DNA of 64,000 nucleotides from Streptomyces sp. Tu6071 (GTDB lineage: Bacteria; Actinomycetota; Actinomycetes; Streptomycetales; Streptomycetaceae), in the NCBI RefSeq assembly GCF_000213055.1, contig NZ_CM001165.1, forward strand, positions 6,312,945-6,376,944, in the 5' to 3' direction. Below, piece by piece: positions 1 through 64,000 of this stretch. The position numbers and the translations under genes are program-made. Each line of letters opens with the position of its first letter. Position 1 is the stretch's first letter. Below the pieces are notes generated by a model that did not search any database, was not told the origin of the DNA, and saw only the letters and a program-made list of their open reading frames with translations.

Positions 1-1
1 G

Positions 2-166
2 GCCCTCTCCGCCGCCGTCTGGGACGCCCGCGCCTGGCTGGGCAGGCCGGGCCTGGAGGAGGGCGCCCCGGCGGACCTCGTGGTGTACGAGAGCGACCCG
101 CGCGCCGACGTGCGGGTTCTGACGGCGCCTCGGCGCGTCGTGATGTCGGGGCGGGTGGTGGCGTAG
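2..166 (+). CDS. Amidohydrolase family protein, C-terminal end only
   Basis: This is the last 54 codons of a gene that begins before the window. The translated end runs through the motif GAPADLVVYESDPR and ends in MSGRVVA. That pattern is the usual C-terminal beta-strand block of imidazolonepropionase-like amidohydrolases, where a 'gaDLvvyd.dP' segment and a closing 'v..GrvV' strand follow the metal-binding barrel. The catalytic histidines are outside the window, so the substrate cannot be judged. The family assignment is from this short tail only. Confidence 0.6.
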   Translation, partial: ALSAAVWDARAWLGRPGLEEGAPADLVVYESDPRADVRVLTAPRRVVMSGRVVA

Positions 167-479
167 GGGGCGGCACGCGCGTCCCCCGGGGGCGTGTACA
201 GAGCCGTCGAGGGCGTGTGAGGAGCCGTCAGGGGCGCGCGAGAGGTCGTCGAGCGCCCCTCCTCGCGGGGGACGTACCGCTGTGACGTGGGCGAACGCGT
301 GCGCAGCGAAGCGATTCCTTTTTCGAACACCATGCCGGAAACCACCCTTTAGGGTGAACGTGCTGCGGTCTGTCGTTCTTTCACCCCCGTTCCGCGAGGA
401 TTCCCGCATCGAGGCCGCCGGCCCCCGTGTCCCCGGGACGCGCCGGCGGCTCCATGTCTCTTGTGGGGGTAACACCGCT
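167..479. other. Intergenic region with a hairpin ahead of the LAETG protein
   Basis: No convincing gene lies here. Around 196-255 there are degenerate short repeats built on 'gaGCCGTCg'. Positions 414-422 (GCCGCCGGC) and 442-450 (GCCGGCGGC) form a perfect 9-bp stem with a 19-base loop, ending 29 bases before the GTG start at 480. It could be a 5' UTR structure, but no known riboswitch motif was recognised. Confidence 0.4.
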
Positions 480-1520
480 GTGAACAGCACCACCTTCGGC
501 CTGCCCGTGCGCCGACTCGCCGCCGCCACCACGGCCGCGCTCCTCGTCGGCGCGCCCGCCGTGCTCACCGCCGCGGGCACCGCGCACGCCACCGAGGGCC
601 ACGGGGGGAAGTCCGGCGCCGTCGTCCTGCGCACCGGACTCGACGTCTCCCTCCTGCGGAAGACCGTCGACCTGCCGCTCAACGTCTCGCTCAACGAGGT
701 GAGCGCCCCAGGCGACGCCGACAAGACCGCGCTCACCGCCACACTCGACGGCGTCGACAAGGGCCGCCCCTTCCGCGTCCTCGACGCCCGCGTCGCCCAG
801 GCGAAGGCCACCGCCGACGGCCACAAGGCGGAGGGCGCGACCGAACTCGTCGGCGCCCGCGTCCACGTCCCCGGACTCCCGTTCCTCTCGCTCGTCGAGG
901 TCGAGAAGGTCACGTCGAAGGCCGTGTGCGAGGCGGGGCGGCACCCCGTCGCCGAGGCGAACGTCCTCGGGCACGTCAAGGTCCTCGGCAAGACCGTGAG
1001 CCTGTCCGCCGGAGGCACCACGCACGTCGAGGTCCCCGGCGTGGGCGAGGTCACCCTCGACCTCTCCCAGCGCACCACCACCGCCACCACGGCCGCCGCC
1101 GCCGCGCTGGAGCTGAAGGTCTCCGTCGACCCGCTCAAACTCGGCGTCGCCCAGGTCGAGGGCACCGTCACACTCGCCGGAGCCACCTGCGAGACTCCGA
1201 GGACGGACGGCGCCGGCCCCGGCACCCCGGCCTCCGAGCCGCCCGCCTCGGCCCCTGCCGACGACGACTCCGACGGCGCCGCGAGCCCGTCCCCGGCCGC
1301 GCCGGGCGGCGGCAAGGACGACGAGGGCGCGAAGAGCAACGGCGCCAAGGGCGCCGAGGTGACCACCGCCGCCGCGGGCTCCGACGACGGCGAGAACCTC
1401 GCCGAGACCGGCGGCAGCTCGACCACCCCCTACCTCGCGGGCGGCGCCGCCGTCCTCCTCGTGGGCGGCGCGGGCGCCGTCTGGTTCGCGCGCACCCGCC
1501 GCGCCGCGCGCGGCAACTGA
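480..1520 (+). CDS. LAETG-anchored secreted surface protein (SCO1860-like)
   Basis: This 346-residue protein has an N-terminal signal peptide: basic residues VRRL followed by an Ala-rich hydrophobic stretch ending near AHATEG. The central region is made of beta-rich blocks starting VVLRTGLDVSLL. A low-complexity Pro/Ser/Asp-rich spacer follows, and the C-terminus carries a sortase signal: LAETG, a hydrophobic segment and a basic tail (ARTRRAARGN). LAxTG signals are used by class E sortases in actinomycetes, so the protein should be covalently attached to the cell wall. The GTG at 480 was chosen because it places the signal peptide at the N-terminus and has a GGGGG run upstream; an in-frame extension to 282 would bury it. 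Its ligand is unknown. It lies beside cobC, convergent. Confidence 0.8.
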   Translation: MNSTTFGLPVRRLAAATTAALLVGAPAVLTAAGTAHATEGHGGKSGAVVLRTGLDVSLLRKTVDLPLNVSLNEVSAPGDADKTALTATLDGVDKGRPFRVLDARVAQAKATADGHKAEGATELVGARVHVPGLPFLSLVEVEKVTSKAVCEAGRHPVAEANVLGHVKVLGKTVSLSAGGTTHVEVPGVGEVTLDLSQRTTTATTAAAAALELKVSVDPLKLGVAQVEGTVTLAGATCETPRTDGAGPGTPASEPPASAPADDDSDGAASPSPAAPGGGKDDEGAKSNGAKGAEVTTAAAGSDDGENLAETGGSSTTPYLAGGAAVLLVGGAGAVWFARTRRAARGN

Positions 1521-1576
1521 CACCACGCGGGGGCGGGGCGGGCCGACCCACCGGCCCGCCCCGCCCCCGCGACACC

Positions 1577-3010
1577 TCAGCCCCCTGCCCCCGGCATTTC
1601 GGCCCCCACCACGCCCCGCACCGCCGCCAGGAACCGCTCGCTCGTCCCCCGGTCCCGCACCGCCACCCGCAGCCACTCGTCCCCGAGCCCCGGGAACGTG
1701 TCCCCGCGCCGCACCGCCCACCCCGCGCCGCGCAGCCGCTCCCGCACCCCGGCCGCGCCCGGCAGCCGCACCAATAGGAACGACGCCGACGCCGGACCCA
1801 CGACCCGCGCCTCCGGCAGCTCCGCGAGCCCCGCCGCGAGGAAGTCCCTGTCGCCCGCGAGGTCCCGCGCCGCCGCCTCCGCCTCCGCGAGCGCCCCGGG
1901 CGCCGAGCACGCCTCGGCCGCCACGAGCGCGGGCGTCGAGACCGGCCACAGCGGCTGCGCCCGCGCGAGCCGCGCGAGCGTCGCGGGCGCGCCGAGCACG
2001 TAGCCGATCCGCAGCCCCGCGAGCCCCCACGTCTTCGTGAGGCTCCGCAGGACGAGGAGCCCGGGGACGTCCGTGCGCGAGGCGAGCGACTCGCGCTCGC
2101 CCGGCACCGTGTCGACGAACGCCTCGTCCACGACGAGCGTCCGCCCGGGACGCGCGAGCGAGGCGATCACGTCCGCCGGGTGCAGCACCGACGTCGGGTT
2201 CGTCGGGTTCCCGAGCACCACGAGATCCGCCCCGGCGGGCACGAGCGCCGGATCGAGCCGGAAGCCGTCCTCCTCGCGCAGGAGCACCCGCTCCACCGCG
2301 TGCCCCGCCGCCCGCAGCGCCGCCTCCGGCTCCGTGAACTGCGGGTGCACGACGACGGGCCGCCGCACCGGCAGCGTCCGCGCCAGCAGCACGAACGCCT
2401 CCGCGGCGCCCGCCGTGAGCAGCACCCGCTCCGGCGCCAGCCCGTGCCGCGCCGCGACCGCCGCGCGCGCCGCCCGGTCGTCCGGGTACGCGGCGAGCGA
2501 GCCGAGCGCGTCCGCGAGCCGCTCCCGCAGCCACGCGGGCGGCGTCCCGGCGCGCACGTTCACCGCGAGATCGGTGAGCCCGGCCCCGCGCACCTCCGCG
2601 TCCCCGTGGTGGCGCAGCTCGTACGACGGCATGACACGTCCCTCCCGTGGGTCCTCCGCCACGGCGCACGTCGCCCGCGCGGACTTCTGTTTCGCCACGA
2701 GCAGCCGCCCGCGACCCCCCGCCTCCGCGAGCGCCGCCGCCTCCGCGACCGACCCGGTGCCGAGCGCGGCGCGCGGCGCGCGCGACGGACGGGGTACGGA
2801 GACCGCCGCCAGCTCGTGCGGCGCGTACGCCCGTACCGGCACGCCGAGCCGCGCCGCGAGCGCCACGACGGCGGGCGCCTCCGCGCGTCGGTCGACGGTC
2901 GCCACGGCACGTACGCGCGCGAGCGGCAGCCCGGCCGCGCCGAGCGCGCCCCGTACCAGCGCCTCGATCTCGGCGGCCGTCGCGCCCGTCGCCGCGCCGA
3001 CACCGACCAC
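1577..3010 (-). CDS. cobC: CbiG C-terminal domain fused to CobC-like PLP aminotransferase
   Basis: One uninterrupted frame encodes two parts. Residues 1-126 look like the C-terminal domain of CbiG/CobE (opening VVGVGAATGATAAEIEAL). Residues 127-477 are a fold-type I PLP enzyme of the CobC/HisC type, with GNPTNPTS, VVDEAF and the Schiff-base lysine in SLTKTWGLAG (K326). CobC enzymes act on L-threonine phosphate to supply the aminopropanol arm of cobalamin; the CbiG domain belongs to ring contraction. An ATG at 2632, at the start of the aminotransferase part, has a strong Shine-Dalgarno (GGGAGG, 8 bases upstream), so CobC may also be made separately. The GTG at 3010 was chosen as the fusion start because the domain begins there. 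The gene is divergent from the ZIP transporter, 51 bp away. Confidence 0.75.
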   Translation of the reverse strand: MVGVGAATGATAAEIEALVRGALGAAGLPLARVRAVATVDRRAEAPAVVALAARLGVPVRAYAPHELAAVSVPRPSRAPRAALGTGSVAEAAALAEAGGRGRLLVAKQKSARATCAVAEDPREGRVMPSYELRHHGDAEVRGAGLTDLAVNVRAGTPPAWLRERLADALGSLAAYPDDRAARAAVAARHGLAPERVLLTAGAAEAFVLLARTLPVRRPVVVHPQFTEPEAALRAAGHAVERVLLREEDGFRLDPALVPAGADLVVLGNPTNPTSVLHPADVIASLARPGRTLVVDEAFVDTVPGERESLASRTDVPGLLVLRSLTKTWGLAGLRIGYVLGAPATLARLARAQPLWPVSTPALVAAEACSAPGALAEAEAAARDLAGDRDFLAAGLAELPEARVVGPASASFLLVRLPGAAGVRERLRGAGWAVRRGDTFPGLGDEWLRVAVRDRGTSERFLAAVRGVVGAEMPGAGG

Positions 3011-3061
3011 GAGGGACGAGGTGCGGCGGGGCGCGCCGTCCGCTAGCAAGGAGGCATGGTC

Positions 3062-3784
3062 GTGCTCGTGGCCCTCGGCTCCTTCGTGATGACGCTGGTC
3101 GGCGGCTGGGCCGCGCACCACGTCACCGACCGGCGCCACCTCGTCCTGGGCTTCGCGGGCGGGCTCATGCTCGGCGTCGTCGGGCTGGACCTGCTGCCCG
3201 AGGCCGTCGAGGGGGCGGGGCGCAAGGTGTGGGGCGTGCCCGCCGCGCTGCTCCTCTTCGTCGCGGGCTTCCTCACCGCGCACGTCGTCGAACGCCTCCT
3301 CGCGCTGCGCCGCGCCGCCCACGGGGCGAAGAACCCCGAGCAGGTCCCGCAGGTCGGCATCGGCGCCGCCGCCGCGATGGTCGGGCACAGCGTCGCCGAC
3401 GGCATCGCGATCGGCGCCTCGTTCCAGGTCGGCGAGGCGATCGGCTTCACCGTCGCGCTCGCCGTCATCAGCCACGACTTCGCGGACGGCTTCAACACGT
3501 ACACGCTCACGCGCGCCACGGGCAACGCCCGCCGCAAGGCGTTCGCGATGCTCGGCGCCGACGCCGTCGCCCCTGTCGCGGGCGCCGCGTCGACGCTCCT
3601 GTTCACCATTCCGGGCGAAGCGCTCGCCTGCTACCTCGGCTTCTTCGGCGGCGTCCTCCTCTACATCGCCGCCGCCGAGATCCTGCCCGAGGCCAGCCAC
3701 AGCCACCCGGCCCGCTCCACCCTCCTGTGCACGGTCGCGGGCGTGGCCCTGATGTGGCTCGTGATCGGCTTCGCGGGGGAGTAG
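3062..3784 (+). CDS. ZIP family metal transporter
   Basis: A membrane protein of about 240 residues with roughly eight hydrophobic segments. It carries the ZIP-family metal-binding signatures HSVADGIAIG and HDFADG in the middle helices, and a later EILPEASH segment. ZIP proteins import divalent metals such as zinc, iron or cobalt; specificity cannot be read from the sequence. The perfect AAGGAGG at 3048-3054 is only one base from an in-frame ATG at 3056 but seven bases from GTG 3062, so GTG 3062 is the likelier start. The gene sits inside the cobalamin locus on the opposite strand, between cobC and cobB, and its stop is 11 bp from the cobB stop. A role in cobalt supply is an inference from position only. 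Confidence 0.8.
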   Translation: MLVALGSFVMTLVGGWAAHHVTDRRHLVLGFAGGLMLGVVGLDLLPEAVEGAGRKVWGVPAALLLFVAGFLTAHVVERLLALRRAAHGAKNPEQVPQVGIGAAAAMVGHSVADGIAIGASFQVGEAIGFTVALAVISHDFADGFNTYTLTRATGNARRKAFAMLGADAVAPVAGAASTLLFTIPGEALACYLGFFGGVLLYIAAAEILPEASHSHPARSTLLCTVAGVALMWLVIGFAGE

Positions 3785-3795
3785 CGGGGCCCCGC

Positions 3796-5196
3796 TCACC
3801 CCGTCACCCGTCCCGCCCCCGCCGCCCGCGCCACGAACCGTGCCGCCGCCTCGGGGAGGCCCGCCGGGTGGGTGTGCAGGTAGCTGGCGTGGATCTCGGC
3901 CCGGACGAAGCCCTCCAGGCGGGCGCGCGGCTGCCGCAGCCCCCACGCCGGGGCCGGGCCCGCGCCCGGCTCGATCACCGTGCGGTGGAACTCGTGCCCC
4001 CGCGTCCGCGTCCCCGCGGCGGCCACCGCGCTGTCGCCGACCGCGACCGCCTCGCGGTATCCGAGCGTCAGGCGCTCCGTCATGCGCGCGTCCGCGTCGA
4101 GCACGCCGCACATCGGCGCCCCGTCGAGCGAGCGCGCCAGGTAGAGCAGCCCCGCGCACTCCGCCCACACCGGCCCGCCCGCCCGCGCGAGGCCCGCGAC
4201 GGCCGCGCGCAGCGGCGCGTTGGCGGCCAGCTCGGGCGCGTACACCTCGGGAAAGCCCCCGCCGACGACGAAGGCGCGCGTCCCCTCGGGCAGTTCCTCG
4301 GCGCGCAGCGGGTCCACGCTCACGACCTCCGCGCCCGCCGCCGTCAGCGCCTCGGTCTGCTCCGCGTACGAGAACGTGAACGCGGGCCCGCCCGCGACCG
4401 CCACGACGGGCCGCCCGCCGTCCGGCACCGGGGCGAGCGGCGGCTGCCAGGGCACCGCGCTCCGCGTCGCCGCGGAGTGCGCGAGGCGGAGCAGCGCGGG
4501 CAGGTCGCAGCCCTCCCGTACGTGCGCGGCGAGCGCGGCGACCGCGTCGACCGCCTCCGCGCGCCGCTCGGCCGCCGGGACGAGTCCGAGGTGCCGCGAG
4601 GGCGTGAACAGCTCCTTCGTCCGGCGCAGTACTCCGAGCACGGGCACCCCCGCCTCGTCGAGCGCGGCCCGCAGCAACTCCTCGTGCCGGTCGGAGCCGA
4701 CCTTGTTGAGGATCACCCCGCCGATCCGCACCTCCGGGTCGAAGGAGGCGAAGCCGTGCACGAGGGCCGCGACCGAGCGCGACTGCGCCGAGGCGTCCAC
4801 GACGAGCACGACGGGCGCCCCGAGCACCTTCGCGACCTGCGCGGTCGACGCCAGCTCGCCCTGCCCCGCGGCGCCGTCGTACAGCCCCATGACGCCTTCG
4901 ACGACGGCGAGGTCGGCGTCGCGCGCGCCGTGCGCGAAGAGCGGCACGAGCGCGTCGGTGCCGCACAGGTAGGCGTCGAGGTTGCGGCCGGGCCGCCCCG
5001 TCGCGAGCGCGTGGTACCCCGGGTCGATGTAGTCCGGCCCGACCTTGTGCGGCGACACGGAGAGCCCGGCGGCGCGGAAGGCGGCCATGAGCCCGGTCGC
5101 GACGGTCGTCTTGCCACTGTTCGAGGAGGGCGCGGCGACGACGAGCCGGGGCGGCAGGGGCAGGGGCAGGGGCGCGGGGCTGGGTTGTGCGGTCAT
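3796..5196 (-). CDS. cobB: Cobyrinic/hydrogenobyrinic acid a,c-diamide synthase
   Basis: This 466-residue protein matches CobB/CbiA. An N-terminal P-loop-like segment (SSNSGKTT, near residue 24) and the APTB/dethiobiotin-synthetase-type core (HKVGPDYIDPGYH) bind ATP and substrate. The C-terminal class I glutamine amidotransferase domain has the nucleophile in AECAGLLYL (C347). It amidates the a and c side chains of the corrin ring using glutamine and ATP in the cytoplasm. It is the last gene of the minus-strand cob run and lies 164 bp after cobO. The upstream Shine-Dalgarno is weak (GAAAG). Confidence 0.93.
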   Translation of the reverse strand: MTAQPSPAPLPLPLPPRLVVAAPSSNSGKTTVATGLMAAFRAAGLSVSPHKVGPDYIDPGYHALATGRPGRNLDAYLCGTDALVPLFAHGARDADLAVVEGVMGLYDGAAGQGELASTAQVAKVLGAPVVLVVDASAQSRSVAALVHGFASFDPEVRIGGVILNKVGSDRHEELLRAALDEAGVPVLGVLRRTKELFTPSRHLGLVPAAERRAEAVDAVAALAAHVREGCDLPALLRLAHSAATRSAVPWQPPLAPVPDGGRPVVAVAGGPAFTFSYAEQTEALTAAGAEVVSVDPLRAEELPEGTRAFVVGGGFPEVYAPELAANAPLRAAVAGLARAGGPVWAECAGLLYLARSLDGAPMCGVLDADARMTERLTLGYREAVAVGDSAVAAAGTRTRGHEFHRTVIEPGAGPAPAWGLRQPRARLEGFVRAEIHASYLHTHPAGLPEAAARFVARAAGAGRVTG

Positions 5197-5360
5197 CGTG
5201 TGCTGCTTTCAGGGCCCGGGAGCTGCGGCCCGGGAGGGCGGATCGGTGGTACGGGACGGGGCGGCGCGGCCTCGCGGCCACCGGGGAGCGCGGGGCGGCG
5301 GGGCCGGGCGACCGGCCCCGCGTCACGCCTCGCGGCCCCCGCCCCGCCCCTGCGGGAGCG

Positions 5361-5960
5361 TCACCACTCGATGCCCCGCTGCCCCTTCTGCCCCGCGTCC
5401 ATCGGGTGCTTGACCTTCGTCATCTCGGTCACGAGGTCCGCCGCGTCGATCAGCTCACGCGGCGCGTTGCGCCCCGTGACGACGACGTGCTGGTTGCCGG
5501 GGCGGGTACGCAGGGTCTCGACGACCTCGGCGGTGTCGATCCAGCCCCAGTGCAGCGGGTAGGCGAACTCGTCGAGGACGTACAGCTTGTACGTCTCGGC
5601 GGCCAGGTCCCGCTTGACCTGTTCCCAGCCCTCGCGGGCCTTGTCCTCGTTGGAGTCCTGGCCGTCGCGCTGGACCCAGGACCAGCCCTCGCCCATCTTG
5701 TGCCAGGCGACCGTGCCGCCCTCGCCCGAGGTCCCGAGCACGCGCAGCGCGTTCTCCTCGCCGACCTTCCACTTCGCCGACTTGACGAACTGGAACACCC
5801 CGATCGGCCACCCCTGGTTCCAGGCCCGCAGCGCGAGCCCGAAGGCGGCCGTCGACTTGCCCTTGCCCGGTCCCGTGTGGACCGCGAGGAGCGGCCTGTT
5901 GCGCCGCTGGCGTGTCGTCATCCCGTCGTCCGGCACGACGGCCGGCTGTCCCTGCGGCAT
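5361..5960 (-). CDS. cobO: Cob(I)yrinic acid a,c-diamide adenosyltransferase
   Basis: The 199-residue protein is of the CobA/CobO/BtuR type. It has the unusual P-loop GPGKGKS at residues 30-36, the YVLDEF segment, and the GRNAPRELI block near the C-terminus. It transfers the adenosyl group of ATP to Co(I) corrinoids. The ATG overlaps the stop of the chelatase gene as TAATG and has GGGAGG about 8-9 bases upstream, so translation of the two is probably coupled. This start is supported by that arrangement; a second in-frame Met lies at residue 14. Confidence 0.93.
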   Translation of the reverse strand: MPQGQPAVVPDDGMTTRQRRNRPLLAVHTGPGKGKSTAAFGLALRAWNQGWPIGVFQFVKSAKWKVGEENALRVLGTSGEGGTVAWHKMGEGWSWVQRDGQDSNEDKAREGWEQVKRDLAAETYKLYVLDEFAYPLHWGWIDTAEVVETLRTRPGNQHVVVTGRNAPRELIDAADLVTEMTKVKHPMDAGQKGQRGIEW

Positions 5961-8083
5961 TACGCCGCCCTCCCTGTTGTCGAGCCCTGTCCGCCCCGTA
6001 CGTCCTTCACGAGCCCCGCGAGCGCGTCCGCGCGCAGCTCGTCCAGCGTCACCGCGCTCCCCCCGAGCCGCCCCGCGAGATCGGCAGCGAGCCCGAGCCG
6101 CACGGGCCCCGTCTCGCAGTCCACGACGACCGAGGCCGTCCCGTCCGCCGCGAGCAGCCCGGCCGCGCGCCGCGCGAGCGGCAGCGGCTCGGGACCGCCC
6201 GTCGCCCGCCCGTCCGTCACGACGACGAGCAGCGCGCGCCGCGCCGGATCGCGCAGCCGCTCGATCCGCAGCACGTCGCGCGCCTTCAGCAGGCCCGCCG
6301 CGAGCGGCGTCCGGCCCCCGGTCGGCAGGGATTCGAGCCGGGCCGCCGCCGTGTCCACCGACGACGTGGGCGGCAGCGCGAGACCCGCCTCGCGCCCCCG
6401 GAACGTCACGAGCCCCACCTTGTCGCGCCGCTGATAGGCGTCGAGGAGCAGCGAGAGCACCGCGCCCTTGACCACGCCCATCCGCTGCCGCGCCGCCATC
6501 GACCCGGAGGCGTCCACGACGAAGAGCACGAGATTGCCCTCGCGCCCCTCCCTGCTCGCGAGCCGCAAATCGTCCTTGCGCACCAGGAGCCCGGCGCCGG
6601 TGCGCCCGCGCGCCTTCTGGTACGGGGCGGCGGCGCGGACCGTCGCGGCGAGGTGCAGCGAGCCGAGCGCGCCCCCGCGCGGGCGGTACGAGCCCGTCGT
6701 CCTGCCGTGCGCGGTCCGCGCCCGCGACCGCCGCCCGGCGGCGCCCTCACCGAGCCCGGGAACGGTCAGCTTCTTCGTGCGGAAGGGGGCGGAGGCGGAG
6801 GCGGCGGGCTGCTCAGCGGCGCCCGCGCGGCCTTTTCCCTCGGCGTCCGAGGGGGCGGAGGCGTCCGAGGGGGCCGGGGCGTCGGCGTCCGGGGCGTCCG
6901 CGGGGCCGGTGGGCGCGTCGCCGGGCGCGTCCGAGGAACCGCCGTCCTCACCCCGGTCGGTGCGGTCCTCCGGATCCCCGCCCTGCGGCGGGACATCGCC
7001 CCCGCCGCCGGGCCCGTCCGGGCCGTCCCCGTCGCCGGGGCCCTCCGGCTCCTCCTCGGGCCCGGCGTTCTCGTCGAGCACCTCGTCGAGCTTGTCCTCG
7101 TCGAGCCCGGGGGCGTCGAAGGGGTTGCGGCGCCCCCGGTGCGGCAGGGCGAGGAGCGCGGCCTGCCGCACGTCCTCGGCGAGCACGCTCTCGCGCCCGG
7201 CCCAGGCGGCGAGGGCCGTCGCGGTACGGGCCATGACGAGGTCGGCGCGCATCCCGTCCACCTCGAAGGCGGCGCACGTCGCGGCGATCTGCCGCAGCGC
7301 GGTGTCCCCGAGGACGACGCGGGGCAGCAGCGCGCGGGCCTCGGCGATCCGGCTGCGCAGCGCCGCCTCGTCCCCGGCGAAGCGCGCGGCGAAGGCGGCG
7401 GGGTCGTCCTCGTACGCCATCCGGCGCCGTACGACCTCGACGCGCTCGTCGGTCTCGCGCGAGGCGGCGACCTCGACGGTGAGCCCGAAGCGGTCGAGGA
7501 GCTGCGGGCGCAGCTCGCCCTCCTCGGGGTTCATCGTCCCGACGAGCAGGAACCGCGCGGCGTGCCGCACGGAGACGCCCTCGCGCTCCACGGAGGAGAC
7601 ACCCATGGCGGCGGCGTCGAGCAGGAGGTCCACGAGGTGGTCGCCGAGAAGGTTGACCTCGTCGACGTAGAGGATGCCGCGGTGCGCGGCGGCGAGCAGT
7701 CCCGGCTCGAACGCCTTGACGCCCTCGGCGAGCGCCCGCTCGATGTCGAGCGCGCCAACGAGCCGGTCCTCGGAGGCCCCCACGGGCAGCTCGACCATCC
7801 GCGCGGGGCGCCGCGACTCCGCCTGGGCGGGAGCGTGCGGCCCGTCGGGGCAGCGCGGATCGGGAGCGGCCGGATCGCACGAGAACCGGCACCCCGCCAC
7901 GACGTCGGCCTCGGGCAGCAGCGCGGTGAGCGCCCGCACGGCGGTGGACTTGGCCGTCCCCTTCTCGCCGCGCACGAGCACCCCGCCGACGCGGGCGGAG
8001 ACGGCGTTGAGGAGGAGGGCGAGCCGGAGATCGTCCTGCCCGACGAGGGCGGTGAAGGGGTAGGGATGGTCGGCGGTGGTCAT
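5960..8083 (-). CDS. Fused ChlI/ChlD-type chelatase subunit, putative cobaltochelatase component
   Basis: A 707-residue fusion. The N-terminal half is an AAA+ ATPase of the magnesium/cobalt chelatase I type, with Walker A GEKGTAKS (residues 39-46) and [11 protein letters not shown] long acidic, Pro/Gly/Asp-rich linker of about 130 residues (roughly 360-500) follows. The C-terminal half is a von Willebrand A domain with the MIDAS motif DASGS. Such fused I/D subunits power metal insertion by a large CobN/BchH-like subunit, which is not in this window. Position between cobQ and cobO argues for cobalt insertion in aerobic cobalamin synthesis. ATG 8083 has AAGGAAG 8 bases upstream. Confidence 0.85.
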
Positions 8084-8172
8084 GCGGGGGTCTTCCTTTC
8101 GTGAGGATTGCGGCACGGCCCGGGCACGCGTGATCGCGCCCTTCGGGCAGGTGGGGAGCGGGCCCCGCGGGG

Positions 8173-9687
8173 TCACCCCGGTGCTCCCGGCGGCACGAAG
8201 GGCAGTCCCGGCGGAGCCCCCCGCTCGATCAGTCGCAGCAGCGCACGCGTGTCGGCGTGCTCCTCGATCAGATCCGCGAGCGCCTCCAGCTGCTCCTCCC
8301 GCAGGGCCCCGAACTCCGTGTCCGGCGCCGGTACGAACCTCCGCCCCGCCTGCGCGGCGACCCTCCGCAGGAAGGCCCGCCGGAAGCCGTCGCTCTCCAG
8401 CGACCCGTGCCAGTGCGTCCCCCACACCGATCCGACCCGGCACCCGTCGAGGAACGGCTCGTCGCCGCCCCTCACCTCCGCGACCCCGTGGTGGATCTCG
8501 TAGCCGTCCACGGCCTCCCCGAGCGCGGTCCCCGAGGGCCGGGCGAGCGTCTTCCCGCGCGCGAACCGCACCCGTACCGGCAGCAGCCCGAGCCCCGCCA
8601 CGGTCCCGGCCCGCGACTCGACCTCGTCCTCGATCAGCTCGCCGAGCAACTGGAAGCCGCCGCAGATCCCGAGCACGGGCCGCCCCTCGGCCGCCCGCCG
8701 GGCGAGCGCGTCCGCGAGCCCCCGCTCGCGCAGCCACTCCAGCGCCCGCACCGTCCCCCGCGTCCCCGGCACCACCACGAGGTCCGCGTCCACGAGGTCC
8801 GCCGCCCGGTCCACGAACCGCACGACGACGCCCGGTTCGGCAGCGAGCGCGTCCACGTCGGTGAAGTTCGACATGAGCGGCACGGCGCACACGGCGACCC
8901 GCAGCACCTCTTCCCCGAACGGCTCCGCGAGCCGCGACTCGCGCACCGCGCCGCGCAGGGAGACGGCCATGCCGTCCTCCTCGTCGATGCCGAGCCCCGG
9001 CCGGAACGGCAGCACCCCGAAGGTGTCCCGCCCCGTCAGGTCCCGCAGCATCCGCAGGCCCGGTTCGAGCAGCGAGACATCGCCTCGGAACTTGTTGACG
9101 AGGTACCCCGCGACGAGCGCCTGGTCCTCCGCCGAGAGCAGCGCCGTCGTCCCGAAGAACGAGGCGAAGACACCGCCCCTGTCGATGTCCCCGACCACCA
9201 CGACCGGCAGTCGGGCCGCCCGCGCGATCCCCATGTTGACGAGGTCGGTACGGCGCAGGTTGATCTCCGCCGGGCTCCCCGCGCCCTCGCAGATCACCGC
9301 GTCGTACGTGCGCCGCAGCTCCGCGAGGCAGTCCACGACCGTCCCGAACAGCTCCGCCTGCTTCCCCCCGTGGTAGCCGCGCGCGCTCAGCTCGCCGAGC
9401 GGCTTCCCGAGGAGCACGACCTGGCTCGACCGCTCCCCGCCCGGCTTGAGCAGCACCGGGTTCATGAGCGCGCTCGGCTCGACGCGCGCGGCCTGCGCCT
9501 GCATCGCCTGCGCGCGGCCGATCTCGGCGCCTTCGCGCGTGACGAAGGAGTTGAGGGACATGTTCTGCCCCTTGAACGGCGCGACGCTCACCCCCCGCCG
9601 CACGAGCCACCGGCAGATCCCGGCCGTCACGACGCTCTTGCCCGCGTCCGAGGTCGTCCCGGCGACGAGCAGCCCGCCCCCGGTCAC
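8173..9687 (-). CDS. cobQ: Cobyric acid synthase
   Basis: The 504-residue protein fits CobQ/CbiP in length and order: ATP-binding loop GTTSDAGKS near residue 10, core motif [10 protein letters not shown], and a C-terminal triad-type amidotransferase domain with nucleophile C342 in [10 protein letters not shown] and a late EIHHG histidine block. It amidates side chains b, d, e and g of adenosylcobyrinic acid diamide. The GTG start at 9687 overlaps the cbiB stop (GTGA), which indicates coupled translation. An 89-bp gap separates it from the chelatase gene. Confidence 0.94.
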
Positions 9688-10640
9688 CGCGCACCCCCCG
9701 GGCGCCGCGCGACGACGAGCCGCGCCGCGACGCACACCCCGAGCGCCGCCCACGTCACCCGCCGCGAGAGCCGCACCGCCCGCTCGACGTCCGCCACGGC
9801 GACCGGCCGCCCGCGCCGCGCGTTGAGCACGGGCCGGTGCTCGACCCGGCCCCCGTACGACAGCGTCCCGCCGAGCCGCACCCCGAGCGCGCCCGCGAAG
9901 GCCGCCTCGACGGGCCCCGCGTTGGGGCTCGGGTGCCGGTGCGCGTCCTCCCGCACGGCGGCGAGCGCGGTACGGGGCGCGCCGCCCACGAGTGCGGCGA
10001 GCCCGGCGGTGAGCCGGGCGCCCGGGAAGCCCATGACGTCGTCGAGCCGCGCGGCGGACCAGCCGAACCGCAGGTGGCGCGGCGACTTGTGGCCCACCAT
10101 CGCGTCGAGCGTGTTGACGGCCCGGAAGGCGACGAGTCCGGGCACGCCGCCGAGCGCGCCCCACACGAGCGCCCCGACGACCGCGTCCGAGGTGTTCTCG
10201 GCGACGGACTCGACGACGGCGCGCGCGATGCCGTCCGCGTCGAGCCGGCGGGGATCGCGCCCGCACAGGTGCGGCAGGCGCTCGCGCGCGGCGGCGAGAT
10301 CGTCCGCTTCGAGCGCGGCGGCGAGCGCGCGGCCCTCGCGCGCGAGCGACGTACCGCCCACGACGGCCCACGTCACGAGCGCGGTGAGCGCGGCGGACGC
10401 GGCGGGGGAGCGGCGCGCGGCGGTACGGGAGGCGACGGCGGCGAGCGCGGTGGCGCCGCCCGCGCACAGCAGGGTGTGCAGGGCGCCCGCACCGCGCTGG
10501 TCGCGCCACAACGCCTTCTCGGCGACGCCCGCGAGAGACCCGTACGCCGCGACGGGGTGGCCGCGGCGCGGATCGCCGAAGAGGGAGTCGCCGAGCAGAC
10601 CGGCGGTGGCGCCGACCGCGAAAACACGTCCGGCGGACAT
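9684..10640 (-). CDS. cbiB: Adenosylcobinamide-phosphate synthase (CbiB/CobD)
   Basis: A 318-residue integral membrane protein with the CbiB hallmarks: early [16 protein letters not shown], central [27 protein letters not shown], and [16 protein letters not shown]. It attaches the aminopropanol phosphate arm to adenosylcobyric acid at the membrane. It is the first full gene of the cobalamin run and follows a riboswitch and a short leader ORF whose stop ends 4 bases before the ATG. It has no good Shine-Dalgarno of its own, so re-initiation after the leader is likely. Confidence 0.93.
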
Positions 10641-10644
10641 GGCG

Positions 10645-10716
10645 TCAGTCCGCCGTCACGCCTCGCCGGGGGAACGGGCGGGCTGGCGGGTGCGCACTGC
10701 GGCGGATGCCGGGCAT
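10645..10716 (-). CDS. 23-residue leader ORF between cobalamin riboswitch and cbiB
   Basis: Directly after the riboswitch the transcript carries AGTAGGAC, seven bases of spacing from AGGA, and an ATG. The frame encodes 23 residues rich in Arg and Pro (start MPGIRRSAHPP) and stops at 10645, with four bases (CGCC) before the cbiB ATG. It has a better ribosome binding site than cbiB itself. It may be the element whose translation is gated by the riboswitch, with cbiB translated by coupling. Whether the peptide itself matters is unknown. Confidence 0.5.
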   Translation of the reverse strand: MPGIRRSAHPPARPFPRRGVTAD

Positions 10717-10734
10717 GGGGGTGTCCTACTCTCA

Positions 10735-10885
10735 GGGTCCGCGCCCTGGTACGACGTGATTCGGCGCCGGGAGTTCCTGACTCACGGGGATCACTCCCCG
10801 CTCACAGTGGCGGGACCGCGCCGGATTCGCACCGGTACTTCCTCCACAGCCGCCGAAATGGCCCCGGCAGTGCATCACGCCCCGA
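10735..10885 (-). promoter_or_regulatory. Cobalamin (adenosylcobalamin) riboswitch
   Basis: Read on the minus strand, the region contains the conserved cobalamin aptamer core in the right order: GGAAGTACCGGTG then GAATCCGG (10821-10835), GGTCCCGCCACTGTGA (B12-box element around 10802-10817), a GGGGAGT...ACTCCCGG pairing, and GTCAGGAACTCCCGG (10767-10782). It lies just upstream of the cbiB-cobQ-chelatase-cobO-cobB genes. In this family, high cobalamin shuts expression, in actinobacteria often by hiding the ribosome binding site. The outer boundaries given are approximate. Confidence 0.9.
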
Positions 10886-10994
10886 GACCGGGCGTCAACT
10901 CGCACTTGACGCACTCCGGGCACATCGCCCGGTCCGGACGTCCGGCCCCCCGCGCCCCCGCCCACGTCGCACGGACGCCCCGCCCGCCCACGCG

Positions 10995-11035
10995 AAAGCC
11001 CCGCGCCGCCCCCCGTGCGGGGGGCCTCGCGGGGC
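10995..11035 (-). terminator. Terminator of the pit operon
   Basis: On the minus strand, GCCCCGCG...CCCCCCG is followed by CAC and the complementary GGGGGG...CGCGGGGC, then TTTCG. This is a long GC hairpin with a short T stretch, placed 19 bp after the stop of the last pit-operon gene. Confidence 0.6.
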
Positions 11036-11053
11036 CCGTGGTGCCGGTCCGTC

Positions 11054-11308
11054 TCAGGCCACGATCACGTAGATCCCGAACGCGACGGCCGCGAGGCACA
11101 CGCCGAAGCACGCGTACGCGCCGAGCCGGGCGAGCAGCGCCTGCCCGCCCGCGCCCGTACCGCCGCCCGTACCGCCGTCCTCCGCCGCCGTCGCCGCCGA
11201 GGCGCGCGAGAGGCCCGCGATGCCGAGGGCGAAGGCGCCGCCGAGGCCCACGGTGACGAGCAGGCTCACGCCGAAGACGGAGCCGAGTGCCGCCCAGTCG
11301 ATGTTCAT
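11054..11308 (-). CDS. Small membrane protein accompanying Pit transporter
   Basis: An 84-residue protein with two predicted membrane helices: residues about 10-32 (VFGVSLLVTVGLGGAFALGI) and about 62-83 (ending AVAFGIYVIVA). A Gly/Ala/Thr-rich loop separates them. It follows the Pit gene by 11 bp and has AAAGGAA upstream of its ATG, so the two are co-transcribed. From memory such a small protein is commonly found beside Pit genes in streptomycetes. Its function is not established; a helper of the transporter is an inference from position. Confidence 0.7.
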   Translation of the reverse strand: MNIDWAALGSVFGVSLLVTVGLGGAFALGIAGLSRASAATAAEDGGTGGGTGAGGQALLARLGAYACFGVCLAAVAFGIYVIVA

Positions 11309-11319
11309 GCCGGTTCCTT

Positions 11320-12612
11320 TCAGGCCGCGGTGCCGGAGCCCGCGGTGTGACGCGGGGTCTCGGCCGTCGCCGGGGCGGGGAGTTCCGCCGTGAGCGGGGG
11401 GTGGAGTGCGTCGGGCGCCTCGGCGGCCGTCGGCTGGACCGGCACCGTGAGCGTCCCGGCGGGCGGCGGCGCGACCGAGGCGAGGGCCTGGGTGATCACT
11501 CCGGCGGGCTCGGCGTCGCCGGTCACGTCGTGGTGGCTCACCGGCCGGCGCCGCGACAGGACGTAGATCGTCGCGGCTCCCGCGAGGAGCAGCACCCCGG
11601 TGAGCACGACGCCCCATGTGCCCTGGCGGGTCAGGAACTCGGCGCCCGCGCCGACGAGCGCGGCGGCGGGGAGCGTGAGCAGCCAGGCGATCGCCATCCG
11701 CCCGGCCGTGGACCAGCGCACCGTGCCGCCCTTGCGCCCGAGGCCCGCGCCCATCACCGAGCCGGAGCACGCCTGGGTCGTGGAGAGCGAGAAGCCGAGG
11801 TGCGAGGAGGCGAGGATGACGGTCGCCGCGCCGGTCTGCGAGGCGAAGCCCTGCGGCGGTTCGAGGTCGGTGAGTCCGGTGCCCATCGTGCGGATGATGC
11901 GCCAGCCGCCGAGGTACGTGCCGAGCGCGATCGCGCACCCGGCCGAGAGGATCACCCACACCGGCGGGTTGGCCCCCGGCTTGAGCACATCGCCCGTGAC
12001 GAGGGCGAGCGTGATGATGCCCATCGTCTTCTGCGCGTCGTTGGTCCCGTGCGCGAGCGAGACGAGCCCGGCCGAGGCGATCTGCCCCACCCTGTAGCCC
12101 TTCGCCCCGGTCTTCTCGTCGACACCGCGGGTCAGCCGGTACGTCAGCCGGGTGGCCGCGAAGGCGGCGAGCCCCGCGACGACGGGCGCCGCCACGGCGG
12201 GGATCACGATCTTGGTGACGATCGTGCCGCCGTTGATGCTGGAGAAGCCCGCCGACATGACGGCCGCCCCGATGAGCCCGCCGAAGAGGGCGTGCGAGGA
12301 GCTGGAGGGCAGGCCGAGCAGCCAGGTGAGGAGGTTCCACAGGATGGCGCCGACGAGCGCCGCGAAGATCACTTCCGTCCTGAGCCCGGACTCGTCGACG
12401 ATTCCCCCGGAGATCGTCTTGGCGACCTCCACCGAGAGGAAGGCACCCACGAGGTTGAGCGCCGCGGACATCGCCACGGCCGTCTTGGGCTTGAGGGCGC
12501 CGGTGGAGATGGTGGTCGCCATCGCGTTGGCGGTGTCGTGGAAACCGTTCGTGAAGTCGAACACGAGAGCGGTGACGATCACGATCCCGAGGAGAAGCGT
12601 GATGTGTTCCAT
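11320..12612 (-). CDS. pit: Low-affinity inorganic phosphate transporter (Pit family)
   Basis: A 430-residue polytopic membrane protein with the two PiT signature repeats: FDFTNGFHDTANAMATTI near the N-terminus and SLAHGTNDAQKTMGI in the second half, plus GLPSSSSHALFGG. PiT proteins import metal-phosphate with protons. The C-terminus has a long hydrophilic, Pro/Ala-rich tail of about 90 residues that is not typical of bacterial PiT cores. A PHO-box-like direct repeat lies 48-69 bp upstream of the ATG. The start has no strong Shine-Dalgarno, but the N-terminus (MEHITLLLGIVIVTALVFDF) matches family beginnings. Confidence 0.92.
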   Translation of the reverse strand: MEHITLLLGIVIVTALVFDFTNGFHDTANAMATTISTGALKPKTAVAMSAALNLVGAFLSVEVAKTISGGIVDESGLRTEVIFAALVGAILWNLLTWLLGLPSSSSHALFGGLIGAAVMSAGFSSINGGTIVTKIVIPAVAAPVVAGLAAFAATRLTYRLTRGVDEKTGAKGYRVGQIASAGLVSLAHGTNDAQKTMGIITLALVTGDVLKPGANPPVWVILSAGCAIALGTYLGGWRIIRTMGTGLTDLEPPQGFASQTGAATVILASSHLGFSLSTTQACSGSVMGAGLGRKGGTVRWSTAGRMAIAWLLTLPAAALVGAGAEFLTRQGTWGVVLTGVLLLAGAATIYVLSRRRPVSHHDVTGDAEPAGVITQALASVAPPPAGTLTVPVQPTAAEAPDALHPPLTAELPAPATAETPRHTAGSGTAA

Positions 12613-12659
12613 TTACCCAGGCTTCTGTTGGACGTCAATGTCACGCCGAACGTAAGCAA

Positions 12660-12681
12660 TCCGAGTGAACGGAAGATGAAC
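12660..12681 (-). promoter_or_regulatory. PHO-box-like direct repeat upstream of pit
   Basis: On the minus strand two adjacent 11-base units read GTTCATCTTCC and GTTCACTCGGA. They share GTTCAYYY and are spaced exactly as in Streptomyces PhoP operators, whose consensus unit is about G(G/T)TCAYYYR(G/C)G. The site ends 47 bp before the pit start codon. Regulation of pit by PhoP under phosphate limitation is the natural reading, based on known family behaviour; activation or repression cannot be told from sequence. Confidence 0.65.
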
Positions 12682-12839
12682 TGGGGCGGGCGCTGTGGTG
12701 ACCCCGTCCGGAGCGGCCCCTCGCGCGGGCCCGTGCGCGGGACCCGGGGCGCCGCCGGCGCGGGTTCCGCTTGCGCCCCGTACCCGTCCGCCGCCCCTCC
12801 CGCACCACCGCGCCCCGCGCCCCTTCCCTCGACGCCCCC

Positions 12840-13568
12840 TCAGCCGTCCGTGAAGCGCTCCAGGTCCCCCTGGGACCCGTTGAACACGTTCTGGTCACCG
12901 GGCAGCGGTCCCTTCACCGCGTACTGCCACAGCGTCCAGTACGCCCACCCCGCCGGCAGCGTCCCCGGGCTGTCTGCCCAGTTCGCGAGCCACAGCGGGT
13001 GCGTGTCGGCGAAGGCCGTGCTGCGCCCGGTGCAGGTGTTCCACCAGTGCGCGCTCGTGTAGATCATCGGCCGCCGCCCGGTCAGCCGCAGCGTCTCGTC
13101 GCTGAAGTCGCTGATCCAGGCGCGCATCCTCTGCTTGCTGATGCCGTAGCACTTGTGCTGGGTGTTGTACGGGTTCGCCTCCAGGTCGAGCGCGGGCGGC
13201 AGCGTCCGCCCGTCCGGCCGCCAGTCGCCCCCGTTGCGCACGAAGTAGGCGGCCTGATCGGCGCCGGAGGAGCGGTCGGGCAGCGCGAAGTGGTACGCGC
13301 CGCGCAGCAGCCCCGCTTTCGCCGCGTCGTCGTACTGCTTCCGGAAGACCGGGCTGCGGTACGTGGTCGACTCGGTCGCCTTCACGTACGTGAACCGCGC
13401 GCCCTTGGCGCGCGCGTCGGCGAAGTTCACCTTCTCCTGGTGCGCGGAGACGTCGTGCCCGCGCGGCCCCTCGGGCCCGGCCGCGAGGGCCGGGGTCGCG
13501 GAGAGGGCCGCGGCGGCGAGGACCGCCGGGCCGAGCAGGACGGAACGGGTGCGGCGAAGAAGCCTCAT
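12840..13568 (-). CDS. Secreted glycoside hydrolase family 25 (lysozyme-like) protein
   Basis: A 242-residue protein with a signal peptide (RLLRRTRSV, then an Ala-rich core, cleavage near ALAAGPE). The mature part begins RGHDVSAHQ, the GH25 start with the first catalytic-site aspartate. FTYVKATES, GAYHFA, ALDLEANPY (the D.E catalytic pair), RPMIYTSAHWW and a C-terminal WQY block follow. GH25 enzymes are muramidases cutting peptidoglycan. It is a single domain with no visible wall-binding repeat. The ATG was chosen because it heads the signal peptide; the ribosome binding site is weak. Confidence 0.88.
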   Translation of the reverse strand: MRLLRRTRSVLLGPAVLAAAALSATPALAAGPEGPRGHDVSAHQEKVNFADARAKGARFTYVKATESTTYRSPVFRKQYDDAAKAGLLRGAYHFALPDRSSGADQAAYFVRNGGDWRPDGRTLPPALDLEANPYNTQHKCYGISKQRMRAWISDFSDETLRLTGRRPMIYTSAHWWNTCTGRSTAFADTHPLWLANWADSPGTLPAGWAYWTLWQYAVKGPLPGDQNVFNGSQGDLERFTDG

Positions 13569-13707
13569 GGAGCCCCCGGCGGGAAGAGGACGAACGGAAA
13601 TCCTGCCGAGCGTAACGGCTGATACATATGCAAAACGGTAAATAAGCCCGCGATTCGCGATGCTCATCCGTCCGCGTCCCCGGAAAAGCGGCTGCGAGGA
13701 TACGGGC

Positions 13708-14400
13708 ATGACACGGACCCCGGGATCCGACACCCGCGCCGCCTGGGCGGAACTGCTCGCCACGGCGCGCCGCAGCGTCGCGGACGGACTCGTCACGGGC
13801 ACCTCCGGCAACGTCTCCGTACGCGTCGAGGACCCGGCGCTCGGCACGCTCGTCCTCGTCACCCCGACGGGCGTCCCGTACGGGGAACTCGGCCCGGACG
13901 ACCTCGTGGCCGTCGACCCGGCGGGCCGGCAGGTGCTCGGCACCCTGCGCCCGACGAGCGAACTCCCGCTCCACCTCGCCGTCCACCGGGACCGCCCCGA
14001 GGCCAGGGCCGTCGTCCACACGCACGCGGTGCACGCGACGGCGGCCTCGCTCCTGGTCGACGAGATCCCGCCCGTCCACTACGTCACGGCCCTCTTCGGC
14101 GGCCCGGTCCGCGTCGCCCCGTACGCCCTCTACGGCAGCGAGGCCCTGGCCGAGGCGGTCCGCACCGCCCTGACGGACCGCACCGCCTGCCTCCTCGCCC
14201 ACCACGGCACCCTGACCCTCGGGCCCGACCTCCCCACGGCCTACGACCGCACCAGCCAGCTCGACTGGCTCTGCCACGTCTGGCTCACGGCCGCCGCGCT
14301 CCCGGACCGCACACCGCGCGTCCTGTCCCCGGACGAGCTGGCGGAGGCGGCCCGCGCACTGAGCGGCTACGGACAGCCGCCGGGCGGGACGGCGGACTGA
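13708..14400 (+). CDS. Class II aldolase/adducin family protein (L-fuculose-phosphate aldolase-like)
   Basis: The 230-residue protein matches zinc-dependent class II aldolases. It has GLVTGTSGNVSVR near residue 30, a PTSELPLHLAVHR block with the catalytic acidic residue, the zinc-binding histidines in VVHTHAVHATAAS, and LLAHHGTLTLG carrying the third histidine. Family members cleave sugar phosphates such as fuculose-1-phosphate, or act in methionine salvage; the exact substrate is open. ATG 13708 has GAGGA 8 bases upstream. The gene is divergent from the GH25 gene. Confidence 0.85.
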   Translation: MTRTPGSDTRAAWAELLATARRSVADGLVTGTSGNVSVRVEDPALGTLVLVTPTGVPYGELGPDDLVAVDPAGRQVLGTLRPTSELPLHLAVHRDRPEARAVVHTHAVHATAASLLVDEIPPVHYVTALFGGPVRVAPYALYGSEALAEAVRTALTDRTACLLAHHGTLTLGPDLPTAYDRTSQLDWLCHVWLTAAALPDRTPRVLSPDELAEAARALSGYGQPPGGTAD

Positions 14401-14619
14401 CAGAGGCGCAGGGCCCGAAGGGGCCGGGGCCCCGGGCATGAGCCGTCCGGCGTCTCCCGGCCCGCACGGTACGAGCCCCGCCCCCTCGTGCCCTCACCGC
14501 CGGGTCGCCACTGCGCCGCACGGGCGCACTGCCGGGCCGGGGCGGGAGGAGCGCCCGAGAAGGGGAAGACGCCTGGAAGGCGCTCCGCATCCCGCAGGTG
14601 CCCGGAGAGGAATCGTCCC

Positions 14620-15300
14620 GTGCCGAAACCGAGCCGTACCGCCCTGCCCCGCATCCCCGCCCCCCACCACCTCGGCCGCCATCTCACCCGCCGCCTCCCC
14701 ACCCGCTTCCGCGTCCTCCTCGTCGCCCGCCGCCTCCCCGTCGTCGGCCCGGCCCTCACCGCCCGCCGCCTGGTGCGTCTCGCCCGGCTGGCCCGCCGCC
14801 ACCGCCCGAGCCGCCGCCCCGCCAAAGGCTGGCGGCCCCCCGCCCCACCCCGCCCGGCCGCACGCGGCCCCCTTCCCGTGCCCCCGGCGCCCTCGTCCCC
14901 CCGCACCGTCCTCACCCACCCGCGGCCGTCCGGTGGCCGGGTCGCGCGGGCGGGCGGAGACTGGCGGGGTGCGCACCGTGAAGACCACCGCCCAAGCGAC
15001 CGCGGCGGCGCTGACCGCCCTGCTCGGCGCCGGTGCCGCGGCCGTCGCCGCCGGGCGGCTCGCGGGCGAGGCGGGCCTGCGGCCCCGCCCCGGCCGCCCG
15101 CTCCCCACCGAGCCGAAACTCACCGTGCACACCGCGACCGCCGACCGCGTCACCCTCACCCGCGCCCTCGCCTCGCTCCGCCCCGGCGTCTACGGCCTCG
15201 CGGGCGAGGACGGCAGGCACGCCTCCGTCGGGCGGGTGCTCGAGGCGGAGGCGCACAAGGCGGACACGGTGGTACGCGAACTCCTCGACGGAGCAGGTGA
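14620..15300 (+). CDS. Doubtful Arg-rich hypothetical ORF overlapping the hydrolase gene
   Basis: A GTG at 14620 has GGAGAGG nine bases upstream, and its first 90 or so codons show strong G/C third-position bias. The product is very basic and begins VPKPSRTALPRIP, with recurring RRL units (RFRVLLVARRLPVVG). The frame stays open into the hydrolase gene and loses the codon bias there, so the true 3' end is uncertain. It could be a short real gene, a frameshifted remnant, or chance. The rest of 14401-14968 shows no other gene. Confidence 0.3.
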   Translation: MPKPSRTALPRIPAPHHLGRHLTRRLPTRFRVLLVARRLPVVGPALTARRLVRLARLARRHRPSRRPAKGWRPPAPPRPAARGPLPVPPAPSSPRTVLTHPRPSGGRVARAGGDWRGAHREDHRPSDRGGADRPARRRCRGRRRRAARGRGGPAAPPRPPAPHRAETHRAHRDRRPRHPHPRPRLAPPRRLRPRGRGRQARLRRAGARGGGAQGGHGGTRTPRRSR

Positions 15301-16108
15301 GTTCAAGCCAGGAGCGCACGCGCAGCTCACCCCGCAGGTCTACACGGGCACACCGCGCACGGCGCTGGGCCTCGACTACGAGGACGTCGAGATCGCGGGC
15401 CTGCCGGGCGCGCTGCCCGCGTGGTTCGTCCCGGCGGCCCGCGCGACGTGGGTGATCGCCGCGCACGGACTCGGCACGACCCGGGAACACGCGCTCGTGC
15501 TCATGGACTTCCTGCACCGGCAGCAGTTCCCCGTGCTCGCCCTCGCCTACCGCGGCGACCCGGGCGCCCCGGCGGCCGAGGGCGGCCTCTCGCGGTTCGG
15601 CGCGGACGAGTGGCAGGACCTCGAAGCGGCGGTGCGGTGGGCCGTGCGGCACGGGGCGCGGCGCGTCGTCCTGCTCGGCTGGTCCACGGGGGCGTCGATG
15701 GCGCTGCGCGTCGCGGCGCGCTCGGAGCACCGCGACCGCATCGCGGGCCTGGTCCTCGACTCACCTGTCCTGAGCTGGCAGTACGCGCTCGAAGGGCTCG
15801 CCAGGGCCCGCCGCACCCCGGGCTTCGTGCTGCCGCTCGCGGTACGGGCGGCGGAGGGCCGCGCGGGCCTGCCGAAGGAACGCGTCGACAGGGCGGCCGA
15901 CCCGCAGGCCCTGCGCGTCCCGGTCTTCCTCGCCCAGAGCGAGGACGACGCCCTCGCCCCCTACCCCCTGGCCCGCGCCTTCGCCCGCTCCCGCCCCGAC
16001 CTGATCGTCACCCACACGGTCGACAAGGCCCCCCACAGCGCCGCCTGGAACCGCGACCCGACCACCTACGAGGAAGCCCTCCGCCGCTTCCTGACCCCCT
16101 TGATGTAA
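14969..16108 (+). CDS. Alpha/beta hydrolase with N-terminal membrane or signal segment
   Basis: About 379 residues. The N-terminus (basic, then Ala/Leu-rich to about residue 27) is a signal anchor or signal peptide. The hydrolase core starts near AAHGLGTTREHAL (oxyanion HG). The nucleophile elbow is GWSTGAS, with the serine in G-W-S-T-G. The acid and base are likely in AQSEDDALAP and DKAPHSAAW. Substrate is unknown. GTG 14969 was preferred over GTG 14978 because it adds a positive N-terminus; both are possible. Downstream lie two copies of a 27-bp intergenic repeat. Confidence 0.78.
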   Translation: MRTVKTTAQATAAALTALLGAGAAAVAAGRLAGEAGLRPRPGRPLPTEPKLTVHTATADRVTLTRALASLRPGVYGLAGEDGRHASVGRVLEAEAHKADTVVRELLDGAGEFKPGAHAQLTPQVYTGTPRTALGLDYEDVEIAGLPGALPAWFVPAARATWVIAAHGLGTTREHALVLMDFLHRQQFPVLALAYRGDPGAPAAEGGLSRFGADEWQDLEAAVRWAVRHGARRVVLLGWSTGASMALRVAARSEHRDRIAGLVLDSPVLSWQYALEGLARARRTPGFVLPLAVRAAEGRAGLPKERVDRAADPQALRVPVFLAQSEDDALAPYPLARAFARSRPDLIVTHTVDKAPHSAAWNRDPTTYEEALRRFLTPLM

Positions 16109-16140
16109 CAGCCCCCCATCCCAGCCGCTCCCCACATCCC

Positions 16141-16279
16141 AGCCCCTCCGGCGCTTGAGGAGCGGGGCCGGGGGCGGAGCCCCGAGGGGCACGCCCGGCG
16201 GGCCAGTCCCCAACCGTTCGGGCCGACCGAAATTCAGCCCCTCCGGCGCTTGAGGAGCGGGGCCCGGGGCAGAGCCCCG
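16141..16279. repeat. Two copies of a dispersed 27-bp intergenic repeat
   Basis: The 27-mer beginning AGCCCCTCCGGCGCTTGAGG and ending AGCGGGG occurs identically at 16141-16167 and 16236-16262. Each copy is followed by a short CGGGGC..GAGCCCCG hairpin. CCCCTCC pairs with the GGAGCGGGG end, so each copy can fold. Related copies lie at 17841 and 17878. They probably act as terminators or are mobile-like dispersed repeats of streptomycete intergenic DNA. Confidence 0.75.
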
Positions 16280-16381
16280 CGACGCCCCGCCCGGCCCGGA
16301 CCCACCCCCGAACACCCCTTTCGTACCGGTCTCGCGCATTCCGTTTGGGCTTTCGGGCCGTCAACGGGGAGACTGCCTTGC

Positions 16382-17803
16382 GTGACGTCCCGTATCCCGC
16401 GCGACTCCAGGCTCCGACTCGTCGGCCGCGCCCCGCTCGCGGCTCCCGTCCGTACGGTCGCGGAAGGGCGGCCACGCCGTCCCGCTCCCCGCCCGCCGGA
16501 GGGCACCCCGCCCCCCACCGAACTGGCCCGCGCGGCCCGCACCGTCCTCGCCGGCGCCGCCGCGCTCGCCCGCTGGAGCGCCGAAGCCCTCCGCCCCGCC
16601 GCCACCGGCCCCCTGCGCACCCCACCCCCGGCCCCCCGCGGCCACGAGGGCACGCTCAGCCCCGCCCAGGCCGGCCAGGCCGCGGCGGCGCTCGGCCTCC
16701 GGCCCGCCGAGGTGCGCGCCCACTGGGACGCCGCCCGGCTCGCCGGTCTCGTCGAGACCCACGGCGGCCACGCCCGCCCCGGCTGGCGGCTGCGGGCCTG
16801 GGACCGCGACGACATGGCGGTGCTGCGCGGCTGGGTCGCGCTCTTCGACGCCTGGTCGCTCTTCCACCCCGCGCACGCCGAGTCCGCGACCCCCATCGAC
16901 CCCACGGCCGTCGCCGAGGTCGTCGAGGCGATGCCGCAGCTCCTCTCGGTGCTCCAGCTCTCGGCCGGCACGGCCCCCCGCGAAGAGCTGCTCGACCTCC
17001 TCGACCAGCGGATCACCGAGCTGCGTGACGCGCGTTGCGAACTTCCCGCGCCCGGCCTCACCGTGCCCGCGCCGGCCCCGCTCCCCGAGTTGTTCGACTG
17101 GGCGCTCGACCGGCTCGCGGGCGTCGGCGCCCTCACGCTCCCCGAGGGGGACGGCGGGGACATCGCGCTCACCCCGCTCGGGAGCTGGGCGGTGTGGGTC
17201 AAGCTCGAACAGATCTGCGTCGCCGCGCAGTCCCCGGCCGGGAACATCGAGCAGTCCGCCGAGGACATGCTGCGCGGCTGCGTACGGCTGCGCCCCGGCG
17301 AGGCCCGTGCCGAGTACCGCGCCTGGATCGCCGCCCGCACCGTGGGCACCGCCGTGCAGGAGCTCCTCGACGCCGCGCGCGGCGACGACGCGCTGCTGCG
17401 CCAGCTCGCCTTCGAGGCGTTGCGCGCGGTCGGCGCCCCCGCCGAGCCGGGCGTCCGCGAGGTCAGCGCGGACCTGCCGCTGCGCCCGTACGCGCTCCTC
17501 TGGCTCGCCGAGCAGGAGGGCGGCGACGCCGAGGACGCGCACGCGCTCCTCACCCGCGAGGAGTCGACCTGGCTGTGGATCGACACGGCGGCGGCCCTCA
17601 ACGACCACGGCGACACCGAACTCCTCGTGCGCCACATCGAGGCCGCCCACCAGCCCACGATCCCGGCCCTCCTCGACGAGGTACGCGCCGCGGGCCACCC
17701 CCTCACCGTGCAGGTCCTCCTGGCCCTCGCGGCGGCCCATCCCGACCCGGCCCTCGCCAAAGCGGTCCGCAGAGCGGCCTTCCAGGTCCACACGGGGGGC
17801 TGA
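16382..17803 (+). CDS. Conserved hypothetical protein, helix-rich, possible winged-helix segment
   Basis: A 473-residue soluble protein that I do not recognise with certainty. Residues about 1-75 are basic and Pro-rich. Residues about 95-140 (TLSPAQAGQAAAALGL...RPGWRL) could form a helix-turn-helix or winged-helix unit. The rest is mostly amphipathic alpha helix, with the C-terminal 200 residues resembling HEAT-like helical pairs (LLRQLAFEALRAVG; LTVQVLLALAAAHPDPALAKAV). There are no membrane helices. GTG 16382 has GGGGAGA about 9 bases upstream. It is followed by two more intergenic repeat copies, then the ABC-F leader. Confidence 0.7.
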   Translation: MTSRIPRDSRLRLVGRAPLAAPVRTVAEGRPRRPAPRPPEGTPPPTELARAARTVLAGAAALARWSAEALRPAATGPLRTPPPAPRGHEGTLSPAQAGQAAAALGLRPAEVRAHWDAARLAGLVETHGGHARPGWRLRAWDRDDMAVLRGWVALFDAWSLFHPAHAESATPIDPTAVAEVVEAMPQLLSVLQLSAGTAPREELLDLLDQRITELRDARCELPAPGLTVPAPAPLPELFDWALDRLAGVGALTLPEGDGGDIALTPLGSWAVWVKLEQICVAAQSPAGNIEQSAEDMLRGCVRLRPGEARAEYRAWIAARTVGTAVQELLDAARGDDALLRQLAFEALRAVGAPAEPGVREVSADLPLRPYALLWLAEQEGGDAEDAHALLTREESTWLWIDTAAALNDHGDTELLVRHIEAAHQPTIPALLDEVRAAGHPLTVQVLLALAAAHPDPALAKAVRRAAFQVHTGG

Positions 17804-17840
17804 CCGGAACGAGGGTTCCCGTCCCGGCGGACCGCTCTCC

Positions 17841-17921
17841 AGCCCCTCCGGCGATCGGGGAGCGGGGCCCGCGATCCAGCCCCCGCGGCGGTCGAGGAGC
17901 GGGGCCCGGGGCGGAGCCCCG
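17841..17921. repeat. Two diverged copies of the 27-bp intergenic repeat
   Basis: Units at 17841-17867 and 17878-17904 keep the AGCCCC start and the GGAGCGGGG end of the copies at 16141 and 16236, with changes in the central bases. The second is again followed by the CGGGGCGGAGCCCCG hairpin. They lie between the hypothetical gene and the ABC-F promoter, where they may end transcription. Confidence 0.65.
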
Positions 17922-17960
17922 CGACCTCGGCCCGCAGAAAGGGCAGCCTTCGTCCCCGGT

Positions 17961-17973
17961 TAGACTGAAGCCA
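17961..17973 (+). promoter_or_regulatory. Leaderless-type promoter of the MALLLAH leader
   Basis: TAGACT at 17961-17966 matches the streptomycete -10 consensus TAGRRT. It is followed by exactly six bases and then ATG at 17973, so transcription likely starts at the A of the ATG. No clear -35 is visible. Confidence 0.55.
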
Positions 17974-17996
17974 TGGCCCTCCTCCTTGCGCATTAG
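17973..17996 (+). CDS. Seven-codon leader ORF (MALLLAH) upstream of the ABC-F gene
   Basis: The frame ATG GCC CTC CTC CTT GCG CAT TAG begins six bases after a good -10 hexamer and ends 59 bases before the ABC-F start. It therefore probably sits at the very 5' end of the mRNA as a leaderless reading frame. ABC-F genes are often controlled by leader-peptide attenuation responding to stalled ribosomes. Three consecutive leucine codons and an Ala-His end would suit such a sensor. This is inference; the frame is short enough to be chance, but promoter, spacing and neighbour all agree. Confidence 0.5.
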   Translation: MALLLAH

Positions 17997-18055
17997 CGCG
18001 ACGGCATTCCGCCCCGCCCCGCCCCCCGCCGTCCCACACGCCCAGGAGTACGTCC

Positions 18056-19654
18056 ATGATCACCGCCACCGGCATCGAGCTGCGCGCCGGCGCCCGCATC
18101 CTCATCGAGAACGCCAGCTTCCGCGTCGCCAAGGGCGACCGCATCGGCCTCGTCGGCCGCAACGGGGCGGGCAAGACCACGCTCACCAAGTGCCTCGCGG
18201 GCGAGGGCCAGCCCGCCGGCGGCACCATCACCAGCTCGGGCGAGGTCGGCTACCTCCCGCAGGACCCCCGTACCGGCGACCTCGACATCCTCGCCCGCGA
18301 CCGCATCCTCTCCGCCCGCGGCCTTGACGTGACGCTGCGCAAGATGCGCGAGAACGAGGAGCGCATGGCGAACGGGCAGGGCGCCACGCGCGAGAAGGCG
18401 ATGAAGCGGTACGAGCGCCTGGAGACCGAGTTCCTCACCAAGGGCGGGTACGCGGCCGAGGCCGAGGCCGCCACGATCGCCGCCGCGCTGAGCCTGCCGG
18501 ACCGCGTGCTCGGACAGCCGCTGCACACCCTCTCCGGTGGTCAGCGCCGTCGCATCGAGCTCGCCCGCATCCTCTTCTCCGACGCGGACGTCCTCCTGCT
18601 CGACGAGCCGACCAACCACCTCGACGCCGACTCGATCGTGTGGCTCCGCGACTACCTGCGGACCTACCGCGGCGGCTTCATCGTGATCTCCCACGACGTC
18701 GAACTCGTCGAGACGGTCGTCAACAAGGTCTTCTACCTCGACGCGAACCGCTCCCAGATCGACATCTACAACATGGGCTGGAAGCTCTACCAGCAGCAGC
18801 GCGAGGCCGACGAGAAGCGCCGCAAGCGCGAGCGCCAGAACGCCGAGAAGAAGGCGTCCGCGCTCAACGCGCAGGCCGACAAGATGCGTGCCAAGGCGAC
18901 CAAGACCGTCGCCGCGCAGAACATGGCCCGCCGCGCCGAACGCCTGCTCGCCGGGCTGGAGGACGTGCGCCAGTCCGACAAGGTGGCCAAGCTCCGCTTC
19001 CCCGACCCCTCGCCCTGCGGCAAGACCCCGCTCACCGCCGAGGGCCTCTCGAAGTCGTACGGGTCCCTGGAGATCTTCACGGACGTGGACCTCGCGATCG
19101 ACAAGGGCTCCCGCGTCGTCATCCTCGGCCTCAACGGCGCGGGCAAGACGACGCTCCTGCGCCTCCTCGCGGGCGTCGAGCAGCCCGACACGGGCGAGGT
19201 CGTCGAGGGCCACGGCCTCAAGCTCGGCTACTACGCGCAGGAGCACGAGACGCTCGACCCCGAGCGCACGGTCCTGGAGAACATGCGCTCCTCGGCGCCC
19301 GACCTCGACCTCGTCGAGGTGCGCAAGGTGCTCGGCTCCTTCCTCTTCTCGGGCGACGACGTCGACAAGCCCGCCGCGGTCCTCTCCGGCGGCGAGAAGA
19401 CCCGCCTCGCGCTCGCGACGCTCGTCGTCTCGGCCGCCAACGTCCTCCTCCTCGACGAGCCGACGAACAACCTCGACCCCGCCAGCCGCGAGGAGATCCT
19501 CGGCGCCCTGCGCACGTACAAGGGCGCCGTCGTCCTCGTCACCCACGACGAGGGCGCCGTCGAGGCGCTCTCGCCCGAGCGGATCATCATGCTCCCCGAC
19601 GGCATCGAGGACCTGTGGGGCGCGGGCTACCGCGACCTCGTCGCCCTCGCCTGA
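18056..19654 (+). CDS. ABC-F family ATPase (ribosome-associated type)
   Basis: A 532-residue soluble protein with two ABC ATPase domains and no membrane segments. Domain 1 has Walker A GRNGAGKTT (about 33-41), signature LSGGQRRR (about 159) and LLLDEPTNHLD. A charged linker rich in Arg/Lys/Ala (about 240-310) follows, with the QQQREADEKRRKRERQ helix. Domain 2 has GLNGAGKTT (about 357), LSGGEKTR (about 442) and LLLDEPTNNLD. ABC-F proteins bind the ribosomal E site and act in translation or antibiotic protection. No self-resistance role can be claimed because no biosynthetic cluster is adjacent. CAGGAG lies 8 bases before the ATG. Confidence 0.9.
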   Translation: MITATGIELRAGARILIENASFRVAKGDRIGLVGRNGAGKTTLTKCLAGEGQPAGGTITSSGEVGYLPQDPRTGDLDILARDRILSARGLDVTLRKMRENEERMANGQGATREKAMKRYERLETEFLTKGGYAAEAEAATIAAALSLPDRVLGQPLHTLSGGQRRRIELARILFSDADVLLLDEPTNHLDADSIVWLRDYLRTYRGGFIVISHDVELVETVVNKVFYLDANRSQIDIYNMGWKLYQQQREADEKRRKRERQNAEKKASALNAQADKMRAKATKTVAAQNMARRAERLLAGLEDVRQSDKVAKLRFPDPSPCGKTPLTAEGLSKSYGSLEIFTDVDLAIDKGSRVVILGLNGAGKTTLLRLLAGVEQPDTGEVVEGHGLKLGYYAQEHETLDPERTVLENMRSSAPDLDLVEVRKVLGSFLFSGDDVDKPAAVLSGGEKTRLALATLVVSAANVLLLDEPTNNLDPASREEILGALRTYKGAVVLVTHDEGAVEALSPERIIMLPDGIEDLWGAGYRDLVALA

Positions 19655-19714
19655 GCGGGCCGCGCACCGCCCGCACCCGCGCGCTCGCGCCCCTGCGGAC
19701 GCACGAGATCACTC

Positions 19715-19763
19715 CCGGCACGGCCGAATGATCGATGACCACTCGATCATTCGGCCGTGCCGG
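19715..19763. repeat. Perfect 21-bp inverted repeat containing two GATC sites
   Basis: Arms at 19715-19735 and 19743-19763 are perfectly complementary with a 7-base loop (TGACCAC). Each arm holds AATGATCGA or its complement. It lies 61 bp after the ABC-F stop and 290 bp before gbn. It could be a terminator, though it is unusually AT-rich at the tip, or a protein-binding palindrome. The rest of 19655-20054 has no supported gene. Confidence 0.75.
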
Positions 19764-20054
19764 AACTCCGTCATCTGGGTGAGAACACCTCGTATCCGGG
19801 AGTGTCGGCGAGTGATATTCCCGTCCCCGCGAAGTTCCGCGACCAATTCCGCCCGCACCGCTCCCACCAGCGGTTTCCCCGGGTAATTCCGTGTGTGAAC
19901 ACAGCCGCGCGCGGACGGAACCGGGAATTCCACCCCTGCGGACCGCAGTGCTTTACCCAAAGCTCCTCCTGTGGACCTTGCCGAATGGGTGGCCAGGATT
20001 GCCGACAGGGGTGATCATGAGAGTCCAGAGCGCACTTCCCATGAGGAGGCACGG

Positions 20055-20279
20055 GTGGCCGAGACTCTGAAGAAGGGCAGCCGGGTGACCGGCGCCGCGC
20101 GCGACACGCTCGCGGCAGACCTGAAGAAGAAGTACGACGGCGGAGCGAGTATCCGTGCACTGGCCGAGGAAACGGGCCGGAGCTACGGATTCGTCCACCG
20201 CATGCTCAAGGAATCGGGCGTGACGCTGCGCGGACGCGGCGGAGCGACCCGGGGCAAGAAGACGAGCGGCGCGAGCTGA
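20055..20279 (+). CDS. gbn: Small helix-turn-helix nucleoid-associated protein Gbn
   Basis: A 74-residue basic protein starting VAETLKKGSRVTG. A helix-turn-helix spans about residues 28-55 (SIRALAEETGRSYGFVHRML), followed by a flexible basic tail RGRGGATRGKK. It closely matches my memory of S. coelicolor SCO1839, described as Gbn, a GATC-binding nucleoid-associated protein of streptomycetes. GTG 20055 was chosen because GAGGAGG lies 7 bases upstream; the in-frame extension to 19971 would give an atypical N-terminus. Confidence 0.85.
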   Translation: MAETLKKGSRVTGAARDTLAADLKKKYDGGASIRALAEETGRSYGFVHRMLKESGVTLRGRGGATRGKKTSGAS

Positions 20280-20417
20280 GCTGTCGCCGCACGTCCTGAC
20301 GCCTCGCGTACCTCGCGAGGAGTGGGCTCCACGCGGTGACCACCCGGGTGTCCGGATCCCCGGCCGGGTGGTTACTGTGCAGTCACTTACGACGGCACAG
20401 GCACCCGGAGGCCCGCG

Positions 20418-21236
20418 ATGACCACACCCGCCCAGGACACGGCAAGCCCCGCACCCGGCGACCTCGTCTTCGAGGAGGACGGCGTCCGCCTCGCGGTACG
20501 GGACGAGATCGCCGTCGTCACGCTGACCAATCCGGCCAAGCGGAACGCCCAGACTCCCGCGCTGTGGCGGGCGCTCGCGCGTGCCGGACGGGAACTCCCC
20601 GGCAGCGTGCGCGTCGTGGTGCTGCGCGGCGAGGGCCAGTCCTTCTCCGCGGGGCTCGACCGGCGTGCCTTCACGCCCGAGGGCTTCCCGGGCGACATCT
20701 CCTTCTTCACCCTGGCCAAGGCCCCCGAGGCCGAACTCGACGAGACGATCGCCTTCTACCAGGAGGCGTTCACCTGGTGGCGGCGTCCCGACCTCGTCTC
20801 GGTCGCCGTCGTCCAGGGCCACGCCATCGGCGCGGGCTTCCAGCTCGCCCTCGCCTGCGACCTGCGCGTCTGCGCCGAGGACGCGCGCTTCGCGATGCGC
20901 GAGACCAGCCTCGGCCTCGTCCCCGACCTCACCGGCACGAGCCCCCTCGTCGGCCTCGTCGGCTACGGGCGCGCGCTGGAGATCTGCGCGACGGGACGGT
21001 ACGTCGATGCGGCCGAGGCGGCCCGTATCGGCCTCGCCAACCTCGTCGTCCCCGCCGAGGCCCTCGACGCGGCCGTCACCGAGTTCACGAGCGCGCTCCT
21101 CGCGGCGCCGCGGAACGCGGTCAACGAGACCAAGGCGCTCCTCCAGGGCGCGGTCCACCGCCCCTTCGAGGAGCAGCGCGCCGCGGAGCGCCAGGCCCAG
21201 GGCCGCCGCCTGCGGGAACTGATGGGCGGCGAGTAG
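20418..21236 (+). CDS. Enoyl-CoA hydratase/isomerase family protein
   Basis: A 272-residue crotonase-fold protein. LTNPAKRNAQTPALW is the early active-site loop. VLRGEGQSFSAGLDRRAF holds the first oxyanion-hole block, and VQGHAIGAGFQLALACDLRV the second. GLVPDLTGTSPL is the later loop, where a hydratase glutamate would sit; an aspartate appears here, so hydratase versus isomerase activity is open. GGAGG lies 7 bases before the ATG. It stands alone between gbn and a convergent gene. Confidence 0.87.
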   Translation: MTTPAQDTASPAPGDLVFEEDGVRLAVRDEIAVVTLTNPAKRNAQTPALWRALARAGRELPGSVRVVVLRGEGQSFSAGLDRRAFTPEGFPGDISFFTLAKAPEAELDETIAFYQEAFTWWRRPDLVSVAVVQGHAIGAGFQLALACDLRVCAEDARFAMRETSLGLVPDLTGTSPLVGLVGYGRALEICATGRYVDAAEAARIGLANLVVPAEALDAAVTEFTSALLAAPRNAVNETKALLQGAVHRPFEEQRAAERQAQGRRLRELMGGE

Positions 21237-21341
21237 CGGCGAGCGGCCCGGGGCCGTACGGGACGGGCCGCGACGCCCACCCCGTACGGCCCCCGCCGCC
21301 GTACGGCCTTACGCTGTATCGCCCTCACCCGGTGCGGCCCC

Positions 21342-22058
21342 TCACCCCCGCCACCCGGTGACCAGCACCGCCACGTCCGTGCCCGCCCCGAGCACCCCGG
21401 CCGCCGCCTCGCGCACCGCGCCGACCGTGCCGGGCAGCGGGCGCCCTCCCGAGGCGGTCAGCTCCACGCGCACCGCCCGCGCCCCGTCCGCCGCCGTCCC
21501 GAGCCGCACCGCGCGCCCGCCCGTACCGAAGCGCCGCGCGAGCCCCGCGACACCGGGCACCGCGAGCACGGCGCGCCCCACCGCGGCCTCCTCCCCGTCC
21601 CCGCCCGGCTCCGTGTCCCCGCCGGACGCCTCCTCGGCGCGGGGCGCGGGCTCCGGCGCCTCGTCGAGCAGCTCGGCGACCCGCAGGTCCACGGCCGCGA
21701 CATCGAGCCCGAGGCCGTCGCGAGCCGTCCGGGCGAGCGCCGCGCGCAGCGCGTCCGTCACCTCGGTGAGCGCTCCCCGGGCGTGCACCCCGCACGTCGC
21801 CGTGAGCACGAGGGGGCCGGGCGGGGGAGCCGTCGCGGGAGCGGGGAAGCCCCCGCCCGGGGCCGCGCCCTCCTCCCCGGCCGCCGTGAAGGAGACCTTC
21901 ACGAGCTCCGCCCCGGGCACGCCCTCACCCGTCCGGCGCAACGCCGCCGAAGCGGCCGATTCCGTGAGCCAGGCGCCGCCGGGCGCCCCGGCCAGGGGCA
22001 ACAGCCTGCCGAGCGCGAGCTGATCACGTACTGTGCGGTCCCATCGCCGTTCCGTCAT
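21342..22058 (-). CDS. Conserved actinobacterial hypothetical protein divergent from the Asp23 cluster
   Basis: A 238-residue Ala/Gly-rich protein beginning MTERRWDRTVRDQLALGRLLPL. No catalytic motif or membrane helix is evident. Residues about 75-115 and 165-235 look like two related alpha/beta repeats of the Asp23-like type (VLTATCGVHARGALTEVTDALRAAL and its C-terminal counterpart ending AVLVTGWRG). In databases such proteins are sometimes labelled 'nucleopolyhedrovirus P10 family', a name that probably reflects weak similarity. Divergent placement 114 bp from the Asp23 gene suggests shared control. Confidence 0.65.
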   Translation of the reverse strand: MTERRWDRTVRDQLALGRLLPLAGAPGGAWLTESAASAALRRTGEGVPGAELVKVSFTAAGEEGAAPGGGFPAPATAPPPGPLVLTATCGVHARGALTEVTDALRAALARTARDGLGLDVAAVDLRVAELLDEAPEPAPRAEEASGGDTEPGGDGEEAAVGRAVLAVPGVAGLARRFGTGGRAVRLGTAADGARAVRVELTASGGRPLPGTVGAVREAAAGVLGAGTDVAVLVTGWRG

Positions 22059-22172
22059 GGGCCCAGCGTGCCGTACAGGGCGCCGCGTCGAGGCGCGAAG
22101 CGGCGCGTGGCCCCTTAGTGTGCTCGAAGGAGTGCCCCTTTCAGTGCCCCTTTCGAGGAAGGCTGGAGCCCC

Positions 22173-22610
22173 ATGAGCGAGAACACGCAGAACCAGAGCA
22201 GCGGCGAGGCCGCGGTGCGCGGCAAGACCACCATCGCGGACGGTGTCGTCGAGAAGATCGCCGGTCTCGCGGCCCGCGACGTCTACGGTGTGCACGCGAT
22301 GGGCAGCGGCGCGGCCCGCACCTTCGGCGCGATGCGCGACCGCGTCCCCGGCGCGAGCAACTCCAAGTCGGTCACGCGCGGCGTCAAGGCCGAGGTCGGC
22401 GAGAAGCAGGCCGCGATCGACCTGGAGATCGTCGTCGAGTACGGCGAGCGGATCGCGGAGGTGGCGCGCAACGTCCGCGAGAACGTCGTCACGGCGGTCG
22501 AGCGGATGACGGGCCTGGAGGTCGTCGAGGTCAACATCCTCGTCAGCGACGTCAAGCTGCCCGACGAGAGCGACGACGAGGACGACAACGCCGGCTCGCG
22601 CGTCCAGTGA
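22173..22610 (+). CDS. Asp23/Gls24 family envelope stress protein
   Basis: The 145-residue protein has the Asp23 core: GKTTIADGVVEKIAGLAARDVYGVHAMG, then EVGEKQAAIDLEIVVEYGERIAEVARNVRENV and GLEVVEVNILVSDVKL. In Firmicutes, Asp23 is tethered to the membrane by AmaP and responds to cell-envelope stress. Here it is the first gene of a five-gene run with an AmaP homologue at the end. GGAAGG lies upstream of the ATG. Confidence 0.9.
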   Translation: MSENTQNQSSGEAAVRGKTTIADGVVEKIAGLAARDVYGVHAMGSGAARTFGAMRDRVPGASNSKSVTRGVKAEVGEKQAAIDLEIVVEYGERIAEVARNVRENVVTAVERMTGLEVVEVNILVSDVKLPDESDDEDDNAGSRVQ

Positions 22611-22641
22611 CGCGGGGCCGGGTGGAACGGGAGAGGACACC

Positions 22642-22830
22642 ATGAGCTGGGCCGTGCTCGGTCTGATCGTCGGCATGGCGCTGGGCTTCGCCGGGTACTT
22701 CGGCGGCTTCGGCGCGTTCTTGCTGGTCGCGGCGCTCGGCGCCGTGGGCTTCGTCGTGGGCAGGTTCCTGGACGGGGACCTGGAGCCCGGGGAGTTCTTC
22801 CGGCCGCGCGATCGCGGCGACCGGCGGTGA
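22642..22830 (+). CDS. Small membrane protein in the Asp23 operon
   Basis: A 62-residue protein with one or two hydrophobic segments (residues about 3-42, VLGLIVGMALGFAGYFGGFG and following). A short charged tail follows, with GDLEPGEFFRPRDRGDRR. It sits 31 bp after the first Asp23 gene and 6 bp before the second. GGGAGAGGA lies upstream of the start. It resembles the small DUF2273-type partners often found with Asp23 proteins, but this is by size and context only. Confidence 0.75.
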   Translation: MSWAVLGLIVGMALGFAGYFGGFGAFLLVAALGAVGFVVGRFLDGDLEPGEFFRPRDRGDRR

Positions 22831-22836
22831 GGGGGA

Positions 22837-23232
22837 GTGCAGGGTCAGGACGCCGTCGAGCCCGCTGAGCGCGGGGCGACCCGCATCGCCGACCGCGTCG
22901 TCGCCAAGATTGCCGCGCAGGCCGCCCGCGAGGCGATCGCCCCCGTACCCCCGGGAGCGCGCGCCCCGCGCACGGCCGTCTCCGTGCACCGCGACACCGC
23001 GCGCGTCCGGGTCAGCGTCGAGCTGGCCTATCCGGGCGACCTCGGCGCCCAGTGCGGCGCGGTGCGCCAGCGGGTCGCCGAACGCGTCGGCGACCTCGCG
23101 GGGATGCGGGTCCCCGAGGTCGCCGTGCAGGTCGAACGGCTGCATCTCGCCCCGCAGTTGTCGCCCGCACCCGTACCGTCGGCCGGGTCCCCGCCGGACG
23201 CTCAGGAACCATCCCCGGAGGCAGCCCCGTGA
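22837..23232 (+). CDS. Second, shorter Asp23/Gls24-like protein
   Basis: A 131-residue paralogue of the first Asp23 protein. It keeps ATRIADRVVAKIAAQAAREAI and VSVHRDTARVRVSVELAYPGD, followed by QRVAERVGDLAGMRVPEVAVQVERL. It lacks the central AMGSG block of the first copy and has a Pro/Ser-rich tail. The GTG start follows a G-rich stretch with very close spacing, so the start is not certain. Its stop overlaps the next start by four bases. Confidence 0.8.
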   Translation: MQGQDAVEPAERGATRIADRVVAKIAAQAAREAIAPVPPGARAPRTAVSVHRDTARVRVSVELAYPGDLGAQCGAVRQRVAERVGDLAGMRVPEVAVQVERLHLAPQLSPAPVPSAGSPPDAQEPSPEAAP

Positions 23233-23885
23233 GCACCGCGGACAGCCCGCGCCCGCCGGTCCTGGAGAAGACCGGCGCCTCCGCGGCGAGGACCGGCGCC
23301 CACGCGGCGGCGCCGCTCCCCGACCCGGACGCCCGCCCCGTGGCCCGCGCCGGGCGCTTCTGGTCGGCGCGCCGCGTCCCCGCGACGATCCTCGCGCTGG
23401 TCCTCACCGGCGCCTCGGGCCTCTTCCTCTACGACGTCGTCGCCGTGCGCGCCGGGCACTCCGCGATGAGCTGGCGCAAGGAACTCGCCCGGGGACTCGC
23501 GGACCACCGCCTGGACGACACCTGGGTCCTCGTCGGCGCGGGCGTCGCCGCCGCGCTCGGCCTGTGGCTCCTCCTCCTCGCCCTCACCCCGGGCCGCCGC
23601 CGGCTCCTGCCGATGCGCAGGCCCTACGAAGGGGTGCGCGGCGCGCTCCACCGGCAGGCCGCCGCGATGGTCGTACGGGACCGGGCCACCCAGGTCTCCG
23701 GCATCCGCTCGGCCCACGTCACCGTGCGCCGCCACAAGGTCAAGGTGCGCGCGCTCGCGCACTTCCGCGATCTCGACCAGGTACGGGCCGAACTCTCCCA
23801 GACCCTCGGCTCCACCCTCACGGAACTCGGCCTCGCCCGTACCCCGCGCCTCGTCGTGCGGGTACGGCGCCCGGGGAAGGACTGA
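23229..23885 (+). CDS. DUF6286-type membrane protein of the Asp23 operon
   Basis: A 218-residue protein with two transmembrane helices, at about residues 50-72 (PATILALVLTGASGLFLYDV) and 95-120 (WVLVGAGVAAALGLWLLLLAL). The cytoplasmic C-terminal domain (about 130-218) contains a VRDRATQVSGIRSAHVTVRRHKV pattern, itself reminiscent of the Asp23/AmaP fold. The GTG overlaps the preceding stop, indicating translational coupling. The DUF assignment is from memory of this operon. Confidence 0.75.
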   Translation: MSTADSPRPPVLEKTGASAARTGAHAAAPLPDPDARPVARAGRFWSARRVPATILALVLTGASGLFLYDVVAVRAGHSAMSWRKELARGLADHRLDDTWVLVGAGVAAALGLWLLLLALTPGRRRLLPMRRPYEGVRGALHRQAAAMVVRDRATQVSGIRSAHVTVRRHKVKVRALAHFRDLDQVRAELSQTLGSTLTELGLARTPRLVVRVRRPGKD

Positions 23886-23890
23886 GCGGC

Positions 23891-24469
23891 ATGCTGCGCA
23901 CCCTCAACCGCGTCCTGCTCGCCCTCGCCGGGCTGGTCCTCATCGCGCTGGGCGGCTCCGTCCTCGCCGTGGGCTACGGCGTGAACCCGCCGCACTGGTG
24001 GGTGCACCAGAGCGAGCACGACGTCCTGCTCACGGCGGGGGAGCGGACCCGCTGGCGCGAGGAGGGCTGGTGGTGGCCCGTCGTCATCGCCGCGCTCGCG
24101 GTGCTCCTGCTGCTCGCCCTGTGGTGGCTCGCCGCCGGGCTGCGCCGCAGGCACCTGTCCGCGCTCCCGCTCGACACCGGCAACGGCGACAGCGCCAACC
24201 TGCGCGGCTCGGCACTCGAACAGGCCCTCGCCGCCCACACCGAACGCCTCGACGGCGTCGAACGCGCCCGCGTCCGCCTCCGCGGTCGCCCCGGCTCCCC
24301 GGTCGCCCACCTTCACCTGACGCTCGCCCCCGACGCCGCCCCCCTGCTCGTCCAGCACCACGCGGTGACGGAGACGCTGAGAGCGGCGAAGGAGGCGACG
24401 GGCCAGGGGAACATGCGGGCCGAGGTCCGGATGAACGGCGTACCGCACGGGGCGGAGCGGGTGCAGTAG
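23891..24469 (+). CDS. amaP: Alkaline-shock membrane anchor protein (AmaP-like)
   Basis: A 192-residue protein with an N-terminal helix pair (residues about 6-28 and 57-80) and a soluble C-terminal domain with GVERARVRLRGRPGSPVAHLHLTL. Topology and position fit AmaP, which anchors Asp23 at the membrane in staphylococci. It lies 5 bp after the DUF6286 gene and closes the operon. Confidence 0.8.
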   Translation: MLRTLNRVLLALAGLVLIALGGSVLAVGYGVNPPHWWVHQSEHDVLLTAGERTRWREEGWWWPVVIAALAVLLLLALWWLAAGLRRRHLSALPLDTGNGDSANLRGSALEQALAAHTERLDGVERARVRLRGRPGSPVAHLHLTLAPDAAPLLVQHHAVTETLRAAKEATGQGNMRAEVRMNGVPHGAERVQ

Positions 24470-24500
24470 CCGCCCGCGGGCGCGCCCGGGAGCTGGATCG

Positions 24501-25235
24501 TCAGAACCCGTGCCGCGCCCCGCCGTCCACCGGGACCATCACGCCCGTCATGTAGGAGGCGGCGGGGGAGAGCAGGAACGCCGCCACCCGTCCGAACTCC
24601 TCGGGCGCGCCGAGCCGCCCCAGGGGAATCCCGCCCGCGTCCGGCTCCCCGCCCCCGTGCAACTCGCGGATGCGATCCGTCGCGATTCTGCCCGGCAGGA
24701 CGCCGAAGACGCGGATGCCCCGGGGGCCGAGTTCGGTCGCGAGGGACTTCGCGACGCCCGCGAGGGCGGGGCGCAGGCCGTTGGAGAGCGTGAGCCCGGG
24801 GATCGGCTCGTGCACCGAGGACGAGAGCACGAACCCGATCGCGCCGCCCTCGCCCAGCTCGGCCGCCGCCGTCCGCGCGAGCCGCACCGCGCCGAGGAAG
24901 ACCGACTCGAAGGACGCGCGCCACCGCTCGTCGTCCAGGTCGCCGAGGAAGCCGGGCGGCGGGCCGCCCACGCTCACGAGGACACCGTCGAAGCGCCCGA
25001 AGCGCTCCCGCGCGGTCGCGACGAGCCGCCCGGCCAGCCCGGGGTCCGCGTTGTCCCCGCCGACACCGACCGCACCGGCGCCCAGCCTCGCCGCGGCGGC
25101 GTCCGCGCTCTCCTGCTCCCTGCCCGTCACGACGACTTTCGCGCCGTCGGCGACGAGCGCCTCGGCGGTCGCGTGGCCGAGACCGCGCGTCGCCCCGGTG
25201 ACAGCGAACACGCGGTCCCTCAGTCCAAGATCCAT
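24501..25235 (-). CDS. SDR family oxidoreductase
   Basis: A 244-residue Rossmann dehydrogenase. It has TGATRGLGHATAEAL near the N-terminus (nucleotide loop), VSVGGPPPGF in place of the usual NAG motif, and a C-terminal YMTGVMVPVDGGARHGF. The catalytic serine is likely in LSSSVHEP. The normal Tyr-x3-Lys segment reads LSNGLRPALAGVAKSLATEL, so the usual tyrosine is not in its place and activity is less certain. Start 25235 (MDLGLRDRV) was preferred over the in-frame ATG at 25250. Confidence 0.8.
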   Translation of the reverse strand: MDLGLRDRVFAVTGATRGLGHATAEALVADGAKVVVTGREQESADAAAARLGAGAVGVGGDNADPGLAGRLVATARERFGRFDGVLVSVGGPPPGFLGDLDDERWRASFESVFLGAVRLARTAAAELGEGGAIGFVLSSSVHEPIPGLTLSNGLRPALAGVAKSLATELGPRGIRVFGVLPGRIATDRIRELHGGGEPDAGGIPLGRLGAPEEFGRVAAFLLSPAASYMTGVMVPVDGGARHGF

Positions 25236-25278
25236 GGGGCCATTCTTCACCGGGCCCCGCCCCCGGGCCGCCCCGGGT

Positions 25279-27102
25279 TCAGTCCGCCGCGCCGGGGCCC
25301 GCGCTCCCGCCGCGCCCCGACAGCCCGAGCGCCGTGCCGACGAGCCCGATGTGGCTGAACGCCTGCGGGAAGTTGCCGAGCTGCCGGCCCGTGCGCACGT
25401 CGTACTCCTCCGCGAGCAGCCCCACGTCGTTCGTGTACGAGAGCAACTGCCGGAAGAGCGCCTCCGCCTCCTTCGTGCGCCCCGCGAGGTGCAGCGCGTC
25501 GGCGAGCCAGAAGGAGCACACGAGGAAGGCGCCCTCCTCGCCCGGCAGCCCGTCCACCTCGCCCTGTCCCGGGCTGTAGCGCAGCAACAGCCCGCCTTCC
25601 GCGCCGAGTTCGTCGCGGACCGCCTCGATCGTGCCGAGCACGCGCGGGTCGTCGGGCGGCAGGAAGCCGGCGCGCGGGATGAGGAGGAGCGCCGCGTCGA
25701 GCCCCTGCGAGCCGTACGACTGCGTGAAGGTGTTCCGCACCGGGTCGTAGCCCTTCTCGCACACCTCGGCGTGGATCGCGTCCCGCATCCGCCGCCAGCG
25801 CGCGACGTCCCCGCCGAGCTCCGGCGTGGCCTCCATCGCCCTGACGGTGCGGTCGGCGGCCACCCAGGCCATGACCTTGGAGTGCACGAACTGGCGGCGC
25901 GGGCCCCGCACCTCCCACAGTCCCTCGTCGGGCTGCTGCCACGTCTTCTCCAGGTACTCCATGAGCTTGAGCTGGAGCTGCCAGGCGTGGTGCTTGGCGG
26001 GCAGGCCCGCGCGGTCGGCGAGGTAGAGCGAGTCGATGACCTCGCCGTAGACGTCGAGCTGGAGCTGGTGGGCGGCGTCGTTGCCGACGCGTACCGGCGC
26101 GGCGCCGTCGTAGCCGCTGAGCCAGGGCACCTCGAACTCGGGGATGCGCCGCTCGCCCCCGAGTCCGTACATGATCTGGAGCGTCGAGGGGTCGCCCGCG
26201 ACGGCGCGCAGCAGCCAGTCGCGCCAGGCGCGCGCCTCGTCGAGGTACCCGGCGGCGATCATCGCGCCGAGCGTGAGGGTCGAGTCCCGCAGCCAGCAGT
26301 AGCGGTAGTCCCAGTTGCGCACACCGCCCGGCGTCTCGGGCAGCGAGGTCGTGGGCGCGGCGACGATTCCGCCCGTCGGGGCGTAGGTGAGGGCCTTGAG
26401 GGTGATGAGGGAGCGGACCACGACCTCCCGGTACGGACCCTCGTACGCGCACTGCCCGACCCACGCGCGCCAGTCGGCGAGGCTCTCCTCCAGCGCCTTG
26501 TACGGGTCGATGAGCCGCGGGTGCTTCTTGTGCGAGGGGTACCAGGTGAGGACGAAGGCGACCTTCTCGCCCGCCGTGAGCGAGAACTCGGCGTGCGTGC
26601 TGAACTTCTCGCCCCAGCTGGGCACTTCGGGCTCGCTGCGCAGCCACACCGCGTCCGGCCCCGCGACGGCGACCCGGTGCCCGTCGACCTTGCGCATCCA
26701 CGGCACGATCGAGCCGTAGTCGAAGCGCAGCCGCAGCGTCGAGTGCATCGTCACCTCGCCGTCCAGGCACTCCACGATCCGGACGACGTCGGGCGCCTTG
26801 TCGCGCTGCGGCATGAAATCGGTGACGCGGACCGTGCCCCCGGGTGTCTCCCACACCGAGTCGAGGACGAGCGAGTCGGTCCGGTAGGCGCGGTGGGTGC
26901 AGTCGCCCTCGCCCTTCGGGGCGAGGAGCCAGTGCCCGTTCTCGTGCGAACCGACGAGGGCGGCGAAACAGGCCGCCGAATCGAAGCGGGGCAGGCACAG
27001 CCAGTCCATCGAGCCGTTGCGCCCGACGAGGGCCGCGGTCTGGTGATCGCCGATCAGGGCGTAGTTCTCGATGGGCTGGGTGTTCTCGGTACGTTGGGCC
27101 AC
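25279..27102 (-). CDS. Glycoside hydrolase family 15 (trehalase/glucoamylase-like)
   Basis: A cytoplasmic protein of about 607 residues with GH15 signatures. IENYALIGDHQTAALVGRNG opens the N-terminal domain. GIVAAPTTSLPE and NWDYRYCWLRDS mark the (alpha/alpha)6 barrel, and LLAEEYDVRTGRQLGNFPQAFSH holds the general-base glutamate near the C-terminus. Actinobacterial members hydrolyse trehalose or alpha-glucans. There is no signal peptide. GTG 27102 was chosen over 27135 as it leads directly into the domain; both remain possible. Confidence 0.87.
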   Translation of the reverse strand: MAQRTENTQPIENYALIGDHQTAALVGRNGSMDWLCLPRFDSAACFAALVGSHENGHWLLAPKGEGDCTHRAYRTDSLVLDSVWETPGGTVRVTDFMPQRDKAPDVVRIVECLDGEVTMHSTLRLRFDYGSIVPWMRKVDGHRVAVAGPDAVWLRSEPEVPSWGEKFSTHAEFSLTAGEKVAFVLTWYPSHKKHPRLIDPYKALEESLADWRAWVGQCAYEGPYREVVVRSLITLKALTYAPTGGIVAAPTTSLPETPGGVRNWDYRYCWLRDSTLTLGAMIAAGYLDEARAWRDWLLRAVAGDPSTLQIMYGLGGERRIPEFEVPWLSGYDGAAPVRVGNDAAHQLQLDVYGEVIDSLYLADRAGLPAKHHAWQLQLKLMEYLEKTWQQPDEGLWEVRGPRRQFVHSKVMAWVAADRTVRAMEATPELGGDVARWRRMRDAIHAEVCEKGYDPVRNTFTQSYGSQGLDAALLLIPRAGFLPPDDPRVLGTIEAVRDELGAEGGLLLRYSPGQGEVDGLPGEEGAFLVCSFWLADALHLAGRTKEAEALFRQLLSYTNDVGLLAEEYDVRTGRQLGNFPQAFSHIGLVGTALGLSGRGGSAGPGAAD

Positions 27103-27181
27103 GGGAAGCGGCTTCCCCGCCGCCCGCGCGCCCAATCGAACGCACGCCCAAAAGGCCGCACGTCACACCGGGCCCCGGCGC

Positions 27182-27997
27182 TCAGACCCCCGCGGGCTCC
27201 GGCTCGGCCGCTTCCGCCTGCTCCGCCTCGCGCGCCGCCGCCTCGCGGTCGCGCCGCTCGCGCCGTACGAGAATCCACCAGCCGAGCGGGACGGCGGCCG
27301 AGAACATCCACCACTGCACCGCGTACGCCATGTGCGGGCCGATACCGCTGTGGTCGGGCTCGGCGAGGAGCTGCGGCGTGTGCCCGGAGGGCTTCGGGTC
27401 GATCTGCTCGATGTAGCCGCCGAGGACCTGCCGGTGCAGGCGCGCGCTCTCCTCCGCGCTGTCGATCAGCATGATCTGGCGCGGCGGCAGGTCCCTGAGG
27501 TTCTTGATGCCGCTCGCCGCGCTCGTCTCGTCGGCCTTGAGCCGCCCGGTGACGGTGACCTCGCCGGTGGGCGGCGCGGGGATCTTCGGGAACTCGGTCT
27601 GCGCGCCGTTCGCCGGAATCCAGCCCCGGTTGACGAGCAGCACCTTGCCGTCGCGCAGCACGAGCGGGGTGAGGACGTGGAAGCCGATCGAGCCGTCGTC
27701 GTTGGTACGGCGGCGGACGACGACCTCGTGCGCGGCGTCGAAGCGGCCCGTCCCCGTGACGCGGCGCCACACCTCGGGCGTCGGCACCGTGTGCCCGGGT
27801 GAGGTCAGCTCCTCGGCGGGCACGGGCGGGGCCTCGACCGCCGCCGTGATCCGCTCGTTCTGCGCGACCTTGTGCTCGTGACGGTGGAGCTGCCAGAAGC
27901 CCAGCTCGATCATCACGGGGATGAGGACGAGGCCGACCAGGGTGATGATCAGCCACTGCCACGACAACAGGAAGCGGTACACCCCATGAAGGTACAA
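27182..27997 (-). CDS. SURF1 family protein
   Basis: A 271-residue membrane protein with the SURF1 layout: an N-terminal helix (WLIITLVGLVLIPVMIELGF) directly followed by WQLHRHEHK, a periplasmic domain with VNRGWIPA, and a second helix near the C-terminus after GPHMAYAVQWW. SURF1 proteins assist assembly of heme-copper cytochrome c oxidase. The tail is Glu/Ala-rich. It stands alone between GH15 and the exonuclease gene. Confidence 0.9.
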   Translation of the reverse strand: MYLHGVYRFLLSWQWLIITLVGLVLIPVMIELGFWQLHRHEHKVAQNERITAAVEAPPVPAEELTSPGHTVPTPEVWRRVTGTGRFDAAHEVVVRRRTNDDGSIGFHVLTPLVLRDGKVLLVNRGWIPANGAQTEFPKIPAPPTGEVTVTGRLKADETSAASGIKNLRDLPPRQIMLIDSAEESARLHRQVLGGYIEQIDPKPSGHTPQLLAEPDHSGIGPHMAYAVQWWMFSAAVPLGWWILVRRERRDREAAAREAEQAEAAEPEPAGV

Positions 27998-28112
27998 CTC
28001 GCCCGACCTGTCCCCGGCGGGAGGGGTGGTGTGTCCGGGCGGAGGCGCGAGGGCGGGCGGGGCGTGGGGGCGGCGGGGGCGCGGGGGCGGCGGGGGCGCG
28101 GGGGCCTCCGGC

Positions 28113-29108
28113 TCAGCCCTCCACGCGCACCGCGGGCGCCACGTCCCGCAGGAGCTGCCCGAAGGCCGCCTCGTCGATCACCGGGGTGCCGTACTGCCGG
28201 GCGCGGACCGTCTTCGACGTGCCCGAGTCGGGGTCGTTGGTGACGAGCAGGCTCGTGAGCCGCGAGATGCTGCCCGCGACGTGCAGCCCCGCCTCCGTCG
28301 CCCGGTCCTCCAAGAGCTCGCGCTCCGTGGACGTGTCGCCCGAGAAGGCGATCCGCATCCCCTGCACGAGCGGCTGCCCGTCCTGCCAGCGGCCCGGGTT
28401 CGGGTACGGGCACGGGGGGCGCTTGCGCGAGGGGCGCCAGTTCCCCGCCGCCGGGCGGGACCCGTACTGGCCCCCGTACTGGCGGCCGATGGTGGGACGG
28501 GCCGGGCTGTCGGACCACTCGGTGAGCGGCCTGCACTCCAGGAGCGGCAGCCGTACGCCCCCGAGCGCCGCGGCCCGCAGGCTCGGCCGGAACGCCTCGG
28601 CGAGGACCCGCGCGTCGTCGAGCGCGTGGTGCGCGCGGCGCTGCTCGACGCCGAAGTGCGCGGCGAGCGTCTCCAGCTTGTGGTTCGGCAGCGGGAGCGC
28701 CAGCTCCTTGGCGAGCGCGATCGTGCACAGCCTGCGCCGCACGGGGGCCGTGATCCCCGCCCGCGCGTACTCGCGCGCGAGCATCGACCAGTCGAAGACC
28801 GCGTTGTGCGCGACGAGGACCCGGCCGTCGAGCCGCCGGGACAGCTCCTCGGCGATCTCGGGGAAGAGCGGCGCGCCCTCCAGGACCTCGCTCGTCAGGC
28901 CGTGTATCCACACCGGGCCCGGATCGCGCTCCGGGTTGACCAGCGTGTACCAGTGGTCCTCGACCTCGCCGCGCGCGTCCACGCGGTACACGGCGGCGGA
29001 GACGATCCGGTCGTCGCGGGCCAGACCGGTCGTCTCCACGTCGACCACCGCGTACCCCTCGGGGTAGGCGGACGGCCAGGAGGTGTCGGTCGTACGGTCT
29101 TCGAGCAT
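28113..29108 (-). CDS. DnaQ-like 3'-5' exonuclease with C-terminal BRCT domain
   Basis: A 331-residue protein. The DEDDh exonuclease domain has VVDVETTG (first Asp and Glu), LVAHNAVFDWSML (Asp) and HHALDDARVLAEAF (His and Asp). A linker rich in Arg/Pro/Gly/Tyr (about 210-235) with repeated QYG leads to a BRCT-like domain (MRIAFSGDTSTERELLEDRA, then LTSLLVTNDPDSGTSKTVRARQYGTPVI). It resembles polymerase III epsilon-like repair exonucleases. TATCCT lies 8 bases upstream of the ATG, suggesting a leaderless mRNA. Confidence 0.88.
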   Translation of the reverse strand: MLEDRTTDTSWPSAYPEGYAVVDVETTGLARDDRIVSAAVYRVDARGEVEDHWYTLVNPERDPGPVWIHGLTSEVLEGAPLFPEIAEELSRRLDGRVLVAHNAVFDWSMLAREYARAGITAPVRRRLCTIALAKELALPLPNHKLETLAAHFGVEQRRAHHALDDARVLAEAFRPSLRAAALGGVRLPLLECRPLTEWSDSPARPTIGRQYGGQYGSRPAAGNWRPSRKRPPCPYPNPGRWQDGQPLVQGMRIAFSGDTSTERELLEDRATEAGLHVAGSISRLTSLLVTNDPDSGTSKTVRARQYGTPVIDEAAFGQLLRDVAPAVRVEG

Positions 29109-29392
29109 GGTCACTGAGGATACGGGGCCGGTCCGACAGCGCCCGCGCCCCGGCCCCGGGCCCGTACCGAATCAGGCGCGATGTCCGGATTGCGTGCCGC
29201 ATCGCGCCGGACGCCCGTTCGCCGCGCGGTCGTACGGGAACTGGCGTGCGGTCAGCGGGAGCGCGGGCGACCGCCCCTGGGTGTGCGGCCGGGCGACCGC
29301 CATCGGGCGCGGCCGGACGGGGTCGCGCCACCAGGACACGGGGCGCCGCCGAAAAGCCCGCCGTGCGCCCCGCGGGATGTGAAGATCGCGCA

Positions 29393-30115
29393 ATGAGTGA
29401 CGGAGAGCGGGAAGGGCGCCACGAGGAGAGCCACGGCGGGGCGCTCGGCACCAGGCTCAACTGGCTGCGCGCCGGTGTGCTCGGCGCCAACGACGGCGTC
29501 GTCTCCACCGCCGGGCTCGTCGTCGGCGTCGCGGGCGCGAGCGCGGACCGGGGCACACTCCTGACCGCCGGACTCGCGGGTCTCCTCGCCGGGTCGATGT
29601 CGATGGCGGCGGGCGAGTACGTCTCGGTGAACACCCAGCGCGACGCCGAGAAGGCCGCGCTCGCCGTCGAGCGGCGCGAACTGCGCGAGGACCCGGAGGC
29701 CGAACTCGACGAACTCACCCGCCTCCTCGCCGCGCGCGGCCTGAGCCACGACGTCGCGCGCGAGGCCGCCGAACAGCTCACCGCGCGCGACGCGCTGCGC
29801 GCCCACGCCGACGTCGAACTCGGCATCGACCCGGACGCGCTCACCAACCCCTGGCACGCCGCCTGGGCGAGCTTCCTCTCCTTCACCGCGGGCGCCCTGC
29901 TCCCGCTCCTCGCCATCGTGCTGCCGCCCGCGAGCGCGCGCCTCGCCGTCACCGTCTGCTCCGTCCTCGCGGCGCTCGTCCTCACCGGCTGGGCCAGCGC
30001 CCGCCTCGGCGGCGCCCCGCCCGGCCGCGCGGTCGTGCGCAACGTGGCGGGCGGCGCGGCGGCGATGGCGATCACGTACGCGGTGGGGGCGCTGCTCGGG
30101 GCCGCGGGGGCGTGA
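29393..30115 (+). CDS. VIT1/CCC1 family iron/manganese transporter
   Basis: A 240-residue protein with about five membrane helices. The family opening RAGVLGANDGVVSTAGLVVG is followed by GLLAGSMSMAAGEYVSVNTQRDAEKAAL. A charged cytoplasmic segment (ERRELREDPEAELDEL) comes before the last helices, as in CCC1 proteins that move Fe2+ or Mn2+ out of the cytosol. The ribosome binding site is weak. It stands alone; no Fur or IdeR box was recognised. Confidence 0.87.
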   Translation: MSDGEREGRHEESHGGALGTRLNWLRAGVLGANDGVVSTAGLVVGVAGASADRGTLLTAGLAGLLAGSMSMAAGEYVSVNTQRDAEKAALAVERRELREDPEAELDELTRLLAARGLSHDVAREAAEQLTARDALRAHADVELGIDPDALTNPWHAAWASFLSFTAGALLPLLAIVLPPASARLAVTVCSVLAALVLTGWASARLGGAPPGRAVVRNVAGGAAAMAITYAVGALLGAAGA

Positions 30116-30206
30116 GCGGGCAGGGCGTACGGTGCGGGGGACCGAGGGCGCGCGGGGCCGGGGGAGTGGACCCCGCCTCCGTCGACTCCCTTGCGGCCAC
30201 CACGAC

Positions 30207-30269
30207 TTACCGCAAGTAATACTCGTCGGTAACGACCCCTGTTCAAGCACCGCGCGGCGGCCTTACCTT
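30207..30269 (+). promoter_or_regulatory. Promoter and candidate operator of the sterol desaturase gene
   Basis: TTCAAG (30242-30247) and TACCTT (30264-30269), 16 bases apart, are followed by six bases and the ATG, suggesting a leaderless mRNA. Just upstream, TTACCGCAAGTAA (30207-30219) is an inverted repeat TTAC-N5-GTAA, and TTACCG at 30207 also pairs with CGGTAA at 30227-30232. These look like a TetR- or MarR-type operator; the regulator is unknown. Confidence 0.45.
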
Positions 30270-30275
30270 GCCCGT

Positions 30276-31249
<974 letters not shown>

Positions 31250-31253
<4 letters not shown>

Positions 31254-31912
31254 CCCGCGTCCCGCTGCCCCTGCGCCTCTTCGCCCTCGCCGCTTGCGCC
31301 GACCTCCTCGCCCTTCTCCTCGACACCCGGTTCCACGCCTGGCCCGCGCACGCCGTCTGCAAGGCCCTGCTCCTGCCCCTCCTCGCCTGGTACGCGGTGC
31401 GCGCGGGCGCCCCCCGCTCCCTGCTCGCCGCGCTCGCCGCCGGATGGCTCGGCGATCTCCTCCTGCTCTCCCCGGCCGACCCCGCCTTCCTCGCGGGGAT
31501 GGCCGCCTTCGCCGCCGGGCACGTCTGCTACCTCGTCACCTTCCTGCGGCACGGCGCCACTCCACGCGCTCTGCCCGCCCGGCTCGTCGGCGCCGTCCTC
31601 GTCCTCGCCGCCGCGCTCCTCGTGCTGTGGCCGCGACTCCCGGCGGGGCTGCGGGTGCCGATGGCCGTGTACAGCGTGCTGCTCACGGCGACGGCGCTCG
31701 CGGCGCAGCGGTGCGGGACGCGCGCGGCGGCGGGCGGCGCGCTCTTCCTCGTCTCGGACCTGCTCATCGCGCTCGGCGCGGCAGACCTGACCCGCCCCGC
31801 GCCCGCCGACTTCTGGATCATGCTCACCTACGCGCTCGCTCAGTACCTGCTCGTCACCGGCATCTCGCGCGGCACGCCCGTCACCACCGGATCGGCAGCG
31901 GCAGCGCGGTGA
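31250..31912 (+). CDS. Lysoplasmalogenase (YhhN family)
   Basis: A 220-residue polytopic membrane protein of the YhhN/TMEM86 family. It has about eight short hydrophobic segments, with GWLGDLLLL and MAAFAAGHVCYLVTF early, GALFLVSDLLIALG late, and a final LTYALAQYLLVTG. Members cleave vinyl-ether lysophospholipids. It is translationally coupled to the sterol desaturase, suggesting a shared lipid-modification task. Its 3' end overlaps the convergent copD-like gene by 32 bp. Confidence 0.85.
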
Positions 31913-32834
31913 GCAGCGCCGACACGAGCACGACGAGGGCCAGGGCGAGGAGTTCGGCGCGCGCGGGCACGACCGCTCCGGCCGCCGCCCCGCCGTCTCC
32001 GCGCAGGCGCCGCCGCGCCCGCCAGGCGAGCGCGGCGACCCCGGCGACGAGCACGGTCTTCGCGAGGAGGACACGGCCGTAGGCGGTGTCGGTGAGCTGC
32101 CCGGCCACCGTGCCCGGCGGCATCCGGCGCAGGGTGCTCGCGATGCCCGTCGCGGTGAGCGCGGCGAGCAGGTACGCGGCCGTCCGCGCGTACCGCCCGA
32201 GCAGCCGCGCCCCCTCGGGGGCGGGCAGCCGGGGCACCGTCCGCACCACGGCGAGCAGCCCGCCCGCCCACAGGGCGGCGCAGCTCAGGTGGACGAAGGT
32301 GAGGAGGGAGCCGAGCCACGGCGTGGACGGCTCGGGGTGGGCGCGCACGGCTTCGGCGAGCACGACGAGCGCGAGCGGTACGGCGGCGAGCCCCCGGCGT
32401 CGCCCGAGCGCGCAGAGCCAGGCGGCCCCGAAGGCGTTCACCTCGAGCAGCGCGAGTTGCCCGTCCCCGCTCTGCGCGAGCGCGCCGGGATCGAGCGCGC
32501 TGAGGGAGCGGGGCAGCAGGTTCCCGGCGGCGACGACGACGGCGAGCCCGGAGGCGGCGAGGGTGCCGAGCAGGGCGGCGGCGGGCGCGAGGGGACGGGG
32601 GAGCGCGGGCCCGCGCCTCAGCCACACCTCCCCGGCCTGCACGCACAGGGCCACGAGCACGGCCCCGCGCAGCCACCCCACCTCCCGCACGGCCGGCGCG
32701 GCGGCCTCCCCGGTCCCGCGCAGGGCGAGGTCCGGCCCGAGCAGGGGCACGAGGAACGCCCCCACGAGCAGCAGCCCGAGGAACACCCCCGACCGCCGTA
32801 CGGCCCCCGCCCCGTCGTACGGCTCCGCGACCAC
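31881..32834 (-). CDS. CopD family copper transport/resistance membrane protein
   Basis: About 317 residues with eight hydrophobic segments. HLSCAALWAGGLLAVV and AYGRVLLAKTVLVAGVAALAWRARRR match the CopD/YcnJ core. No CopC domain is attached. The start is uncertain: GTG 32834 has AAGGGGG at good spacing, but in-frame starts at 32858 and 32894 exist. Confidence 0.8.
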   Translation of the reverse strand: MVAEPYDGAGAVRRSGVFLGLLLVGAFLVPLLGPDLALRGTGEAAAPAVREVGWLRGAVLVALCVQAGEVWLRRGPALPRPLAPAAALLGTLAASGLAVVVAAGNLLPRSLSALDPGALAQSGDGQLALLEVNAFGAAWLCALGRRRGLAAVPLALVVLAEAVRAHPEPSTPWLGSLLTFVHLSCAALWAGGLLAVVRTVPRLPAPEGARLLGRYARTAAYLLAALTATGIASTLRRMPPGTVAGQLTDTAYGRVLLAKTVLVAGVAALAWRARRRLRGDGGAAAGAVVPARAELLALALVVLVSALLTALPLPIRW

Positions 32835-33043
32835 GCCCGCCCCCTTGCCCGCACCCACCCGAGGATGTTCCCGGACGAACCGGACGCCCCGCAAGCGATG
32901 CGCCCGAAGTGCGGGGTACCGGAGCGGGGCGCCGCTCCACGCGTCGGCCGGAGCCCGGAAGAACGAACGGTCTCCCTCATCCTGGTTCCCGCCGCACCCC
33001 CGCCCCGTCTCACCTCCGCTCCCGCCTCACCCGCGCCCTCGCC

Positions 33044-34426
33044 TCACCCCCACTCCGCCGCGTCCGTCCCACTCGGCACCGACGCCCGTGCCCAGTCCGC
33101 CGGGCCGCCCTCGTACGAGAACGCCGGGAGCGCGTACCGCAGGCGGCCCCACTCGCTGTCGCGCTCCGCCGTGTGCTCCTCCGGCGGGGGCGGGACGGTG
33201 GCGGGGAGCGGGGCGCGGGGGCCGTCCAGGAGCCAGGCGGCGGTACGGGCCAGGGCGAGGCGGACGAGGCGGGAGCCACCCGTGCGGGTCTGCTCCGTCA
33301 GGGCGCGGAGCACTCCGGCCGCGAGGAGGTACCCCGTACCGTGGTCGAGCGCCTGGGCGGGCAGAGCCCCCGGGCGGCCCTCGCGGTTCGCCTCGACGGC
33401 CGCGATCCCCGTCGCCACCTGCACCAGGCTGTCGAAGCCGCGCCGCTGCCCCCACGGACCCGAGCGCCCCCACGCCGAGACCTGCGCGAGCACCAGCCCG
33501 GGGCGCCGCGCGGCGAGCCCGTCCGGCGTGAGCCCGAACCGCTCCAGGGCCCCGGGCCGGTAGCCGGTCACCACGACATCGGCCTCGGCGAGCAGTTCCT
33601 CGAAGCGCCGCAGCCCCGCGCAGTCGGCGAGGTCCAGCAGCGCGCTGTGCTTGCCGAGGCCCGTGTCGGTCTGCTGGTCGGCGAGTTCGGGCATCCCCGG
33701 CGGGTCGACGCGCAGGACGTCCGCGCCGAGCAGCGCGAGCGCGCGGGTCGCGACGGGGCCCGCGAGGACCCGCGTCAGATCGAGCACCCGTATCCCCGCG
33801 AGCGGCAGCCCGCCGCCCCGCGCACGGAACACGCGGCGGGGCGCGGCGTCGATGCGGCCCGCGCTCACGAGCGGCAGCGCCTCCAGGACCCTCGCCTGCG
33901 GCCCCGCGCGCCACTCCTCGGGCGCCCGCAGCGCCACGGCGAGACCCCCGGCCGCGTACACCGCCTCCTCGGTCTCCCGCGCCGCGCGCCGCCGCAGGAC
34001 GGCGGCGACCTCCTCGGGCCCGGCCCCCGCGCCGAGCCCGAGCGCCTTGAGCAACCGGGCTTCGTGGTGCGGGTAGTTGGCGTGCGTACGGACCCAGCCG
34101 TCCGCCGTGCGCCAGAACCGCGAGAGCGGCGCGAAGCTCTCGGGCGCGCGCCCCTCGACGCGCAGGAGCCGCTCGCTCGCGAAGGCGGCGGCCACGGCCC
34201 GGTCGTCGAGCCGTACGGCGGGTACGGCGGCCCCGTCCCGTACGGAGACGAGTTCGGCGGCGGCGAGCGCGCAGGCACCCGCGCACGCGGCGGCCAGCTC
34301 ACGGACCGGGAGGCGCGCGGCGAGTACGCCGGTGTCCTCGTGGCGGGTGACGCGGGCGAGCAGAGCGGGGTCGCCACTCAGTGCCGCCCAGGTGGAGGCG
34401 AGGCCGGGTGAGGCGGGAGTTTCCAT
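33044..34426 (-). CDS. CaiB/BaiF family (class III) CoA transferase
   Basis: A 460-residue protein with the family III layout, apparently as a tandem of two half-domains. The central motif is GGLPLAGIRVLDLTRVLAGPVATRALALLGADVLRVDPP; the catalytic aspartate is likely in LLDLADCAGLRRFEELLAEADVVV. An N-terminal half (about 1-230) shows weaker similarity. No CoA-thiolation partner gene is adjacent, so the acid substrate is unknown. A 13-bp palindrome (GGCACT-G-AGTGCC) lies at 34438-34450, 12 bp upstream of the ATG. Confidence 0.82.
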   Translation of the reverse strand: METPASPGLASTWAALSGDPALLARVTRHEDTGVLAARLPVRELAAACAGACALAAAELVSVRDGAAVPAVRLDDRAVAAAFASERLLRVEGRAPESFAPLSRFWRTADGWVRTHANYPHHEARLLKALGLGAGAGPEEVAAVLRRRAARETEEAVYAAGGLAVALRAPEEWRAGPQARVLEALPLVSAGRIDAAPRRVFRARGGGLPLAGIRVLDLTRVLAGPVATRALALLGADVLRVDPPGMPELADQQTDTGLGKHSALLDLADCAGLRRFEELLAEADVVVTGYRPGALERFGLTPDGLAARRPGLVLAQVSAWGRSGPWGQRRGFDSLVQVATGIAAVEANREGRPGALPAQALDHGTGYLLAAGVLRALTEQTRTGGSRLVRLALARTAAWLLDGPRAPLPATVPPPPEEHTAERDSEWGRLRYALPAFSYEGGPADWARASVPSGTDAAEWG

Positions 34427-34598
34427 AGGCGCCACTATGGCACTGAGTGCCACGCCGGGGAAGATATTCGCGGAGCGCGAAGGGGTGCGAGAGCGCGAAG
34501 GGGGTGGGGCCGCCCGCGAGAGCGTGAAGGGGCGGGGCCGCCCGCGAGAGGCCGCCCCGCCCCGAACCGGAAACCCGGGACCCCGTCCCGGAGACCGG

Positions 34599-36119
34599 CT
34601 ACTTCACCGCGTTGAGCGCGTTCGCCACGCCCTCGCCGTAGAAGCCGTTCTTCTTCTTGCCGCCCTCGCACACCGCGTCGACCTCGCCGTCTCCGTCGAT
34701 GTCGTACGCCGCTCCGCAGGCCGTGTCGTCGGCGCCCGCGTACAGGAGCGCCTTGACGAGGGCCGCCGGGGCGTGCGGGTGGCGGGACTTGATGAGCGCG
34801 GCGACGCCCGCGACGTGCGGGGACGCCATCGACGTACCGGCCATGTAGCCGTAGCCGCCGCCGGGCAGCGTGCCGAGGATGAGGCCGCTCGTGGCGGGCG
34901 GGGCCGGGGTCTGGTAGACCGTCGAGTCGCCGCCGGGGGCCGCGATGTCGATCTGCCCGTTGCCGTAGTTCGAGAACGAGGACTTCAGGCCCTTCGCGCC
35001 CGTCGAGGCGACGGTGACGACACCGGGGAGCTGGGTCGGGATGTCGAAGCACTTCGAGGGGTCGACCACGCGGTCACCGGGCGTCGAGTCGTTGGGGCTC
35101 GACGGGTCGGTGATCTTGTCGCTCGCGAGGTCGTAGTTCTCGTTCCCGGCCGCCGCGACGTTGACCGTGCCCTTCAGCTCGGCGTACCGCGTCGCCCGCG
35201 TGATCGCCTCGACGAGGGCCTTCTGGTCCGGGTCGTTGGTGCAGTTGAAGTACCAAGGGTCCGTGTAATAGCTGTTGTTGGTCACGTCCACACCGTGGTC
35301 CGCCGCCCACATGAAGCCGCACACGACGGCCTCGGTGTAGAAGAAGCCCTCGGTCGTCGAGACCTTGATGCCCGCGACCTTCACGCCCGGCGCGACCCCG
35401 CTCATGCCGATGCCGTTCTTCGCGGCGGCGATCTCCCCGGCCACGTGCGTGCCGTGCGGGCTCTCGGCCGCGCCCGGCCGCCACGCCCCCTCGCTCGTGT
35501 CCGGCTTGCCCTTCACGCAGTTGACGGAGGCGCCCCGGTCGAAGTTGGCCGCGAGGTCCGGGTGCGTGTCGTCCACGCCCGTGTCGATGACGCCGACCGT
35601 CACCTTGCTGCTGCCGAGGTACTTCTCGTGGGCCTTGTCCGCCTTGATCGCGGCCAGGTCCCACTGGAGCCCTTCGAGCGGGTCCTTGTCCGTCGCCGCC
35701 GCGTTGCTCCTCGCCGCCGCCGCGACGTCGGCCGCGGAGAGCTTGATCGGGCTGCCGGTGTCGGTCGTCGACTGGGCGGGCAGCGGAGCCGTCCGCGTCG
35801 CACCCGCGCTCTGCACGCCGAGCACCTTGCGGATCGCGGGCGCGAAGCCGGTCCGGTCGGAGTGCGCGACGATCACGCCGATCCTGTCGTACGCGTACAC
35901 CACGTCGCCGCCCGCTCTCTCCACCGCCTTGCGGTAGAAGGGCGAATCGGCGAGCCCGGGGAGCACGTTGACGACGTAACTCGTCGGCGTGCCCACCTCG
36001 CTCACGGTCGGGGGCGCGGCCGTGGCCACCGTGGCGGGCACCACCGCGAGCGCGGTGGCGAGGCCGAGCCCCACGGGTATCGCGAGGGCGCGGCGGGAAC
36101 GGACGAACAGCACCGGCAT
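34599..36119 (-). CDS. Secreted S8 family serine peptidase (subtilase)
   Basis: A 506-residue preproprotein. A signal peptide (residues 1-35) and propeptide (about 40-150) precede the catalytic domain. The triad is D179 (VIDTGVDDTHPDLA), H222 (HGTHVAGEI) and S430 (GTSMASPHVAG), with the oxyanion asparagine N326 in AAAGNENYD. Near the C-terminus, DIDGDGEVD (473-481) is an EF-hand/dockerin-like calcium loop. It should be exported and active outside the cell. The gene lies alone, divergent from the DUF485/actP pair. Confidence 0.92.
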   Translation of the reverse strand: MPVLFVRSRRALAIPVGLGLATALAVVPATVATAAPPTVSEVGTPTSYVVNVLPGLADSPFYRKAVERAGGDVVYAYDRIGVIVAHSDRTGFAPAIRKVLGVQSAGATRTAPLPAQSTTDTGSPIKLSAADVAAAARSNAAATDKDPLEGLQWDLAAIKADKAHEKYLGSSKVTVGVIDTGVDDTHPDLAANFDRGASVNCVKGKPDTSEGAWRPGAAESPHGTHVAGEIAAAKNGIGMSGVAPGVKVAGIKVSTTEGFFYTEAVVCGFMWAADHGVDVTNNSYYTDPWYFNCTNDPDQKALVEAITRATRYAELKGTVNVAAAGNENYDLASDKITDPSSPNDSTPGDRVVDPSKCFDIPTQLPGVVTVASTGAKGLKSSFSNYGNGQIDIAAPGGDSTVYQTPAPPATSGLILGTLPGGGYGYMAGTSMASPHVAGVAALIKSRHPHAPAALVKALLYAGADDTACGAAYDIDGDGEVDAVCEGGKKKNGFYGEGVANALNAVK

Positions 36120-36517
36120 GGGGTCTCCAGTTCGGGTACGAGGCGTCTGCGCTGAAGTGGTACGGGCCGTGCGGTGTGCGCGCGCCGTACGGGCGCGCCC
36201 TGCGGGCGTCCGGTACGGGGCGAGCCGAGCGGTGGCGCACCGGGGCAGAAGGGCAACGGGCCTGTCCGGCGGGTGCGTTCGGACAAGCGCGTGAGCCTCG
36301 GCAAAGTGAAGCTATTCCCCTCACTCGTGCTCGGCAATCTTTTCCCAAAATCAGGTGCCCCGAAAATTACGTCGCGTTGAACCGGGTCGCGAGCGCCGCC
36401 GTGCCGTTGTGCAGGGGGCGGCAACACCAGTCCCCGCCCACCCGTTGCCCAGAGAGCACCATGTCCAGTTCCTCACCCTTGTCCCCACCACCCGCCCCCG
36501 CATCGCGAGGAGATTCC
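36120..36517. other. Divergent regulatory region between subtilase and DUF485/actP
   Basis: About 400 bp with no supported gene. It becomes locally AT-richer around 36300-36370 (AAGTGAAGCTATTCC, TCTTTTCCCAAAATC, GAAAATTACG), which likely holds promoters for both directions. An ATG at 36461 is in frame with the DUF485 gene but has a poor ribosome binding site. Confidence 0.4.
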
Positions 36518-36883
36518 GTGGCCACCGAGACGCCCGAGCCGCACACCGGCTCGCCGCGCGGTGCCGACGCACCCTCGACGGAGCAGTTCGTGGAGGTGCA
36601 GGAGAGCGCGGAGTTCGCAGAACTCCGGCGTACGCACCGCTCCTTCGCCTTCCCGCTCACCGTCGCCTTCGTGCTCTGGTACCTGCTCTACGTCCTGCTG
36701 TCGAACTACGCCGGCGACTTCATGGGCACCAAGGTCGTCGGCAACATCAACGTGGCTCTGGTCCTCGGCCTCGGCCAGTTCCTCACCACCTTCCTCATCG
36801 CCTGGTGGTACTCCCGCCACGCCGCGACCAAGCTCGACCCCAAGGCGCAGGCGATCAAGTCCCGTCTGGAGGGCCAGGAATGA
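36518..36883 (+). CDS. DUF485 membrane protein paired with acetate symporter
   Basis: A 121-residue protein with two transmembrane helices (FPLTVAFVLWYLLYVLLSNYAG and ALVLGLGQFLTTFLIAWWYS), the DUF485 arrangement that usually precedes actP. GTG 36518 was chosen because GAGGAG lies 6-7 bases upstream; the alternative ATG at 36461 adds a Pro/Ser-rich leader. Its stop overlaps the actP ATG (ATGA). Confidence 0.87.
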   Translation: MATETPEPHTGSPRGADAPSTEQFVEVQESAEFAELRRTHRSFAFPLTVAFVLWYLLYVLLSNYAGDFMGTKVVGNINVALVLGLGQFLTTFLIAWWYSRHAATKLDPKAQAIKSRLEGQE

Positions 36884-38520
36884 GCCAGCCGCTCAACCTC
36901 GCGACCGGGTTCCCGCTCGCCGCGGAGGGCGCCGGCGAGCACCGCCCGCTGATCATCACGCTCTTCGCGATCTTCGTCGTCGCGACTCTTGTCATCACCG
37001 TCTGGGCGGGCCGCCAGACCCGCAACGCCGCCGACTTCTACGCGGGCGGACGCCAGTTCACGGGCTTCCAGAACGGCCTCGCCGTCTCCGGCGACTACAT
37101 GTCGGCCGCCTCCTTCCTCGGCATCGCCGGGGCGATCGCGCTCTTCGGCTACGACGGCTTCCTCTACTCCATCGGCTTCCTCGTCGCCTGGCTCGTCGCC
37201 CTCCTCCTGGTCGCCGAACCCCTGCGCAACTCTGGGCGCTACACGATGGGCGACGTCCTCGCCTACCGCATGCGCCAGCGCCCGGTCCGCACCGCCGCCG
37301 GCGCCTCCACGATCGTCGTGTCGATCTTCTACCTGCTCGCCCAGATGGCCGGGGCGGGTGTCCTCGTCTCCCTGCTCCTCGGCATCACGAGCGACGGCGG
37401 CAAGGTCGCGATCGTCGCGCTCGTCGGCGTGCTGATGATCGTCTACGTGACGATCGGCGGCATGAAGGGCACCACCTGGGTGCAGATGGTCAAGGCCGTG
37501 CTGCTCATCGTCGGCACCGTCCTCATCACCGTGCTCATCCTGTGGAAGTTCCACTTCAACGTCTCCGAACTCCTCGGCAAGGCCGCCGAGAACAGCGGAA
37601 AGGGCTCGGCCTTCCTGGAGCCGGGGCTCAAGTACGGCGCGACCGCGACCTCGAAGCTCGACTTCCTCTCGCTCGGCATCGCCCTCGTACTCGGCACCGC
37701 CGGGCTCCCGCACATCCTGATCCGGTTCTACACCGTGCCCACCGCCAAGGCCGCGCGGAAGTCCGTCAACTGGGCGATCGGCATCATCGGCGTCTTCTAC
37801 CTCATGACGATCGTCCTCGGCTTCGGCGCCGCGGCGCTCCTCAAGCCGAAGGAGATCACCGACTCCAACCCGGCGGGGAACACCGCGGCACCGCTCGCGG
37901 CGCTGGAGATCGGCGGCGGCTCGGGCTCGACGGGCGGCGCGATCCTCCTCGCCGTCATCTCCGCGGTCGCCTTCGCGACGATCCTCGCCGTCGTCGCCGG
38001 GCTCACCCTCGCCTCGTCCTCGTCCTTCGCGCACGACATCTACGCGAACGTCATCCGCAAGGGCAAGGCGACCGACAAGGAGGAGGTCCGCGCCGCGCGC
38101 TGGGCCACCGTCGCGATCGGCATCGTCTCGATCGGCCTCGGCGCCCTCGCCCGCGACCTCAACGTGGCCGGGCTCGTCGCCCTCGCCTTCGCGGTCGCCG
38201 CCTCGGCGAACCTCCCGACGATCCTCTACAGCCTCTTCTGGAAGCGCTTCACCACCCAGGGCGCCCTGTGGTCGATCTACGGCGGCCTCGCCTCCTCGGT
38301 CCTCCTCGTGCTCTTCTCGCCGGTCGTCTCCTCCAAGCCCAGCTCGATGTTCCCGGACGTCGACTTCGCCTGGTTCCCGCTGGAGAACCCGGGGCTCATC
38401 TCCATCCCGCTCGGCTTCCTGCTCGGCATCCTCGGCACGCTCCTCTCCAAGGACGAGCCGGACAAGGGCAAGTACGCGGAGCTGGAGGTCCGTTCCCTCA
38501 CCGGCACGGGGGCGCACTGA
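36880..38520 (+). CDS. actP: Cation/acetate symporter (SSS family)
   Basis: A 546-residue sodium:solute symporter with about 13-14 helices. Family motifs include RNAADFYAGGRQFTGFQNGLA, SGDYMSAASFLGIAG and GLPHILIRFYTVPTAKAARKS. It likely imports acetate or another short monocarboxylate with Na+. It is translationally coupled to the DUF485 gene. The last codons and stop form the first unit of a 23-bp tandem repeat that runs into the downstream spacer. Confidence 0.9.
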   Translation: MSQPLNLATGFPLAAEGAGEHRPLIITLFAIFVVATLVITVWAGRQTRNAADFYAGGRQFTGFQNGLAVSGDYMSAASFLGIAGAIALFGYDGFLYSIGFLVAWLVALLLVAEPLRNSGRYTMGDVLAYRMRQRPVRTAAGASTIVVSIFYLLAQMAGAGVLVSLLLGITSDGGKVAIVALVGVLMIVYVTIGGMKGTTWVQMVKAVLLIVGTVLITVLILWKFHFNVSELLGKAAENSGKGSAFLEPGLKYGATATSKLDFLSLGIALVLGTAGLPHILIRFYTVPTAKAARKSVNWAIGIIGVFYLMTIVLGFGAAALLKPKEITDSNPAGNTAAPLAALEIGGGSGSTGGAILLAVISAVAFATILAVVAGLTLASSSSFAHDIYANVIRKGKATDKEEVRAARWATVAIGIVSIGLGALARDLNVAGLVALAFAVAASANLPTILYSLFWKRFTTQGALWSIYGGLASSVLLVLFSPVVSSKPSSMFPDVDFAWFPLENPGLISIPLGFLLGILGTLLSKDEPDKGKYAELEVRSLTGTGAH

Positions 38521-38580
38521 CACCCCGCGCGGGAGCGCACTGACCTCCCGTACGCGAGCGCACCGACACCCCGCGCGGGC
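38512..38580 (+). repeat. 23-bp tandem repeat spanning the actP stop
   Basis: Three units start at 38512, 38535 and 38558, each beginning GCGCACTGAC or GCGCACCGAC and ending with a G/C-rich GCGCGGG or equivalent. A fourth partial unit starts at 38581. The actP stop codon lies in the first unit. The rest of 38521-38744 has no gene. Confidence 0.75.
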
Positions 38581-38744
38581 GCGCACCGCACCCGTGCCGA
38601 GGCCGCGCCGTCCCCGCCCCCGCGGCGGGTGCGGCGCGGCCTCCGCCGTCCGCGGGGAGAAGCCGCCGGTCTCGGCCGCCCCGTCCGCCGCTCGGGTCAC
38701 GTACGCTCGAAGCCCGTCCGTCGTACGAAAGGGAGGCGGCCCGC

Positions 38745-39734
38745 ATGCTCCTCGACACCTACGGCAGGACCGCCACCGATCTGCGGGTCTCCCTCACGGA
38801 CCGGTGCAATCTGCGCTGCACGTACTGCATGCCGGAGGAAGGGCTCCAGTGGCTCGGGAAGCCCGAGCTGCTCACGGACGAGGAGATCGTCCGGCTCGTC
38901 CGCCTCGCCGTGACCCGCCTCGGCATCACCGACGTCCGCTTCACGGGCGGCGAACCCCTCCTGCGACGCGGCCTCGTGGACCTCGTACGGCGCTGCGCGC
39001 TGCTCGACCCGCGCCCGAAGCTCTCCCTCACGACCAACGGCATCGGCCTCGCCCGCACCGCGACCGCGCTCGCGGAGGCGGGGCTCGACCGCGTCAACGT
39101 CTCGCTCGACACCCTGGACGCGGAGGTCTTCCACCGCCTCACCCGCCGCGACCGCCACCACGACGTCCTCGCGGGGCTCGCCGCCGCGCGCGACGCCGGG
39201 CTCACGCCCGTCAAGGTCAACACCGTCCTCATGCCGGGCCTCAACGAGGACGAGGCCCCCGCCCTCCTCGCCTGGGCCCTCGCCGAGGGCTACGAGCTGC
39301 GCTTCATCGAGCAGATGCCGCTCGACGCGCAGCACGGCTGGAAGCGCTCCGGGATGATCACCGCGGAGGACATCCTGACGTCCCTGCGCACCCGCTTCAC
39401 CCTCACCCCCGAGCCCGGCGCGGCGCGCGGCTCGGCGCCCGCCGAACGCTGGCTCGTGGACGGGGGACCGGGCAGCGTCGGGGTCATCGGCTCCGTCACG
39501 CGCCCGTTCTGCGCGGCGTGCGACCGCACCCGTCTCACCGCGGACGGCCAGATCCGCACGTGTCTCTTCGCGACCGAGGAGACCGACCTGCGCGCGCTGC
39601 TGCGCTCGGGCGCCGACGACGAGGCCGTCGCGGAGCTGTGGCGCGCGGCGATGTGGGGCAAGAAGGCGGGCTCGGGCCTCGACGACCCGGCCTTCCTCCA
39701 GCCGAGCAGGCCGATGTCGGCGATCGGCGGCTGA
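38745..39734 (+). CDS. moaA: GTP 3',8-cyclase MoaA
   Basis: A 329-residue radical SAM enzyme for the first step of molybdenum cofactor synthesis. The N-terminal cluster cysteines are C21, C25 and C28 (CNLRCTYC), followed by FTGGEPLLR. The second [4Fe-4S] cluster uses C256, C259 and C273 (CAACDRTRLTADGQIRTC). The protein ends in the conserved Gly-Gly tail (SAIGG). GGGAGG lies 9 bases before the ATG. Other moa genes are not in this window. Confidence 0.96.
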   Translation: MLLDTYGRTATDLRVSLTDRCNLRCTYCMPEEGLQWLGKPELLTDEEIVRLVRLAVTRLGITDVRFTGGEPLLRRGLVDLVRRCALLDPRPKLSLTTNGIGLARTATALAEAGLDRVNVSLDTLDAEVFHRLTRRDRHHDVLAGLAAARDAGLTPVKVNTVLMPGLNEDEAPALLAWALAEGYELRFIEQMPLDAQHGWKRSGMITAEDILTSLRTRFTLTPEPGAARGSAPAERWLVDGGPGSVGVIGSVTRPFCAACDRTRLTADGQIRTCLFATEETDLRALLRSGADDEAVAELWRAAMWGKKAGSGLDDPAFLQPSRPMSAIGG

Positions 39735-39779
39735 GAGGCGGGCCGGGCGCCCGGCTGCCGCGTTCCGGCCCCGGCGCCG

Positions 39780-40001
39780 TCAGGCGCCTTCCCGCTCCTG
39801 CCACTCCGCGAGCGGCACGACGTCCTTCAGGAAGCCCCGCACCCCGAGGAACTGGCCCAGCGTCTCCCTGTGCTCCCCGCACGCGAGCCACGTCTTGCGC
39901 CGCTCCGGGGTGTGCAGCTTCGGGTTGTTCCAGGCGAGCACCCACGCGGCGGGCGCGCGGCAGCCCTTGGCGGAGCAGACGAGCGGGGAGTCCTCGGACA
40001 T
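39780..40001 (-). CDS. Small zinc-ribbon-like hypothetical protein
   Basis: A 73-residue protein with CSAKGC early and ACGEHRETL later, a possible C-x4-C...C-x2-H zinc site. A tryptophan-rich middle (AAWVLAWNNPKLH) is conserved-looking. It is convergent with moaA, with a 45-bp gap. Function unknown; database labels for this family are not informative as I recall them. An in-frame extension upstream of the ATG lacks a good start site. Confidence 0.7.
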   Translation of the reverse strand: MSEDSPLVCSAKGCRAPAAWVLAWNNPKLHTPERRKTWLACGEHRETLGQFLGVRGFLKDVVPLAEWQEREGA

Positions 40002-40247
40002 GACAGGGGTGCTTTCGGTACGGGAACGAGGGGAGCGGGGCTCTGCGGAGGCCCCGGAAAAGGCGACGCCGAGCAGCCACGGGGGGAGCTGCCCGGCGTC
40101 GGTCCGTCGCTCCGACGGGGGATGCGGAGCGCGCTGAAAGTATGGCACGAGCCCCCTGCCCGGGTGCAGCCGAACTCAGGGATTGGCGTGGAATCCCCCC
40201 GGCACGGGCCCTTCCGCACGGGCCGTTCCGGGACCTCGCCGGGCCGG

Positions 40248-40598
40248 TCAGGCCCGCTGGTCGTGCGGCTCGCCCGGCTCGGCCGGCGCCTGCCGGGCCG
40301 GGCCCTCCAGTACCGGGCGGGGCGGCGGCGGCACATAGGTACCGGGCAGCGAAGGGGCGTTCTCGCGGCCCGCGTTGGCGATGACGACGGCGACGTAGGG
40401 GAGGAAAGTGCCCAGGACGAGCGCCACGATCGCCACGTACCGTTCCACGTTCCACAGCAGCATCGCCGCGATGACCGACGCGGTGCGCACCAGCATCGAG
40501 ATGACGTACCGCCGTTGCCGGCCGCGCACGTCGTCCTGGAGTCCCGCGCGGGCCCCGGTGATCCGGAAGACCTCGTGTTCCGACCGTTTCCCCGCCAC
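40248..40598 (-). CDS. DUF3099-type small membrane protein
   Basis: A 116-residue protein beginning (V)AGKRSEHEVFRITGARAGLQDDVRGRQRRYVISM. Two membrane helices follow (VRTASVIAAMLLW and AIVALVLGTFLPYVAVVIAN), then a Pro/Ala-rich cytoplasmic or external tail. The layout matches DUF3099 from memory. GTG start with GGATGGTGG upstream. Function unknown. Confidence 0.75.
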   Translation of the reverse strand: MAGKRSEHEVFRITGARAGLQDDVRGRQRRYVISMLVRTASVIAAMLLWNVERYVAIVALVLGTFLPYVAVVIANAGRENAPSLPGTYVPPPPRPVLEGPARQAPAEPGEPHDQRA

Positions 40599-40785
40599 GT
40601 TCCACCATCCTTCGACGAACCCGTCTCACGGTACGCCGCGCGGCACGCGCCGACGAGACCGGGGCCGCCGGGCGGGGTGCCCCGCACCGTACGGACCGCT
40701 CCGGCGTGCGGCGTACGGCATCCGGGCCGATGCTGGGAATCGGCATCCGCCGCCCGGCGGACGGCACCGGTCGAGGGAGTGGCAC

Positions 40786-41061
40786 ATGGGCTGGATCTGG
40801 GCGATCATCGTCGGCTTCGTCCTTGGCTTCATCGCCAAGCTCGTCCTGCCCGGCAAGCAGCACAGCCCGCTGTGGCTCGTCGTCGTGATGGGCACCATCG
40901 GCGGTCTCGTCGGCAACGCGATCGCCTCCGCCTTCGGCGTCCGCTACACGCACGGCATCGACTGGAGCCGCCACGTCTTCCAGCTCGTCGCCGCGATCGT
41001 CCTCGTCGCGGTGGGGGAGTCGGTGTACAAGGCGGTGAAGGGCAACAGCGTCAGGCGCTGA
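40786..41061 (+). CDS. GlsB/YeaQ/YmgE-like stress-response membrane protein
   Basis: A 91-residue protein with three short hydrophobic segments. It has the family-like start MGWIWAIIVGFVLGFIAKLV and GTIGGLVGNAIASAFG. Members are transglycosylase-associated or general stress membrane proteins without a firm biochemical role. GAGGGAG lies 7 bases before the ATG. A strong hairpin separates it from convergent tyrS. Confidence 0.8.
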   Translation: MGWIWAIIVGFVLGFIAKLVLPGKQHSPLWLVVVMGTIGGLVGNAIASAFGVRYTHGIDWSRHVFQLVAAIVLVAVGESVYKAVKGNSVRR

Positions 41062-41087
41062 CACCGCGCCGACAAGGTGCCGGGACA

Positions 41088-41146
41088 CCGGTACGGGTAC
41101 GGGGCCGCCCGCGACGTGTGCGCGAGCGGCCCCGTACCCGTACCGG
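41088..41146. terminator. Bidirectional hairpin between GlsB-like gene and tyrS
   Basis: Perfect 21-bp arms at 41088-41108 and 41126-41146 (CCGGTACGGGTACGGGGCCGC and complement) with a 17-base loop. It is placed between convergent genes and lacks a T run, as is usual for streptomycete terminators. Confidence 0.75.
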
Positions 41147-41158
41147 CGGAAAGGCCCC

Positions 41159-43464
<2,306 letters not shown>

Positions 43465-43468
43465 TCAC

Positions 43469-44239
43469 ATGAGCGGAATCCTCGCGGGCAAGCGCGTACT
43501 CGTCACGGGCGTCCTCACGGAGGGCTCGATCGCCTTCCACGCGGCCAAGGTCGCGCAGGAGGAGGGCGCCGAGGTCGTCCTCACCGGCTTCGGCCGCCTG
43601 AGCCTCGTCGAGCGCATCGCGAAGCGCCTGCCCAAGCCCGCGCCCGTCATCGAGATGGACGTCACCAACAAGGAGCACCTGGACGCCCTCCCGGGCCGTA
43701 TCCAGGAGCACTTCGGCGACGACGGCCACCTGGACGGCATCGTGCACTCGATCGCCTTCGGCCCGCAGCCGGTCTTCAACTTCCTCGAAGCCGAGTGGGA
43801 GGACGTCGCCACCGCCGTGCACGTCTCCGCGTACTCGCTCAAGTCGCTCACGATGGCCTGCCTGCCGCTCATGCCGCGCGGCGGCTCGGTCGTCGGCCTC
43901 ACCTTCGACGCCACGATCGCCTGGCCCAAGTACGACTGGATGGGCGTCGCGAAGGCCGCCCTGGAGTCCACCAACCGCTACCTCGCCCGCGACCTCGGCG
44001 AGAAGAACGTGCGGTGCAACCTCATCTCCGCCGGTCCCATCAAGTCGATGGCCGCGAAGTCCATCCCGGGCTTCGAGGAACTGTCCGACGTGTGGAACAC
44101 GCGCGCCCCGATCGGCTGGGAGATGTCCGACCCGGAGCCCGCGGGCCGCGGCGTCGTCGCGCTGCTCTCGGACTTCTTCCCGCGCACGACGGGCGAGATC
44201 GTCCACGTGGACGGCGGCGTCCACATGATGGGGGCCTGA
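43469..44239 (+). CDS. fabI: Enoyl-[ACP] reductase (InhA/FabI type)
   Basis: A 256-residue NADH-dependent enoyl reductase closest in motif to InhA. It has GVLTEGSIAFHAAKVAQ, VHSIAFGP (S94 at the known isoniazid/NADH contact position), and the catalytic Tyr155 and Lys162 in KYDWMGVAKAALEST. The end is GEIVHVDGGVHMMGA. It performs the last reduction of each fatty-acid cycle. It follows fabG by 4 bp and ends before a strong hairpin. Confidence 0.95.
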   Translation: MSGILAGKRVLVTGVLTEGSIAFHAAKVAQEEGAEVVLTGFGRLSLVERIAKRLPKPAPVIEMDVTNKEHLDALPGRIQEHFGDDGHLDGIVHSIAFGPQPVFNFLEAEWEDVATAVHVSAYSLKSLTMACLPLMPRGGSVVGLTFDATIAWPKYDWMGVAKAALESTNRYLARDLGEKNVRCNLISAGPIKSMAAKSIPGFEELSDVWNTRAPIGWEMSDPEPAGRGVVALLSDFFPRTTGEIVHVDGGVHMMGA

Positions 44240-44252
44240 GCCCCGTCATTCA

Positions 44253-44310
44253 CGAAGGGCGCCCTTCTCCCGTACGAGGCTTTCCCGGTACGGAGGAGGG
44301 GCGCCCTTCG
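44253..44310 (+). terminator. Terminator after fabG-fabI
   Basis: CGAAGGGCGCCC...CCCGTAC and GTACGG...GGGCGCCCTTCG form a stem of about 20 bp with a 12-base loop. It begins 13 bp after the fabI stop and also lies beyond the convergent gntR-type gene. Confidence 0.75.
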
Positions 44311-44356
44311 CGCGCGTACGGCGGCTCTGCGGCGGACGCGGGGGCGGCCTTCCGCC

Positions 44357-45088
44357 TCAGCCGCGCTTCGCCGCGTGCGCCGCCGCGCGGGCCTCGCGTT
44401 CCACGCGGTCGCCCTCACCGAGGAGCGCGGGGCGGCACATGTAGGGGATGCCGCCCGCCTCGTTCGCGGCCTTCTCGCCGTCCTGGTCCGCGATCGCCTG
44501 CAGGAGCGCGTGGTGGTCGAGATCGTGCTCGGGGGTCATCTCGCCGATGTCCTCGCGCAGCCAGTCCCGCAACACCTGGCCGAGGTCCGCGTACACCTCG
44601 GTGATCACGGAGTTGTGCGAGGCCGCGACGACCGCGAGGTGGAAGGACGCGTCCGCGACGACGAAGTCCTCCGCGTCCCCCGCCTTCCACGCGGCGTCCC
44701 TGCGCTCCAGCGCGTTCTCCAGGAGCCCCACGTCCTTCGCGGTACGGCGCTGGGCCGCGAGCCGCGCCGCCGTCGACTCCAGCGCGACCCGCAGCTCGGC
44801 GAAGTCGCGCGGGTCGGCCGCGGCGAAGCGACGCTGCATGACCCCGGCCAGTTCGCTCGTCGCCACGACGTAGGTGCCCGAGCCCTGCCGGATGTCGAGC
44901 AGCCCGTTGTGCGCGAGCGCCCGGACCGCCTCGCGGACCGTGTTGCGCGCCACACCCAGCTGCTCGACCAGCTCGGACTCGGTCGGGATGCGCGAGCCGA
45001 TCGGCCACTCGCCCGAGGAGATCGGGGCCCGCAGGGCGGCGATGACCTGCTCGGAGAGGGCCGAGCGGCGCGGGGAAGACAAGGGCAT
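44357..45088 (-). CDS. FadR-type GntR transcriptional regulator
   Basis: A 243-residue regulator. The winged-helix N-terminus (SEQVIAALRAPISSGEWPIGSRIPTESELVEQLGVARNTVREAVRAL) is typical GntR, followed by RQGSGTYVV. The C-terminal FCD-type helical domain has VVADASFHLAVVAASHN (metal-type His/Asp pattern). It is divergent from an MFS gene 113 bp away, its likely target. A palindrome overlaps the MFS promoter. Confidence 0.88.
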   Translation of the reverse strand: MPLSSPRRSALSEQVIAALRAPISSGEWPIGSRIPTESELVEQLGVARNTVREAVRALAHNGLLDIRQGSGTYVVATSELAGVMQRRFAAADPRDFAELRVALESTAARLAAQRRTAKDVGLLENALERRDAAWKAGDAEDFVVADASFHLAVVAASHNSVITEVYADLGQVLRDWLREDIGEMTPEHDLDHHALLQAIADQDGEKAANEAGGIPYMCRPALLGEGDRVEREARAAAHAAKRG

Positions 45089-45179
45089 GAGCGTCCTAGG
45101 AGTCGCGGGCGGGCAGCTGGGGGCCGTGCGGGCGGGATGTGACCAGTATGGGAGGCCGGACGACTGGACAGTCAAACAT

Positions 45180-45198
45180 CCCATGATTCTATGATGGG
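45180..45198. promoter_or_regulatory. Candidate GntR operator over the MFS promoter
   Basis: CCCATGATTCTATGATGGG is an imperfect 19-bp palindrome (CCCAT.AT...AT.ATGGG). TATGAT at 45190-45195 is the likely -10, with six bases to the ATG at 45202, and TGGACA at 45165-45170 is a possible -35. A repressor bound here would block MFS transcription. Confidence 0.5.
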
Positions 45199-45201
45199 CG
45201 C

Positions 45202-46503
45202 ATGGCACCCGAGGAATCAACGTCCCTGCGGTCAGAAACCGCCCCGTCCCCCACTTCCGCACCGAGCGGACCCGCCCCGGGACCCACCCGGGTCAAGGGC
45301 CTGCTCGCGGTCCTCATGCCGGTCGGTATCGTCCTCGCCGCGCTCAACCTGCGCCCCGCCATCACGAGCCTCGGCTCGCTCCTGGAGGAGGTGCGCGACG
45401 GGCTCGGCATGAACGGGACCCTCGCCGGGCTGCTCACCTCCGTACCGCCCTTCTGCTTCGCCGTCTTCGGCTCCCTCGCCCCGCGCCTGTCCAGGCGCTT
45501 CGGCCCGGGCACCGTGGTCTGCGGCGGCATGGTCGCGATCACCGCCGGGCTGATCATCCGGCCCTTCACCGGGTCCACGCCGGGCTTCCTCGCCGCGACC
45601 GCGCTCACCCTCGCGGGCATCGCGGTGAGCAACGTGCTCATGCCGGTCGTCGTCAAGAACTGGTTCCCCGACCGCGTCGGCTCGATGACCGGGCTCTACT
45701 CGATGGCCCTCGCCGTCGGCACCTCCCTCGCCGCGGCCGTCACCGTGCCGCTCAACGACGCGCTCGGCGGTGGCTGGCAGGGCGGCCTCGCGATCTGGGC
45801 GGCACTCGGCGCCGTCGCCGTACTGCCCTGGGCCGTGCTGAGCCGCCAGGGCCGCGCGGCTGAACGCGAGAGCGCCGCGCACCCCGCCCCGGCGGGGCCC
45901 GGGGACGCCCTGCGCGTCACGCGCAGCCGCACCGCGTGGTCGCTCGCCTGCTTCTTCGGGCTCCAGTCCACCGCCGCCTACATCACCATGGGCTGGATGC
46001 CGCAGATCTTCCGCGACGCGGGCATCTCCGCCGGGACCGCGGGTGTCCTCCTCGCCGTGACCATGGCGCTCGGCATCCCGCTCGCCTTCGTCATCCCGCG
46101 CGTCGCGATCCGCCTGCCGCAGCAGGGCCCCGTCGTGGTCGTCCTCGGCCTGTGCGGACTCGGCGGCTACCTCGGTCTCGCGCTCGCGCCCGCCGGAGGC
46201 GCCTGGATCTGGGCCTTCCTCATCGGCATCAGCAACTGCGCCTTCCCGCTCGCCCTCACGATGGTCGGCCTGCGCGCCCGCACCGGGCCGGGCGTCGTCA
46301 AGCTCTCCGCCTTCGCGCAGAGCACCGGCTACCTGATCTCCATCCCCGGCCCGCTCCTCGTCGGCGTCCTCAACGACGCGACGGGCGGCTGGGGCATCCC
46401 GATCCTCTTCATGGCCTGCCTCATGGTCCCGCAGATCATCGTCGGCACCCTGGCCGGCCGGAACCGCACGATCGAGGACGAACACCTCGCCAAGGCGGCC
46501 TGA
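45202..46503 (+). CDS. MFS transporter (CynX/NimT-like)
   Basis: A 433-residue protein with 12 predicted helices. LRPAITSLGSLLEEVRDGLGM and the second-half GLQSTAAYITMGWMPQIFRDAG are typical of the CynX/NimT (cyanate-permease-like) subgroup. The substrate is unknown; some relatives export drugs or import anions. The ATG is probably the mRNA 5' end (leaderless). Divergent GntR regulator likely controls it. Confidence 0.88.
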   Translation: MAPEESTSLRSETAPSPTSAPSGPAPGPTRVKGLLAVLMPVGIVLAALNLRPAITSLGSLLEEVRDGLGMNGTLAGLLTSVPPFCFAVFGSLAPRLSRRFGPGTVVCGGMVAITAGLIIRPFTGSTPGFLAATALTLAGIAVSNVLMPVVVKNWFPDRVGSMTGLYSMALAVGTSLAAAVTVPLNDALGGGWQGGLAIWAALGAVAVLPWAVLSRQGRAAERESAAHPAPAGPGDALRVTRSRTAWSLACFFGLQSTAAYITMGWMPQIFRDAGISAGTAGVLLAVTMALGIPLAFVIPRVAIRLPQQGPVVVVLGLCGLGGYLGLALAPAGGAWIWAFLIGISNCAFPLALTMVGLRARTGPGVVKLSAFAQSTGYLISIPGPLLVGVLNDATGGWGIPILFMACLMVPQIIVGTLAGRNRTIEDEHLAKAA

Positions 46504-46581
46504 CCCCCCTCCCGCCCGGGACCCGGCCGCCACACAGGCCCCCGGGCGGGACCCCGCCGAGAAGCCCCATAAACTACGCAC

Positions 46582-46695
46582 ATGCCCGTGCTCGAACCCA
46601 ATCCCCAAGGCGGCCAGAAGAAGCTCCTCCTGGTCTTCGGCGCGATGATCGGCATCACGGTGGTGATCGGCATCCTCGCAAGCTTCCTCGCCTGA
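46582..46695 (+). CDS. 37-residue membrane peptide (transporter-associated type)
   Basis: The reading frame MPVLEPNPQGGQKK is followed by one hydrophobic helix (LLLVFGAMIGITVVIGILASFL) and a stop. TAAACT at 46570-46575 plus six bases places the ATG at a likely transcription start. I recall a tiny family annotated as 'SGM_5486 transporter-associated' of this kind. It follows the MFS gene by 78 bp, and may associate with it. Confidence 0.7.
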   Translation: MPVLEPNPQGGQKKLLLVFGAMIGITVVIGILASFLA

Positions 46696-46744
46696 CCCGG
46701 CGCCCGCCTGTCGGGGGCCACCCACGACGAGCGCCTCGGCGCGC

Positions 46745-46892
46745 GACGGAGGCCGTCGTTCGTGGCGAGCGTCTGGGTGGGTGATGCCGTCGTTCGTGGC
46801 GAGCGTCTCGGTGGGTGACGGAGGCCGTCATTCGTGGCGAGCGTCTGGGTGGGTGACGGAGGCCGTCACTCGCGACGAACGTCTCGCCGCGC
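46745..46892. repeat. 38-bp tandem repeat at the start of a 1-kb gene-free stretch
   Basis: Units at 46745-46782, 46783-46816 (shortened), 46817-46854 and 46855-46892 share GACGGAGGCCGTC, TTCGTGGCGAGCGTCT and GGTGGGT. The last unit is degenerate. The whole interval 46696-47743 has no supported gene: frames that stay open do so in several phases at once and follow repeat composition, not codon bias. Confidence 0.75.
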
Positions 46893-47294
46893 CACGGAGG
46901 CCGCTATCCGGGCCCCGCACCGTGCCCGGGACCCGCTCGCGGGACAGGCTCCGTCCGCCGCTGCCGGGCCGGGCCCATGCGGGCTGTGCCCTTACCCTCC
47001 GCACCCCGCTGCCGGGACCGACTCTCTCCGCCGCTGCCCGGCCGGGGCGGTTCCCCGCGCCCTTAACTCCCGGACCGACGCGCCGACCTCGGAACGCCGC
47101 GCCGACTCACGTGACTCCGCGCCGACCGCCGCCTCCCCGGGATCTCCGCGCCGACCTCGGAACGACGCCGTCCCCGGAACTCCGCGCCCCACCCCGGGAA
47201 TTCCGCGCGGACCGCGGAATGCCGCGCCGACTTCCGCCCCCGGGAACGCCGTGCGGACCTCCGCCACCCGGGAACGCCGCGCGGACCGCGAACA

Positions 47295-47484
47295 CGCGCC
47301 GACCTCCGTCTCCCCAGGGTTCCGCGCCCGGCCCCGGAACCCCGCCTCATCCCCCGAACTGAACTCCGCGCGGACCGCTGAACGCCGCGCCGACCTCCGC
47401 CACCCGGGAACTCCGCGCGAACCGCTGAACGCCGCGCCGACCTCTGTCTCCCCAGGGTTCCGCGCCCGGCCCCGGAACCCCGCC
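47295..47484. repeat. 52-bp near-identical direct repeat pair in a degenerate repeat field
   Basis: 47295-47346 and 47433-47484 are identical but for one base. The surrounding 47060-47540 is a field of degenerate GGAACTCCGCGCCGACC-like units of roughly 17-20 bases. It may be a collapsed tandem array. Confidence 0.75.
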
Positions 47485-47608
47485 ACACCCCGCGAACTCC
47501 GCGCCCCTTCCCGGAACTCCGCCACCCCGCCGTCCGTTCAAGGCCCACAGGGGGCCCGCCCATCCCCTAGGGAATCCGTTCGAGCGCCGTCAGGGTTCTC
47601 TCAGGGAC

Positions 47609-47622
47609 AACCCTTAAGGGTT
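47609..47622. promoter_or_regulatory. 14-bp perfect palindrome AACCCTTAAGGGTT
   Basis: The palindrome lies 122 bp upstream of the 72-residue membrane peptide gene, in the only relatively AT-rich part of the gap, with CAGGG words on both sides. It could be an operator; no regulator is identified. Confidence 0.4.
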
Positions 47623-47743
47623 CGGCCGGGAAATATCAGGGTCGAGTGGGGGGAAAACCCGATAGGCGCGGGCGCTTCGGAGCCGTAGCGTCGTAGGTGA
47701 GGCGCCGGGCGTTCCGGCGTGCACCGCGACCGGGGGAGACGGC

Positions 47744-47962
47744 ATGAGCACACAGGTTCACAGCAGGGGCGAGCCGACCGCGCCCGCCGCCCCCGCGCAG
47801 TCCCGGCTGCCGTGGTGGGCGCTCGCCCTGCCCACCCTCGCCTTCCTCGTCCTGCTCGCCCTCGTCGCGCAGCCGGGCGAGGCGCACGCGGCGGTCGCCT
47901 CCCCAGGTCTCGCCGGTCTCCTCGACCGGTTCGGCGCCTTCCTCGGCGGCCTCGTCGGCTGA
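47744..47962 (+). CDS. 72-residue single-helix membrane or secreted peptide
   Basis: The product begins MSTQVHSRGEPTAPAAP, has one hydrophobic helix (LPWWALALPTLAFLVLLAL) and then AQPGEAHAAVASP, which resembles a signal-peptidase site, and a Gly/Leu-rich end. GGGGGAGAC lies 5 bases before the ATG. Function unknown. Confidence 0.65.
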   Translation: MSTQVHSRGEPTAPAAPAQSRLPWWALALPTLAFLVLLALVAQPGEAHAAVASPGLAGLLDRFGAFLGGLVG

Positions 47963-48046
47963 GCCGCGGCGGCCCCTTGTCACTCCTGCGGGGGGAGTGC
48001 GCAACTCCCTCCGCCGGGCAGCCCCTTTCGTGCGAAGCTGGGACGT

Positions 48047-48604
48047 ATGAGCGCCGCCGTGTCCTCCGGGGGGATGTCCGCCCCCGCTCCCGCCACCACC
48101 CGTAAGCTCGTCCTGCTGCGTCACGCGAAGGCCGACTGGCCCGAGGGCTCCGACCACGAGCGACCGCTCGCCGAGCGGGGCCGCAAGGACGCCCCCGCCG
48201 CCGGGCGCAGGCTCGCGGACCTCGGCATCGCCGCCGACCTCGCCCTGTGCTCCACCGCCCTCCGTACCCGTGAGACCTGGAAGCTCGCCGTCCCCGAACT
48301 TCCCGAGCGCCCGCGCACGGTCTACGAGGAGCGGATCTACGAGGCCGCTCCCGGCGCCCTCATCGAACTCCTCAACGAGGTGGACGACGAGGCCGCCACC
48401 GTCCTCCTCATCGGACACAACCCGGGCGTCCAGGCCCTCACCGAGATCCTCGCGGGCAGCGTGGCGGGCGAACGCGCGGCCCGCCTCAGCGGCCGCGACT
48501 TCCCCACGGCGGCCTTCTCGGTCCTGGAGTTCACGGGACCCTGGAAGTCCCTCGAACCAGGGGTCGCGACCCTCACCGACTACTGGGCCCCGCACGAGGT
48601 CTGA
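48047..48604 (+). CDS. SixA-like histidine phosphatase family protein
   Basis: A 185-residue protein of the phosphoglycerate-mutase-like superfamily. It has VLLRHAKADWP (catalytic histidine in RHA), DHERPLAERGRKDA, LCSTALRTRETW and the second histidine in VLLIGHNPGVQAL. The size and RHA motif fit SixA, which dephosphorylates phosphohistidine, but other small-molecule substrates are possible. An in-frame ATG at 48074 is an alternative start. Confidence 0.85.
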   Translation: MSAAVSSGGMSAPAPATTRKLVLLRHAKADWPEGSDHERPLAERGRKDAPAAGRRLADLGIAADLALCSTALRTRETWKLAVPELPERPRTVYEERIYEAAPGALIELLNEVDDEAATVLLIGHNPGVQALTEILAGSVAGERAARLSGRDFPTAAFSVLEFTGPWKSLEPGVATLTDYWAPHEV

Positions 48605-48859
48605 GCCGCGCCGACGGACGTGGCCCCGCTCCCGTACGCGGGGAAGCGGGGCCCACGGAGCCGAAGCGACCGGGAACGAGGAACCGCTCGGCTGCCGACT
48701 GCCGGAACCCGGACCGGAGGCTGCTCGGCCCCCGCCACTCAGGCCCCCGAGGCGCCCCGACCTCCGAGCCCGCCCGATCCCCGTGGCCGCGCGATCCCCG
48801 TGGCTGTTCGGCCCTCCGAGGCGTTCGCGCCCCGACCTCCGTGGCCGCCCGACCTCCGA

Positions 48860-48910
48860 GGCGCCCGGCCCCCCAAGGCGCCCGGCCCCCCAAGGCGCCC
48901 GGCCCCCGAG
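48860..48910. repeat. 17-bp tandem repeat in the SixA-serB spacer
   Basis: GGCGCCCGGCCCCCCAA occurs at 48860-48876 and 48877-48893, with a slightly changed third unit to 48910. It lies between two convergent genes; 48605-48955 otherwise shows only C-rich degenerate repeats built on CGACCTCCG. Confidence 0.75.
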
Positions 48911-48955
48911 GGGCCGCTCAGCAACCCCTCGCAGAGCCCCGTCCCCTCAGCCCCC

Positions 48956-50179
48956 TCAGTCCTCCACCGCCCCGTCCGCCGCCTCGACCTCTTCCCGCGT
49001 GATCCCGAGGAGGTAGAGGACGGTGTCGAGGAAGGGGACGTTCACCGAGGTGTGCGCGGCCTCCCGCACCACCGGCTTCGCGTTGAAGGCGACGCCGAGC
49101 CCTGCCGTGTTGAGCATGTCGAGGTCGTTGGCGCCGTCGCCGATCGCGACGGTCTGCGCGAGCGGCACCCCCGCCTGTTCGGCGAAGCGCCGCAGCAGTC
49201 GCGCCTTGCCCGCCCGGTCCACGATCTCGCCCGTGACCCGCCCGGTGAGTCTGCCGTCCACTATCTCCAGCGTGTTGGCGGCGGCGAAGTCGAGGCCGAG
49301 GCGTTCCCGCAGCTCGTCGGTGACCTGTGTGAAGCCGCCCGAGACCACGCCGACCTGGTAGCCGAGCCGCTTCAGGGTGCGGATCAGTGTGCGCGCGCCC
49401 GGCGTGAGCCGTACCTCCGCACGCACCTTCTCCACGACAGAGGCGTCGAGCCCCGCGAGCAGGGCGACCCGCGCGTGCAGAGACTGCGCGAAGTCCAGTT
49501 CCCCGCGCATCGCCGACTCGGTGACCCGGGCCACCTCCGCCTCGCACCCCGCGTGCGCGGCGAACAGCTCGATGACCTCGTCCTGGATGAGCGTCGAGTC
49601 GACGTCCATCACGACGAGCCGCTGCGCCCGCCGCTGGAGCCCGGCCGCGACGACGGCGATGTCCACGCCGAACTCCCCGGCACGCGGCGCGAGCGCCGAG
49701 CGGAGGGTGTCGGCGGGGACCCCGGAGACGGCGAACTCCACAGCCGTCACGGGGTACTTGGCGAGCCGGAAGACGCGGTCGATGTTGGCGCCCGCCCCCG
49801 TGATGCGCGCGGCGATCGCGGCGGTCGACTCGGCGGTCAGCGGGTTGCCGAGGACGGTGACGTGCGAACGCCCCGTGCCACGCGGCCTGTTGTCGCCCGT
49901 ACCGGAGATGATCTCGGCGGAGAGCCCCCAGGACTCGGCCCAGCTGTGGACCGTCGCCCGCAACTCGCCCTCCTGGACGCCGGGCGGCTCGGTCACGAGG
50001 GCGCACAGCACGATGCGGCCCCGCGTGACGACCTGCTCGATGTCCACGACGTCCACGCCGTACCCGGCGAGCGTGTCGAAGAGACCGGCCGTGAGGCCGG
50101 GGCGGTCCTTGCCGAAGATCTTGACGAGAAGAGTCGGCAGGTCCTCGGACGCCGACGCCGCAGACAGTGATGCGCTCAT
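48956..50179 (-). CDS. serB: Phosphoserine phosphatase
   Basis: A 407-residue HAD enzyme. The N-terminal part (1-180) has tandem ACT-like regulatory segments (LLVKIFGKDRPGLTAGLF). The catalytic part has VVMDVDSTLIQDEVIE (DxDST nucleophile), VGVVSGGFTQVTDELRE and AIGDGANDLDML. It completes serine synthesis. The two ACT regions suggest amino-acid feedback, as in actinobacterial SerB2. The gene is convergent with the SixA gene. Confidence 0.95.
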   Translation of the reverse strand: MSASLSAASASEDLPTLLVKIFGKDRPGLTAGLFDTLAGYGVDVVDIEQVVTRGRIVLCALVTEPPGVQEGELRATVHSWAESWGLSAEIISGTGDNRPRGTGRSHVTVLGNPLTAESTAAIAARITGAGANIDRVFRLAKYPVTAVEFAVSGVPADTLRSALAPRAGEFGVDIAVVAAGLQRRAQRLVVMDVDSTLIQDEVIELFAAHAGCEAEVARVTESAMRGELDFAQSLHARVALLAGLDASVVEKVRAEVRLTPGARTLIRTLKRLGYQVGVVSGGFTQVTDELRERLGLDFAAANTLEIVDGRLTGRVTGEIVDRAGKARLLRRFAEQAGVPLAQTVAIGDGANDLDMLNTAGLGVAFNAKPVVREAAHTSVNVPFLDTVLYLLGITREEVEAADGAVED

Positions 50180-50462
50180 GGTGCCCCTACCGTATCGGCC
50201 TCCGCCGCGCCGATGAACGCCGTCCCGCAGGCCGGACACCTGATCCGCGCCCCGTTCACCTCCCCGTCCCCGCCCCGTCGGCCCCGCCGTCCCCGCCCCC
50301 GTCCCTCCCCCGTCCGCGCCCGCCGCCGTTACCGGGACGGAACCTCGTCCGGCTTCCACCCCGGCGCCTTCGCCTGGAATAGTGCTGCCGCACGCCGAGC
50401 AGATCTGCCTCGGACGCGGAAAGTGACAAGCCCGTCGACGGGGCCATGGGGGACACAGGCAT

Positions 50463-53108
50463 ATGGGGCTCGCGGTACCGGCATACGTACTGGAACTGAA
50501 CGGCAGGACCTGGACGCTCGATCCGGCCAGGACATACACGGTGGGACGTGATCCGCAGGCAGACATCGTGGCCGAGGACGCCAGGGTCTCCTGGCGCCAC
50601 GCCACCCTCGGCTGGACCGCGTCCGGCTGGACGATCGAGGACGGCGGCAGCACCAACGGCACCTTCACGGACGGCCGCCGGATCACCCGCGCCGTGCTCG
50701 GCCCCGGCACCGTGGTCCACCTCGGCAACGCGAGCGACGGCCCACGCCTCACCGCCCGCCCCGCCGAGCAGCCCGCCGCCGGACCGGCGGCCCGCCCCGT
50801 GCCCCCGCGGCAGGACGCGGAGCCGCCCGCCGACCAGGCCCCGGCGCGGCAGCACGTACAGGGGCCCGCCGCGCGGCAGCCCGTACGCGAGCAGCCCGCG
50901 CCCCCCTTCCAGCAGCCCGCGCCGCTTCCCGAGCAACCCGCCCCGCCCGTACGGGACCAGCCGGCGTTCCCCGACCCACGCCCGGCACCCGGCCCGGCCG
51001 TGGGCCCGCGCCCTGTCGCAGACCCGCGCCCTGTCGCGGACCCGCGCCCGGCCGTGGACCCACGCCCCCGCCAAGGCGGCCCCTCCTACGGCGACCGCAG
51101 CCCCACGACCTTCCATCAGATGGCCCTGGGCCGCCGCATGAGCATCGGCCGTGCCCTGGAGAACGACCTCGTCGTCTCCGACCTCCAGGTCTCGCGGCAC
51201 CACGCCGAGTTCCACGCGACGCCCGAGGGCCGCTTCGAGATACGCGACCTCGGCTCGCACAACGGCACGTACGTCAACGGGCAGCCGCTGCCCAAGTCCG
51301 GGAGCGCCCTGCTCGGCGCGCAGGACATCGTCGGCGTCGGCCACTCGACCTTCCGGCTCGTCGAAGGCCGCCTGGAGGAGTTCGTCGACTCCGGTGAGGT
51401 CTCCTTCACGGCCCGCCATCTCACCGTCGAGGTCGACGGCGGCAAGCAGATCCTCAAGGACGTCTCCTTCGGCGTCCCGGAGAAATCCCTCGTCGCGGTG
51501 ATCGGCCCCTCCGGCTCGGGCAAGTCCACGCTGCTCAAGGCCCTCACCGGCTACCGCCCCGCCGACCAGGGCACGGTCCTGTACGACCACCGCGACCTGT
51601 ACAAGCAGTTCGCCGAACTGCGCCAGCGCATCGGGCTCGTCCCGCAGGACGACATCCTGCACAAGGAGCTCACCGTGCGCCGCGCCCTCCGCTACGCGGC
51701 CAAGCTCCGCTTCCCCGCCGACACGAGCGAGCAGGAGCGGCAGGACCGCATCAGCGAGGTGCTGCGCGAGCTGAAGCTCGACATCCACCAGGACAAGAAG
51801 GTCACCTCGCTCTCCGGCGGCCAGCGCAAACGCGTCTCGGTCGCGCTCGAACTGCTCACGAAGCCCTCGCTGATCTTCCTCGACGAGCCGACCTCGGGCC
51901 TCGACCCGGGCATGGACCGCGATGTGATGCAGCTCCTGCGCGGGCTCGCCGACGACGGCCGCACGGTCCTCGTCGTGACGCACTCGGTCGCCGAGCTGTC
52001 ACTGTGCGACAAGCTGCTCGTCATGGCGCCCGGCGGCGCCGTCGCCTACTTCGGGCCCCCGGCCGAGGCACTCAACTTCTTCGGCTACACGAGCTGGGCC
52101 GACGTCTTCTCCGCCTTCGAGGAGTACCGGGAGTACGACTGGGCGGGCCGCTGGAAGGGCTCGCAGCACTACCAGCTGTACGCGGCCGACGCGGACGTCG
52201 CCGCCTCGCAGCCCGTACCCGTGGTCGGGCAGAGCCCGGCGACGCTGCGGCCGACGAAGCCGCAGGGCTGGTTCGCGCAGTTGCGGACCCTCACCGTGCG
52301 CTACCTCGCGGTGCTGGCCTCCGACCGCTTCTTCATGGCGCTCATGGTCGTCCTGCCGGTCGTCCTGGGCGTCGTCTCGGTGATCATCCCGGCGAAGTTC
52401 GGCCTCGCCCCGCCGACCCCGCCCTCGCGCTTCAACAGCGCGGCCGGGATGATCCTCATGATCCTCGTCGTGGGCATCTGCCTCGCGGGAGCGGCCAACT
52501 CCGTACGCGAACTGATCAAGGAACGCGTCATCTACGAACGGGAACGGGCCACGGGGCTCTCCCGCTCCGCGTACCTCATGTCGAAGGTCCTCGTCCTCGG
52601 CGTGGTCACGGCGCTCCAGGGCGTCATCATGACCCTCATCGGCACGAGCAGCCGCGCGCTGCCCGCCGAGGGCCTCGTCCTGCCGCCCGCCGCCGAGATC
52701 GGCGTCGCGGTCATCGCGATGGGCCTCACGTCCATGGTCGTCGGCCTGGTGATCTCCGCGCTCGTGCGCACGAGCGAGATGACGATGCCGCTCCTCGTGA
52801 TGTTCGCGATCGTCCAGCTCGTCTTCACCGGCACGCTCTTCCAGATCTTCGACAGCCCCGGCCTCGAACAGCTCGCCTGGCTCATGCCCTCGCGCTGGGG
52901 GGTCGCCGCGGCGGGCGCCACGACCGACCTGGCGCACCTCATGCCGCCGTGGGACGAGAAGCGCCCCGGCGACCTCGACCCGCTGTGGGAGCACACCACG
53001 GCCCAGTGGAGCACGGACATCGCCGTCCTGCTGGGGATCGCCGTCGTCCTGCTCCTCGTCGTCTCGCGCCTCCTGCGCCGGCACGAGCCGGAGGTCATGC
53101 GGAAGTAG
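50463..53108 (+). CDS. FHA-FHA-ABC-permease fusion exporter (Rv1747-like)
   Basis: An 881-residue fusion. FHA domain 1 (about 15-95) has VGRDPQADI, VSWRHA and GSTNGTF; a 110-residue Pro/Gln/Ala-rich linker follows; FHA domain 2 (about 215-300) has IGRALENDLVV, VSRHHAEF and SHNGTYVNG. The ABC ATPase has Walker A GPSGSGKST (about 348), LSGGQRKRVS (about 450) and LIFLDEPTSGLD. An ABC-2/ABCG-type membrane domain with six helices ends the protein. FHA domains bind phosphothreonine, so activity is probably set by Ser/Thr kinases; Rv1747 of mycobacteria is the model. The GGGGGA site precedes the ATG. Confidence 0.92.
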   Translation: MGLAVPAYVLELNGRTWTLDPARTYTVGRDPQADIVAEDARVSWRHATLGWTASGWTIEDGGSTNGTFTDGRRITRAVLGPGTVVHLGNASDGPRLTARPAEQPAAGPAARPVPPRQDAEPPADQAPARQHVQGPAARQPVREQPAPPFQQPAPLPEQPAPPVRDQPAFPDPRPAPGPAVGPRPVADPRPVADPRPAVDPRPRQGGPSYGDRSPTTFHQMALGRRMSIGRALENDLVVSDLQVSRHHAEFHATPEGRFEIRDLGSHNGTYVNGQPLPKSGSALLGAQDIVGVGHSTFRLVEGRLEEFVDSGEVSFTARHLTVEVDGGKQILKDVSFGVPEKSLVAVIGPSGSGKSTLLKALTGYRPADQGTVLYDHRDLYKQFAELRQRIGLVPQDDILHKELTVRRALRYAAKLRFPADTSEQERQDRISEVLRELKLDIHQDKKVTSLSGGQRKRVSVALELLTKPSLIFLDEPTSGLDPGMDRDVMQLLRGLADDGRTVLVVTHSVAELSLCDKLLVMAPGGAVAYFGPPAEALNFFGYTSWADVFSAFEEYREYDWAGRWKGSQHYQLYAADADVAASQPVPVVGQSPATLRPTKPQGWFAQLRTLTVRYLAVLASDRFFMALMVVLPVVLGVVSVIIPAKFGLAPPTPPSRFNSAAGMILMILVVGICLAGAANSVRELIKERVIYERERATGLSRSAYLMSKVLVLGVVTALQGVIMTLIGTSSRALPAEGLVLPPAAEIGVAVIAMGLTSMVVGLVISALVRTSEMTMPLLVMFAIVQLVFTGTLFQIFDSPGLEQLAWLMPSRWGVAAAGATTDLAHLMPPWDEKRPGDLDPLWEHTTAQWSTDIAVLLGIAVVLLLVVSRLLRRHEPEVMRK

Positions 53109-53117
53109 GGGCCGGAG

Positions 53118-53228
53118 GCTCCCGCACGGGACAGGTCGCCCCGGTTCCGTAAGGGCTCCCGCAGGGGACGGGATGCCCCGGTCCCGTACGGGCTCCCGCA
53201 CGGTACGGGCGCCCCGGCCCGTACCGCC
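53118..53228. repeat. Three 37-bp tandem repeats after the FHA-ABC gene
   Basis: Units start at 53118, 53155 and 53192, each beginning GCTCCCGCA and carrying GCCCCGGT..CCGTA near the end. They lie just after the exporter stop and before a strong hairpin. Confidence 0.75.
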
Positions 53229-53264
53229 TCCGCGCCCGTACCACCGCGACCCGCACGCACGCAT

Positions 53265-53306
53265 GCCGCGAGGGCGGCACCCGCATCCGGGTGCCGCCCT
53301 CGCGGC
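53265..53306. terminator. 19-bp perfect hairpin between convergent genes
   Basis: Arms 53265-53283 and 53288-53306 (GCCGCGAGGGCGGCACCCG and complement) with a 4-base loop. It separates the FHA-ABC gene from the convergent SLT-domain gene. The remainder of 53109-53435 holds no gene. Confidence 0.85.
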
Positions 53307-53435
53307 TGGTCAATAGGGGGCCGTGGGCACGACCCCGTCTCTCCCGCTCAGCACTCCCCGTACGCCGGGTCGGCGCGTGGTGGAGTCTCTGCCGGGGCTC
53401 CGCCGGGCTCAGCCCGCGCGGTCTCGGGGGAATGC

Positions 53436-54302
53436 TCAGTAGGCCGAGTTGACGTTGTCCATCGAGCCGTAACGCTCGGCGGCGTAGTTGGCGGCGGCGG
53501 TGATGTTCGCGACCGGGTCGTAGATGTCGTTCGAGGTGCCCGCGACGTGCCAGTGCTCGAAGGTCGGCTGGATCACCTGGAGCAGACCCTTGGAGGGGAT
53601 GCCGTTCTGGGCGTTGATGTCCCACAGGTTGATCGCGCGGGTGTTGCCGGAGGACTCGCGCATGATGTTGCGGTGCAGGCCCTCGTACGAGCCGGGGATG
53701 CCCTTCGCCTTCATGATGGCGAGCGACTCGCGGATCCAGCCGTCCAGGTTGTTCGGGTAGGTCTTGACGGCCTTGCGCTCGGCGTTGCGGCTCGCGGCCT
53801 GCTTCGTGGCGCGGTCCTTCGTGGCCTGCGCCTTCTTCTTCGTCTCGGCGGCCTTGGCCTCCTGCGCGGCCTTGATCTTCGCCTCGGCGGCCTTCGCCTG
53901 CTCGGAGGCACCGGCCTGCTGGTTGGTGATGCTGGCGTGCAGCTCCTTGGCCTGCGTGTTGCCGCCGGTCAGGCTGCTGTACGCGGCCGGCTCGGAGGCG
54001 GCGACGCTCTGCGAGGCGGAGCCGGAACCGCTCGTCGCGGGGATCGCGATGCCGCAGACGAGGACGGCGGCCGAGACGCTGCCTATGCCCGCGAGCTGGA
54101 GCTTCTGGGTGCGGCTCAGGTTGCCGCCGCGCAGTGCGGCCGGAACGGCGCCCGCGACCTTGGCCTGGGCGGTGCCGACCTGCTCGCCGAACTTGCTGGA
54201 GGAAACGCGCTGCTGGATCGAGCCGAGCTGGCTGGTGACCTGACGACGACCGTCGTTGATTCGCTTCTGGGCGTTGCGGATGCGAGTGGAGATGTCAGAC
54301 AT
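53436..54302 (-). CDS. SLT-domain (lytic transglycosylase-like) membrane or secreted protein
   Basis: A 288-residue protein. A charged N-terminal region (1-60) precedes a single hydrophobic segment (about 72-90, LAGIGSVSAAVLVCGIAIPA). A coiled-coil of Ala/Lys/Glu repeats (about 115-175, AKAAEAKIKAAQEAKAAETK) follows. The C-terminal SLT-like domain has HRNIMRESSGNTRAINLWD (catalytic Glu), SKGLLQVIQPTF and YDPVANITAAANYA. It likely cuts peptidoglycan outside the membrane. It has its own promoter with TAACAAT. Confidence 0.88.
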   Translation of the reverse strand: MSDISTRIRNAQKRINDGRRQVTSQLGSIQQRVSSSKFGEQVGTAQAKVAGAVPAALRGGNLSRTQKLQLAGIGSVSAAVLVCGIAIPATSGSGSASQSVAASEPAAYSSLTGGNTQAKELHASITNQQAGASEQAKAAEAKIKAAQEAKAAETKKKAQATKDRATKQAASRNAERKAVKTYPNNLDGWIRESLAIMKAKGIPGSYEGLHRNIMRESSGNTRAINLWDINAQNGIPSKGLLQVIQPTFEHWHVAGTSNDIYDPVANITAAANYAAERYGSMDNVNSAY

Positions 54303-54413
54303 GGCAGATGTGACCTCTTCGTGTAAGCGGGGAGGTCGCTCTCGGCCCGGTGGGGGACGAATGGTTTTCCCGGCCTGGCGCCGGGTAGAGACCGACGTCG
54401 AGCGACGGGTGCC

Positions 54414-54493
54414 ATTGTTAGCGGCCGCAAAAATCCGTGGCAAAGATGTGACGTACGATGCGGCTTAGTTATGAAGGGTCCGTTTTGGACCCT
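54414..54493 (-). promoter_or_regulatory. Promoter of the SLT-domain gene and nearby inverted repeat
   Basis: On the minus strand, TTTGCC (54439-54444) and TAACAAT (54414-54420) are 18 bases apart, a good vegetative promoter giving a 5' UTR of about 105 bases. Upstream, AGGGTCC-N5-GGACCCT (54475-54493) is a 7-bp inverted repeat that could be an operator. No c-di-AMP riboswitch consensus was recognised in the 5' UTR. No gene lies in 54303-54755. Confidence 0.5.
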
Positions 54494-54755
54494 ATGGGAG
54501 CGCAAAACCCCCGCTCGTATCGGACATACGGCATGTACTACGCAAGTTCGTACGTGACGCGCGCCCTATGCCCGTCCTCACAAGCCGCTCACCCGAATCT
54601 CACGAACGGTTGCTACCGCAAAGCAGAGGGTGTGCGAAGAGCGCCCCTCCCGGGACTCCGCCCCCCGCTTCCACCCCGAGACCTACGCCCGGCGGCGCTA
54701 CCCGCCCGGCCGCAAGGCCGATGCCCGGCGCGAGGCGCCCGGCTACGGTGAGCCC

Positions 54756-55898
54756 ATGCCCGCCACACCCACGGGCCTCCGCGCGGTCAGCTCCGCACTG
54801 CTCGCGATGAGCAGGCCGCTGGAGGTCCAGGACGTCCTGCACACGATCGTCGCCTCGGCCCGCGAACTCCTCGACGCCGAGTACGCGGCCCTCGGCGTCC
54901 CCGACGACCACGGCGGCTTCGCCCAGTTCGTCGTCGACGGCGTGAGCGAGGAGCAGTGGAAGGCCATCGGCCCCCTCCCGCGCCGCCACGGCATCCTCGC
55001 GGCCCTGCTGGAGGAGGGCCGCACCGAGCGCCTCGCCGACGTCCGCCGCGACCCCCGCTTCAAGCGCTGGCCCGCCGCCCACCCCGACATGAGCGACTTC
55101 ATCGGCCTCCCGGTCCGCCACGGGGACGAGACCATCGCCGCCCTCTTCCTCGCCAACAAACGCTGCCCCCACCCCGAGAACACCTGCGGCTTCACCGAGG
55201 AGGACGAGGAACTCCTCGGGATGCTCGCCCAGCACGCCGCCATCGCCCTCACCAACGCCCGCCTCTACGAGCGCAGCCGCGAGCTGACCATCGCCGAGGA
55301 GCGCTCCCGCCTCGCCCACGAGCTGCACGACGCCGTGAGCCAGAAGCTCTTCTCGCTCCGCCTCACCGCCCAGGCCGCCACCGCGCTCGTCGACCGCGAC
55401 CCGGCCCGCGCCAAGGAAGAGCTGCACCAGGTCGCGGCCCTCGCCGCCGAGGCCGCCGACGAGCTGCGCGCCGCGGTCGTCGAGCTGCGGCCCGCCGCGC
55501 TCGACGAGGACGGCCTCGTCGCGACCCTGCGCACCCAGATCCGCGTGCTCGACCGCGCCCACGCCGCGCGCGTCACCTTCCGGGGAGAAGGAGCACGGGC
55601 CCTGCCCGCCGCCCAGGAGGAGGCGCTGCTGCGCGTGGCCCAGGAGGCGCTGCACAACGCGCTCCGCCACTCCGGCGCCGCCCACGTCGACGTCGTCCTG
55701 CGCCGGGCGGGGCGCGGCGCCGTGCTCCGCGTCACGGACGACGGCTCCGGCTTCGACGCGCGAGGGGTGCGCCGGGCGGGGCGCCACCTCGGCCTCGTCT
55801 CCATGCGCGACCGCGCGGCGGGCGTCGGAGGCTCACTCACGGTGGACTCGGCGCCCGGCAAGGGCACCACGATCGAGATGGAGGTACCCGGTGGCTGA
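54756..55898 (+). CDS. GAF-domain sensor histidine kinase (NarL-type)
   Basis: A 380-residue soluble kinase. A GAF domain (about 20-165) precedes the HisKA_3 region ERSRLAHELHDAVSQKLFSL (phospho-acceptor histidine) and a HATPase with LLRVAQEALHNALRHSGA and VTDDGSGFD. There is no membrane helix, so it senses an internal signal. TACGGT lies six bases before the ATG, indicating a leaderless transcript. It overlaps the response regulator gene by 8 bp. Confidence 0.9.
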   Translation: MPATPTGLRAVSSALLAMSRPLEVQDVLHTIVASARELLDAEYAALGVPDDHGGFAQFVVDGVSEEQWKAIGPLPRRHGILAALLEEGRTERLADVRRDPRFKRWPAAHPDMSDFIGLPVRHGDETIAALFLANKRCPHPENTCGFTEEDEELLGMLAQHAAIALTNARLYERSRELTIAEERSRLAHELHDAVSQKLFSLRLTAQAATALVDRDPARAKEELHQVAALAAEAADELRAAVVELRPAALDEDGLVATLRTQIRVLDRAHAARVTFRGEGARALPAAQEEALLRVAQEALHNALRHSGAAHVDVVLRRAGRGAVLRVTDDGSGFDARGVRRAGRHLGLVSMRDRAAGVGGSLTVDSAPGKGTTIEMEVPGG

Positions 55899-56643
55899 TA
55901 CAGGGGAGTGGGCGGCCCGTACGACGGGGCCGGGGCCCGCGCAGGCGGCCCGTACGGACACCGTGCCCGCGGAAGAGGGGAAGGCGGGCGCCGCGCCCGG
56001 CGGCCCCCGCCCGATCCGGGTGCTCATCGTCGACGACCACCAGGTCGTCCGCCGGGGCCTGCGCACCTTCCTGGAGATCCAGGACGACATCGAGGTGGTC
56101 GGCGAGGCCGCGGACGGCGACGAGGGCGTCGCGCGCGCGGGCGAGCTGCGCCCCGACGTGATCCTCATGGACGTGAAGATGCCCGGCACCGACGGCGTCG
56201 AGGCACTGCGCACCCTGCGGGCCCTCGGCAACGAGGTACGGGTCCTGATCGTGACGAGCTTCACCGAGCAGCGCACCGTGGTGCCCGCGCTGCGCGCCGG
56301 AGCGGCCGGCTACGTGTACAAGGACATCGACCCCGAGGCCCTCGCCGGGGCGATCCGCTCCGTGCACGCCGGGCACGTCCTCCTCCAGCCGGAGGTCGCG
56401 GGGATGCTCCTCGCCCAGGAGGAGCAGGCCCCGCAGCAGCCGCGCGGCGGCTCCCTCACGGAACGCGAGCGCGAGGTGCTCGGCCTCATCGCGGACGGCC
56501 GCTCCAACCGCGAGATCGCCCGCGCGCTCGTCCTCTCCGAGAAGACGGTGAAGACGCACGTATCGAACATCCTCATGAAACTCGACCTCGCCGACCGCAC
56601 CCAGGCCGCCCTGTGGGCCGTACGGCACGGCTACAGCGACTGA
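55891..56643 (+). CDS. NarL/LuxR family response regulator
   Basis: A 250-residue regulator. After a 40-residue Ala/Gly-rich extension, the receiver domain has VLIVDDHQVVRRG (acidic pocket), VILMDVKMPG (phospho-accepting Asp) and YVYKDIDP (Lys). The C-terminal LuxR HTH has LTEREREVLGLIADGRSNREIARALVLSEKTVKTHVSNIL. GTG start with GGAGG 6 bases upstream, overlapping the kinase stop. The pair precedes two chaplin genes. Confidence 0.92.
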   Translation: MADTGEWAARTTGPGPAQAARTDTVPAEEGKAGAAPGGPRPIRVLIVDDHQVVRRGLRTFLEIQDDIEVVGEAADGDEGVARAGELRPDVILMDVKMPGTDGVEALRTLRALGNEVRVLIVTSFTEQRTVVPALRAGAAGYVYKDIDPEALAGAIRSVHAGHVLLQPEVAGMLLAQEEQAPQQPRGGSLTEREREVLGLIADGRSNREIARALVLSEKTVKTHVSNILMKLDLADRTQAALWAVRHGYSD

Positions 56644-56803
56644 AGCCCCTGGTGGCACGCGGTGTGCTCGGATGGTTGCACGAAAGGATGAGATTCATAC
56701 CGACGGGTGCACCTCACCCGGACGGCGGAACGTACGGGGCGGACGCGCGTTCTCCAGTGCACCCCGGGGCGATGGGCCCCTGGGTACTCAGGAGGACGAG
56801 AAA

Positions 56804-57148
56804 GTGATCAACTTCAAGAAGGCCGCGACCGTGACCCTGGTGGCCGGGGGGCTGCTCGCCGCGGGTACCGGTATGGCCTCCGCCACCGACTGCCCGCCCG
56901 CCCACGGCGGACACGGCGGCCACCACGCCCCGGGCCACGGCGGTCACCACGGCGGCGGCCACAACGGCGGCGGCTCGCACGCCGGCGGCGGCTCCCACGC
57001 GAACGGTGTCGCGACCCGCTCCCCGGGCATCCTCTCCGGCAACCTCGTGCAGGTCCCGGTGAACATCCCGGTCAATGTGAGCGGCAACACGATCAACGTG
57101 ATCGGTCTCCTCAACCCCGCCTTCGGCAACAGCGCCGTCAACCGCTGA
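56804..57148 (+). CDS. Short chaplin with His/Gly-rich insert and cysteine-free chaplin domain
   Basis: A 114-residue secreted protein. A signal peptide (to about ASATDC) is followed by a His/Gly-rich stretch with ten histidines (residues 34-65), then a chaplin domain (72-112): SGNLVQVPVNIPVNVSGN and VIGLLNPAFGN. Chaplin domains normally carry two cysteines (in VCGN and NVC-type positions); here these are Ser and Ala/Ser. Short chaplins coat aerial hyphae as amyloid films. GTG start with AGGAGG 9 bases upstream. Confidence 0.88.
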   Translation: MINFKKAATVTLVAGGLLAAGTGMASATDCPPAHGGHGGHHAPGHGGHHGGGHNGGGSHAGGGSHANGVATRSPGILSGNLVQVPVNIPVNVSGNTINVIGLLNPAFGNSAVNR

Positions 57149-57293
57149 CGCCTCCGCCGCCGTTCTTCACCCGAACGGTGGTGAAAGCGCCCAACCGGGC
57201 GCTGTCCCGTGACCCCACGCGCCCCCGGCGCGTTTCCCAGCGTGCGGCCCCCAGCCAGGGGCCGTGAAACGCATCTGTGGAGGAGTAACACCC

Positions 57294-57533
57294 ATGAGCA
57301 TCGCCAAGAAGGCCGTCCTGACCATCGCCGCCGCCGGCTTCGCCGCCGCCGTCCCGGCGGGCGCCGCCTTCGCCGACGCCGGTGCCGAGGGCGCCGCCAT
57401 CGGTTCCCCCGGCGTCGCCTCCGGCAACCTGGTCCAGGTCCCCGTGCACGTGCCGGTCAACCTTTCCGGCAACAGCATCAACGTGATCGGCCTGCTGAAC
57501 CCGGCCTTCGGCAACGCCGCGGTCAACAGCTGA
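57294..57533 (+). CDS. chpE: Short chaplin, ChpE-like, without cysteines
   Basis: A 79-residue secreted protein: signal peptide (MSIAKKAVLTIAAAGF... to AFA), then a chaplin domain (38-78) with SGNLVQVPVHVPVNLSGN and VIGLLNPAFGNAAVN. It has no cysteine, as I recall for S. coelicolor ChpE. GGAGGAG lies about 9 bases before the ATG. It follows the first chaplin by 145 bp, with a possible own promoter. Confidence 0.9.
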   Translation: MSIAKKAVLTIAAAGFAAAVPAGAAFADAGAEGAAIGSPGVASGNLVQVPVHVPVNLSGNSINVIGLLNPAFGNAAVNS

Positions 57534-57548
57534 CCCGAGCAACACCCC

Positions 57549-57587
57549 ACGGGGCCCGGCACGCCACCCAGGCGCGCCGGGCCCCGT
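57549..57587 (+). terminator. Terminator after the chaplin genes
   Basis: ACGGGGCCCGGC (57549-57560) and GCCGGGCCCCGT (57576-57587) form a perfect 12-bp stem 15 bp after the stop. Confidence 0.7.
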
Positions 57588-57644
57588 CCCGTTCCCCGGG
57601 GGGCACCGCCGAACGCCGCCCCGCCCCCGTACCGCCTCAGGACG

Positions 57645-58430
57645 TCACCGCTCCCGCTCCTCCACCATCCCGTTGTACGCCGCCACGAGCGCCCGCCGGG
57701 CCGTCCGCTCCACGGGCCGCAGGGCCTCCGCCCGCGCCGCCATCTCCCCGGCGCTCACCGCGGCCCCGTGCCCGCTCTCGTACGCGAGCGACACCAGCAC
57801 CCCGATCCGCCGCCCCAGCTCCACGACCCGCACGGCCCGCGGCGGATACCCCGGCGCGAGGACCTCGGCCGCCCCGGCCCCGTGCACCCGCGCCCGGTAC
57901 GCCTCGATCGCCGCCTCGGCCACCGGGCCCGAGGCCGCCAGATCGAGCCGCGAGAGCACCGCCGTCGCCTCCCGCATCGCCTCCGCCAGCTCCCGCTCCG
58001 CCTCGCCCAGCGAGGGCACGTCCGCGGGCGGCGCCTCGCGCACCGGCAGACAGCGCCACTCCACCTCCACGTGCACATCGCCCGCGGGCCCCGCCTCGAA
58101 GACCTCCGGCACGAGCCCGTACGGAACCCCCACCGCCACCACGGCCTCCTCCGCGTCCAGCGCCGCGGCATTGAACTCCGGCGGACCCGAGAGCCCGAGC
58201 GGATGCCCGGGAGCCGGCAGCGCGAGCCGCAGCCCGCGCGCGCCGAGCGCCCGCAACCGCCCGAGCGCCAGCGTCAGCCCGACCGGGCCCGGCTCGCCCG
58301 GCAGCCCGGTGACCCGGTGCACGGCGTCCTCGCCGACGATCGCGCTCGCGGCATCATCCGGCGGGACAAGACCGGCGAAAAGTGCATTCCCCCAAGCGGT
58401 CAGCCGCCCGGAACGTGGTTCAACGCGCAT
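57645..58430 (-). CDS. Conserved actinobacterial hypothetical protein
   Basis: A 261-residue soluble protein beginning MRVEPRSGRLTAWGNALFAGLVPPDDAASAI. No catalytic motif was recognised; the centre has AAALDAEEAVVAVGVPYGLVPEV and the end is helix-rich (AEALRPVERTARRALVAAYNGMVEERER). It is convergent with the chaplin genes and divergent from the ABC ATPase gene. Confidence 0.7.
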   Translation of the reverse strand: MRVEPRSGRLTAWGNALFAGLVPPDDAASAIVGEDAVHRVTGLPGEPGPVGLTLALGRLRALGARGLRLALPAPGHPLGLSGPPEFNAAALDAEEAVVAVGVPYGLVPEVFEAGPAGDVHVEVEWRCLPVREAPPADVPSLGEAERELAEAMREATAVLSRLDLAASGPVAEAAIEAYRARVHGAGAAEVLAPGYPPRAVRVVELGRRIGVLVSLAYESGHGAAVSAGEMAARAEALRPVERTARRALVAAYNGMVEERER

Positions 58431-58567
58431 CCCCCCAGCCTAAGGACAGGACAGGCCACGGCTTCCCCCGGCCGGTGGCGTAGGTTTTCTCCAGGGGACA
58501 TCCCTGGGGGGCGGCGTCCGACGACGCCGGCGACAAGCCGCGAGAGACAATGGGAGACACGGCGCTC

Positions 58568-59359
<792 letters not shown>

Positions 59360-59458
59360 GGCCGACGGAGGCCCCGCACCGCGCCCAGGCGGGAATCGCC
59401 CCCGTACGCCCTCAACGCCCCCTGTCCGCAGGGGGCGTCGCGCGCCTACCATGCCCCT

Positions 59459-59890
59459 GTGGACATCGACGCGTGGGTGTGGTGGCTGATCGGCGCGGTG
59501 GCACTGGGGATTCCCCTCGTGGTGACCGCCATGCCGGAGTTCGGCATGTTCGCGGCGGGCGCCGTCGCGGGCGCGATCGCCGCCGCGGTCGGCGGCGGCA
59601 TCGTGATCCAGGTACTGGTCTTCGTCCTCGTCTCCGTCGCGGGTATCGCCGTCGTACGCCCCCTCGCCGCCCGGCAGCGCGCCCAGCGCCCCCATCTCGC
59701 CAGCGGCATCGACGCCCTCAAGGGCCGTCAGGCCGTCGTCGTCGCACGCGTCGACGCGAGCGGCGAGGGCCGCGTCAAGCTCGCGGGCGAGATCTGGTCG
59801 GCCCGCTCCCTCGACGCCGAGCAGACCTTCGAGCCCGGCCAGTCCGTCGACGTCGTCGACATCGACGGCGCCACGGCGGTGGTCATGTGA
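59459..59890 (+). CDS. NfeD family membrane protein
   Basis: A 143-residue protein with two to three N-terminal helices (VWWLIGAVALGIPLVV; FAAGAVAGAIAAAVGGGIVIQVLVFVLVSVAGIAVV) and a C-terminal OB-fold (LKGRQAVVVARVDASGEGRVKLAGEIWSAR). NfeD proteins pair with SPFH proteins, here the next gene. TACCAT sits six bases before the GTG start, suggesting a leaderless mRNA. Confidence 0.9.
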   Translation: MDIDAWVWWLIGAVALGIPLVVTAMPEFGMFAAGAVAGAIAAAVGGGIVIQVLVFVLVSVAGIAVVRPLAARQRAQRPHLASGIDALKGRQAVVVARVDASGEGRVKLAGEIWSARSLDAEQTFEPGQSVDVVDIDGATAVVM

Positions 59891-60077
59891 GCACCCCCCG
59901 CCCGCCGGTACGGGACCGTCCGCCACGATCAGGCCGAATCCCGGCCCTTTACCGCCCCGCAGCCCCTGGCCCGCGCGAAACGGTCCCCGGGGCCGCGACG
60001 TTCTGACAGACTCACCGTCAAGATCCACCGCACGCAGGCTTGTCAGCCACCACGGCACGAAGGGCACGGGCTACACG

Positions 60078-61061
60078 ATGGCACCGATCATCATCGTCCT
60101 CATCATCCTGGTGGTGCTCGTCTTCATCGCCCTGATCAAGACGATCCAGGTGATCCCCCAGGCGAGCGCCGCCATCGTGGAGCGCTTCGGCCGCTACACC
60201 CGCACCCTCAACGCGGGCCTCAACATCGTCGTCCCCTTCATCGACACCATCCGCAACCGCATCGACCTGCGCGAACAGGTCGTCCCCTTCCCGCCCCAGC
60301 CGGTGATCACCCAGGACAACCTCGTCGTCAACATCGACACGGTCATCTACTACCAGGTCACCGACGCCCGCGCCGCGACGTACGAGGTCGCCAGCTACAT
60401 CCAGGCGATCGAACAGCTCACCGTCACGACGCTCCGCAACATCATCGGCGGCATGGACCTGGAACGGACCCTCACCTCGCGCGAGGAGATCAACGCGGCC
60501 CTGCGCGGCGTACTCGACGAGGCCACCGGCAAATGGGGCATCCGCGTCAACCGCGTCGAACTGAAGGCGATCGAGCCGCCCACCTCCATCCAGGACTCGA
60601 TGGAGAAGCAGATGCGCGCCGACCGCGACAAGCGCGCCGCGATCCTCCAGGCCGAAGGTGTCCGGCAGTCCGAGATCCTGCGCGCCGAGGGCGAGAAGCA
60701 GTCCGCGATCCTGCGGGCCGAGGGTGAGGCCAAGGCCGCCGCACTGCGCGCCGAGGGCGAGGCCCAGGCGATCCGTACCGTCTTCGAGTCGATCCACGCG
60801 GGCGACCCCGACCAGAAGCTCCTCTCGTACCAGTACCTCCAGATGCTCCCGAAGATCGCCGAGGGCGACGCCAACAAGCTGTGGATCGTGCCCAGCGAGA
60901 TCGGCGACGCCCTCAAGGGCCTGAGCGGCGCGGTCGGCAACTTCGGCGGCCTCGGCAACCTCGGCGGAGGCGGGGGCGGCAGCGACGCCAAGGCGGCGCC
61001 CACCACGCCCGGCACCGGCGGCAAGCCCTTCCCGCGCGAACAGCGCCCGCCCATCGACTGA
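60078..61061 (+). CDS. SPFH/band 7 (stomatin-like) protein
   Basis: A 327-residue protein. One N-terminal helix (PIIIVLIILVVLVFIALI) leads to the band-7 domain (VIPQASAAIVERFGRYTRTLNAGLNIVVPFIDTI). A coiled-coil with repeated QSEILRAEGEKQSAILRAEGE follows, then a Gly-rich tail. These proteins form membrane microdomain scaffolds. Partnered with the upstream NfeD gene. Confidence 0.92.
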   Translation: MAPIIIVLIILVVLVFIALIKTIQVIPQASAAIVERFGRYTRTLNAGLNIVVPFIDTIRNRIDLREQVVPFPPQPVITQDNLVVNIDTVIYYQVTDARAATYEVASYIQAIEQLTVTTLRNIIGGMDLERTLTSREEINAALRGVLDEATGKWGIRVNRVELKAIEPPTSIQDSMEKQMRADRDKRAAILQAEGVRQSEILRAEGEKQSAILRAEGEAKAAALRAEGEAQAIRTVFESIHAGDPDQKLLSYQYLQMLPKIAEGDANKLWIVPSEIGDALKGLSGAVGNFGGLGNLGGGGGGSDAKAAPTTPGTGGKPFPREQRPPID

Positions 61062-61074
61062 GCCCCCGCACGAC

Positions 61075-61126
61075 AACGGGGGCGGCCCCCTCCCGGATCA
61101 CCGTCCGGCAGGGGACCGCCCCCGTT
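61075..61126. terminator. Hairpin between SPFH and HNH genes
   Basis: AACGGGGGCGG-CCCC pairs with GGGG-A-CCGCCCCCGTT with one bulge. It lies between convergent genes. Confidence 0.65.
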
Positions 61127-61144
61127 CCGTACGAGGCAGCCTCC

Positions 61145-61654
61145 TCAGGCCACCACCCCGTGCCCCAGCCACGCCGGGAGACCCAGCAAGTCGTCCTGCC
61201 CCAGCGCGAGAAGCATCGCGTCCGCGGGGGTCGGCTCGAACGGCTGCCGCAGCAAGGGCATCCCGGCCTGCTCGGGCGTCCGGTCCGCCTTGCGGTGGTT
61301 GTCCTCCGCGCAGGAGGCCACCGTGTTCAGCCAGGAGTCCGCCCCGCCGCGGGACTTGGGCACCACGTGGTCCACCGTCGTCGCCCGCCGCCCGCAGTAC
61401 GCGCACCGGTGCCGGTCCCGCACCAGAACACCCCGCCGCGACCACGGCGCTTGTCTTCGGAACGGCACCCGTACGTACCGGCAGAGCCTGATCACCTGCG
61501 GCACCGGCAGATCCAGCGTCGCGGCCCGCATCCGCAGCCCCGGGTGCGCGCGCTCGACGACGGCCTTGTCGGTGAGCACCAGCACCACCGCGCGATGCAA
61601 GGTCACCGTCGACAGCGGCTCGAAGCTCGCGTTGAGCACCAGCGTGTCCCGCAT
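61145..61654 (-). CDS. HNH endonuclease family protein
   Basis: A 169-residue protein. The HNH/zinc part has CAYCGRRATTVDHVVPKSRGG and SCAEDNHRKADRTPEQAG, with the two cysteines of CAYC and the DH catalytic pair. The N-terminus (MRDTLVLNASFEPLS) is the start of a family common in actinobacteria and cyanobacteria. GGAGG lies 8 bases before ATG 61654. Role unknown; some relatives sit near DNA metabolism genes. Confidence 0.88.
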   Translation of the reverse strand: MRDTLVLNASFEPLSTVTLHRAVVLVLTDKAVVERAHPGLRMRAATLDLPVPQVIRLCRYVRVPFRRQAPWSRRGVLVRDRHRCAYCGRRATTVDHVVPKSRGGADSWLNTVASCAEDNHRKADRTPEQAGMPLLRQPFEPTPADAMLLALGQDDLLGLPAWLGHGVVA

Positions 61655-61736
61655 CTCGCCCACCTCCCCGCTCACCGGCCGCCCCCTGGCGGTCGGGATC
61701 AACTCTGGCCGGGCACAACGAGATGGACAACGCAAT

Positions 61737-61780
61737 AAAAAGTGCCCTCCCCTGATCAATTCCATGACCGGGGGAGGGCA
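61737..61780 (-). terminator. Intrinsic terminator with T run after the PEBP-like gene
   Basis: On the minus strand TGCCCTCCCC (61771-61780) pairs perfectly with GGGGAGGGCA (61743-61752). TTTTTA follows within two bases (A run at 61737-61741). It is one of few classic U-tailed terminators in the window, ending transcription from the gene at 61818-62351. Confidence 0.8.
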
Positions 61781-61817
61781 AACACCCGAGGCGGACCCCG
61801 GTGCGCGCGACGGCTCG

Positions 61818-62351
61818 TCAGCTCGCCGGGATCTCGTACGTACCGATGAGCTGCGCGCGGCCCACGGTGTGGAAGTGGAGGTTGAAGCCGACGACCGCGG
61901 GCGTCGCCGAGGCGTCGGGGCCGAGCTTCTCCTGATCCACCGCGTGCACCGTGAAGACGTAGCGGTGCGCCGGGTCGCCCGGGGGCGGCGCCGCTCCGCC
62001 GAAGTCCTCGCTGCCGTAGTCGTTGCGCGCCTGCACGGCACCCGCGGGCAGCCCCGCGAAGGAACCCGTACCCGCCCCCGTAGGCAGCTCGGTGACCGTC
62101 GCGGGGATGTCGAAGACCACCCAGTGCCAGAAACCGCTGCCGGTCGGCGCGTCCGGGTCGTAACACGTCACCGCGTAGCTCTTCGTGCCCTCCGGCGCCC
62201 CCTCCCAACGCAGGTGCGGCGAGGTGTTCCCGCCGTCCTGCGCCTGCGCCTCGCCGAGCGGCGCGCCCTCGGACACGTCGTCGCTCACCACGGTGAAGGC
62301 GGGCACCTGCGGCAACAGCTCGTAGGGGAGCGGTGGCCTCTTCTCACTCAC
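61818..62351 (-). CDS. YbhB/YbcL family PEBP-like protein
   Basis: A 177-residue protein with the PEBP fold motifs: [43 protein letters not shown] and a late [14 protein letters not shown]. Bacterial members bind anionic ligands but have no agreed role. GTG start with GGAGGA 9 bases upstream. Confidence 0.9.
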
Positions 62352-62528
62352 GTCGCGAATCCTCCAGTACGGGACAGGACAGGGGCCGCGGGCGGGAACA
62401 ACGGCCCACGGCGCGGGTGGCCAGCCTAGATCCGCCGGCCACCCACGGCGGGTACCCCGCCGCACCCGCCCCGGAACCAGCGGCCGCCCGAACCAGGTGC
62501 GGCGCCCGCCCGGGAGAACCGGCGGCCG

Positions 62529-63311
62529 TCAGAACCAGCTGCGGCGGCTGCCGACCTCGGAGATCCACTGGTGCAGGTACGCGTCCCAGTCGGTGTTGCC
62601 GAAGTCGTGCAGGCCGACGCGGAAGGCGCGGAAGGAGTCGCTGCCCTCCGTGAAGAGCCCGTCCTTCTTGTCCATCTCCAGGACGACGTCCATCTCACGG
62701 TCGTCCGCGACGAAGCTCAGCTCGACCTGGTTGAGACCGCGGTACTGCTGCGGCGGGTAGAACTCGATCTCCTGGTAGAAGGGGAGCCGCTGCCGCGTCC
62801 CGCGGATCGAGCCGCGCTCCAGGTCCGCGGTCTTGAACCGGAAGCCGAGCCGCCCGAAGGCGTCGAGGATCGCCTCCTGCGCCGGGAGCGGGTGCACGGT
62901 GACCGGGTCGAGGTCGCTGGAGTCCACCGCGCGCGCGATCTGGAGTTCGGTGGTCACGCCGACGTTCATCCCGCGCAGGTGCTGCCCCGCGAAGGTCGTG
63001 ATCGGCGTCTCCCAGGGGATTTCCAGGCCGAAGGGCACGACGTGCGTCGCCCCTTCGTGCAGCAGGAAGGCCCCGCCGAGGCTCACCCGGTGGAACTCGA
63101 TGTTCTGCTTGTACTCCTGGTCGCCGCTCTCCACCTCGACCCGCGCCTGGAGCCCGACCGACAGCCCCTCGATCTGCTGGTCCACGGCACCGCCCTGGAT
63201 ACGGACCTCGCCCTGCACCACACCGCCGGGCACCACGTTCTCCTCGAACAGCACCGTCTCGACCTCGGCCCCGCCCGAACCGAGACTCGCCAGCAGCTTC
63301 CTGAACCCCAT
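62529..63311 (-). CDS. spo0M: Spo0M-like sporulation control protein
   Basis: A 260-residue arrestin-fold protein of the SpoOM family. It begins [21 protein letters not shown], with [34 protein letters not shown] and [21 protein letters not shown]. Bacillus Spo0M helps control entry to sporulation. AGAGGCGG lies upstream of the ATG. It is divergent from the glycosylase gene. Confidence 0.9.
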
Positions 63312-63480
63312 GTGTCCGCCTCTTCCCTCGTTGACTTTCCGTGGAGACGCGCCCGTGCCTCCGCACGGGCGCCCTGCGTCCGGTACAGGTGGTGCGCCGC
63401 AGGACTCGCTCATACGAACGCGCCTTCGGCCCTCCCGGTTCCAGCGCCCGCGAACCGGCCCTCCCGTACCCTCGGGGCCC

Positions 63481-64000
63481 ATGCCTTCAGTACCTGTACC
63501 CCCGGAGGACATGATCGCGGCCCATGACCGTACGCCTCTGCCCCGCTCCTTCTTCGACCGCCCGGTCCTGGAGGCGGCCCCCGCCCTCCTGGGGCGGCTC
63601 CTCGTCCGTGAACTCCCCGAGGGACGCGTCGTCCTGCGCCTCACCGAGGTCGAGGCGTACGCGGGCGAGGCGGACCCCGGCTCGCACGCCTACCGCGGCC
63701 GGACCGCGCGCAACGCCGTCATGTACGGACCTCCGGGGCACGCCTACGTCTACTTCACGTACGGCATGTGGCACTGCCTGAACGTCGTCTGCGGTCCCGA
63801 GGGGCTCGCCTCCGGAATCCTGCTGCGCGCCGGCGAGGTCGTCGAGGGCGCCGACATCGCCCGGCTGCGCCGCCCCACGGCCCGCCGCGACCACGAACTC
63901 GCCAAGGGCCCGGCCCGGTTGGCGACGGCCCTCGGCGTCGACCGCGCTCTGGACGGTACGGATCTGTGCGGCCCCGAGGGCGAACCGCTCCGCCTCCTCG
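63481..64000 (+). CDS. DNA-3-methyladenine glycosylase (AAG/MPG type), 3' end cut by window
   Basis: The first 173 codons of a base-excision repair glycosylase of the AAG fold: [37 protein letters not shown] (catalytic Glu in EVEAY), [26 protein letters not shown] and GILLRAGE. The frame is open at the window edge. TACCCT lies 8 bases before the ATG, suggesting a leaderless or nearly leaderless transcript. Confidence 0.92.

Follow-up and report, generated by a model that had tools for sequence, protein, structure and literature searches.

The analysed window, a stretch of 64,000 nucleotides (64 kb) of Streptomyces sp. Tu6071, carries a gene for an ABC-F ATPase that is preceded by a very short upstream open reading frame (uORF), and the features of this region are collected in Table 1. 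The uORF, MALLLAH*, consists of seven codons and a stop (ATG GCC CTC CTC CTT GCG CAT TAG). Its ATG is separated from the −10 element by the six bases GAAGCC (17967–17972), and 59 bases lie between its stop codon (17994–17996) and the ABC-F ATG at 18056. A first-pass annotation of this DNA had described this arrangement, from TAGACT through the ATG at 17973 and the peptide MALLLAH to the 59-base gap, and the letters confirm it. From the spacing to the −10 element we infer an mRNA 5′ end at 17973, that is, a transcript that would begin with the uORF itself; the mean distance between the −10 element and the start site is 6.3 nt in S. lividans (PMC8079986).

Table 1 The ABC-F gene and its leader; positions are those of the window
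Feature	Position	Strand	Basis or remark
−10 element TAGACT	17961–17966	+	six bases before the uORF ATG
uORF MALLLAH*, stop TAG, putatively leaderless; inferred mRNA 5′ end 17973	17973–17996	+	sequence and conservation
Helix P1, 5′ arm AUGG	17973–17976	+	predicted pairing with 18054–18057; consensus
Wobble base of Ala codon 2	17978	+	pairs with 18052 (predicted); top covarying column pair of 552
Helix P2, 5′ arm CUCCU, anti-Shine-Dalgarno in the Leu codons	17982–17986	+	predicted pairing with 18044–18048
Helix P3, 5′ arm GCG	17988–17990	+	with 18039–18041 in duplex and consensus (predicted)
Inner hairpin P4, 5′ arm GACGGC	18000–18005	+	predicted pairing with 18028–18033, without covariation
Inner hairpin P4, 3′ arm GCCGUC	18028–18033	+	predicted, without covariation
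ABC-F Shine-Dalgarno sequence AGGAG, predicted to be masked by the uORF	18044–18048	+	
ABC-F ATPase, ribosomal protection-like, 532 aa	18056–19654	+	NCBIfam

The ABC-F protein scores 398.4 against NF000355 (ribosomal protection-like ABC-F), above the cut-off of 380, and lies below the cut-offs of the EttA family (309.9 against 806.75 for TIGR03719, 311.5 against 599 for NF008775). Among solved chains, PoxtA is the closest in sequence; it belongs to the same drug class (phenicol/oxazolidinone) as OcrA. Mycobacterial OcrA (Rv1473) has been linked to linezolid and chloramphenicol resistance, and a primer for its M. abscessus homologue reads MITATD, where the window protein starts MITATG (PMC9159947, PMC13041422). 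Identity to the proteins of four genomes of family f4 is 63–67%. On these indirect likenesses, the window gene is perhaps the orthologue of OcrA (Rv1473). Downstream lies a gene for a small protein (19971–20279) whose helix-turn-helix match to Cbp1 is weak (33.5 bits against a cut-off of 140); a crotonase family gene comes next (20418–21236), and this order presumably also holds in the Rv1473 region. The long frame upstream of the leader (16250–17803) has no NCBIfam match.

The leader was compared across loci that comprised the 80 nearest named ones (78 Streptomyces, 2 Kitasatospora) and further genome loci encoding an orthologous ABC-F protein. All 130 loci of the genus set (L001–L130: 128 Streptomyces-type and 2 Kitasatospora, some strains twice, with 127 unique upstream regions) have a putative leaderless ORF of 7–10 codons, with its start 6 or 7 bases downstream of a TANNNT box. 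Among 40 loci from other genera of the family, 30 have a leader of at most 12 codons and ten do not, including all six sampled g3 loci; no ATG frame is found at the leader position in these six or in L140 of g2. Once identical upstream regions are removed, 155 unique leaders remain, of which 134 have exactly seven codons, and the stop codon is TAG in 151 and TAA in four. In the seven-codon leaders, codon 2 is Ala (GCC, GCA or GCT) in 133 of 134, and codon 7 is His (117), Asp (14), Gln (2) or Ala (1). The commonest peptides are MAILLAH (44), MAILLVH (22), MAFLLVH (11) and MANLLAD (7), beside MAVLLAH, MAVLLTD, MAVLSGH and others.

At the amino-acid level, then, M-A-x-x-x-x-[H/D]-stop is kept with the Ala wobble free, which is the kind of conservation on which the first-pass annotation had staked its reading. 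The comparison likewise supports its wider claim of a conserved leaderless leader ORF that is tied to the ABC-F gene and placed to control it. Our data do not lend support to its suggestion that the three tandem Leu codons are a sensor: a run of three Leu occurs in only four of the 155 unique leaders, and leucine sensing as the main idea was rejected. The conserved part is Leu-Leu written CTC-CTY. CTG, which makes up half of the Leu codons in the ABC-F genes, is absent at codon 4 from the 112 seven-codon genus-set leaders, and the CTC-CTY codons are better explained as a predicted anti-Shine-Dalgarno strand.

Two wobble positions that are unpaired in the predicted fold are kept as T: nt 9, with ATT in 72 of 73 Ile codons of the genus set, and nt 21, with CAT in 110 of 117 His codons of all seven-codon leaders; these two codons account for 1% and 3% of usage, respectively, in the ABC-F genes. 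The T-ending wobbles may represent slow codons or, alternatively, bases deliberately kept unpaired. Three Kitasatospora-type loci (L076, L077 and L164) have a different leaderless uORF, MAECHTHV, which ends 14 nt before the ABC-F gene and, by eye, could fold on itself (AUGGC with GCCAU). In L175 the ABC-F gene itself seems leaderless, and it seems so or nearly so in L134, L138, L184 and L192, with a −10 box 6–10 nt before the ABC-F start in these five loci. One genome has a second full ABC-F copy (G019:C1:128392-129984; 93% identity to the window protein), and its single leader element is at the other copy.

A TAGACT, TAGAAT or TAAACT box is present in 151 of the 155 unique carrier upstream regions, in a search that itself required a TANNNT box and a spacing of 6–7 bases to the ORF start. 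Further upstream, a conserved promoter element, GgAAAAgnggTTGCac, was seen across the window (17935–17966) and 126 unique genus-set promoters; 112 of the 126 have a hexamer beginning with TTGC, TTGG or GTGG that ends 8 nt before the −10 box, and the promoter of the window species has the GAAA and lacks the TTGC part. The element resembles the WblC site plus −35 region of S. coelicolor (GAAAWY, 3 bp, TKGMNN), but WblC-type promoters of that species differ in having 16–19 bp to the −10 element (PMC7157823).

The possibility of a chance short frame was rejected on conservation, uniqueness in the window, shuffles, background frequency and covariance-model matches. Both strands of the 64 kb window were scanned for ORFs of at most 12 codons with an ATG or GTG start 6 or 7 bases downstream of a TANNNT box, and the uORF was the only one. 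A narrow leader pattern with up to three mismatches matches once in the window and in none of 100 shuffles; it occurs once per genome in 91 of 150 genomes and is absent from the other 59, and its reversed control matches in none of the 150. Two such ATG mini-ORFs were counted in 976,630 nt of neighbouring sequence (both strands), a background that, being mostly coding, underestimates the frequency in intergenic DNA. In 40 of 41 genomes, a single copy was found with a covariance model built from the whole leader. For 33 of these genomes the ABC-F coordinates are among the matches listed, and there the copy shares contig and strand with the ABC-F gene; 32 of these copies reach the ABC-F start and one ends 87 nt before it. 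Searches of 17500–18500 with the Rfam covariance models gave no matches at E up to 1.

In the predicted fold, the ribosome binding site of the ABC-F gene, from the Shine-Dalgarno sequence through the start codon, finds its complement in the uORF RNA, a relation that the first-pass annotation had not foreseen. The partner of P1 (18054–18057) is CC plus the AU of the ABC-F start codon, and the consensus helices are AUGG:CCRU at the start codon, CUCC:GGAG and GYG:YGC; in the single-sequence fold of the window, P3 is replaced by a local stem, GCGC, of 17988–17991 with 17996–17999. Over the 125 unique genus-set leaders, the mean probabilities for the Shine-Dalgarno bases are 0.03 for being unpaired, 0.83 for pairing with uORF nucleotides and 0.14 for pairing with others. 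Synonymous recoding of the uORF with the codon usage of the ABC-F genes lowers the Shine-Dalgarno:uORF pairing from 0.83 to 0.32, the natural sequence being higher in 118 of 125 leaders.

Covariation points to the same register. Columns were counted in 72 unique rows from the 91 of 125 leaders with common length and spacing (34 dropped). When each uORF column was combined with each start-region column (552 pairs), mutual information peaked at 0.51 for nt 6, the Ala wobble, with position −4 (the next pair has 0.25), in agreement with the predicted helix register; the two bases are CG in 45 rows, AU in 16 and not paired in 11. In an alignment of 66 rows (six of the 72, whose start lies beyond nt 95, were dropped), 95.7% of the cells of the 11 long-range pairs are paired compared with 36–47% when slid, and their covariation score is above all 500 shuffles, under slide and shuffle controls that leave shared ancestry in, related sequences being prone to inflate covariation. 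Two weaker measures, pairs changed on both sides (3) and further pair types (6), were reached by 14 and 89 of 500 shuffles, respectively. RNAalifold recovers P1, P2 and P3 unprompted, not 6:−4 and 7:−5, and its covariation term is small, −0.33 kcal/mol. On the ABC-F gene tree there are four supported independent changes at nt 6, with a matching change at −4 in 2.7 on average and an opposite one in 0.0 (p = 0.25); this tree-aware test is not significant because the supported changes are too few, and none ran in the wrong direction. The inner hairpin GACGGC:GCCGUC, which the single-sequence folds predict, was rejected as a conserved part, with 79.8% of cells paired against 80.6% in shuffles and no covariation. 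The folding models and the alignment together argue for an RNA structure that masks the ABC-F binding site.

An alternative is that the sequence is kept as a masking strand only, with no meaningful translation of the short ORF. This is suggested by the retention of CTC-CTY where CTG codes for the same residue, and by the use of ATT, CAT and CTT against codon usage. It is nevertheless hard to reconcile with the near-invariant Ala2 (133 of 134), the middle C of which faces T, A or C and is unpaired, with the retention of frame, length and stop, or with the CAT/GAT before TAG, which is unpaired in the model and yet kept; we hold a pure RNA strand to be very improbable.

We consider it somewhat probable that the leader is a one-piece translational attenuator and that the ABC-F start site opens when a ribosome is on the leaderless uORF. 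The uORF, its place and its pairing with the binding site are supported by comparison of sequences, and the mRNA 5′ end, the translation of the uORF and the direction of the switch are our inference. The mRNA would begin at the AUG of the seven-codon uORF. With no ribosome on it, codons 1–6 would fold back onto the ABC-F binding site and little ABC-F protein would be made, whereas a ribosome that initiates at the leaderless AUG and then dwells within the uORF or on the stop codon would occupy the masking strand and leave the ABC-F site open; at every uORF codon, a ribosome would cover part of that strand. Slow or stalled early elongation would thus yield more of the very protein that frees such ribosomes. 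Timing may contribute, in that a fast ribosome would have left by the time transcription reaches the start site and the fold can close, and a slow one would still be present.

In the energy model, opening the ABC-F start site costs 8.8 kcal/mol on average, and 6.5–7.0 kcal/mol with a ribosome on the uORF (5.9 and 3.9–5.0 kcal/mol, respectively, in the window species); such a ribosome also raises the unpaired probability of the Shine-Dalgarno from 0.03 to 0.17–0.21, with the site still largely folded. As the opening cost falls only in part, release of the binding site is partial in the model. When segments of 60 leaders were held single-stranded, the opening cost dropped by 2.6 kcal/mol for nt 1–15, 2.0 for nt 16–30, 0.2 for nt 31–45 and 1.5 for nt 46–60.

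As to the signal, our guess, made by analogy, is phenicol/oxazolidinone-type stalling on M-A-x. Chloramphenicol and linezolid stall ribosomes at a penultimate Ala, and less so at Ser or Thr (PMC8987054). By this rule, ribosomes would stall because of Ala2 when codon 3 occupies the P site and, in leaders that have Ala6, because of it when codon 7 does. Since proteins in general often have Ala at position 2, Ala2 is put forward as a candidate signal only. A drug-free alternative would be an autoregulatory homeostat, in which slowing at the uORF end is resolved by the ABC-F protein, which would thereby lower its own synthesis. The MgtL leader and early acidic residues are targets of EttA in E. 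coli (PMC11282234), and the last sense codon of the uORFs is often one for His or Asp, with Pro-Asp-stop in family f17; the window protein, however, falls outside the EttA family by the NCBIfam cut-offs given above, and we judge the homeostat to be improbable.

Outside Streptomycetaceae, 77 loci with at least 180 nt of upstream sequence were available from a sample of 80 that is uneven (20 from f19 and 15 from f17) and from which three were dropped for lack of usable upstream sequence. An ATG mini-ORF is present in 24 of the 77, and one with ATG or GTG in 34. The leaderless short frames are family-specific: MMPVAD in 12 of 20 f19 loci; MRTPD, MHTPD or MRTPG in f17; MTSAAS, MRIAVS or MSIVVS in f18; MSSCT or MPRRTP in f28; and MLVARP, MLPAS or MSAPSS in f9. 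Predicted helices at single loci of other clades pair CUCCGUGGC with GCCACGGAG (L190), GCACUCCCG with CGGGAGUGU (L223) and AUGGCUG with CAGCCAU (L168), and that of L224 has 13 pairs and a bulge. In several other-family loci, the ABC-F gene itself seems to start near the 5′ end.

The natural uORF pairs better than shuffled versions over 20 clades (Fisher p = 8.5e-6), in a test for which the clades were hand-picked, as were the loci and their order, and the first-listed locus of each clade was used; individually, only four of the 20 loci have a pairing p below 0.05. Pairing of a uORF with its own binding site exceeds cross-clade pairing in 33 of 49 loci and in 14 of 20 clades, and is not stronger in six (two of the 51 chosen loci, L139 and L133, were dropped, having no leader of at most 12 codons). 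Pairing is weak in clades g5, g7, g10, g17, f18 and f28. By sequence and folding model, several clades show different uORFs and helices with the same logic.

These clades bear on the suggestion that the leader is a fixed throttle without a signal, which would hold ABC-F synthesis constantly low or couple it to ordinary uORF translation. The gene is core in the class, with some ABC-F match in 246 of 246 genomes and E below 1e-170 in 236 of them, and no clear sensing peptide is common to the families, both of which would suit a throttle. Matching uORF:binding-site pairs made of different sequences in several clades, as well as the conservation of Ala2 and His/Asp7, are more in keeping with a regulated device, and we regard the throttle as unlikely.

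For the families beyond Streptomycetaceae, we consider the following generalization possible but rather doubtful. In many actinomycete families, a core ABC-F protein of phenicol/oxazolidinone type may be controlled by a leaderless mini-uORF of about 5–12 codons that is both the sensor and the anti-ribosome-binding strand. Its peptide would be set by masking (Leu-Leu, Thr-Pro or Ser-Val, depending on the family) with the stalling context kept, and ribosomes slowed on the first codons would call up the protein that frees them. If the proposal is true, the element is a minimal attenuator, in which the sensor frame and the masking strand are the same 24 nucleotides from the first mRNA base, and leaderless initiation in actinobacteria is tied to the control of a class-core ribosome-protection factor. 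Searches for short ORFs that rely on a Shine-Dalgarno site would then be likely to overlook elements of this kind; the physiological trigger of the core ABC-F protein would also become directly testable with a reporter.

Control of OcrA in mycobacteria is ascribed, reportedly, to WhiB7, and the four f4 loci differ from the window in that none has a leaderless ATG or GTG uORF. Closest in design to the present leader are the mycobacterial polycysteine attenuators attributed to Canestrari et al. 2020, leaderless short ORFs on which stalled ribosomes are said to block a structure hiding the binding site of the next gene. Both share a leaderless short ORF at the mRNA 5′ end. The window leader differs in having no cysteine run, another target gene and only seven codons, and in that its uORF codons themselves are the predicted masking strand, down to the start codons; two adjacent Cys occur in none of the 155 unique leaders of the peptide list. 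The cat/erm translational attenuators unmask a binding site when a ribosome stalls on their short leader; unlike the window leader, these leaders are led by a Shine-Dalgarno sequence, have separate masking stems and belong to mobile resistance genes.

The uORFs of ABC-F genes usually act by transcription attenuation, as they do in resistance genes such as vmlR and lmrC (PMC10201436, PMC12421871). For the window leader we consider this mechanism highly improbable: a scan of 17400–18300, which depends on a T run and could overlook Streptomyces terminators, found no intrinsic terminator or terminator-like site, and the covarying pairs link the uORF to the binding site itself. As both a cysteine run and a terminator were looked for and not found, the window leader is set apart from the polycysteine and the terminator (vmlR/lmrC) types.

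Leaderless leader peptides are known in a streptomycete from S. lividans (leuL1, leuL2, trpL1, trpL2, ilvL, metL and thrL), but these differ in that they carry the regulatory amino acid, precede biosynthetic, transport and tRNA-ligase genes and are described as transcription attenuators; the list covers amino-acid genes only and is no test for an ABC-F leader (PMC8079986). A survey of titles and abstract openings, with most subscription papers outside its scope, found no report of the ABC-F leader.

Antibiotic-stalled uORFs ahead of Streptomyces ABC-F genes, like the present one in position, are those of tiaA (SCO0636) and are5sc (SCO6720) in S. coelicolor. They differ in not being leaderless, with 5′ regions of 194 and 232 nt, in their peptides (MVGDDDISG and MLV), in the terminator/anti-terminator model proposed and in the ARE5 subfamily of the proteins (PMC12421871). 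By eye, two other ABC-F genes of the window's genome, L253 and L255, both have a uORF of the tiaA type with a GTG start, VAGDDDISG in L253 and MVGDDDISG in L255.
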